Assembly (NCBI GenBank): GCA_902812455.1
Contig: CADDZH010000056.1
Coordinates: 1 to 33,826 of the forward strand
Length of the DNA: 33,826 bases
DNA from: Chloroflexota bacterium
GTDB lineage: Bacteria > Chloroflexota > Ktedonobacteria > Ktedonobacterales > Ktedonobacteraceae
Direction of reading: 5' to 3'
Numbering within the stretch: the stretch's first letter is position 1; each line of letters opens with the position of its first letter. Positions 1 to 33,826 of this stretch are shown here, in pieces. The notes below the pieces were generated by a model. It worked only from the letters and a program-made list of their open reading frames with translations, did not search any database and was not told the DNA's origin. The position numbers and the translations under genes were made by a program.

Positions 1-158
1 CGCTGCGAGCCGTGGCTTGAGACTGCTGTCCCGAAGCGGCTGAGCCGAAAAAATGTGGGGGAACAGTAGCAGGGCGAGTTGAAACGGAATGGCGAAATTG
101 TGTCCAGTCCGAGGGGGGCAGTTCACTTCCTCTTACTGCGCATGGGTTCTGGTATGTC

Positions 159-833
159 ATGAAAGAAGAGGATCTTTGGAAAAAACACTTAAAGGGTCAT
201 CCTATAGACCGGTTACCTTCCGACTACCTGCACAATTATCTGGCAGATGCATTTGCCACGTTCACCATGGGCCCTGCCTACGCCTGTGCGGCTCTCCTCT
301 TACGCTTCAATCCTGAGAGCGATGAGCAGCCAGCCATTACAAAGCGCGCTTACGTCGTGTTCTCTAGCCTGAAGCAAATGAACAGCAAATCTAAAGGTGC
401 ATACAAAGATCTTATTGATAGACTGGAGCGCGAATGGGAAGCTGCTCTCCAACAGGGCACGTTTTCTTCTCCTGAAACAACGTTGCAAGACACCGATAAA
501 GAACCGTTAGACTGGCTGGTAGATTACTTCTGGAAGTTTCTCTACATTAATACCACGTTAATTTATCCACACTCCAGATGGCTGGACATTCAGGATTGGC
601 CGGAAAAACTGGTCGAGGAAGAAGGAGTAAATGCCATTTCTTATGACCTGGCGCATCTGCGCGATGTGCTGAATGCTGCCTGGAAATCCCGGCTTGACTA
701 CCCGGATAAATCGGATGCTATTGCGCGTGCTGCCCTTAGCCTCTGGGAAAAGATTGCTGCCAGGAAAAGCAGGAGCGGCGTATCCAGCCCTGTAGGCGCG
801 AATTTAGGTTTTCAGTCAAGTAAGCGAGGATGA
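159..833 (+). CDS. Hypothetical protein upstream of the TPR gene
   Basis: A 224-residue protein that I cannot assign to a named family. It is soluble, mostly helical in composition, with no signal peptide or membrane segment. The most distinctive stretch is near residues 22-50 (HNYLADAFATF, then GPAYACAALLLRF). It recalls the HE-x-x-AD / GPAYA region of larger uncharacterised proteins, but the expected Glu after the His is Asn here, so no metal-binding role should be assumed. No clear Shine-Dalgarno precedes the ATG. The reading frame is open back to base 21, so the real start could lie upstream or use coupling: the ATG sits in an ATGA with a TGA in another frame. The stop is 3 bases before the TPR start, which indicates an operon with the TPR gene. 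The protein may be a truncated member of its family. Confidence 0.6.
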   Translation: MKEEDLWKKHLKGHPIDRLPSDYLHNYLADAFATFTMGPAYACAALLLRFNPESDEQPAITKRAYVVFSSLKQMNSKSKGAYKDLIDRLEREWEAALQQGTFSSPETTLQDTDKEPLDWLVDYFWKFLYINTTLIYPHSRWLDIQDWPEKLVEEEGVNAISYDLAHLRDVLNAAWKSRLDYPDKSDAIARAALSLWEKIAARKSRSGVSSPVGANLGFQSSKRG

Positions 834-836
834 GCG

Positions 837-3800
837 ATGAGCCAGAAGGACACAGCCCCAATACAGCGAGGCTACGAAGTGAATAACACCATATCTGCTT
901 CATCTGAGGCAAGAACAAGCCAGAGTACCGTTGTCCAGTCGATTGGCATGCAGCAGGTATCGGTATACCGCACGACTTTGAATCGCGCACAAGCTGAGTA
1001 TTTGTTAGAGCATGATGAAGAAGCTCTCACAGCAGTGAACAGTGTAATTGATGGTTTGAATCAGATTCCGGATGATTCCTCATTAATATTGAAAAATAAG
1101 GCCGAGGTCGGGAATCTCTATGCCGGGGCGTTTACTTTACTGGGGCGACTTTACGAGCGGCAGGGACAAAGTCAAAAAGCTCAAGACGCCTTCAAGAAAG
1201 CAGTAGAACGATTTGATTGGATCCATGCTCCGATACCATCCTTTACAGGGCAGGATTATGGCGATTATGGCCTGGCACTCTATAACGTAAATCGCAAAAG
1301 TGACTCAATGAAAATGCTCCAGCTAGCGGTTGAGCAAGGGAATAGCAACGCAGAAACCTATTGCACTCTTGCGGTATTGATGCGAGAACAGAATCTTTTA
1401 AGTGATGCCGAAGACCTGTTGAAGAAGGCACTGAATCTCTCAATGAATACTGCAACGAATACCGCGTCAATTTACAGCGCGCTGGCTGAAGTCTATCAAG
1501 CGCAGGATCGCCTGGATGAGGTGGTTAGCGCCTATCAAGAAGCAGTGGGGCTATTGTTAGCGGACAGCCGCTGGAACGAGGCTCTGCATGAGCTTGACCG
1601 GCTTCTTACATTGAAGCCGGAATCAGTCAACGCCCTGGTTTATAAAGGAGAGGTTTTACGCATTCTAGGACGTTTCGATGAAGCCATGGCGGTCCTCGAT
1701 CACGCCCTGTCCATCAATCCCCAGCACGCTATTGCGCTGGCCACGAAAGGCCTGGTGCTGCACGCTCTGGGCCGTAGAGAGGAGGCCATCGAAGCATTGC
1801 AGCAGGCCATCCGGCTTGACCCCGAACAAGAATGGTTCTATGGGGAACTGGGCGATTTATTACTTGATAGGGAGCGCTACGAGGAAGCGCTGCAAGCTCT
1901 TGAGCATGCCTTAACTCTTAATCCCGAAAACACATTTGCCCTGGGAAGGAAAGGGCTGGTGCTGCACGCTCTGGGCCGCAGCGAGGAGGCTGTGGCCATC
2001 ATGCAGCAGGCCATCCAGCTTGACCCGAAACAAGCCTGGTTCTATGGAGTACTGGGCGAAAACCTGCGCCTGCTAGGGCGCAACGAGGAGGCTTTGCCTG
2101 TGTTGGAACAGGCCTTGAGCCTCGATCCCCGCTATGCTTATGCTTTAGGGACAAAAGGCCAGGTATTGCACGCTCTGGGCCGCAGCGAGGAGGCTGTGGC
2201 CATCATGCAGCAGGCCATCCAGCTTGATCCTAAGCAGGCCTGGTTTTACGCTGAGCTAGGCGAAAACTTGCGCCTGCTGGGGCGCTATGAAGAGGCACTT
2301 GCAGCTCTTGAGCAGGCCCTGACCCTTAATCCCCGCTATGCTTTTGCCCTGGGAAGGAAAGGGCTGGCGCTACGCGCCCTGGGCCGCAATGAGGAAGCGC
2401 TTGCCACATTGCGGCAGGCTCTTCAATTTGAGCCGGTATTAGGCTGGATCTATCGAGAACTGGACGATTTACTGCTAACTATGGAGCGCTACGAAGAAGC
2501 GCTGCCGGTTCTGGACAAAACTCTTGAGCTGGAGCCAGATAATGCAGTGCTATGGAGGGTCAAGGGAGAATGCCTGCGCCTGCTGGGACGGTATGATGAG
2601 GCTTTGCCTGTGTTAGAGAAGGCCCTGGCTCTCAATCCTCAGGATGCAGTTGCTTTAGCCATCAAAGGCCAGGTGCTGCACGCCCTGGGGCGCTACGAGG
2701 AAGCGCTATCTTCTTTAGAGCAGGCCTTGCGCCTCGATCCTCACTATGCCTATGCCCTGGGAAGGAAAGGCCAGGTTCTGCAGAACCTGGGACGCAACGA
2801 GGAGGCTGTTGCCGTCATGCAGCAGGCTATCCAGCTTGACCCGAAACAAGCCTGGTTCTATGGGGTACTGGGCGAAAACTTGCGCCTGCTGGGCCGCAAC
2901 GAGGAGGCTTTGCCTGTGTTAGAGCAAGCCTTGCGCCTCGATCCTCATTATGCTTTCGCCCTGGGGACGAAAGGCCAGGTGTTACGTGCCATGGGCCAGA
3001 ATGAAGAGGCTGTTGCCGTCATGCAGCAGGCTCTTCAATTTGAGCCGGTACCAGACTGGATCTATGTGGAACTTGGCGATGTGCTCTTTACTATGGGCCG
3101 CTATGAAGAGGTGCTGCCAATTCTGGACAAAACCCTCGAACTGGAGCCAGATAATGCAGTGCTGTGGAGGAACAAGGGAGAATGCTTGCGCCTCCTTGGG
3201 CGCTACGAAGAGGCGCTTGGAGCTCTTGAACACGCTCTGTCCCTCAATCCCCAGGATGCAGTTGCTTCAGTCATCAAAGGCCAGGTACTGCGCGCCCTGG
3301 GCCGCAACGAGGAAGCGCTTGCCACATTGCAGCAGGCTCTTCAATTTGAACCGGTACCAGGTTGGATCTACGGAGAACTTGCCGATTTACTACTGGCTCT
3401 GGGGCGCTACGAAGAAGCGCTACCGGTTCTGGACAAGACCCTCGAACTGGAGCCGGACAATGCAGACCTCTGGAAGATCAAGGGAGAATGCTTGCGCCTG
3501 CTGGGCCGCCATGAAGAGGCGCTTGCAGCTCTTGAGCAGGCCCTGACCCTTAATCCTCAGGATGCTTTCGCCCTGGGAAGGAAAGGCCAGGTGCTGGACG
3601 CTCTGGGCCGTAACGAGGAAGCTGTTGCCGCTATGCAGCAGGCCATCCAGCTTGACCCCAACCAGGCCTGGTTTTACGCTGAGCTCGGCGAAAACTTGCG
3701 CCTGCTGGGCCGCTATGAAGAGGCGCTGTCAACCCTGGAACAGGCCTTGAGCCTCGATCCCCAATATGCTTATGCTTTAGGGACAAAAGGCCAGGTACTG

Positions 3801-5438
3801 CACGCTCTGGGCCGCAGCGAGGAAGCTGTTGGCGTCATGCAACAGGCCATCCAGCTCGATCCTAAACAAGCCTGGTTTTATGCTGAGCTCGGCGAAAACT
3901 TGCGCCTGCTGGGCCGCAACGAAGAGGCGCTTGCAGCTCTTGAGCAGGCCTTGAGCCTCGATCCCCAGTATGCTTACGCCCTGGGAAGGAAAGGGCTGGT
4001 ACTGCAGGCCCTGGGCCGCAACGAGGAAGCCGTAGCCGTCATGCAGCAGGCTATCCAGCTTGACCCCAACCAGGCCTGGTTTTATGCTGAGCTAGGCGAA
4101 AACTTGCGCTTGCTAGGCCGCAACGAGGAGGCGCTGTCGGCCTTAGAGCAGGCCTTGCACCTCGATCCTCACTATGCTTTCGCTCTGGGGACAAAGGGCC
4201 AGGTGCTACGCGCCCTGAGCCGCAACAAGGAGGCCATCGAAGCATTACAGCAGGCTATCCAGCTTGACCCCAACCAGGCATGGGTCTATATCAGCCTTGG
4301 GTCTGCATATCTATCTACGCAAGATTATGGAAAGGCCCTGGACGCCTTCAGCAAAGCACTAGAATTGAACCCTGACAATGCCATGGCTTACTGGGGCCAG
4401 GGCGAAGCATTACGCATGAAAGGCGATTACCAGAAGGCCATCGAAGCTTACGACCGGTCTTTGAAAAGACAGCCAGATGATATCTCTTCCCTCACAGGGG
4501 AAGCATACGCGTTCCTCTCTCTCGGACGCTTTAATGAAGCAATAGAATACCTGACTCAGGTCCAAAAACAAGCGCCAGATGATCCCTGGGCTTTGGCGAA
4601 TCTGGCCTGGGCCTTTTTACAACGCGGTAACCTCTTGCCGGATCCAGGCAACCATACTCATGGCATCAATGCTCAGTCTAGCGATGACGATTACCTGGAA
4701 GCGCTGCGCCTTTTAAAAAAGGCCCTGGATAAAGCCCCTGGTGATTCCTGGGTATTGTTCGTCAAAGGGATAGTACTCCTTCAAATTGCAGAGTACCAGG
4801 CAGCTTTAAAACTATTGGAACAGGTTATAAAACAGAATCCAGAAGACCCTAAGAGCTTTTACTTGAAAGGGTATGCTTTAACATATCTGGGAACAGGACG
4901 AGAGCAGGAGATACGCGAGGCTTACGAAGCAGCCCTTAAGCTGGACCCAGAAAACCTGGATTATTTCGCAGGCGTGGCAGAGGCGCTGGATCTTCTTGGG
5001 GAACGGGAGAAGGCCAATGACAAGTATCGCCAGGTCATGAAGCGAGCAACTTCGTTGCCCAACATTGGGGTGGATGAAATGAATCTCATCGGCTGGTGCC
5101 GCTATCGTTTAGGCGAGTATGACGAAGCGATCTCTCTCTTCAAAGAGATTCTATCCATCAACAGTGACAAGGTCGCTGTTCAGTTCAACCTTGGGCTGGC
5201 CCTGGCCTGTAGTAAACGAGATGGAATCGCTCGTCGCGAGTACCAACGTGGATTGATGCAGGCAGCGAAACGAGGACTGGGCAGGCGCGGCTACATTAGT
5301 GTCGCCGTCTACGACCTGCGCAATGCCATCGAGATGCATCCCGAACTCGAAATAGACAGGAGCCTGCTGGAACCCCTGGAAAAAGCCTTGCAGGAGGCGA
5401 TGGTAGAAACCTCTGCGACTATTCGTGATTCCCTGTGA
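837..5438 (+). CDS. Giant tetratricopeptide-repeat (TPR) protein, 1533 aa
   Basis: A scaffold-type protein built almost entirely of TPR helical hairpins. Residues 1-245 carry irregular TPRs. About residues 245-1155 are a near-perfect array of 34-residue units with the TPR consensus (LGRYEEALAALEQAL, LDP or LNP, Y/F at the A-helix). Irregular TPRs continue to about residue 1480, and a short helical tail follows. There is no signal peptide or membrane segment, so it should be cytoplasmic. The start is supported by GAGGA 6 bases upstream and by the 3-base gap after the preceding gene. The convergent neighbour is a CHAT protease. TPR and CHAT proteins are known partners (Craspase and related systems), so a sensor or regulator role for the TPR array is plausible but inferred. 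The units are almost identical at DNA level, so copy number may vary between strains or be collapsed in assemblies. Confidence 0.93.
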   Translation: MSQKDTAPIQRGYEVNNTISASSEARTSQSTVVQSIGMQQVSVYRTTLNRAQAEYLLEHDEEALTAVNSVIDGLNQIPDDSSLILKNKAEVGNLYAGAFTLLGRLYERQGQSQKAQDAFKKAVERFDWIHAPIPSFTGQDYGDYGLALYNVNRKSDSMKMLQLAVEQGNSNAETYCTLAVLMREQNLLSDAEDLLKKALNLSMNTATNTASIYSALAEVYQAQDRLDEVVSAYQEAVGLLLADSRWNEALHELDRLLTLKPESVNALVYKGEVLRILGRFDEAMAVLDHALSINPQHAIALATKGLVLHALGRREEAIEALQQAIRLDPEQEWFYGELGDLLLDRERYEEALQALEHALTLNPENTFALGRKGLVLHALGRSEEAVAIMQQAIQLDPKQAWFYGVLGENLRLLGRNEEALPVLEQALSLDPRYAYALGTKGQVLHALGRSEEAVAIMQQAIQLDPKQAWFYAELGENLRLLGRYEEALAALEQALTLNPRYAFALGRKGLALRALGRNEEALATLRQALQFEPVLGWIYRELDDLLLTMERYEEALPVLDKTLELEPDNAVLWRVKGECLRLLGRYDEALPVLEKALALNPQDAVALAIKGQVLHALGRYEEALSSLEQALRLDPHYAYALGRKGQVLQNLGRNEEAVAVMQQAIQLDPKQAWFYGVLGENLRLLGRNEEALPVLEQALRLDPHYAFALGTKGQVLRAMGQNEEAVAVMQQALQFEPVPDWIYVELGDVLFTMGRYEEVLPILDKTLELEPDNAVLWRNKGECLRLLGRYEEALGALEHALSLNPQDAVASVIKGQVLRALGRNEEALATLQQALQFEPVPGWIYGELADLLLALGRYEEALPVLDKTLELEPDNADLWKIKGECLRLLGRHEEALAALEQALTLNPQDAFALGRKGQVLDALGRNEEAVAAMQQAIQLDPNQAWFYAELGENLRLLGRYEEALSTLEQALSLDPQYAYALGTKGQVLHALGRSEEAVGVMQQAIQLDPKQAWFYAELGENLRLLGRNEEALAALEQALSLDPQYAYALGRKGLVLQALGRNEEAVAVMQQAIQLDPNQAWFYAELGENLRLLGRNEEALSALEQALHLDPHYAFALGTKGQVLRALSRNKEAIEALQQAIQLDPNQAWVYISLGSAYLSTQDYGKALDAFSKALELNPDNAMAYWGQGEALRMKGDYQKAIEAYDRSLKRQPDDISSLTGEAYAFLSLGRFNEAIEYLTQVQKQAPDDPWALANLAWAFLQRGNLLPDPGNHTHGINAQSSDDDYLEALRLLKKALDKAPGDSWVLFVKGIVLLQIAEYQAALKLLEQVIKQNPEDPKSFYLKGYALTYLGTGREQEIREAYEAALKLDPENLDYFAGVAEALDLLGEREKANDKYRQVMKRATSLPNIGVDEMNLIGWCRYRLGEYDEAISLFKEILSINSDKVAVQFNLGLALACSKRDGIARREYQRGLMQAAKRGLGRRGYISVAVYDLRNAIEMHPELEIDRSLLEPLEKALQEAMVETSATIRDSL
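1570..4330 (+). repeat. Tandem 102-nt / 204-nt coding repeat within the TPR gene
   Basis: Roughly 27 tandem 102-nt units. A word such as ATCCAGCTTGA recurs near 2013, 2217, 2829, 3645, 4053 and 4257, in steps of 204 nt or multiples of it (3849 has ATCCAGCTCGA). Another unit type, beginning CTTCAATTTGA, occurs at 2421, 3033 and 3339, separated by 612 and 306 nt. Two alternating TPR types form a 204-nt higher-order unit, which implies recent block duplication or gene conversion. Confidence 0.9.
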
Positions 5439-5440
5439 TC

Positions 5441-5455
5441 TTCCCTATAAGGGAA
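5441..5455. terminator. Short hairpin between convergent TPR and CHAT genes
   Basis: TTCCCT and AGGGAA form a 6-bp stem around a 3-base loop in the 48-bp gap between two converging stop codons. No T-tract follows on either strand, so termination here is only a guess. Confidence 0.3.
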
Positions 5456-5486
5456 TAGATTGCCTGGCCTGAAAGCCCTCTCACTG

Positions 5487-7598
5487 CTAAACTACTAGCA
5501 AACCTGGCTCAATCTGTGTATCGGCATCGCAGTAGAGCGCGTAAAGCAGGCCGAGGAGATTGTTATTCTTGTAAAAGAAGTCCTGGCGCAGTTGCAGGAA
5601 TATTTGACCTACCGGTTTATTGCCTTGCAGAAAATACTCAAAGAAGTCTTGCGCCCACCGGGCAGCAAAGATAGCCGGCACCTCGCTTTCAGTACCGATC
5701 ATGCCCCGTGCACCCCTGGCAGTGAAATAGGGCATAAAACCATCGTAAAAACGCGGCGATAGTTCGGCTGACTCGCAGGCATTGATAAATACAAGCGGTT
5801 TACCGGGTAATATCACTCCCGTTGGCGCATACACAGATAAATCCCCTAACAGCAGTTTCTTCCCTCCGCTGAACTTCAAATAAGAAGCATCAGGCCCTTT
5901 TTTCTCATCTGTGGCAGCGTGACAATAAAAGTAAAGAATCTGGTCGGTAGTGCTATTGCTGGCTAGCGCCCGGGTGACCTCATGGAGTTCAGACCTGATC
6001 ACTACGCTTGCGGGGGGATTACGTTGTTTGGTTTTTTCCCAGTATGATACTTGACCGGCAACAAACCCCATGGGCATCTGTACATCAATATCAGTATTGA
6101 CGTTCAGGCTGACATTCAAGCTGGGGCGACTCTTTATCACGTAGTCAGGCAACTGGCCGGTCTGCTGTACCGGTATATGCTCGATGATATGCTTGAGGCC
6201 GAGGAATTTCTCCGGGTTGATATGCTCTTCATCAAAGCGATCCGCCACATAGAGGATGCCCCACGGGATCAGGAATTGCTGTGAGACAATTTGAATCTTG
6301 AGCACATTTTGCTCGGCTATTTCGCGGAGCCGATCTCCCAATTCTCTTGTCCCAGCGTGAGCGGACGGGCCGTAAAATATCTTCTGATACAGCTTGAAGC
6401 CGGCCTTCGCCAGGCATCTCAGCGCCTCTTCGTTGATATCTGGCGGAATAGCAATCCCCGTCTGGTAAACTCGCGTATTATCAGGCGCGGTCATATAGAC
6501 GATGTCATGCAGGACTGTTCGTACCTCGTCTAGCAAGATGACGAGCTGGTCTTTCGTAACCGCCAGGTCGTCATCCTTCGACACGCCTGCCACCATCAGC
6601 AGGTGATAACCTGAACCAGCTTCTGTTACCGTTAATGAAAGATCTCGCGGTTGTATCGCAAATGCCCCATCTACTGGCCTACCCAGGGTCTTGACATCTA
6701 TGATCGTTCGACCTTGAGATTCCTCGACAGCGAAGGTGAGCGTCAGGGCCTGGATAAAGTTATTATTGCGGTAGAAGTTAGCTGTGACCTGGCCTGTTCC
6801 TTTTTTATGAGGCTCAATCTCGAAGATGGGCTTGTTCTTTGACTTGCCGCTCCTGGGCAGGTAGAGCATTTGGGGATTCTTCGTATAGATCGTGAAATCC
6901 CTGCTTGTGAGATGGATAGCCAGCTCTACCTGCTCCTCTCCTGGCTCAAACAGGCGACTCTCGTCAAGCGGACTGGAAGCGCCTGTAGCGCTCTGTATAA
7001 CATCTACCGCAAAAGCCAGCCGGTAGACTTCGTTCAGTTTTAACGGTTCAGTCGAGGGGTGCTCCATAATCTCTGCATTAATCCAGCGCTTTCCCGGTTC
7101 TGCTGCAGGCCGCTCGGGGGATGCCGGTTCCGCCTGCACCGGCCGCTTGCCAATGGCTACCTCGCCGCGTTCTGGTACAGGCTGCTCGGGGGGTGCTGGT
7201 TCCGCTGTTGGATAAACTTCAGGCGCACCGGCAAACGTCTCATCTGTCTCTGTTGCAACGAGATCATCATCCCAGCCAAAAAACCTTTGTTCAGAAACAA
7301 TACTCTCTGACCAATCAGCCGGCCTCCTGGAGTTGATGGCTTTCCCCTCTTCTAAGGATTGCATCACAGCTTGAGCCGCTTCGATGATCTCCTCATCCTT
7401 GTCAGCACCCACCAGGATAAGCTCTTGCCTGAGTGAGTTTTCCCAGGCAGCAGGATTCTTTTCAAACTGGGCCAGAATTGACTCAGCACGCGCATTGCCG
7501 CTGAACTTATGGCGGATCAGCGTTTTCAAAAGCTGGTAGGTTGGACTGCTACTAATACCAGACATAAGAGCGTTGAGGATAAAGGTGATTGAGTCCAT
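5487..7598 (-). CDS. CHAT-domain (caspase-like) protease, 703 aa
   Basis: A predicted cysteine protease of the CHAT family (clan CD, caspase/separase-like). Residues 1-90 form a small helical N-terminal domain of a type common in Chloroflexota, cyanobacterial and actinobacterial effector proteins. A Pro/Glu-rich linker follows (about 110-170), then a beta-rich middle region (about 175-330) and a C-terminal CHAT domain (about 370-703). The presumed catalytic His560 lies in YFYCHA after a hydrophobic strand. Cys608 lies in VFINACES, 48 residues later, as expected for the dyad. There is no signal peptide. Start choice: GAGGTG lies 5 bases before the ATG. The gene converges on a giant TPR gene with 48 bp between stops. 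CHAT proteases are commonly activated by a partner and cleave specific proteins. The substrate here is unknown. Confidence 0.85.
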   Translation of the reverse strand: MDSITFILNALMSGISSSPTYQLLKTLIRHKFSGNARAESILAQFEKNPAAWENSLRQELILVGADKDEEIIEAAQAVMQSLEEGKAINSRRPADWSESIVSEQRFFGWDDDLVATETDETFAGAPEVYPTAEPAPPEQPVPERGEVAIGKRPVQAEPASPERPAAEPGKRWINAEIMEHPSTEPLKLNEVYRLAFAVDVIQSATGASSPLDESRLFEPGEEQVELAIHLTSRDFTIYTKNPQMLYLPRSGKSKNKPIFEIEPHKKGTGQVTANFYRNNNFIQALTLTFAVEESQGRTIIDVKTLGRPVDGAFAIQPRDLSLTVTEAGSGYHLLMVAGVSKDDDLAVTKDQLVILLDEVRTVLHDIVYMTAPDNTRVYQTGIAIPPDINEEALRCLAKAGFKLYQKIFYGPSAHAGTRELGDRLREIAEQNVLKIQIVSQQFLIPWGILYVADRFDEEHINPEKFLGLKHIIEHIPVQQTGQLPDYVIKSRPSLNVSLNVNTDIDVQMPMGFVAGQVSYWEKTKQRNPPASVVIRSELHEVTRALASNSTTDQILYFYCHAATDEKKGPDASYLKFSGGKKLLLGDLSVYAPTGVILPGKPLVFINACESAELSPRFYDGFMPYFTARGARGMIGTESEVPAIFAARWAQDFFEYFLQGNKPVGQIFLQLRQDFFYKNNNLLGLLYALYCDADTQIEPGLLVV

Positions 7599-7691
7599 TA
7601 TTCACCTCGTGGTAATGCAGTGTTAAAAAAGCTCCGAATGCCAGCCGCACAAGCGTGTATAAGACCATACAACTCATCAAGGAACAGGTAC

Positions 7692-7720
7692 AATATATAT
7701 GAAAATCAAAAGAAAAACAA
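7692..7720 (-). promoter_or_regulatory. Candidate promoter for the CHAT gene
   Basis: On the minus strand TTGTTT and TATATT are separated by 17 bases, giving a leader of about 87 nt. The -35 is weak (3 of 6) and the -10 is 5 of 6. Confidence 0.4.
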
Positions 7721-7759
7721 TAGTCTCTCTCAATCAGGTGATCTTGATGAATTCTCCCC

Positions 7760-7788
7760 TTGACAGGGGCCTATTGTGTGCCTATAAT
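7760..7788 (+). promoter_or_regulatory. Consensus sigma-70-type promoter of the DAHP synthase leader
   Basis: Perfect TTGACA (7760-7765) and perfect TATAAT (7783-7788) are separated by 17 bases. Transcription should begin near 7795, about 285 nt before the aroF start. This leaves room for the leader ORF and terminator described next. A small hairpin ACCGAC/GTCGGT lies at 7804-7821, just inside the transcript. Confidence 0.88.
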
Positions 7789-7854
7789 CATACATAGATA
7801 CTAACCGACTGGAACGTCGGTAAATGGCAAGAAAGATAAACGGAACAACCAGCA

Positions 7855-7944
7855 ATGCTCAGCGACCAGCAACAAGAACAAGAACAGAACAGCAGAACCA
7901 TCCGCCACAGCGGTTATTGCTATTATTATAGCCCTCCAGCTTGA
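7855..7944 (+). CDS. Putative 29-aa tyrosine-rich leader peptide of aroF
   Basis: The ORF begins MLSDQQQEQEQNS and ends GYCYYYSPPA. Four of five consecutive codons at 7915-7929 are TAT (Tyr), with one TGC. The ORF lies between a consensus promoter and an intrinsic terminator ahead of DAHP synthase, an enzyme of tyrosine synthesis. The Shine-Dalgarno is poor (GGA about 10 bases upstream). An overlapping frame (ATG 7824, stop 7929-7931) reads the same bases as five Leu codons. The Tyr frame is preferred because it fits the pathway. Translation is inferred, not shown. Confidence 0.6.
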   Translation: MLSDQQQEQEQNSRTIRHSGYCYYYSPPA

Positions 7945-7989
7945 TGGTGGGCCCTTTGGGCTGAGCAAAATATCACCAGCAGGCTGGAG
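7934..7989 (+). promoter_or_regulatory. Leader RNA structure between leader ORF and terminator
   Basis: CTCCAGC (7934-7940) can pair with GCTGGAG (7983-7989). Inside this, TGGTG (7945-7949) faces CACCA (7974-7978), and GCCC-TTT-GGGC forms a local hairpin at 7951-7961. The 5' arm overlaps the end of the leader ORF, so a ribosome held at the Tyr codons would mask it. CCCTTT (7952-7957) could instead pair with AAA...GGG of the terminator arm as an antiterminator. The competing folds are inferred by eye. Confidence 0.5.
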
Positions 7990-8020
7990 AAAGCAGGGGA
8001 CAACAAACCTCTGCTTTTTT
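7990..8020 (+). terminator. Intrinsic terminator (attenuator) upstream of aroF
   Basis: AAAGCAGGGG (7990-7999) pairs with CCTCTGCTTT (8008-8017), a 10-bp stem with one G-U pair and an 8-base loop. A run of six T (8015-8020) follows. It lies inside the transcription unit, 43 bases before the aroF Shine-Dalgarno, so read-through would decide aroF expression. Confidence 0.85.
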
Positions 8021-8078
8021 GTTTGTATTGAGCACATTTGCTTGTACTGAGCACGGCAGTGTGGAGAGGACTTGTCAT

Positions 8079-9167
8079 ATGATTATCAGCATTCGCAGGC
8101 AGGCCAGCAACGAGGAGCGGATACAATTGATGGCAGTTGTATCTGGTATTACCGGCTCCCAGCGACCCATAACGACCACAATACTAGATGCGCGCGAGGT
8201 CATTGTGCTGGATGATAACCAGCTCGATGAACAGGCGTATATGCTTCTCAGGCGGCAGGAGGCAGTAGAGCGCCTGGTAGAGGTGGAGACGCCATACCAG
8301 CTCGTGAGCAGGGCTTTCAAGCCGGAAGGCAGCAAGATTGTGATAGGTGATCAGCTTGGCGGCGAGCCTGTCACGGTTGGCGGCCAGGGCGGAATCGATG
8401 CCATTCCTGATCCTGTCATCATGGCCGGGCCATGCTCAGTCGAGAGCCGGGAGCAAATTCTGGCCAGCGCACGGGCAGTGAAGGCAGCGGGGGGCCAGGT
8501 CTTGCGCGGCGGAGTGTTCAAGCCGCGTACTTCACCGTACCAGTTTCAGGGGTTGGGCATCGAGGGATTGCAATTGCTGGCGGAGGCTCGCAGTCTCACG
8601 GGATTGCCGGTGATTACCGAGGTTATGGAGCCTGACATGGTAGAAACGGTTGCTCAGTACGCCGATATTCTACAGGTCGGGAGCCGCAATATGCAAAACT
8701 TTCCACTTTTGCGCGCCGTTGGTCACAACAGTCCCAAACGTCCCATTCTGCTCAAGCGTGGTATGGCAGCCACGATTGAGGAGTGGCTGCTGGCGGCTGA
8801 ATATATTGTAGCGGCCGGCAATTCTAATGTGATCCTCTGCGAGCGCGGCATTCGCAGCTTCGATAACCAGACACGCAATGTGCTTGATCTGACCTGTGTT
8901 CCTCTCTTACACGAATTAACCCACCTGCCCGTAATTGTTGATCCCAGCCATGCCACCGGACGACGCGAGCTGGTGCCAATAATGTCTCGCGCTGCCATCG
9001 CTGCCGGAGCCGATGGCCTGCTGGTGGAAGTCCACCCCGATCCTGATAAAGCGCTGACCGATGGCCACCAGTCGATTGCTGTGGAGCAGCTTTGTTCAAT
9101 CGTGCGCGAGAAAGATGTTTTGATACAGGTGATGCTTGAGTGCAAGCAAACGAAGCAGGTTGTCTGA
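8079..9167 (+). CDS. aroF: 3-deoxy-7-phosphoheptulonate (DAHP) synthase, type I-beta
   Basis: This enzyme condenses phosphoenolpyruvate and erythrose 4-phosphate, the first committed step of the shikimate pathway. The 362-residue protein has an N-terminal ferredoxin/ACT-like regulatory domain (about 1-75) and a TIM-barrel catalytic domain. It aligns well with the Thermotoga maritima type, which is feedback-inhibited through this domain by Tyr and Phe. Key motifs are MAGPCSVE (metal ligand Cys119), KPRTSPY near 148-154, LLKRG, ILCERGIR, VDPSHATGRR and EVHPDPDKA. The ATG at 8079 is preferred over the in-frame TTG at 8019: GGAGAGGA lies 8 bases upstream, the protein then begins MIISIRR like its relatives, and the TTG falls in the terminator T-tract. 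The leader suggests transcription attenuation by tyrosine, a second layer beyond enzyme feedback. Confidence 0.96.
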   Translation: MIISIRRQASNEERIQLMAVVSGITGSQRPITTTILDAREVIVLDDNQLDEQAYMLLRRQEAVERLVEVETPYQLVSRAFKPEGSKIVIGDQLGGEPVTVGGQGGIDAIPDPVIMAGPCSVESREQILASARAVKAAGGQVLRGGVFKPRTSPYQFQGLGIEGLQLLAEARSLTGLPVITEVMEPDMVETVAQYADILQVGSRNMQNFPLLRAVGHNSPKRPILLKRGMAATIEEWLLAAEYIVAAGNSNVILCERGIRSFDNQTRNVLDLTCVPLLHELTHLPVIVDPSHATGRRELVPIMSRAAIAAGADGLLVEVHPDPDKALTDGHQSIAVEQLCSIVREKDVLIQVMLECKQTKQVV

Positions 9168-9236
9168 GCATGGACAAGGATTCGAGAAAGAAATGCGATT
9201 CGCGCGGTTGAACCTATGTTATTTCTTATAGTGTTA

Positions 9237-9245
9237 TGGTATACT
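9237..9245 (+). promoter_or_regulatory. Extended -10 promoter upstream of the ANTAR regulator
   Basis: TGGTATACT matches the TGnTATAAT extended -10 with one mismatch. No good -35 is seen. It would give a leader of about 225 nt containing the structured repeat at 9324-9424. Confidence 0.45.
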
Positions 9246-9323
9246 CTTGATATCTAAGCACCCAGGCTTGCGAGCGTTGGGAGAGCCGCTATACACGTCC
9301 CTGGTGCAAAGTCAAGAAAGCAG

Positions 9324-9424
9324 TTAGGGAATGGGGGGTGCAGGGGGCGAAGCCCCTTGCCGGGGTTTGGGGAACGCGGTCTGGGAGACCGTGTGCTGGG
9401 GACCCAACCTTTCTTATTCCCTAA
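9324..9424 (+). repeat. 101-bp structured element with 9-bp terminal inverted repeats
   Basis: The ends TTAGGGAAT (9324-9332) and ATTCCCTAA (9416-9424) are perfect inverted repeats. Inside are a GAA-loop hairpin GCAGGGGGC/GCCCCTTGC (9340-9360), a stem GGTTTGGG/CCCAACC with one bulge, and within that CGGTCT-GGG-AGACCG. The whole can fold as a multi-arm structure. A second copy of the GAA-loop hairpin and its GCCGGGGTnTGGG flank occurs at 33642-33671, so this is a dispersed repeat. It lies in the probable leader of the ANTAR gene. Confidence 0.65.
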
Positions 9425-9477
9425 AAAGTTAGGTGGTTATGCACCGGGGTTGGTTAAGGATAAAGAGGGATGCACAC

Positions 9478-10050
9478 ATGCCAACACGTGTAATTATTGC
9501 TGATGATGAAACGATCCAGCGTATGGACTTACGAGAGGTGCTGACCAGGCAAGGTTATCTCGTGGTAGGGGAAGCTGGCGATGGCGCAAGCGCTGTAAAT
9601 CTGGCGCGAGAACTCCGCCCCGACCTGGTCGTCATGGATATCAGAATGCCAGACATGGATGGCATCACTGCTGCTGAAACGCTGACTCAAGAAAAGATTG
9701 CCCCGGTATTACTGCTCACTGCCTTCGGTGATCAGCCGCTGGTTGAGCGAGCTAAAGAGGCCGGCGTCGTGAATTATGTCGTGAAGCCACTGCGAGAGAG
9801 CGAAGTTGCTCCCGCTATAGAGATCGCACTTGCCCGCTATGCCGAGTTTCGTGCACTGGAAGAGAGAACGCGTACGCTGGCCGAGCAATTGGAGACGCGC
9901 AAGGTAGTGGAGCGGGCCAAGGGGCTTCTGATGGAGAAGCAGGGACTCACGGAGCAAGAGGCATTTCGCAAGATTCAGAAGGCCAGCATGAATAATCGCA
10001 AGTCCATGCGCGAGGTGGCAGAGGCCATTCTTTTGACCAACGAAATGTGA
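9478..10050 (+). CDS. Response regulator with REC and ANTAR domains (PdtaR-like)
   Basis: A two-component regulator of 190 residues. The N-terminal receiver domain (1-120) has acidic residues D9/D10, phospho-acceptor Asp54 in VVMDIRMPDMDG, the conserved Thr near LLLTAF, and Lys in YVVKPL. A short coiled coil follows, then an ANTAR domain (about 130-188: ERAKGLLMEKQGLTEQEAF and the later KSMREVAEAI). ANTAR proteins bind paired RNA hairpins and act as antiterminators. No histidine kinase gene is in the window. The ATG at 9478 is chosen because AGAGGGA lies 7 bases upstream and the receiver domain begins there. In-frame starts at 9433 and 9439 would add a non-homologous tail. An intrinsic terminator follows. 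Confidence 0.93.
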   Translation: MPTRVIIADDETIQRMDLREVLTRQGYLVVGEAGDGASAVNLARELRPDLVVMDIRMPDMDGITAAETLTQEKIAPVLLLTAFGDQPLVERAKEAGVVNYVVKPLRESEVAPAIEIALARYAEFRALEERTRTLAEQLETRKVVERAKGLLMEKQGLTEQEAFRKIQKASMNNRKSMREVAEAILLTNEM

Positions 10051-10080
10051 GGCGTGGCATCGTTGCTACGCCTTTCTTTG
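10050..10080 (+). terminator. Intrinsic terminator after the ANTAR gene
   Basis: AGGCGTGGCA (10050-10059) pairs with TGCTACGCCT (10064-10073), a 10-bp stem with one G-U pair around a TCGT loop, followed by TTCTTTG. The next gene starts only 20 bases later, so partial read-through or a promoter inside the regulator gene must serve it. Confidence 0.62.
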
Positions 10081-10100
10081 TCTAGTAAAGCTAAGAAGAG

Positions 10101-11126
10101 ATGGTACCAACAACCCATACAGAGAACGTTGTTGTCATCGTTGGTATTCGCTTTCGCCCGGCAGGGCGTATCTATTACTTCGACCCACAAGGGCAGACTT
10201 TTACCACAGGCCAGTATGTGATTGTTGAAACGGTGCGTGGAGTAGAGGCCGGGCGCGTAGTTATTGCTTCAAAGAAAATAGCTGAAAGCGAGCTGAGCGA
10301 CCCGCTCAAGCCGGTACTGCGGCTGGCGACCGAAGACGAGCTACGCATGATGCTCTCCTTCAAGAGCAAGGAGAAAGAGGCGCTCGTACAGTGTGCACGG
10401 CTGGTCGCCCAGCACAAGCTACCGATGAAGCTGGTCGAGGCCGAATATACCTTTGATGGGAGCCGGTTGACATTTTATTTTACAGCCGAGGAGCGGGTTG
10501 ACTTTCGCGCGCTTGTGCGGGACCTGGCAGCGACCTTCCATACCCGCATCGAACTGCGCCAGATTGGAGCGAGAGACCAGGCCAAATTGCAGGGTGGACT
10601 GGGGCCGTGTGGAAAAACGCTGTGCTGTAGTTCCTGGATTACAGAATTTGGGGTGATCTCAATCAAGATGGCGAAGGAGCAGGGGCTTCCCCTCAATCCT
10701 TCGAAGATTTCCGGTGTCTGCGGTCGCTTATTGTGCTGTCTTTCGTATGAAAACGAGAACTACATCGAGGCGAAGCGGTTAATGCCGCAAATCGGCGCCA
10801 TTCTGGAGACGCCAAGCGGCCCCGGCAAGGTCGTTTCGGTCAATGTCCCGAAGAACTCGGTTGAGGTCATGCTTGAAAGCGGCGCTACTATTCAGGTGCC
10901 GGTAGGGCTTCTGGGAGGGTCAGGACAGGCGCCGCGAGGGTGCGGCAGTTGTAGCGCGAGGAACGGTGGCTGTGGCAGTTGTAGCGCGAGAAGTGGGGGA
11001 GGATGTGGAAAATGTGGCAATGGAGGCTGTGGCAAGGGCAGTTGTAGCTGCGGTAAAGGTGGCTGCGGATCATGTGCTGTCAGGCGCAAGCAAGGCCAAC
11101 TGGATTATGACAATGATTCGGTGTAA
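10101..11126 (+). CDS. ricT: PSP1/RicT (YaaT)-family protein with Cys-rich tail
   Basis: A 341-residue member of the PSP1 C-terminal domain family. In Bacillus, RicT (YaaT) joins RicA and RicF in an Fe-S-containing complex that works with RNase Y in mRNA processing and affects development. The core (about 10-270) is intact, with two conserved Cys clusters: GPCGKTLCC (C170, C175, C176) and GVCGRLLCC (C207, C212, C213). Residues 274-330 are an added Gly/Cys-rich tail with 11 cysteines in CGSC and CGKC units, which is not part of the usual family. The tail may bind metal or an Fe-S cluster, by inference only. The ATG directly follows AAGAAGAG, so start spacing is poor, but no better in-frame start exists. 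No ricA or ricF is nearby. The upstream ANTAR gene also points to RNA-level control. Confidence 0.9.
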   Translation: MVPTTHTENVVVIVGIRFRPAGRIYYFDPQGQTFTTGQYVIVETVRGVEAGRVVIASKKIAESELSDPLKPVLRLATEDELRMMLSFKSKEKEALVQCARLVAQHKLPMKLVEAEYTFDGSRLTFYFTAEERVDFRALVRDLAATFHTRIELRQIGARDQAKLQGGLGPCGKTLCCSSWITEFGVISIKMAKEQGLPLNPSKISGVCGRLLCCLSYENENYIEAKRLMPQIGAILETPSGPGKVVSVNVPKNSVEVMLESGATIQVPVGLLGGSGQAPRGCGSCSARNGGCGSCSARSGGGCGKCGNGGCGKGSCSCGKGGCGSCAVRRKQGQLDYDNDSV

Positions 11127-11180
11127 TCACGGGCAGGTATCGCCCTGAGAGATCTGTGCTTTCGAGAGCGAGAGCCAGGA

Positions 11181-11207
11181 GGGTAGGGGCACGGCTTGCC
11201 CCTGCCC
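11181..11207 (+). repeat. Hairpin repeat in the ricT-SPFH gap
   Basis: GGGTAGGGGCA pairs with TGCCCCTGCCC (11-bp stem, one G-U pair) around CGGCT. There is no T-tract. It resembles other GTAGGGGC-type intergenic hairpins in this window and could protect or end the upstream transcript. Confidence 0.5.
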
Positions 11208-11252
11208 TGATTATCTACACAAATACCGCTGACGAGAGGGAGGGCAAGCATT

Positions 11253-12869
11253 ATGTCATCAGAATGGAATGAACCAGGCGCAGGCGCGACATGGCAGAAT
11301 GCTGGCAGCCTGGATTGGGACGATTCGTATGAAGAGATACCATCTCTCTCCTTTGAAGAGAACGAAATCGAGGAGGATGACATTGAGCAGGGAGACATCC
11401 CGGCAACGCACAGTCCTCCACCTTCGGCAGAGGAAGAGCCTGCCCTGGATGAGCTGGTGGAGCCCTTTGCGACAAAATTTGAAGCATTCCAGGAATTTGG
11501 GCGGCACTTACTTCCGGTACTTATCCCATTGCTTTTAGGTGGATTAACCTTCTTATTTGTTCTTCCCTTTGCCTTGCGCAATCAGGCCTATGTGCATGCT
11601 GACTATCTCTGGATAATAGGGCTGATCATCGTAGCGCTGGCCATATTGCAGGGTACGATCCTTGCGTATACGGACATCAATGATGTGTTCTGGTTGCTCG
11701 CCATAGCCGTTGGCTTTTGCCTCTTTGCGCTCGTTGGCTTCTTTGCCATCTTTGGGCCTCTGGTCGCTGCAATCGTCTTTGTCCTGCTGGCGATTGTTGG
11801 CATTGTTGCTATTCGCAGCTATATCCATCCGGTGCCAGAAGGGACCGTTGATGTTGTTTACGCGTTCGGTAAATACAGCCGCACGCTCTATCCCGGCGCT
11901 AACTTCTTACTGCCATGGGAGCGGGTTGAGAGCCATTTGCCGGCACGGGAAATCATCTGGACATCTCCCGAACAGGTTGTGCAAGTCTCGCACAATCAGG
12001 ATGTGCATCTCAAAGCTATGCTGTCATATCAACTGGTGCCAGAAGATGCTCACCTTGTTGTCGTAGAGCTCCCGGCTGGCAAATGGGAAGAGCATATACA
12101 CGACCTGTTCTGCACGCTATTACAGGCTGCCGCAGGCAAGCTATCGGCAGACGATTTTCTCTTATGGCCACAGCCTGCCCGTTCGAACCAGCGCTCTGAG
12201 GCAAACTTCGGCCACCTCGATGAGGAATCGCCTCATCGCGAGTTCCTCAACAACCTCTTGTTCCAGCAAATGAGGGATAAAGTTGCCCTCTGGGGGGTGC
12301 AAATCAACTGGGTACAAATTCGTGATGTGATACTAACGCCTCACGCATCCCCTACAGTGCAGCGTGAGCCGGTGGCGCCAGAAGTGGCCGGGAATGCAGG
12401 GAATACAACTGGAACAGCCACTGCATCGATGCCATCTTTCCAGAGCGGCTTTTCTTCCATGAATGCAGGTATAGACAATGATATCACAGAGAAGATGGAC
12501 TTTGTGCCGCCGGCGGCTTCACCAGCGGGAATGCCTCCCCAGGGAAATGAACCTCCTGTGCCCACGAAGCTCCCTTCGGAAGAAGTGCTTATCCAGGCAT
12601 ATAAACAGGTGCAAGAGGGAAAAATCAGGTCTCCAGAGGCAATCAGGAGTATTGCTGCAAAGTTTCAAGCCGTCGCGGCCGATTCCGAAGCCAGCCAGAA
12701 AGTGAGCTTTGATGCAGCCCTTGCCGCCCGCGCCTTATATGAGAGGGCCGCGCTGTATGAGCGACATGGCCATGGCCGGGGCAGCAGCGATGAGACGCCC
12801 CCCATATCAATGCCCGGTGAACGCACACCTCGCCCTCCCAAAGAAGAGAACCTGACATCGGGTGGCTAG
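11253..12869 (+). CDS. SPFH/Band-7 (stomatin-like) membrane protein, 538 aa
   Basis: A membrane protein with an acidic, probably cytoplasmic N-terminus (1-70) and about four hydrophobic segments (near 85-107, 116-138, 143-165 and 166-188). An SPFH domain follows from about residue 192 (VPEGTVDVVYAFGKYSRTLYPG, then LLPWERVESHLPAREI). It keeps the typical sequence V-x-S-x-D/N-x-x-x-x-x-x-x-x-Y-x-L (QVSHNQDVHLKAMLSYQLV). A low-complexity Pro-rich linker (about 370-445) and a helical C-terminal segment (about 445-500) come last. SPFH proteins form membrane rings or microdomains. The partner and role here are unknown. GAGGGAGGG upstream supports the start. No NfeD or FtsH partner gene is adjacent. 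The multi-span hydrophobic N-terminus is larger than the single anchor of classic stomatins. Confidence 0.82.
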   Translation: MSSEWNEPGAGATWQNAGSLDWDDSYEEIPSLSFEENEIEEDDIEQGDIPATHSPPPSAEEEPALDELVEPFATKFEAFQEFGRHLLPVLIPLLLGGLTFLFVLPFALRNQAYVHADYLWIIGLIIVALAILQGTILAYTDINDVFWLLAIAVGFCLFALVGFFAIFGPLVAAIVFVLLAIVGIVAIRSYIHPVPEGTVDVVYAFGKYSRTLYPGANFLLPWERVESHLPAREIIWTSPEQVVQVSHNQDVHLKAMLSYQLVPEDAHLVVVELPAGKWEEHIHDLFCTLLQAAAGKLSADDFLLWPQPARSNQRSEANFGHLDEESPHREFLNNLLFQQMRDKVALWGVQINWVQIRDVILTPHASPTVQREPVAPEVAGNAGNTTGTATASMPSFQSGFSSMNAGIDNDITEKMDFVPPAASPAGMPPQGNEPPVPTKLPSEEVLIQAYKQVQEGKIRSPEAIRSIAAKFQAVAADSEASQKVSFDAALAARALYERAALYERHGHGRGSSDETPPISMPGERTPRPPKEENLTSGG

Positions 12870-12910
12870 TCTCTGGGGGCGATAATGCGGATTAACAAAA
12901 TGATCCCTCT

Positions 12911-13008
12911 ATGTCATCCTAAGCGCAGCGAAGGATCTCTGTCGATCGGCAGCGGATGCTTCCCCTTCGCTGCGCTCAGGGCTTCGGCTCACGCGCTCAG
13001 CATGACAT
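12911..13008. repeat. Dispersed palindromic repeat, copy A
   Basis: It starts ATGTCATCCTAAGCGCAGCG and ends CGCTCAGCATGACAT, so the ends are imperfect inverted repeats. It is close to the reverse complement of copy C at 19633-19732 (shared GATCGGCA core and GGGCTTCGGCTCACGCGCTC arm). It lies between converging SPFH and HIT genes. Confidence 0.85.
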
Positions 13009-13011
13009 GCC

Positions 13012-13503
13012 CTACTTGACGGCCTCTATGGCTTTTGTGAGTTCCTGGTAGACGCTATCCAGGTGCTGGGGCATGACCTTCACATCGGCAAGCACAGGCA
13101 TAAAATTGGTGTCGCCGTTCCAGCGAGGTACGACATGTAAATGCACGTGCTCGGCAAAGCCCGCGCCTGCCACTTTCCCCTCGTTGATGCCCATGTTGAA
13201 CCCATCAGGTTTCATAGCGAAGCGCAACGCACGCAGAGCGAGCTGCGCCTGTGCCATTAATTCAGCGAGCGTAGCAGCATCCAGGTCTTCAATTGAACTG
13301 ACATGTTTGTAGGGCGCGATCATGAGATGCCCGTTGTTGTACGGGTAGAGATTCAGCATCATGAAGCAGTATTCGCCACGATAAAGGATATACTCTTCTG
13401 CATCACGATGTGCGGCTGGCTTGGTACAAAAAATATCCTCTTTTGTCCGCTCTGCTTGGGGCGCGATGTAATCCATGCGCCAGGGTGCCCATAACTGTTT
13501 CAT
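13012..13503 (-). CDS. HIT-family hydrolase/transferase (Ap4A-type)
   Basis: A 163-residue histidine-triad protein. The active-site motif H119-V-H121-L-H123-V-V-P is intact, with the supporting NxGxxAGAGFAEH segment just before it and the NLYPYNNGHLMIAPYKH strand-turn region near 51-67. The N-terminus WAPWRMDYI is typical of the diadenosine-polyphosphate phosphorylase/hydrolase-like branch found in Gram-positives and Chloroflexota. The exact substrate (Ap4A, AMP-lysine or another nucleotide conjugate) cannot be read from sequence. No Shine-Dalgarno precedes the ATG, but a TGTTATATT extended -10 ends 7 bases before it, so the mRNA is probably leaderless. The gene is monocistronic, with an HxlR gene 39 bp upstream on the same strand. 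Confidence 0.92.
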   Translation of the reverse strand: MKQLWAPWRMDYIAPQAERTKEDIFCTKPAAHRDAEEYILYRGEYCFMMLNLYPYNNGHLMIAPYKHVSSIEDLDAATLAELMAQAQLALRALRFAMKPDGFNMGINEGKVAGAGFAEHVHLHVVPRWNGDTNFMPVLADVKVMPQHLDSVYQELTKAIEAVK

Positions 13504-13510
13504 AGTAGGT

Positions 13511-13519
13511 AATATAACA
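13511..13519 (-). promoter_or_regulatory. Extended -10 promoter for a leaderless HIT mRNA
   Basis: On the minus strand TGTTATATT ends 7 bases before the HIT ATG, which would place the start of transcription at or next to the start codon. No Shine-Dalgarno is visible. Confidence 0.45.
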
Positions 13520-13542
13520 CAATCAAGGCCAAATGTGTGTTT

Positions 13543-13944
13543 TTAAGCTTCTTCGGCTGGTTCAGCGGGAGGGACTGCATCGGGCAATGCAATCCACTCA
13601 TCTGCCCATTTGTGGATAGTTTCCACGACGGGCGCCAGCGCACGACCCTTGGCGGTGAGCTGGTATTCGACGCGCACGGGGATATGAGGATACACGATGC
13701 GCTCGACGATGCCCTCAGCCTCCAGCTCGCGCAAGCGATCGCTGAGCACGCGGTCAGAAAGCCCTTCCACCGTTGTCGTTAGTTCACAAAACCGTTGGGG
13801 GCCGCGCAAAAGAGTATCCAGGAGCAGACCCGTCCAGCGCTTTCCGAGCAATTGTGTGGCGCGCTCAAAGCGTGGACAGATGCCCTCCTCAGATGAGGGA
13901 TGGGCCGCGTTTATGGATGCTGGTGTGGTTGGCTTCGTTGCCAT
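13543..13944 (-). CDS. HxlR-family winged-helix transcription regulator
   Basis: A DNA-binding regulator of about 133 residues. It has the HxlR pattern: an early Cys in GICPRFERATQLLGKRWTG, then LLRGPQRFCEL, the recognition region GLSDRVLSDRLREL, and the wing EGIVERIVYPHIPVRVEYQLT. The conserved Cys may sense redox or electrophiles, as in related HxlR and HypR proteins. The start at 13944 is preferred because AAAGGA precedes it by 10 bases. The ATG at 13968 in the same frame (141 aa) has no Shine-Dalgarno and overlaps a TGTTATG operator-like half-site. A 14-bp palindrome at the predicted transcription start suggests autorepression. The gene lies between HIT and MBL-fold genes. Which neighbour it controls is not clear. 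Confidence 0.92.
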   Translation of the reverse strand: MATKPTTPASINAAHPSSEEGICPRFERATQLLGKRWTGLLLDTLLRGPQRFCELTTTVEGLSDRVLSDRLRELEAEGIVERIVYPHIPVRVEYQLTAKGRALAPVVETIHKWADEWIALPDAVPPAEPAEEA

Positions 13945-14003
13945 CTTGTGCCTGTCCTTTCCGGTCATATGTTATGAAGGAACCAGACCGGGATTACCAT
14001 TAA

Positions 14004-14017
14004 CATAACATGTTATG
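14004..14017. promoter_or_regulatory. Palindromic operator upstream of the HxlR gene
   Basis: CATAACATGTTATG is a perfect 14-bp palindrome. A further half-site (ATGTTATG) lies at 13969-13976, over the upstream start codon. The palindrome covers the transcription start expected from the -10 at 14022-14027, the right place for repression by HxlR itself. Confidence 0.55.
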
Positions 14018-14021
14018 CTCT

Positions 14022-14030
14022 AGTATATCA
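14022..14030 (-). promoter_or_regulatory. Extended -10 promoter of the HxlR gene
   Basis: Minus-strand TGATATACT fits TGnTATAAT with one mismatch. The start of transcription would fall near 14014, inside the palindrome. Confidence 0.5.
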
Positions 14031-14079
14031 TGTTTTCTGCTCTAAGGCAAGAGATGTTGCTTATAAAAAGTAAGCGAGG

Positions 14080-14114
14080 GTAGGGGCGAGGGCCAGCCTC
14101 GTCCTGGCTCCTAC
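14080..14114 (-). repeat. Hairpin at the 3' end of the MBL gene
   Basis: GTAGGGGC (14080-14087) and GCTCCTAC (14107-14114) pair with one mismatch. The hairpin overlaps the MBL stop codon. A run of five T on the minus strand begins about 10 bases further on, too far for a standard intrinsic terminator. It resembles other GTAGGGGC repeats here. Confidence 0.35.
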
Positions 14115-15139
14115 ATCGCATGGTAGAGGATGAAGCCATCAGTCGTCTTGATCTGCCCAACCATGCCTGCCATACGCATGTGCTCAAGGTGAGAAAGCAC
14201 CTCGGCAACAGCCATGCGCTTCGCTTCGTCGCCTGTCATACGCTGGCTAAAGAGCTGTTGCGCAAGTTGGTAAGCGTTCTGCGCTTGCCCATCCATAAGC
14301 GCGAGGAGCTGCATTTCGCGCTGGCGGTGATGTTCAATGATTTCCTCGACGCGCCCGGCCAGATCCTCGAACGGCTCACCATGACCAGGTAAGACAATGC
14401 TTGCAGGCAGCGCCGAGACCTTGCGTAACGAGTCGAGGTAGTCTCCCAGCGGATTGGGGCGATCGTTCGCCGAGTAGAGGCCAACATTGGGCGTGATGCG
14501 TGGCAAGACATGATCGGCGGCGAGAAAAACGCCATCACGCTCGCGGAAGAGGCAAATATGCCCATCAGAGTGCCCAGGCGTCCAGATCACGAGGTAACGC
14601 TCGCCTGCCAGCTCAAGGTATTGCCCATCCTCAACGGGTATAATCACATCATGAGGCGGAACGCAAATGATCGTGCGGATCACATCTGGCGGAGTGTGCG
14701 CGTACCAGAAATCGGTTGGAGGTAGGCCATGCTGCAAGAAAAATTGCGAGACACGCCCAAAGCGCCGGGGCATAGTACCTGACCAGATAAGCTGGACGCT
14801 GGCCTCATCAATCGGATGCATATAGACAGCCGCTCCGCTCTGCTGCTGTAGTTCACCTGAAAGCCCAACGTGATCAGGATGATGGTGGGTAAGCACAATC
14901 GCGCGTAGGCGGTCGATGCTCAGCCCAGCTTTTTGCAGCCCTTGAGCAAAAGCCTCATGTGCCTCCGGTGTTCCCATGCCGGTATCAATTAAGGCCCACT
15001 CACCATTGCTTCCAACAAGAGCGTGCATATTGACAGTGCGCAGGGGAAATGGGATAGGGACAGTCAGTTTCCAGATGCCAGCCGCTACTTCGCGAGCTCC
15101 GGGAAGTGCTTCCGGCTGCCGTGATGAAGGTTGATACAT
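14111..15139 (-). CDS. MBL-fold metallo-hydrolase, 342 aa
   Basis: A metallo-beta-lactamase-fold hydrolase with a complete two-metal site: THHHPDH (H85, H87, D89, H90), H190 in TPGHSDGH, D209 in AADH, and H253 in LPGHGEP. The C-terminal part (about 265-342) is a helical/winged-helix extension (YQLAQQLF, later AVAEVLSHLEHMRMAGMV), as in the LACTB2/glyoxalase-II-like MBL group with a C-terminal winged helix. The substrate is unknown. Hydrolysis of a thioester, lactone or nucleic acid would be typical of the fold. AAAGGA lies 10 bases before the ATG. It is upstream of the HxlR gene on the same strand, with about 140 bp between them, and the HxlR gene has its own promoter. Confidence 0.9.
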   Translation of the reverse strand: MYQPSSRQPEALPGAREVAAGIWKLTVPIPFPLRTVNMHALVGSNGEWALIDTGMGTPEAHEAFAQGLQKAGLSIDRLRAIVLTHHHPDHVGLSGELQQQSGAAVYMHPIDEASVQLIWSGTMPRRFGRVSQFFLQHGLPPTDFWYAHTPPDVIRTIICVPPHDVIIPVEDGQYLELAGERYLVIWTPGHSDGHICLFRERDGVFLAADHVLPRITPNVGLYSANDRPNPLGDYLDSLRKVSALPASIVLPGHGEPFEDLAGRVEEIIEHHRQREMQLLALMDGQAQNAYQLAQQLFSQRMTGDEAKRMAVAEVLSHLEHMRMAGMVGQIKTTDGFILYHAM

Positions 15140-15250
15140 GAAGAGGTTATCCTTTAATCCTTTGTTTTCGTAAGTTACTCACTGGTTGAATATATTCTCC
15201 CTTGATTGTATTGTGCAGAATGAGGTTGTGTCAAATTGAGGATCATAAAG

Positions 15251-15374
15251 CATGTCATCCTGAGCGGATGAAATGTCATCCTGAGCGAAGCGAAGGATCT
15301 CAGCCGTTAGGCATTGGATGCTACGCTCAGGATGACATAGCTTCGCTGAACCTTCGTTGCACTCAGCATGACAT
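15251..15374. repeat. Dispersed palindromic repeat, copy B (compound)
   Basis: It contains ATGTCATCCTGAGCG twice (15252 and 15273), then GAAGCGAAGGATCTC, an internal GCTCAGGATGACAT, and ends with CTCAGCATGACATG. It appears to be two nested or partly duplicated units of the same family as copies A, C and D. It lies between the divergent MBL gene and mraZ. Confidence 0.8.
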
Positions 15375-15431
15375 GATTGGGCCTGAGATATGCCAAATAG
15401 TCCCATTTTGTATCAGAATGCTTCGCTGGCT

Positions 15432-15502
15432 GTATCCACATTGTTTTCTTTTCAAAGTTATCCACAAGTTATCCACTTGTATTGGATCAAATTGGTGGAT
15501 AA
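15432..15502. promoter_or_regulatory. Cluster of four DnaA-box-like sites upstream of mraZ
   Basis: A perfect TTATCCACA lies at 15458-15466. One-mismatch sites are GTATCCACA (15432-15440), TTATCCACT (15469-15477) and, inverted, GGTGGATAA (15494-15502). The central two start 11 bp apart, one helical turn. The sites lie just upstream of the mraZ -10 element, suggesting DnaA control of the division cluster. No AT-rich unwinding region or dnaA/dnaN gene is present, so an origin is not supported. Confidence 0.6.
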
Positions 15503-15528
15503 AACCCTTTTCGTATGCCAGCATTATC

Positions 15529-15537
15529 TGTTATAAT
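15529..15537 (+). promoter_or_regulatory. Extended -10 promoter of the division cluster
   Basis: TGTTATAAT is a perfect extended -10 element. No good -35 is visible. Transcription would start near 15544, at the first MraZ-type repeat. Confidence 0.65.
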
Positions 15538-15540
15538 GAA

Positions 15541-15596
15541 GTGGGGAGAAGTGGGGACTTGTGGTGAGCATAACCGGTGAGTGGGGGAAGAGGGTG
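15541..15596 (+). promoter_or_regulatory. MraZ operator: GTGG direct repeats at 10-bp spacing
   Basis: GTGGGG at 15541 and 15551, GTGGTG at 15561, GTGGGG at 15581 and AGGGTG at 15591 are all on a 10-bp register, with the 15571 position degenerate. MraZ proteins are known to bind direct TGGG-type repeats separated by 5 nt near their own promoter. The array covers the predicted transcription start, fitting autorepression of the cluster. Confidence 0.75.
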
Positions 15597-15599
15597 AGC

Positions 15600-15630
15600 T
15601 ATTCCTGGTGGAGGGAGACCACCAGGAATA
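15600..15630 (+). promoter_or_regulatory. Perfect 12-bp hairpin in the mraZ leader
   Basis: TATTCCTGGTGG (15600-15611) and CCACCAGGAATA (15619-15630) pair perfectly around the purine loop AGGGAGA. Only TTT follows, so it is not a classic terminator. It lies about 63 bases before the mraZ start and could be an mRNA stability element, protein-binding site or weak attenuator. Confidence 0.6.
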
Positions 15631-15693
15631 TTTCGCCAGGGGCACCGGTCCTGCTCATCATAGGCCATGATGGATTGGATTACGGATAAGGGC

Positions 15694-16101
15694 ATGTTTC
15701 TTGGCGAATATGAACATACTATCGATGCCAAGGGTCGCATGGCAGTCCCGGCCAAGTTCCGGGCGCAAATGGACCGGGGCGCGGTTATCAGTAAAGGCAT
15801 GGGTACCTGCTTATCAGTATACCCAATGCAGCGCTGGGAGGAGCGGTCGGATGAGCTTACTGCTGGGAAGGCTATTGAAGAACTGCGTAACTTTGAGCGC
15901 CGCATCTATCCAAGCGCCAGCGAAGTAGAGCTGGATGGGCAGGGACGCATGGTGATCCCTGCCAGGTTGCGTGCCTACGCCGGGTTGGGAAACGAAGTAA
16001 CGGTGGCCGGAATGCGCGATCACTTTGAAATCTGGGACCGCGCTACCTGGCGAGCACACCAGGAACAGTTAGAGGCTGAAGGAGGCACAATCCCCTTCTA
16101 G
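15694..16101 (+). CDS. mraZ: MraZ transcription regulator
   Basis: A 135-residue double-SpoVT/AbrB-fold protein and the first gene of the division cluster. It forms rings that bind TGGG direct repeats and repress the dcw operon. The two domain signatures are present: FLGEYEHTIDAKGRMAVPAKF in the first half and VELDGQGRMVIPARLRAYAG in the second, each with the D-x-x-G-R motif. The start at 15694 is preferred because MFLGEYEH matches the N-terminus of Bacillus-type MraZ, and GGATAAGG lies just upstream. An in-frame ATG at 15667 would add nine residues and has no Shine-Dalgarno. The upstream GTGG repeats on a 10-bp register are its likely operator. rsmH follows after 87 bp. Confidence 0.95.
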   Translation: MFLGEYEHTIDAKGRMAVPAKFRAQMDRGAVISKGMGTCLSVYPMQRWEERSDELTAGKAIEELRNFERRIYPSASEVELDGQGRMVIPARLRAYAGLGNEVTVAGMRDHFEIWDRATWRAHQEQLEAEGGTIPF

Positions 16102-16188
16102 CAAATAGGGTGTCCAAGTGATGGGTGCCTTGTAGAGTGCCAATTCATTGGCACGTTGGCTCCCTTGTGGGGGCCAGGATACAGGATT

Positions 16189-17163
16189 ATGCAGACACAG
16201 CATGTGCCAGTGATGCTGGAGGAGGTGCTGAAATTTCTACAGCCGAAACCTGGAGGGCACTACGTTGATGGAACCATAGGCGGAGGAGGGCATACCGAAG
16301 CGATACTTGAGAAGTGTGCGCCCGGCGGGAAGGTTTTAGGAATTGATGCTGACAGCGAGGCTCTGGCTCGAGTGAGGCAGCGCCTTGCTGGGCCGGTAAA
16401 CGACGGGCGACTGGTTCTCGTACATGGAAACTTCGCTGAACTGGCTCGTATTGTCGACGAGGCCGGTTTTGTGTCTATACAGGGCGTCTTGCTCGATCTG
16501 GGCTTCTCGTCAGACCAGGTGAGCGATCCAGAGCGCGGCTTCTCTTTTAGTGTTGATGGGCCGTTAGATATGCGGCTCGATCAGGCACAGGAAATGACCG
16601 CGGCAGACCTGGTGAATAGTGCCAGCGAGCAGGAACTGGCAGATATCTTCTGGCGTTACGGCGAAGAGACGCGCTCGCGCCAGATAGCACGGCGGATTGT
16701 ACGCGAACGAGCAAAGAAGCCGATTACGCGCACAACGCAACTGGCGCAACTGGCATCTGCCGGGGCCAGGTACAGGCCAGGGGCTATTCACCCGGCAACG
16801 CGAGTGTTTCAGGCGCTGCGCATTGCCGTCAATCATGAGCTGGAGCGACTGGAAGCGGCGCTCCCGCAAATAGTAGATGTCTTGAGCAAGAGTAGTAACA
16901 ATGAACAAGGTGGAAGGGAAGGTGGAAGAATGGTCATTATTGCATTTCATTCGTTGGAGGACCGGCTGGTCAAGGAGTTTATGCGTCGCGAGGCAAGGGA
17001 TTGTATCTGCCCTCCACACACGCCTGTGTGTGTGTGCGGCCACAAGGCGCGGCTACGTATATTGACTCCCAGGCCGGTGGTACCTACCGCTGAGGAGGTT
17101 CACGCTAATCCTCGCGCCCGCAGCGCCAGATTGCGGGCCGCTGAAATAGTTGTTGGCTCGTAG
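16189..17163 (+). CDS. rsmH: 16S rRNA m4C1402 methyltransferase RsmH (MraW)
   Basis: This SAM-dependent enzyme N4-methylates C1402 in the decoding site of 16S rRNA. The 324-residue protein carries [10 protein letters not shown] at the N-terminus, the SAM-binding loop [15 protein letters not shown] (about 22-36), [21 protein letters not shown], the family block [27 protein letters not shown], and HSLEDRLVK near the end. ATG 16189 is chosen because AGGA lies 9 bases upstream and the protein begins next to HVPVML as in other bacteria. The in-frame start at 16156 would add eleven unrelated residues. Its place after mraZ is the conserved dcw order. It is followed by ftsL after 67 bp. Confidence 0.97.
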
Positions 17164-17230
17164 TGCGTCACAAAAGGGTTTACGCCCAGGTTATACGGAA
17201 TTATCCGGGATTACATAAGGAACGCGGCCT

Positions 17231-17638
17231 ATGTATCGCCTGAACAATCTCGGCGTGCCGAAAGTAACGCCACCGAAGCCTATCCTGGCGGCAAAGCGGC
17301 GCCGGCAACTCTATCCATTTTTCTTCTCAATAGGCCCTGTCACACTGAGCATCATCAGCGTCGCCTTGATTGGTCTGATGGCTATCCTGTACCTGTCCCA
17401 AGTTGGCCAGGCCGTAGCCGCTAATCAGAAGCTTCAGGATTTGCGCGCCGAGCAGGCCATCTTGCAGCGCGAGAACCAGGACCTGGCTAACACGATCGCG
17501 CAAGAACAATCTCCAGGATATATTGCCATACATGCCAGGGCCATGGGATTGACTCCGGCAGACCCAAATACTGTGCAGATCATAGTGGTCAAACACTTGA
17601 AGCCCATCATAACTGATGATCAACACATTCAACCGTAG
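17231..17638 (+). CDS. ftsL: FtsL/DivIC-like septum protein
   Basis: A small bitopic membrane protein of 135 residues. It has a basic cytoplasmic N-terminus (about 1-28, KRRRQ), one membrane segment (about 32-56) and a periplasmic coiled coil (about 60-93, NQKLQDLRAEQAILQRENQDL). Next comes the short post-coil motif ARAMGLTPADPNTVQII, typical of FtsL/DivIC proteins. In other bacteria this protein joins FtsQ and FtsB/DivIC to control FtsWI at the septum. Sequence alone does not separate FtsL from DivIC. Position between rsmH and the class B PBP gene supports FtsL. AAGGAA lies 8 bases before the ATG. Confidence 0.82.
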   Translation: MYRLNNLGVPKVTPPKPILAAKRRRQLYPFFFSIGPVTLSIISVALIGLMAILYLSQVGQAVAANQKLQDLRAEQAILQRENQDLANTIAQEQSPGYIAIHARAMGLTPADPNTVQIIVVKHLKPIITDDQHIQP

Positions 17639-17677
17639 GGGCCCGATTATGCACATGAACAAATTAATGCAGGCATC

Positions 17678-17720
17678 CTGTAGGGGCCGATTTGTCGTGC
17701 CCATCGCCGATTTATCGGCC
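17678..17720. repeat. GGGGCCGATTT hairpin repeat, copy 1 (ftsL-ftsI gap)
   Basis: TAGGGGCCGATTTGTCGTGC is followed by GCCGATTTATCGGCC, which has a small hairpin GCCGAT/ATCGGC. It matches 21469-21508 closely. A related start (GTAGGGGCCCGATTATGC) occurs at 17635, so this gap may hold a partial second unit. Both full copies lie in gaps of the dcw cluster. Confidence 0.75.
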
Positions 17721-17797
17721 TGTATGCTACGACAAGAATATCTGTATGAATTTGTCAATATCCATGATCGCACTCTAACAACCGAGGCAGGCCAGCG

Positions 17798-19555
17798 ATG
17801 AGCACTCAATTACAGCGGGCACGCAGCCGGCAAATGCTCATCTTCTTGCTGGTCGTTGCGGCGATGCTACTGCTGCTCAGCCGCCTGTACTACTGGCAGG
17901 TAGCCGAGTCGCATAGTGGATATAACCTGGCAAAGCTTGCCAGTGAAGAGCACATTCAAAATCAAATACTCAATGCGCCGCGCGGGCTGATCTACGACGC
18001 GCTGGGTCATATTCTGGCAACGAACGTGGTGCGCGATGATGTGTACATCGAGCCGATCCAGTTCTCGGTCGATCATCCCGATAACACTCAGGCTGATCTG
18101 GCCTCGCTGGTCTCTTCGCTGCACCGGGTGCTGCCGCAGGTCTCTGAAGAGACGTTGTACCGTGATTTTAGCCTGAACCAGCAGGCGGTGCTGGTTGCTA
18201 GCCGTATCGAGCCTTCACAGAGCCAGCAACTGGAAGCCATGCATTTGCCGGATATCTTTCTGGAGCCGCGCACATGGCGTATCTATCCTGGTGGTACGCT
18301 GGCCGCTCAGATTCTGGGCTTTGTCAGTTCTGATACGAACCAGGGATTGTATGGCATCGAGGGCCAGTATAATAGCCTGCTGGCCGGCAAACCGGGAAGT
18401 TTTATGGCTGAAACGGATTTGAACGGCGATCCTCTGATTGTTGGCGCAAATTCCGAGCAACTACCGGTCAATGGCGCAAACCTGACGCTCACCATCGATA
18501 GCAATGTCGAATATATGGTGCAGCTAGCTCTGAATAACGCTGTCAAACAAATGCAGGCGCAGGGAGGAACAGCCATCGTCGTCAATGCTCGCACCGGAGC
18601 AATTGTGGCTATGGCCGGCACGCCGTCGTTCGATCCGAACCAGTATGGCGATTATTCAAATCAGATGGGCTGCCTGGGGACTGAAGAGGTCTTCTTCAAT
18701 CCGGCGCTGTATTGCGCGTATGAACCCGGCTCGATCATGAAAGTCGTCACAATGGCGGCAGCGCTCGATCAGGGCCTGATTACGCCCAATACGACGATCT
18801 ATGATCCCGGCTATATCCAGTTCAGTGACGCGCCAACCATCTATAACTGGAATGGCCAGGGCTATGGCATGGAAACCATGACGCAGGTGTTACTGCATTC
18901 GGCCAACGTAGGTGCGGCCTATGTCGCTCATAACATCCTGGGGGCGAGCCGCTTTTATCCGTATCTGGCCCGCTTTAACCTGGGGCAGGCCTACAATATC
19001 GATGGCCCGGAAGAGGCCGGATATTATCGCACGCCGGATAACAGCCCGCAAACGTGGTCACCAAGCGATCTCACGCGCCAGGCTTTTGGGCAGAGCATCC
19101 TGGTGACGCCACTACAAATGGCGATGGTCTACGAGGCGATTGCCAACGGCGGCGTCATGATGCGTCCCTACCTGGTCTCGTCGATTGATAATAATGGGCA
19201 TGTCACGACCACTCAGCCGCAGGTCGAGCGGCGGGTGATCGGCGCGAAAGCCGCGCAGCAATTAACCGAGATGCTGGTAAGCTCTGCATTTGACGGCATA
19301 CCTCAGAACACAATTGTTCCGGGGTACACAGTCGCCTGCAAAACGGGAACGGCGACCACGCAGGGGCTTCCTGCTACCCTGACCGAGGCCTCGATGGCCG
19401 GCTTTTTACCGGCCTCGAACCCGCAGTTTGTGATCCTGGTCAAATTAGACCACCCACAAACCAGCATTTACGGGATTACGGCGGCTGGCCCTTTGTGGAG
19501 GACCATAGCGCAACAATTAATGTGGTATTATCACGTTCCCGCCGATGGGGAATGA
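17798..19555 (+). CDS. ftsI: Class B penicillin-binding protein, FtsI type
   Basis: A septal D,D-transpeptidase that cross-links peptidoglycan together with FtsW. The 585-residue protein has a short cytoplasmic tail, one membrane anchor (about 12-32), a pedestal region with APRGLIYDALGHILATN (about 59-75), and a transpeptidase domain. All three active-site motifs are intact: S312-I-M-K315, S368-A-N370 and K515-T-G517. No C-terminal PASTA domains are present, so it is of the short type. There is no strong Shine-Dalgarno (AGGC about 8 bases upstream of the ATG). It follows ftsL after a 159-bp gap holding a hairpin repeat. The next gene is ftsW, after a 310-bp gap with a larger repeat and a possible promoter. 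Confidence 0.95.
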   Translation: MSTQLQRARSRQMLIFLLVVAAMLLLLSRLYYWQVAESHSGYNLAKLASEEHIQNQILNAPRGLIYDALGHILATNVVRDDVYIEPIQFSVDHPDNTQADLASLVSSLHRVLPQVSEETLYRDFSLNQQAVLVASRIEPSQSQQLEAMHLPDIFLEPRTWRIYPGGTLAAQILGFVSSDTNQGLYGIEGQYNSLLAGKPGSFMAETDLNGDPLIVGANSEQLPVNGANLTLTIDSNVEYMVQLALNNAVKQMQAQGGTAIVVNARTGAIVAMAGTPSFDPNQYGDYSNQMGCLGTEEVFFNPALYCAYEPGSIMKVVTMAAALDQGLITPNTTIYDPGYIQFSDAPTIYNWNGQGYGMETMTQVLLHSANVGAAYVAHNILGASRFYPYLARFNLGQAYNIDGPEEAGYYRTPDNSPQTWSPSDLTRQAFGQSILVTPLQMAMVYEAIANGGVMMRPYLVSSIDNNGHVTTTQPQVERRVIGAKAAQQLTEMLVSSAFDGIPQNTIVPGYTVACKTGTATTQGLPATLTEASMAGFLPASNPQFVILVKLDHPQTSIYGITAAGPLWRTIAQQLMWYYHVPADGE

Positions 19556-19632
19556 TTGGCCACTTGCCAATTAAAGAACATTGACGAAATAAGTCCGCAG
19601 CAGTGATGGTCAGAATCAAGGCCAATGCGTGG

Positions 19633-19732
19633 CATGTCATGCTGAGCGCGTGAGCCGAAGCCCTGAGCGCAGCGAAGGGGAAGCATCTGATGCCGATCGA
19701 CAAAGATCCTTCGCTTCGCTCAGGATGACATG
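19633..19732. repeat. Dispersed palindromic repeat, copy C
   Basis: CATGTCATGCTGAGCGCGTG at the left and CGCTCAGGATGACATG at the right form imperfect inverted ends. It is nearly the reverse complement of copy A (12911-13008). It fills most of the 310-bp ftsI-ftsW gap, which otherwise holds only the direct repeats at 19805-19849. Confidence 0.85.
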
Positions 19733-19804
19733 TTGTACCGATCCTGGTTGGTGAACATCATCATCGGTACCGGGCGCGGTAAAAAAACAACACATTCGTA
19801 AGGA

Positions 19805-19849
19805 TGTTCTAAGTCTAAAACAAGTATAGTAGAAAATTTGTTCTAAGTC
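19805..19849 (+). promoter_or_regulatory. 11-bp direct repeats flanking a possible ftsW promoter
   Basis: TGTTCTAAGTC occurs at 19805-19815 and 19839-19849, start to start 34 bp. A -10-like TATAGT (19825-19830) lies between them, without a clear -35. They may be an operator pair or remnants of a duplication next to repeat copy C. ftsW starts 17 bases after the second copy. Confidence 0.4.
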
Positions 19850-19865
19850 AAGGGTAGGACCCATC

Positions 19866-21428
19866 ATGGTTCCTGGTTTTGAGAAACAAGCGAATAAGGG
19901 TGCGAAATCAGCTTCATCTCTATCGCAGCATGGAAGGCAGAGGCTGAGGGAGCGGCAGCCCGTCTCGATGCGTTCTCCGGCATTAGAGGCTATGGAGCGA
20001 AGGCGGGCCAGGAGAACCGGCAATCGCACGGCGCGACGTGCTAGAAGGGCACGTTTTGCGGCGGAAGAAAGCATATCTCGCCCGGTACTGGTGCGCAAAC
20101 CCCTGCCCGGCAACCGGAACAGGGATGTCTCTGGGATGCGCTCGCAAGGGACGGGACTTAAGGCAGGATGGGGCTGGCAAAAGCTCTTGAATCTGCCGCG
20201 CCAGCAAGCCGCGGTGCAGGTGATGAGCGAAGAAGAGCAGCAGAAGCTGGCAACGCTGGAGTTAGAGATGCGCCTGCCGCGCGTTGCCGGTAAGATCGAT
20301 TCGTGGTTGCTGATCATCGTGCTCTCGCTGGTCTGTATTGGCATGGTCATGGTGTACAGCGCAAGCTCTTTTGAGGCGGCGCGCTATTATGGCGATGCGT
20401 CCTATTTCTTCCAGCGCCAAGTGCTCGGTGTCATTATGGGCCTCATCGTGATGCTGATCACCATGCGCATCGATTATCGCCAGTGGCGACGTTTCTCGCT
20501 GGCGGGAATGATAGTCTCGGTGGTCTTGCTGATTCTTGTCTTAAAATTTGGGCGCAGCGTCTATGGCTCGTCTCGCTGGCTGGCTTTCGGCTCGTTTTTC
20601 TCGTTTCAACCGAGCGAGCTGGCAAAGCTAATGCTCGCCCTTTATATCGCGGACTGGCTGGCACGCAAGGGGAACCAGGTGAGCACATTTCTGTATGGGC
20701 TGGCACCCTTTGTGATCCTGGTCGGCTTTGTTGTTGGCCTCGTGCTGTTAGAGAACGATATGGGCACGGCGATTATCATTGCCGGTTTGGCGACGGCCAT
20801 GTTCTTTACGGCAGGGGCAAATATAGTGCAGTTTCTGCTAGCCCTGCTCTGTGGCGGGTTAATTTTCTTAAAGGAGGCGTTCAAGGGATATCGCTACTTG
20901 CGTTTGGTCGGGTTCCTGAATCCTTTCCAGTATGTGACGAGCATCAACTTGCAGCTCTACCAGTCGTTACTGGCGCTTGGCTCAGGCGGCTGGTTCGGAC
21001 TAGGACTGGGGGCCAGCCGCCAAAAGACTGGCTATCTTCCCTTACCCTATATCGACTCGATCTTTGCCATCATAGGTGAAGAACTCGGCTTTATCGGGTG
21101 TGCAGTTGTCATTCTGCTCTTCCTGTTCCTGGCCTTTCGCGGCTTCCGGCTGGCCAGGCGCTCGCAGGACATCTATGGTGCCCTGCTGGCAACAGGCATT
21201 ACAACGTGGATCGTTTTGCAGGCCATGATTAATATAGGAGCCACCACAGCCAGCATTCCGTATACAGGCGTGCCGCTCCCGTTCATCAGCTTTGGTGGCT
21301 CGTCGCTGGTGGTTTTGCTGGCGGCGGTTGGCATCCTGCTCAACATCTCGCGTTATATCCAGGAGCCGGAGCATCCCGCGCTCTCCCGGCATACCATAAC
21401 ACGAAGCATACGAAGGAAGAATGGGTAG
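19866..21428 (+). CDS. ftsW: SEDS-family peptidoglycan glycosyltransferase FtsW
   Basis: This protein polymerises lipid II glycan strands at the septum with FtsI. Residues about 143-505 form the SEDS core of roughly ten membrane segments. Landmarks are VMVYSASS in the first segment, SFQPSELAKL, LLENDMGTA with the presumed catalytic Asp298, GLGLGASRQKTGYLPLPYIDSIFA, EELGFIG, and GVPLPFISFGGSSL. The first 142 residues are an unusual Arg-rich, disordered cytoplasmic extension, not found in standard FtsW. AGGGTAGGA lies about 6 bases before the ATG. RodA is the alternative, but position between ftsI and murG favours FtsW. The C-terminal tail is short and basic. Confidence 0.94.
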   Translation: MVPGFEKQANKGAKSASSLSQHGRQRLRERQPVSMRSPALEAMERRRARRTGNRTARRARRARFAAEESISRPVLVRKPLPGNRNRDVSGMRSQGTGLKAGWGWQKLLNLPRQQAAVQVMSEEEQQKLATLELEMRLPRVAGKIDSWLLIIVLSLVCIGMVMVYSASSFEAARYYGDASYFFQRQVLGVIMGLIVMLITMRIDYRQWRRFSLAGMIVSVVLLILVLKFGRSVYGSSRWLAFGSFFSFQPSELAKLMLALYIADWLARKGNQVSTFLYGLAPFVILVGFVVGLVLLENDMGTAIIIAGLATAMFFTAGANIVQFLLALLCGGLIFLKEAFKGYRYLRLVGFLNPFQYVTSINLQLYQSLLALGSGGWFGLGLGASRQKTGYLPLPYIDSIFAIIGEELGFIGCAVVILLFLFLAFRGFRLARRSQDIYGALLATGITTWIVLQAMINIGATTASIPYTGVPLPFISFGGSSLVVLLAAVGILLNISRYIQEPEHPALSRHTITRSIRRKNG

Positions 21429-21468
21429 GGCCGCAATGATGAAGATGAACGGATTGATCGAAACAACT

Positions 21469-21508
21469 GTAGGGGCCGATTTATCGTGCCCACTGCCGAT
21501 TTATCGGC
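21469..21508. repeat. GGGGCCGATTT hairpin repeat, copy 2 (ftsW-murG gap)
   Basis: TGTAGGGGCCGATTTATCGT is followed by GCCGATTTATCGGC. It is nearly identical to 17678-17720 and carries the same GCCGAT/ATCGGC hairpin. It fills part of the 129-bp ftsW-murG gap. Confidence 0.75.
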
Positions 21509-21557
21509 TCATGCCGGTAATTTTTGATGTTCATTATTGCGACCTGGATAAGTGAAT

Positions 21558-22679
21558 ATGAAAGTTCTTGTATCAGGCGGAGGCACCGGAGGGCATATCT
21601 ACCCTGCTCTTGCGGTGGCAAAGCAGTTAGTCAAAGAGTATCAGGCCGAGATCCTGTATCTTGGCAGCGACGATGGATTGGAGACCGAAGTGGTTCCAGC
21701 AGCAGGGTTCCCATTTGCTGTAATTAGAGCTGGCAAGTTGCGCAGGTATATTTCCTGGCAAACCTTCACGGGAGTCGGGCGCGTGCCGGTAGGCATGATG
21801 CAGGCGATAGGCATTGTACGGCGATTCAGGCCGCACGTGGCCTTTACAAGTGGAGGCTATGTTGCAGTTCCGGCTGGCCTGGCATCTCGTCTCAATGGCG
21901 TACCGCTGCTGATGCACCAGCAGGATGTGCCGCCTAACCTGTCGAACAAGCTCATTGCGCCGCTGGCGACGCGCATATCGGTAGCTTTTGCCGATTCGCT
22001 GCCCTACTTTCCAAGGCGCAAAACAGTGCAGTTGGGCAACCCTGTACGGCAGGAGATGCTGGATATCCGGCAAGTCTCGCCACAGGAGGCGCGGCGTGAA
22101 CTCGGCTTCGAGGCCGAGATTCCTTTAGTTTTAGTAACGGGCGGAAGCCAGGGGGCCAGGCATCTCAATCAGGTCGTATGCCAGGCGTTGCCGAACCTGC
22201 TTCCACAGTGCCAGGTCCTGCAGATCAGCGGTACCGAGCTTTTGAGCGAGACCCGCGAGTTGTCAGAGCAGGCAATGACAGGCCTGAATGTGAACATCAG
22301 GAAACGCTATCGCCTGGTACCGTATCTGAGCGCGGAAATGCCGGCAGCGTTGCAGGCTGCTGAACTGGTCGTTTGCCGATCCGGAGCCTCAACATTGAGC
22401 GAGCTGGCGGTACTCGGCAAACCCAGCATCCTGGTGCCTTTGCCTCCGGCGATTGGCAGTTCGCCGCAGGAGACAAATGCGGATATGTTCGGGCGCAAAG
22501 ATGCGGCTATCGTCATTCGCGACGCTGATCTGGAACCCGAAATACTTGTAGAGCGTGTTTTAACTATACTTGCTTCTTCTGAGTTGTTGCAATCTCTGGC
22601 TGAGGCCGCGCGTAGTTTTGCAGCGCCGGAGGCAACGCAGAATATAGCTGCTGAAATTGTCAAGATTGCAAAAGCATAG
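21558..22679 (+). CDS. murG: UDP-GlcNAc:lipid I N-acetylglucosaminyltransferase MurG
   Basis: This GT28 glycosyltransferase converts lipid I to lipid II on the inner face of the membrane. The 373-residue protein has the N-terminal G-loop VSGGGTGGHIYPALA (5-19), the second G-loop SGGYVAVPAGLAS (98-110), VTGGSQGARHLN in the middle, and the donor site CRSGASTLSELAVLGKPSILVPLP with SSPQETNA. The usual HEQN motif after the second G-loop reads H120-Q-Q-D123. ATG 21558 is preferred over the GTG six bases earlier, since MKVLVSGGGTGGH matches the family start. GGATAAG provides the ribosome site. murC follows after 18 bp. Confidence 0.97.
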   Translation: MKVLVSGGGTGGHIYPALAVAKQLVKEYQAEILYLGSDDGLETEVVPAAGFPFAVIRAGKLRRYISWQTFTGVGRVPVGMMQAIGIVRRFRPHVAFTSGGYVAVPAGLASRLNGVPLLMHQQDVPPNLSNKLIAPLATRISVAFADSLPYFPRRKTVQLGNPVRQEMLDIRQVSPQEARRELGFEAEIPLVLVTGGSQGARHLNQVVCQALPNLLPQCQVLQISGTELLSETRELSEQAMTGLNVNIRKRYRLVPYLSAEMPAALQAAELVVCRSGASTLSELAVLGKPSILVPLPPAIGSSPQETNADMFGRKDAAIVIRDADLEPEILVERVLTILASSELLQSLAEAARSFAAPEATQNIAAEIVKIAKA

Positions 22680-22697
22680 ACATGAAGGTGTAGGCAT

Positions 22698-24212
22698 TTG
22701 GAAATAGCGCATTGGCATTTCATGGGTATAGGCGGTCAGGGTATCTCTGCCGTGGCGCAGATGGTGCGCGAGACCGAGGGCAGTAACATAGCGATTAGCG
22801 GCTGCGATATGCAGGCGTCTGCCACAACGCGCGCCCTGGAGCGCGTGGGTATTCCCGTGGAGATCGGGCACAGCGCCGATCACCTGGCGGGCATCGACAG
22901 GCTGATCGTTGTTCCGGCTGCCCTTGTTCTCAATCCCGATCATCCAGAACTGGTGACTGCCCGCGAGCGAGGTATCCCGGTCGTTACCTGGCAGGAAGTG
23001 CTGGGCGAGCTGATGCGCGGTAAGTGCCTGCTTTCGGTCAGCGGTGTGCATGGTAAGGGAACGACGACGGCTTTGCTTGCGCTCATGCTAGTCAATGCGG
23101 GGCTTGACCCGGCGTGCGAGATCGGGGCGATCATTCCGAGCTTCGGGGCGAATTACCGCCTGGGGAAAAGCCAGTACTTTGTGAATGAGGCGGACGAGTT
23201 CTATAACAATTTCTGGCATTATCACCCGCGCCTGGCGGTCGTGACCTCGATCGAGTTCGAGCACCCGGAGTTTTTTGCCAGCTATGGAGCATACCTGGAT
23301 GCCTTCGAGCACTTCGTGCGAGGCATGGATATACAAGGAGACTGGGAGTTGCCGCCAACGCTGATCCTGAATGCTGATAGCCCAGGCTGCCTGGAACTGA
23401 GAGAGAGGCTTGCTGGCTGGCCTGGAAACATCATGACGTATGCAGTGGAAGGATTATCTATAGCCGAAAAAAAGTGGGATGGAACGTCTAGTCTAGGGGC
23501 ATCATCTGTTGCGAGCGCGACCTTTGAAGCATATGACGTGCACGTCGAGGGAGAGACGAGCTTTCGTGTGCGTTCGCGCTGGCCGGGTAGGTTTCCAGTA
23601 GAGGGGTCTATCCACCTGCAGATACCCGGCGTCCATAATGTCCAGAATGCGCTGGCTGCTCTCGCGGCTGCCTGTGTTGTGGGTATAGACGCGGATATCA
23701 TCGTGAAGACGCTGGAGGATTTCAAGGGTATCCGGCGGCGCTTTGAAATTCGCACGCAGGGACCGGTACAGGTCAACGGCAGGCTGATGGATATTGTTTT
23801 AATCGACGACTATGCCCATCATCCAACTGCTATTGCGGCTACGCTGGCAGCGGCGCGCAAGCGTTTCCCGGGCCGGCGCCTGGTGGCGGTTTACCAGCCA
23901 CACATGTTTAGTCGGACGAAAACCTTCTTTGAGCAGTTTTTAACGGCCTTTGATGGAGCCGATATCGCCATTGTGAGCGATATCTTTCCGGCGCGAGAAC
24001 GTGATACCGGCCTGGTCTCTTCGCAGGAGCTGATCGAGGCCATGCAAAGGCAGCCGCACTTCCTGCATGGTGGTACAGAGGCGCTCTATGGTGGAGATAT
24101 CCAGGCAACTGCAGAATTGTTAGGCCGTATACTGCGTCCTGGCGATGTGGTGCTGGTGATGGGTGCAGGGGATATCTATACGCTAACCGATATGCTTCTG
24201 GAAGGCCTGTAG
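22698..24212 (+). CDS. murC: UDP-N-acetylmuramate--L-alanine ligase MurC
   Basis: This ATP-dependent ligase adds L-Ala to UDP-MurNAc, the first peptide step of lipid II synthesis. The 504-residue protein has an N-terminal Rossmann domain (HFMGIGGQGISAVAQ), a central ATPase domain with P-loop SGVHGKGTTTA (115-125), NEADEF, SIEFEHPEFF, IPGVHNVQNALAA and GIRRRFEI, and a C-terminal domain with DDYAHHPTAI, YQPHMFSRTKTFF and DIFPARERDTGLVS. The last motifs are MurC-type. The P-loop reads GKG-T where Mur ligases normally have GKT. The start is TTG 22698: AAGGTG lies 8 bases upstream, and the only earlier ATG (22681) is closed by a stop within four codons. murB follows after 15 bp. Confidence 0.93.
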   Translation: MEIAHWHFMGIGGQGISAVAQMVRETEGSNIAISGCDMQASATTRALERVGIPVEIGHSADHLAGIDRLIVVPAALVLNPDHPELVTARERGIPVVTWQEVLGELMRGKCLLSVSGVHGKGTTTALLALMLVNAGLDPACEIGAIIPSFGANYRLGKSQYFVNEADEFYNNFWHYHPRLAVVTSIEFEHPEFFASYGAYLDAFEHFVRGMDIQGDWELPPTLILNADSPGCLELRERLAGWPGNIMTYAVEGLSIAEKKWDGTSSLGASSVASATFEAYDVHVEGETSFRVRSRWPGRFPVEGSIHLQIPGVHNVQNALAALAAACVVGIDADIIVKTLEDFKGIRRRFEIRTQGPVQVNGRLMDIVLIDDYAHHPTAIAATLAAARKRFPGRRLVAVYQPHMFSRTKTFFEQFLTAFDGADIAIVSDIFPARERDTGLVSSQELIEAMQRQPHFLHGGTEALYGGDIQATAELLGRILRPGDVVLVMGAGDIYTLTDMLLEGL

Positions 24213-24227
24213 CTAGAGGGATATGTT

Positions 24228-25253
24228 ATGACATTCGATGCTGAGTCCGTATACGCCGAATTGCGCCCGCACTTCCGTGAGCGAGTGCGCCGCAATGAGC
24301 CATTGTCGCGCCATGGCACCTTTGGCGTAGGCGGGCCTGCTGATATATGGGTTTCACTCGATTCAAGAAACGATCTTATAGGGCTGGTGAGCAGGTGTGC
24401 GGAACAACATTGGCCTTTGTTAATAGTTGGGAATGGCACAAACGTTTTATATGCTGATGAGGGAGTGCGCGGCATTGTGGCACGTATAGCGCTGAGTGAT
24501 TACACCATTAAAGATCGGGAAGATGGGACTGCGCTGCTGGTTGCAGATGCGGGCGTAAGCTGGCCGCGCTTGCTGAACGAACTGGCCCCACTGGGCTGGG
24601 GCGGTTTAGAGTTCGGGCCGGGAATACCGGGCACGCTCGGCGGCGGGGTGATCAGCAATGCGGGGGCGCACAACGGCGACCTGTCGCAGGTGCTGGAATG
24701 GGTTGAGGTGCTGGATGCCCGCAGCAGTTTTGAGAACGCGGATCAATACACTGTGCCACTTGTGCGACGCTACCAGCATGACGAACTTGACTTGAGCTAT
24801 CGTCATAGCCGGTTTCGAGCCGGGCGCCGCGTCCAGTTCGATGAGCGTGGTTATCCAGTAGCGGCGCCGCGTGGGCTGATCGAGCCATGCGAAATTATCA
24901 TGCAGTTAGGGGTGCGTCTACATCGTGACGATCCGGCTAAGTTGAAGATGCTGATCGAGCGGTATAAGCTGCACCGGAAAATGACTCAGCCGCCACAGCA
25001 GAGCGCCGGGTCGATTTTTAAGAATCCGCCGGGAGATTATGCTGGGCGGCTCATCGAGGAGGCAGGGTTGAAGGGAATGATCCGTGGCAGAGCGCAAATA
25101 TCCCAGCGCCATGCCAACTTTATCATCAATTTAGGTGGGGCCAGCGCCGCTGATATAGCTGCGCTGATTATGGAAGCTCACAATCGTGTGCGCGACAAAT
25201 TTGGAGTGGAGTTGGAGTTGGAAGTCGAACTACGCGGAGAATGGGGTGTGTAA
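24228..25253 (+). CDS. murB: UDP-N-acetylenolpyruvoylglucosamine reductase MurB
   Basis: A FAD/NADPH enzyme that reduces UDP-GlcNAc-enolpyruvate to UDP-MurNAc. The 341-residue protein has the FAD-binding PCMH domain: RHGTFGVGGPADIWV, VGNGTNVLYADEG, PGIPGTLGGGVISNAGAHNG, YRHSRFRA. The C-terminal MurB domain follows, with the catalytic Ser motif QSAGSIFKNPPG (about 258-269) and the conserved GLIEEAG-like stretch RLIEEAGLKGMIRGRAQIS. Its length and the lack of the extra Tyr loop suggest a type II enzyme. AGAGGGA lies just before the ATG. The stop codon TAA shares its last base with the ATG of ftsQ (TAATG), indicating translational coupling. Confidence 0.96.
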   Translation: MTFDAESVYAELRPHFRERVRRNEPLSRHGTFGVGGPADIWVSLDSRNDLIGLVSRCAEQHWPLLIVGNGTNVLYADEGVRGIVARIALSDYTIKDREDGTALLVADAGVSWPRLLNELAPLGWGGLEFGPGIPGTLGGGVISNAGAHNGDLSQVLEWVEVLDARSSFENADQYTVPLVRRYQHDELDLSYRHSRFRAGRRVQFDERGYPVAAPRGLIEPCEIIMQLGVRLHRDDPAKLKMLIERYKLHRKMTQPPQQSAGSIFKNPPGDYAGRLIEEAGLKGMIRGRAQISQRHANFIINLGGASAADIAALIMEAHNRVRDKFGVELELEVELRGEWGV

Positions 25254-26455
25254 TGACTGAAGAGAGAAGGCAACTCAGGGAGCAGGTAGCTTCTCATACC
25301 TATAAACGGCCAGGGCCAGCGGCGGCCTCTCAACCTGCAGGCAGGCGCAGAGCGCCGGTGCCGGGCGAAGGGAGCTACAGGGCGATGCACAGGCCAGCGG
25401 CGGAAGCTCCACAGGTGCGCAGGCGAGTTGTGAAGGTGCCGCAAGCAGTTCAGCCATCGGCATGGGAGAGCTATGCCCGGCGGCGAGAGCAGTTCTATGC
25501 TACACGTTCGAGGCCGCGAGCAGAACTACAGGTGGCGCAGCGTTCGCTGGCACAAACAGGCAGGCAGGCTGCAGGTGGACAGGTACCTATGACCCGGCGT
25601 TCATTGCCAAAAATGCGCAACTCGCCGGTTCCGGTACGCCGTGGCCAGCAGAGGCGCGCAGGCTTCTTCTGGAAAGTGCTCGGTATTTTTGCGCTGCTGG
25701 CACTGCTTGGGCTGGGGCTGGGCTATGCGCTTACCGGCCCCACCTTCCGTGTGGAGCAGGTACATGTTATAGGGACGCATAATGCCGGGCTGGTGCAGCA
25801 TATCCAGCATATGGGGATGCAGGGGCAGAGCATGTTCCTGATCGATGTAGCCGCTCTGACCGCTCGCATCGATATGCTGCCGTGGATAGCCTCGGCCAGC
25901 CTGCAGAAGCAATGGCCCAATCAACTGGTTGTGGCGGTCACCGAGAGGGCTCCTGTCTTGCTGTGGAAGACGAAGTATGGAACATATAGCGTGGATGGGC
26001 AGGGATTCGTGATCGCGCCTGCGAGCGAGACGCCAGGTGCAGATCGCCTCATGACCGTCATAGATATGAGTACTTATAAGAGTGGGGGAAAAGCGACAGC
26101 GGCGCTTATACGCCCCGGCGTTCACTTGAACGAGGCCAATGTGGCCTTTGCCATGCAGGTGTTTAAGACGCTGCCGGGGTTAACGGGCATGACAGATTTT
26201 ACCTTGCTCTATGTCGATGCAATGCCTGCTACGGCTGGCGGTGAGCAAGGCGCCCTGGGGGGAGATGGCTCATATGTAGTCGAAAGTAAGGCGGGATGGA
26301 TAGCGTATCTGGGTGGGCCAGATGATCCCAATCCGCTTGCCAACCGGCTCATAGAGCTCCAACGGATTCTCGCATTAGCGCAGCAGCAACAGCTCAACCT
26401 GGCAACGGTTGACCTGCGCTATGGTCTTCGACCTGTGTATACGTTGAAGAGTTAG
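25253..26455 (+). CDS. ftsQ: Cell division protein FtsQ (POTRA)
   Basis: A bitopic divisome protein of 400 residues. It has a long basic, Ala/Pro/Gln-rich cytoplasmic N-terminus (1-136) and one membrane segment (about 138-160, FFWKVLGIFALLALLGLGLG). A POTRA domain follows (TFRVEQVHVIGTHNAGLVQH), then the FtsQ domain (LPWIASASLQKQWPNQLVVAVTERAPVLLW, YSVDGQGFVIA). The C-terminus runs to a strand motif LATVDLRYGLRPVYTLK. FtsQ links FtsL and FtsB/DivIC to the ring. The cytoplasmic extension is unusually long. ATG 25253 overlaps the murB stop by one base (TAATG). An in-frame ATG at 25241 would add four residues. Confidence 0.9.
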   Translation: MTEERRQLREQVASHTYKRPGPAAASQPAGRRRAPVPGEGSYRAMHRPAAEAPQVRRRVVKVPQAVQPSAWESYARRREQFYATRSRPRAELQVAQRSLAQTGRQAAGGQVPMTRRSLPKMRNSPVPVRRGQQRRAGFFWKVLGIFALLALLGLGLGYALTGPTFRVEQVHVIGTHNAGLVQHIQHMGMQGQSMFLIDVAALTARIDMLPWIASASLQKQWPNQLVVAVTERAPVLLWKTKYGTYSVDGQGFVIAPASETPGADRLMTVIDMSTYKSGGKATAALIRPGVHLNEANVAFAMQVFKTLPGLTGMTDFTLLYVDAMPATAGGEQGALGGDGSYVVESKAGWIAYLGGPDDPNPLANRLIELQRILALAQQQQLNLATVDLRYGLRPVYTLKS

Positions 26456-26577
26456 CAGTACATCGTAGGGCAGGGTAGGGCAAGCCCGCAAGGGTAGAGG
26501 GCAAGCCTCCAAATACGACAGCTAGCCGTCGTAGAAGGCCCTGGAGACACTTAAACCGCCCGATAGGAGCGTGTATC
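26456..26577 (+). repeat. ftsQ-ftsA gap with hairpin repeats
   Basis: The 122-bp gap holds a GTAGGG-rich stretch (26465-26510, with GGGC-AA-GCCC) and a perfect 6-bp hairpin TACGAC/GTCGTA (26514-26533). Its 3' end carries the ftsA ribosome site TAGGAG at 26562-26567. No promoter is evident. Confidence 0.45.
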
Positions 26578-27813
26578 GTGCAAGAGCGGGTGATAGTCGG
26601 TATCGACGTAGGAACAACAAAGATTTGCGTGCTCGTTGGCGAGCTGGACCGCGACGGGAAACTGAATATTGTTGGCGTTGGCACCTGCCCTTCACAGGGG
26701 TTGCGCCGTGGGGTGGTGGTGAACATTGAGGAGACCGTCACTTCCATAGCAGCGGCGCTAGATCGTGCAGAACGCCTTTCAGGGAAGAAAATCACCACAG
26801 CCTATGTGGGAATAGCAGGCAGCCATATTGCTTCGGAGAATAGCAAGGGATTTGTTGCTATCTCGCCCAGCCATCGCGATATTGTGCAAAACGACATCAG
26901 CCGGGCTATCGAGGTTGCCCGTGCCATTGCCATCCCTGCCAACCGCGAGGTGATCCATGTCATTCCACGCGGCTATGTCGTCGATGGACAGGAGGGCATC
27001 AAGAACCCCATTGGCATGTCTGGTTTCCGTCTCGAAGTAGAGACGCATATCATTACGGGCGCAGTCTCCTCAATTCAAAACTTGATTAAGTGCGTGCACA
27101 AGGCGCGGGTTGAGATAGAAGACCTCGTCCTGGAGCCCCTGGCATCGAGCGAGGCGGTGCTGGCGGATGGTGAAACAGACCTGGGAGTAGCCCTGGTGGA
27201 TGTCGGAGGCGGAACAACGGATATCGCCGTCTTCGCGGACGGCGCTATCTGGCAAACCGTCGTCCTGCCCATCGGCGGCAACATGATCACTAATGATATT
27301 GCTATCGGCTTGCGCTTGCCCTTTGCTGTTGCTGAGGAGCTGAAGGTGACATATGGCCACTGCAATCCTGCAACCATTGCAGACGATGACATGATCGATC
27401 TCGCGCAATTCATGCCCGGCTGCAATGATCTTGTGCCTCGCAAGCTGCTGGCAGAGATTATCTACTATCGCGTGCTCGAGCTGTTTGAAATGGTGCACGA
27501 GGAGATCAAGAAATCTGGCTATGATGGATTGCTGCCGGCAGGACTCGTCATTACAGGTGGCACAGCGGAGTTGCCGGGAATCCTGGAACTGGCGGGCCAG
27601 ACACTGGATCTGCCTGCTCGCATCGGAACACCTCTAGGGCTGCATGGGCTGGCCGACTCGATCTCTCGCCCGGCCTATGCGACTGCGGTCGGTCTATTGC
27701 AATGGGCCTTGACTCACACGTCGTTCCTTGTTGATGAGGAAGAGATGGACGAAGGTGGGGCAAGAGGATTTGCAGCACGGTTTGCGCGCTGGTTACGTTC
27801 GTTTATTCCTTAG
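26578..27813 (+). CDS. ftsA: Cell division protein FtsA
   Basis: An actin-fold ATPase that anchors FtsZ to the membrane. The 411-residue protein shows phosphate loop 1 ([16 protein letters not shown]), the FtsA-specific 1C/SHS2 region ([30 protein letters not shown]), phosphate loop 2 ([14 protein letters not shown]), the adenosine motif ([10 protein letters not shown]), and a C-terminal amphipathic membrane-targeting helix ([15 protein letters not shown]). The start is GTG 26578 with TAGGAG 10 bases upstream. No ATG lies in a better position. ftsZ follows after 28 bp and has its own strong ribosome site. Confidence 0.97.
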
Positions 27814-27841
27814 TTATGGCTTGGTAAGGAGGCCACGAAAA

Positions 27842-29356
27842 ATGGTACCATTGGGAAATCATCAAATTGAAGGCTTCGCTCAGATCCGAGTGATTGGGGT
27901 GGGCGGCGGCGGCTGCAACGCGGTCAATCGCATGATACAGGCGAATATGATGGGCATTGAGTTTATCGCGGTTAATACCGATGCCCAGGCTTTGCTGCTC
28001 ACGCAAGCCCAGCAAACTATCCGTATCGGCGATAAGCTCACTCGTGGCCTCGGCGCAGGAGGGAATCCGAGCATTGGGGCCAAAGCGGCGGAAGAGAACG
28101 CGGAGGAGCTGTACGAGGCGCTGAAAGGCTCTGATATGGTCTTTATCACGGCGGGTATGGGCGGGGGAACCGGAACGGGGGCCAGTCCGGTAGTGGCGCA
28201 GATTGCCCGCGAGGTTGGCGCGCTGACCGTCGGCGTCGTCACCAAACCTTTCACCTTTGAAGGGAATAAGCGCCGCACGGCTGCCGAGGAGGGGATCGCG
28301 AGCCTGAAGCAGCATGTTGATACCCTGATCACTGTGCCGAATGACCGGCTGATCCAGATTGCCGATAAGAAGATGCCGCTTGCGGAGGCCTTCCGACTGG
28401 CCGACGATGTTCTACGTCAAGGCATTCAGGGCATCAGCGACCTGATCACCGTGCCCGGCTTAATCAACCTGGATTTTGCCGATGTAAAAACGATCATGTC
28501 GTCAGCGGGGTCAGCCCTGATGGCTATCGGGGAGGCCAGCGGCGAGAACCGCGCGGTAGATGCCGCTCAACTGGCGATTGCCAGCCCCTTGCTGGATATC
28601 GATATCAATGGAGCGCGCGGCGTGCTCTTTAATATCACGGGCGGCATGGATCTGACCCTCTCGGAGGTGAACGAAGCGGCGAATATCATCAGCCAGGCAG
28701 CGCATCCAGAGGCGAATATCATATTCGGGGCGGTGCAAGACCCATCCTTTGATGGCAAGGTGAAGATCACCGTCATTGCGACGGGATTCGATGGACAGCA
28801 AAATCGCTCCCGCCTGTCTGTACCGCAGATGCAAGCGAATCGCATCGAGTATGATAGAAGCAGGCTGGTCTACCCGGTATCACCCGCTTCCGTGAGCAGC
28901 GGCAGCAATGCGGGCGCTCCCATGCGCCAGCAGGGATATGGTGCGCTACCAGTCACGCCATCGCCTATGAACGTGGCCAACCAGCCCACAGACCCGATGC
29001 GCTCGGCTCAGGCTTTCCAGCGGTCGGCAGATGGTTCTGCCCGGCAGCACCAGGCGGTTCCCATGCCTGGGCAGGCACCAGCGCGGCAGGCGCTGGCCGG
29101 CGATGTGCGCACTGCCAACGAGGATGAGTTTGACCTGGAAGAAGAGCCTGTGCCAGCGCCGGGAAGGATGGGAACAAATACGCCCGGACGACTTCCGGTG
29201 CCAGAGCCAGAAGCACAGCCGGTGCAGCGCCCCGATCAACGCCCCCAGCGCCCAATTCGTCGCGTGGATCAGAAAGGGCTGGACCTGCCGCGAGGAAGCC
29301 GTGGCACTCCTTCAAGCGATGTGATCGATATCCCGGCCTTCTTACGGAGACGGTAA
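27842..29356 (+). CDS. ftsZ: Cell division protein FtsZ
   Basis: A tubulin-like GTPase that forms the division ring. The 504-residue protein has [23 protein letters not shown], the tubulin signature [11 protein letters not shown] (about 105-115), the T7 synergy loop [11 protein letters not shown], and the C-terminal domain ending near residue 325. A Pro/Gln-rich linker of about 160 residues follows, longer than in most species. The conserved tail [10 protein letters not shown], which binds FtsA and other partners, closes the protein. ATG 27842 is chosen because TAAGGAGG lies 9 bases upstream and the GTPase core begins nearby. The frame runs open upstream through ftsA only by chance. It is the last gene of the dcw cluster. 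Confidence 0.98.
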
Positions 29357-29372
29357 AGACCAACATCAGCAA

Positions 29373-29465
29373 CATGTCATCCTGAGCGAAAACATGTCAT
29401 CCTGAGCGCAGCGAAGGATCTCCGTCGATCGGCAGCGGATGTTTCGCTTCGCTCAACATGACATA
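29373..29465. repeat. Dispersed palindromic repeat, copy D
   Basis: ATGTCATCCTGAGCG occurs twice (29374 and 29394). GATCGGCAGCGGATG and CGCTTCGCTCAACATGACAT follow. The core matches copy A. A small hairpin GGCGC-TCG-GCGCC (29471-29483) follows. The repeat lies between the convergent ftsZ and BON genes and may end both transcripts. Confidence 0.8.
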
Positions 29466-29502
29466 CTAGGGGCGCTCGGCGCCAGCAGGGGGTGCGATAA
29501 TG

Positions 29503-30345
29503 CTATCCCTTGCTGCCAACCTTGTTGTTGGTTCTGCCCAGGTTTCCGGGAATATCCTCGTTCAAGCCAATATGGTTAACGACCACGCGCACGCCGGGGA
29601 TCCTGATGATCTCCCTTTCGATCATGCGCTTCATCTCGTCGGTTGGCGTATACCCATAGAGGCTGACGATATAGTTTTCGACCAGCACAGAGATGTTGCT
29701 GGCTCCTTCGAGCTTGCCGTCTGCCCTCAGCTTTTCGATGCGCGCATTAACAGCATTGAGCAGGGCATCTTCAGCAACAATGAAGTTCTTTACATTGCTC
29801 ACGCCCGGTATGCCCCGCAGCGCGTCTTCAACTTCTCTGCTTTGGGCCTCCAGCTCGACTTTGCCATATAAAGCCAGCACGACGCCCTCGGGGCTTTCGT
29901 CATCGATCTCCACACTGACGGGATGCGCGCTCCAGGGGATGCTTCCTATGACGACGAGATGATCGACTATATCCTGGGCCTCTTGTAAAACCTGCTCGGC
30001 GAATGGAGTATGTTTGCCCGTTGTCTGAACCTCCTCATATGTGGCCTCTGGGTACGATGGCCGTATTTCTTCCTCCCGAGGGGCAAGCGGATCTTCTATG
30101 GCCCACCCCAAAATACCCACAAGAGTCCAGATGACGCCGATCACAGCGATCCATGCGGTGGTATCAATAAAGAGAAAACCAATGATGGCTATCAGTATCC
30201 CCAGGCCGGCAATCAATGGCCAGAAGCTTGGGTTGGGCATGTGAATGTGTTCGACTTCTTCGACATCCTCAAGTTCCCCCAGAGCGGCCAGTTGGGATAC
30301 GGTCATCTGATTCTCATCAGTAAGATGTTGAAGAGGTGTGTTCAT
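29503..30345 (-). CDS. BON-domain membrane protein with CoxIV-like hairpin
   Basis: A 280-residue protein. Residues about 37-83 contain two membrane segments in the pattern HMPNPSFWPLIAGLGILIAI ... VLGILGWAIEDP. This resembles the small subunit-IV-like hairpin linked to actinobacterial and Chloroflexota cytochrome c oxidases. Two BON domains follow (about 119-190 and 195-265), with the Gly-centred strands VVLALYGKVEL and YIVSLYGYTPT and the PGV motifs (GIPGVSNVKN, RIPGVRVVVNHI). BON domains bind membranes or small ligands. ATG 30345 is chosen because AGGAA lies 5 bases upstream. An in-frame TTG at 30393 has no ribosome site. The gene is divergent from ctaC, across a 310-bp gap. A role near the oxidase is inferred. 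Confidence 0.82.
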   Translation of the reverse strand: MNTPLQHLTDENQMTVSQLAALGELEDVEEVEHIHMPNPSFWPLIAGLGILIAIIGFLFIDTTAWIAVIGVIWTLVGILGWAIEDPLAPREEEIRPSYPEATYEEVQTTGKHTPFAEQVLQEAQDIVDHLVVIGSIPWSAHPVSVEIDDESPEGVVLALYGKVELEAQSREVEDALRGIPGVSNVKNFIVAEDALLNAVNARIEKLRADGKLEGASNISVLVENYIVSLYGYTPTDEMKRMIEREIIRIPGVRVVVNHIGLNEDIPGNLGRTNNKVGSKG

Positions 30346-30560
30346 GCGTTCCTGCTTCCCTCTATAGAATACATCGATCTCCCGGAACTCCAATCAATAG
30401 AGTTGCCCCATCTTTATATTACTAAGATTACCAGGAAATTGCCCGTCTTGCAAGCGGAGCATTCAGTTCTCAGGTGGGGGCCTGTTCAGGTCATTGTAAG
30501 GTGGCTATCAATGGCTGCAAGCCTCCTGTCAGGAAATGTGGCTATAGTAAGGCCTATACA

Positions 30561-30590
30561 CTGGCAAGAAAGTCTTTTACCCGGTATAAT
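30561..30590 (+). promoter_or_regulatory. Candidate promoter of ctaC
   Basis: A perfect TATAAT (30585-30590) lies 18 bases after CTGGCA (4 of 6 matches to TTGACA), with about 60 nt of leader. The rest of the 310-bp divergent gap (30346-30560) shows no other clear signal. Confidence 0.55.
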
Positions 30591-30655
30591 TGGCTTAGAC
30601 GACTTCCATTTCCATTTCATATTTGTTTTGAACATGTAGGAGACGAGAAGTGAGA

Positions 30656-31768
30656 ATGCCTGTATTTCGCGGGATAAAACGCTGGGGAGCTATCCTGGCC
30701 TTCCTGGTTTTATCATCGCTGCTTTTGGCGGCCTGTGACAATAATACTCCCAACATGCTGAACCCTGTCGGGCCGGTTGCCAGCCAGGAGCGGGATTTGT
30801 TCTGGTTTATCTTTGCGGTTGCCGCGATCGTCTTCGTGTTTGTAGAGGGGTGGTTAATTGTCAACATTGTGCGCTACCGCGAGCGGCCAAATATGCCGCA
30901 GCCGAGGCAGATTCATGGCAATAACACCGTTGAGATCATCTGGACGGTTGGTCCCTCCCTATTCCTTTTCTTTGTGCTGGTCTTGACCATTCGTACGATG
31001 TTTGGCCTGGCCGAACCACCCGGCAGCCATCTTGAGGTAAGGGCGGTTGGGCACCAGTGGTGGTGGGAATTTGACTACCCCAACCAGCATATCGTCACGG
31101 CTGATAGCCTTTACGTTCCTGTCGGTACGGTGGTGCAGGTTGACCTGCATTCAGATAACGTGATCCATAGTTTCTGGGTGCCGCGGGTCACGGGAAAGAC
31201 GGACGTTATTCCAGGCCACAACAACATCATGTGGTTCAGGGTTGATCAGCCCGGCACCTATCGCGGGGAATGCGCTGAATACTGCGGCACGCAGCACGCG
31301 CACATGGACTTCGACGTGGTGGCTGTCTCTCCAGGGGCTTTTACGGTGTGGCTGAGCCAGCAGCAGGCGAGCGCAGCAACACCTACCACTACCCTGGCGC
31401 AGCAAGGTTTAGCCTTGTTCAAGGGATCGGGCGGTTGCGCAGGTTGCCACGGCATCGTGGGCGTCAACCTCAAGAGTTTTGATGACCCGCTTGGGCAGTC
31501 GCTAGTTGGCCCGAACCTGACGCACTTTGGCAGTCGTCACCTGATTGCAGGAGGCATACTGGCAACGAGCGATCCTACGAAGTATGATTGGATTAATGAT
31601 CCGGCGTGCCAGATCGTCAATGGCCAGCTTGCCAATAAGAATGCCTGCGCTCTTTATCAGTGGCTATCGGATCCACAGGGAATAAAACCTGGCAGCGATA
31701 TGCATATTCCGAGCCTTTCGGATCAGCAGATAATGCAACTGATAGCATACCTGCAAACCTTGCATTAA
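30656..31768 (+). CDS. ctaC: Cytochrome c oxidase subunit II with fused cytochrome c (caa3)
   Basis: This subunit takes electrons into the CuA centre of the terminal oxidase. The 370-residue protein has a lipoprotein signal (SSLLLAAC), two membrane segments (about 45-70 and 90-113), and the aromatic motif HQWWWEFDYP. The CuA site is GECAEYCGTQHAHM (C206, C210, H214, M217). A C-terminal cytochrome c domain has the haem site C261-A-G-C264-H265 and a later Met ligand candidate (DMHIPSL). This is a caa3-type arrangement. ATG 30656 has GAGAAG close upstream. A GTG at 30650 is an alternative, with AGGAG 6 bases upstream. ctaD follows after 164 bp. Confidence 0.96.
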   Translation: MPVFRGIKRWGAILAFLVLSSLLLAACDNNTPNMLNPVGPVASQERDLFWFIFAVAAIVFVFVEGWLIVNIVRYRERPNMPQPRQIHGNNTVEIIWTVGPSLFLFFVLVLTIRTMFGLAEPPGSHLEVRAVGHQWWWEFDYPNQHIVTADSLYVPVGTVVQVDLHSDNVIHSFWVPRVTGKTDVIPGHNNIMWFRVDQPGTYRGECAEYCGTQHAHMDFDVVAVSPGAFTVWLSQQQASAATPTTTLAQQGLALFKGSGGCAGCHGIVGVNLKSFDDPLGQSLVGPNLTHFGSRHLIAGGILATSDPTKYDWINDPACQIVNGQLANKNACALYQWLSDPQGIKPGSDMHIPSLSDQQIMQLIAYLQTLH

Positions 31769-31827
31769 CATGGCTAGTAGTTCATGTGATAGATGGGACC
31801 CTGGCCCCCACAAGGGAGGCCACGACA

Positions 31828-31853
31828 TGTTACCAGTCGTAGGAAGGGTAACA
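31828..31853 (+). other. Hairpin in the ctaC-ctaD gap
   Basis: TGTTACC and GGTAACA form a perfect 7-bp stem with a 12-base loop. No T-tract follows. It may be an mRNA-processing or stability element between the two oxidase genes, which could set their relative expression. Confidence 0.4.
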
Positions 31854-31932
31854 GTGCACTAGTAACTTGTTGATCTTGCAGCTCCTCTGGTGATTGAGGG
31901 CTTGCAGGGCTGGATATCTGGAGGAATGGCTT

Positions 31933-33633
31933 ATGGCGACGCGCACTGTTGTTGAAGGCGTTGCGGTAGAACGTCGCAAGCGTTTTAGTGAAACCTATAT
32001 CGGCGAATGGCTCATGACGACCGATCACAAGAAGATTGGCCTCATGTACATCGTCACCGGTCTATTCTTTTTCTTAAGCGGAGGGCTAGAGGCGCTACTC
32101 ATTCGCACGCAATTAGCGGTGCCAAATGGGAAGGTGCTGGCTCCGCAGATCTACGACCAGGTCTTCACGATGCATGGCATGACGATGATCTTCCTGTTCG
32201 TGATGCCGACGCTTACCGGCTTTGGGAACTATGTCGTGCCGCTGATGATCGGGGCGCGCGATATGGCCTTTCCGCGCCTGAATGCATTTGGCTACTGGGT
32301 GGTGCTCTTCGGTGGTATGTTCCTGGAGTTCAGCTTTGTCTTCAACTCGGCGCCGAACGGCGGCTGGTTCCAGTACACTCCGTTGAGTGAAGCAATGTCC
32401 GTTAACGGGGTTGCGACCTGTGGCAATGCTGTCACGTGTACGCCGGGCATGAATGCCGACTTCTGGGCGCTGGGCGTGCTGTTGCTGGGTGTATCGTCGA
32501 TTGCCGCATCGGTTAACTTCATCGTGACGATCCTCAAGCTGCGTGCCCCAGGAATGACGCTGAACCGCATGCCGCTCTTCACCTGGATGACGCTGGTGAC
32601 CGCGTTCCTGTTGCTGTTTGCCCTGCCCAGCCTGAGCGCTGCCAGCATTCTCTTGCTGCTGGATCGCCACCTGGGCACGCACTTCTACCAGGCGGCATAT
32701 GGCGGAGACCCGCTGCTGTGGCAGCACCTCTTCTGGTCATTTGGGCACCCGGAGGTGTACATCCTGATCTTACCCGCCTTTGGCATGATCTCGGAGATCG
32801 TGCCGGTGTTCTCACGCAAGCCGCTTTTTGGCTATACCTTTGTGGCCTGGTCAGGGGTGGCGATTGGCTTTTTGAGTTTTACGGTGTGGGCGCACCATAT
32901 GTTCGCTGTTGGCCTGCCGCCGATCGCGCAGGCGTTCTTTGCGACCAGCACAACGATTATCGCCATTCCTACCGCAGTGAAGATCTTCAACTGGTGCGCG
33001 ACGATGTGGGGCGGGAAAATCAGCTTCAAGGTGCCGATGCTTTTTGCGACCGGCTTTATCGCTATGTTCCTGATCGGTGGCCTGAATGGCGTGGCCCTGG
33101 CGGTAGTGCCTTTCGATTACCAGGTCACAGATAGCTACTTTGTGATCGCTCACCTGCACTACGTGCTCTTTGGTGGCTCGGCCTTAGCAATCTTTGGTGG
33201 CTTCTACTACTGGTTCCCCAAGATGACGGGAAAGCTGATGAGCGAGCGACTGGGGCAGCTCCATTTCTGGCTGGTGTTTATCGGCCTGAACCTGGCCTTC
33301 TTCCCGATGCACATTCTCGGGCTGCTGGGGATGCCACGCCGCGTCTACACCTATCCGACCGGCCTTGGCTGGGATACTTATAACTTGATAGCTACGATTG
33401 GCGCGTTTACCATTGGGGTTGGCGTCATGGTGTTCCTGTGGAACATTGTGGCGAGCCTGCGCAGCGGTGAGCCTGCCGGCGCTGACCCGTGGGATGCGTT
33501 CACCCTGGAATGGGATACGCCTTCGCCGCCGCCGCACTACAATTTCCTGACGGTTCCTATAGTGCGCAGCCGCCGCCCGTTCTATGATAAGAAGAACCCG
33601 GACGTGGCAGACTGGAAGACGGCAACGCACTAG
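31933..33633 (+). CDS. ctaD: Cytochrome c oxidase subunit I (haem-copper oxidase)
   Basis: The catalytic subunit that reduces oxygen and pumps protons. It has 566 residues and about 12 membrane segments. Motifs seen are MTTDHKKIGLMY, the haem a ligand in FTMHGMTMIF, the CuB/D-channel site FWSFGHPEVYILILPAFG (with the Glu typical of A1-type oxidases), the CuB His pair WAHHMF, and the haem a3 and haem a ligands in FVIAHLHYVLFG. The short cytoplasmic C-terminus carries no fused subunit III. ATG 31933 is supported by GGAGGA 7 bases upstream. An upstream in-frame start (31894) lacks support. ctaE and ctaF are not in the window. Confidence 0.97.
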   Translation: MATRTVVEGVAVERRKRFSETYIGEWLMTTDHKKIGLMYIVTGLFFFLSGGLEALLIRTQLAVPNGKVLAPQIYDQVFTMHGMTMIFLFVMPTLTGFGNYVVPLMIGARDMAFPRLNAFGYWVVLFGGMFLEFSFVFNSAPNGGWFQYTPLSEAMSVNGVATCGNAVTCTPGMNADFWALGVLLLGVSSIAASVNFIVTILKLRAPGMTLNRMPLFTWMTLVTAFLLLFALPSLSAASILLLLDRHLGTHFYQAAYGGDPLLWQHLFWSFGHPEVYILILPAFGMISEIVPVFSRKPLFGYTFVAWSGVAIGFLSFTVWAHHMFAVGLPPIAQAFFATSTTIIAIPTAVKIFNWCATMWGGKISFKVPMLFATGFIAMFLIGGLNGVALAVVPFDYQVTDSYFVIAHLHYVLFGGSALAIFGGFYYWFPKMTGKLMSERLGQLHFWLVFIGLNLAFFPMHILGLLGMPRRVYTYPTGLGWDTYNLIATIGAFTIGVGVMVFLWNIVASLRSGEPAGADPWDAFTLEWDTPSPPPHYNFLTVPIVRSRRPFYDKKNPDVADWKTATH

Positions 33634-33641
33634 ATGGGGAT

Positions 33642-33662
33642 GCAGGGGGCGAAGCCCCCTGC
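33642..33662. repeat. GAA-loop hairpin repeat after ctaD
   Basis: GCAGGGGGC and GCCCCCTGC pair perfectly around GAA. The flank GCCGGGGTGTGGG matches the element at 9340-9372. A second small hairpin TGTGG/CCACA (33667-33680) and AAATTTT follow, so the pair may end the ctaD transcript. Confidence 0.7.
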
Positions 33663-33705
33663 CGGGGTGTGGGTGTCCACAAATTTTATCAGATCTAAAC
33701 GGATT

Positions 33706-33714
33706 TGATATAAG
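33706..33714 (+). promoter_or_regulatory. Extended -10 promoter before the last gene
   Basis: TGATATAAG fits TGnTATAAT with one mismatch. No -35 is seen. The leader would be about 11-14 nt and would include the ribosome site AGAGGTGG. Confidence 0.4.
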
Positions 33715-33731
33715 ATAAGAAAAGAGGTGGA

Positions 33732-33826
33732 TGGTGACTGAGCCTGAAGAGAAGAAGCCAGGCCAGGACCAGCAAGGAGCGAAAAAGGAGCAGACTTCAA
33801 GCGGAGCGCAGGAGCAAACGCTAGGT
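33732..33826 (+). CDS. Start of a gene cut by the window end
   Basis: About 31 codons are visible, reading MVTEPEEKKPGQDQQGAKKE and continuing hydrophilic to the window edge. AGAGGTGG ends next to this ATG, so the GTG at 33735 (4 bases after GAGGTG) may be the true start. The visible part is low-complexity, charged and Gln-rich. A respiratory-chain protein with a cytoplasmic N-terminal tail would fit the position after ctaD, but the product cannot be named. Confidence 0.5.

Follow-up and report, generated by a model that had tools for sequence, protein, structure and literature searches.

A putative tyrosine-sensing leader-peptide attenuator upstream of DAHP synthase in Ktedonobacteria and its relatives in Chloroflexota

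In the trp and phe attenuators of Escherichia coli, the antiterminator has a strand in common with the terminator, and in T-box leaders the RNA binds tRNA directly, without a leader peptide. Attenuation in E. coli covers the trp, phe and pheST operons, the last being an aminoacyl-tRNA synthetase operon (PMC11802643). As described in the available parts of the reports, the leader peptide aroR with its Phe-Tyr-Phe codons precedes aroF of Corynebacterium glutamicum (PMC11802643, PMC4046766), and aroR-aroF responds to Phe, not Tyr (PMC11802643). The uORFC-13-1 motif is a predicted upstream ORF with Phe codon(s) before aroF, directly ahead of an intrinsic terminator; according to the accessible portion of its description, the 24 representatives came only from Acholeplasma and unassigned environmental sequences, carried at least one Phe codon and preceded solely aroF (PMC8632094). 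In the excerpts available to us, the Phe and Tyr operons of Actinobacteria are given no conserved upstream RNA structures (PMC1262725), and none of the eight leader peptides of Streptomyces lividans belongs to DAHP synthase (PMC8079986). A 2010 survey stated that leader-peptide attenuation was known from Proteobacteria and Actinobacteria, ermC apart, and added its own his case from Firmicutes; the word part 'chloroflex' is absent from the accessible text of this survey (PMC2965389). At the level of titles and abstracts, with subscription journals thinly covered, no report of such a leader in Chloroflexota was found for DAHP synthase or tyrosyl-tRNA synthetase (TyrRS).

The window is the whole stretch of DNA that was analysed, 33,826 nucleotides from a Chloroflexota bacterium of the family Ktedonobacteraceae. 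The locus upstream of its DAHP synthase gene comprises the following features.

7760-7788, + strand: promoter of the sigma-70 type, TTGACA (7760-7765), 17-nt spacer and TATAAT (7783-7788), 12 of 12 matches
7855-7944, + strand: leader ORF MLSDQQQEQEQNSRTIRHSGYCYYYSPPA-stop, 29 amino acids, 29 codons and UGA
7856-7863, + strand: arm A, UGCUCAGC, at the leader start, predicted to pair with C' as helix P1 (window duplex z -2.4)
7915-7929, + strand: putative control codons UAU UGC UAU UAU UAU (Tyr-Cys-Tyr-Tyr-Tyr), read from the sequence, with the aromatic run of the family at the same place
7931-7952, + strand: predicted hairpin H1, 7931-7934 with 7949-7952 and 7936-7938 with 7945-7947, with the stop codon in the loop (window fold, covariation)
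7934-7943, + strand: arm B of stem P2, CUCCAGCUUG, over the codons for PPA-stop, predicted to pair with 7980-7989 (covariation)
7960-7967, + strand: C', GCUGAGCA, predicted pairing partner of arm A (P1 duplex calculation)
7980-7989, + strand: arm D of stem P2, CAGGCUGGAG, its end 3 nt from the terminator core (covariation)
7990-8020, + strand: intrinsic terminator GCAGGGG..CCUCUGC (plus AAA:UUU) with U6, MFE -14.8
8062-8068, + strand: ribosome binding site GGAGAGG for DAHP synthase, read from the sequence
8079-9167, + strand: DAHP synthase of type I-beta, the putatively regulated gene, ATG at 8079 (Pfam PF00793; NCBIfam PRK08673 and TIGR01361 above cut-off)

The first-pass annotation had described a perfect promoter, a 29-codon ORF with Tyr codons near its end, a stem across the stop region and a 10-bp terminator with six T ahead of the ribosome site, and each was recovered on direct reading. 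The leader ends in Gly-Tyr-Cys-Tyr-Tyr-Tyr-Ser-Pro-Pro-Ala-stop (YCYYYSPPA-stop), the stem (7934-7943 with 7980-7989) overlaps the UGA, and the terminator arms AAAGCAGGGG/CCUCUGCUUU (7990-7999 with 8008-8017) form 10 pairs including one G-U, followed by six T at 8015-8020. The promoter was the only 12-of-12 site among seven promoter-like sites in the region 6000-14000, and the fold of 7795-8085 was 4.3 standard deviations better than that of 200 shuffles. The DAHP synthase is of the Ktedonobacteria type. We read this locus as a ribosome-mediated transcription attenuator that would sense charged tRNA-Tyr and control DAHP synthase, with a probability of roughly 0.86 judged from sequence comparison.

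Other reading frames and genes of the window were also noted. An overlapping ORF (7824-7931, + strand) reads the Tyr run in a different frame and ends in LLLLL-stop. DAHP synthase is followed by a response regulator carrying an RNA-binding antiterminator (ANTAR) domain (9433-10050, + strand) and then by RicT, an order kept in 25 of 27 Ktedonobacteria loci (not in L025; L005 ends too soon); identity was 82-91% for the ANTAR regulator and 62-77% for DAHP synthase. On the opposite strand, 837-7598 holds a 1533-residue TPR protein adjoining a CHAT-domain protein, possibly a protease-sensor pair.

A search with the DAHP synthase of the window gave 18 loci, 16 of them from Ktedonobacteria by title; Thermogemmatispora, which we take to belong to this class, was counted in it. 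Upstream sequence was available for 15 relatives, and in 10 of them (L001-L008, L014, L015) the leader ended in an aromatic run and SPPA-stop; Dictyobacter, for instance, has FYYWFSPPA-stop. The Thermogemmatispora leaders L009-L013, which make up the remaining five, carried the run FYYYFYF-SPPA but had lost the stop, and by eye the frame continued to CWWAASG; the extended frame includes two Trp codons, and the stem is lengthened to 14 pairs. L064 is likewise without a stop in arm B. In deeper families the run was altered (YYYWWRCPPA, AWWWRCPPA, YWWYRCPPA; WWWWRSSLASARLA by eye) and the architecture was unchanged. Across the class, a DAHP synthase match was obtained in 47 of 47 genomes, the match in G009 being weak and interrupted. 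RNA model R1 matched 45 of these 47 genomes, each at 2.4e-4 or below, and partly by construction because the 32 leaders behind R1 come from the same class.

The promoter and the terminator were conserved together with the leader. Promoters upstream of the leader scored 11-12 of 12 in 34 of 40 Ktedonobacteria leaders, and the base-shuffled control did not exceed 10 (132 sequences). The exact terminator pattern of the window's relatives, GCAGAGG..CCUCUGCUUUUU, gave 44 matches in 38 of the 47 class genomes; as 43 of the 44 lay at these leaders, the pattern is not a common terminator of Ktedonobacteria. With lineages pooled, the -10 element ended 6-10 nt before the leader ATG in 27 of 74 cases with a promoter of at least 10 of 12, for example L064, and thus some leaders may come from leaderless transcripts.

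In the case of the whole phylum, R1 matched 135 of 400 Chloroflexota genomes at E of at most 0.01, Ktedonobacteria included, and 265 of the 400 were without a match at the same filters. An aromatic amino acid gene lay downstream at 92 of 100 further places that were fetched (blastp to reference proteins); these were the best among the matches listed, with second copies including those in Ktedonobacteria, rather than a random draw. The downstream genes were DAHP synthase (two subfamilies), chorismate mutase/prephenate dehydrogenase, TyrRS and phenylalanyl-tRNA synthetase (PheRS). Seven of the 92 assignments were the reference proteins themselves, and profiles bear these assignments out. A profile check of nine proteins from eight representative loci confirmed the classes as TyrRS, PheRS alpha, DAHP synthase of the AroFGH subfamily, AroH chorismate mutase, an AroH-prephenate dehydrogenase fusion and a CmoA-like-AroH fusion. 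The last was seen at L192, where a CmoA-like carboxy-SAM synthase is fused to AroH chorismate mutase under a Phe/Tyr leader; the protein of L193 is 85.6% identical.

Six matches without an aromatic gene downstream (L162, L181, L184, L187, L188, L189) were set aside as chance matches, while L195 and L196 lie at or near contig ends, with too little sequence to name the downstream gene. Among the 10 loci where the terminator pattern matched outside the R1 matches, L198, L199 and L201 lie upstream of DAHP synthase (blastp), L200 carries an almost identical leader where its contig ends, and L202-L206 showed no such leader by eye. At L197 the same terminator sequence stands before a glutamate synthase-like gene (by eye), with no clear control codons. 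Later counts were made without L062, whose stretch has no terminator, L063, which reappears as L196, L164, where the codon run lies beyond the match, and L051 and L057, whose terminators were not parsed. No relatives were found in viral contigs.

The codons were compared with the downstream genes. The nine codons before the stem held a mean of 4.11 aromatic codons in 127 distinct leaders, whereas random windows drawn from these loci held 0.88, the best of three frames being taken for leaders and random windows alike; near-identical leaders were collapsed (127 of 134) for this count only. The frame was taken as that with most aromatic codons, and in L127 and L193 it differs from the leader ORF read previously. 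Of the 109 DAHP synthase leaders, 108 contained Phe or Trp codons, compared with 1 among the 12 leaders that precede TyrRS or chorismate mutase/TyrA (Fisher p 1e-13); in that one, L134, the Phe lies outside the Tyr run. Tyr-codon leaders stand upstream of TyrRS (L122, L129, L134, L164, L180, L128, L131, L155) and of AroH/TyrA (L119, L123, L136, L178); L191, also before TyrRS, has a single Tyr codon. The two PheRS leaders, both with HHVHF-SPPA, have one Phe codon each and lack Tyr and Trp. Moreover, the third bases of the Tyr and Phe codons vary while the amino acid is kept. In leaders with Phe codons, the last Phe before the stem was UUU in 99 of 109, compared with 65 of 121 earlier Phe codons.

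As in attenuators of the trpL/pheL type, the codon run thus names the amino acid that is made or charged by the downstream gene, and this agreement speaks more strongly than any other evidence for a translated ORF and for charged tRNA as the signal. The window was the sole Tyr-only leader among the 109 DAHP synthase leaders. Sensing of Tyr alone, as first annotated, therefore suits the window but does not extend to DAHP synthase leaders as a rule. The leaders closest to that of the window (L019, L020, L045) have FYYWF, and its lineage has therefore probably turned to Tyr-only control recently.

Parsing gave a terminator in 135 of 137 leaders (mean MFE -16.7, n=135) and a stem in 134 of those; an intrinsic terminator thus stands between leader and gene, as in the trpL/pheL type. 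The 134 leaders share one order: codon run, arm B, spacer, arm D, a gap of -5 to 7 nt, and the terminator (mostly GCAGAGG..CCUCUGC). Here the P2 stem of each leader was the best-scoring complementary stretch, taken with no shuffled control, and it is short in L178 (5) and L191 (6). The last aromatic codon is 6-9 nt from arm B in 120 of 134 leaders. An alignment of relatives had been proposed as a check on the Tyr codons, the stop position and covarying stems; it bore out the aromatic run, the covarying stem and the terminator in Ktedonobacteria and beyond, and so supports the attenuator reading, but the stop position is looser, falling inside arm B or at its end in 77 of 134 leaders.

Covariation in P2 and H1 was evaluated with a 32-leader alignment of the Ktedonobacteria class, alignment A1 being without the type-2 leaders L050, L051, L055, L057 and L066. 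As the aligned leaders share ancestry, the double-change counts that follow represent lineages, not events. For P2 with the terminator helix, 96.3% of cells were paired and 41 cells were double changes, compared with 14.2 in shuffles and at most 4 when slid; in P2 itself double changes occurred in 6 of 11 pairs (4.2 in shuffles, 18 of 500 reaching 6). For H1, 96.0% of cells were paired, with double changes in 2 of 7 pairs and in 12 cells (4.5 shuffled, at most 2 when slid). In the columns 32-39-95-102 of the 32 sequences, A-U-A-U occurred 17 times, G-C-G-C 7 times, G-C-A-C 4 times and others 4 times. This pattern would be expected if 32:39 (H1) exchanges for 32:102 and 39:95 (P2), column 32 varying in step with its partners in both stems and column 39 with 32 and 95; the split largely follows families, and few independent events therefore lie behind it. 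Thus, base-pair changes in the alignment support two mutually exclusive stems, P2 and H1, that would use the same bases of B, and comparatively supported stems of this kind close to the control codons are again a feature of the trpL/pheL type. H1 is also good in L099 and L100, but with a mean z of just -0.76 over all 134 leaders it was rejected as a family-wide hairpin.

In the case of P1, the pairing of each leader's start codon region with its own spacer gave -16.9 kcal/mol, compared with -13.5 for shuffled spacers and -14.1 for the spacers of other leaders (132 leaders). The mean z was -2.6 in Ktedonobacteria (n=40) and -0.6 in others (n=92), and compensatory changes were seen by eye in L005/L024. 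A local hairpin, P3, was rejected, with 75.8% pairing and equal covariation when slid by one column. Extension of P2 into the terminator arm was no more stable than in synonymous controls (-3.61 against -3.58 kcal/mol, n=127; better in 44%), a comparison restricted to leaders without a negative gap, which excludes L128, L131 and L155 among others. P2 runs into the terminator core in 6 of 134 leaders (gap -5 in three, -2 in one, -1 in two; 3 in the window), and those with gap -5 are L128, L131 and L155, all of TyrRS. An antiterminator formed by extending B:D into the terminator was accordingly rejected as a general rule, being no better than synonymous recodings, and sharing of bases between antiterminator and terminator, known from the trpL/pheL type, is not a general feature here.

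The proposed mechanism would operate as follows. The RNA would start from the promoter at 7760, with translation from 7855. When Tyr-tRNA is ample, the ribosome would reach the UGA within arm B and cover B, and P2 (B:D) would be prevented; the leader start would pair with C' (P1), the terminator at 7990-8020 would fold and transcription would end near 8020. When Tyr-tRNA is scarce, the ribosome would wait at the first Tyr codons, arm B would be free, and P2, taken to be stabler than P1 and H1, would form. Lying directly against the terminator foot, P2 would hinder the terminator, and polymerase would continue into DAHP synthase. Since P2 and the terminator are mostly neighbours and the expected invasion was not seen, hindrance at the terminator foot is proposed, and P2 flush with this foot may hinder closure in the polymerase exit channel. 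Translation of the leader and this direction of control are what we infer from the comparison.

Folding with a ribosome was calculated before the second arm of the terminator is made. The mean probability of P2 (n=131) depended on the ribosome position, being 0.94 for the first aromatic codon, 0.78 for mid-run, 0.20 for the last aromatic codon and 0.33 for the stop; in the window the values were 0.99, 0.68, 0.00 and 0.00, respectively, and P1 reached 0.62 and 0.73 for the third and fourth of these positions. These values agree with P2 forming under starvation and P1 in the fed state. When the ribosome stands on the last aromatic codon, 5-6 nt of arm B would be covered in 99 of 134 leaders, and on the first one almost none. 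At the first aromatic codon the ribosome covers the leader start in 69 of 132 leaders; the window is not among these, as its ribosome on the Tyr codons is downstream of arm A, and stalling would thus not itself break P1. It had further been suggested that stalling would mask 7934-7940 and could favour read-through. A ribosome at the last Tyr codon would cover the window to about 7939 and in folding blocks P2, but stalls at earlier Tyr codons leave P2 free.

Without a ribosome, P2 had a probability of 0.87 in the same folding. This would mean read-through without translation, which counts against P2 as antiterminator, unless the RNA is kept for a sufficient time in P1 and H1, both of which have their strands finished sooner. 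Moreover, equilibrium folding of 23 leaders with ribosome masks showed no conserved partner capturing the first arm of the terminator, and the terminator formed in nearly every ribosome state, with L055 (ribosome mid-run) as the clear exception. We consider P2 as the antiterminating form to be slightly favoured on balance.

The same leader-peptide sensor could also work with P2 in the opposite role, helping the terminator by end-to-end stacking, with read-through when a ribosome near the run end blocks P2. The end-to-end arrangement in the 134 leaders suits stacking as well as hindrance, the block of P2 by a stall at the last aromatic codon (0.20) is what this role needs, and P2 formed without a ribosome would let untranslated RNA terminate. 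However, P2 of the window is likewise blocked when the ribosome stands at the stop codon, so ample amino acid would favour expression too; the terminator alone is already strong, as its mean MFE indicates; and in L128, L131 and L155, where P2 reaches 5 nt into the terminator core, it cannot help. We regard this role of P2 as rather unlikely. Much less probable is a ligand-binding riboswitch, a T-box or a protein-binding leader with an incidental ORF. The strong conserved structure and terminator would agree with it, and the ANTAR-type regulator, of an RNA-binding antiterminator family, just downstream in 25 of 27 Ktedonobacteria loci would agree with protein binding. Nevertheless, the window yielded no Rfam family at threshold, only four weak matches far below gathering scores came from a permissive search of 7600-8100, and the T-box covariance model had no match in the window. 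Codon identity that tracks the downstream gene and third bases that vary are both best explained by translation. Finally, sensing of Leu-tRNA by the overlapping ORF, whose five terminal Leu codons are present in the window, has next to no probability, as the downstream gene makes no leucine and the conserved run of the relatives is aromatic, with no Leu run in their other frame by eye.

Judged by its sequence record, the leader is real and conserved, and it is most likely a Tyr-sensing attenuator. One RNA architecture in a deep phylum would serve DAHP synthase, chorismate mutase/TyrA, TyrRS and PheRS, with the codons rewritten for each gene. How Chloroflexota control the shikimate pathway and the charging of tRNAs with aromatic amino acids thereby becomes directly testable, and the leaders offer a natural series in which the sensor codons are changed and the switch is kept. 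The end-to-end stem and terminator also pose a mechanical question, that of stopping a terminator without sharing its bases. As a tentative and more doubtful extension, Chloroflexota may possess a phylum-wide aromatic regulon of leader-peptide switches, in which, as a new kind of antitermination, a stem flush at the terminator foot blocks the terminator while sharing none of its bases, the leader start codon region pairs downstream (at least in Ktedonobacteria) and resets the switch, giving one reading per transcript, and codons were re-assorted between genes (Phe/Tyr/Trp, Tyr only, Phe only or Trp only).

Compared with the described systems, the window resembles aroR-aroF of C. glutamicum in having an aromatic-codon leader peptide before DAHP synthase, and stalling of the aroR ribosome raises transcription; aroR differs in its phylum and, according to its accessible description, in responding to Phe rather than Tyr. 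The Acholeplasma motif, as far as its available description goes, is alike in its upstream ORF, adjoining intrinsic terminator and further base-paired element, whereas the Chloroflexota leaders have Phe/Tyr/Trp runs and also precede chorismate mutase/TyrA, TyrRS and PheRS genes. The T-box leaders of tyrosine genes in Firmicutes serve the same kinds of genes and likewise sense tRNA charging. With trp, phe and pheST of E. coli, the Chloroflexota leaders have in common that their control codons lie immediately ahead of mutually exclusive stems and of an intrinsic terminator, and they differ in that P2 abuts the terminator, with the core overlap confined to the six leaders given above. The first-pass view that no Tyr-run leader is known for a Chloroflexota DAHP synthase thus agrees with our literature search, but it has to be set beside the known aroR and the predicted Acholeplasma leader. 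Attenuation by a leader peptide is a known kind of control, and the Chloroflexota family and its arrangement are new as far as the literature was searched.
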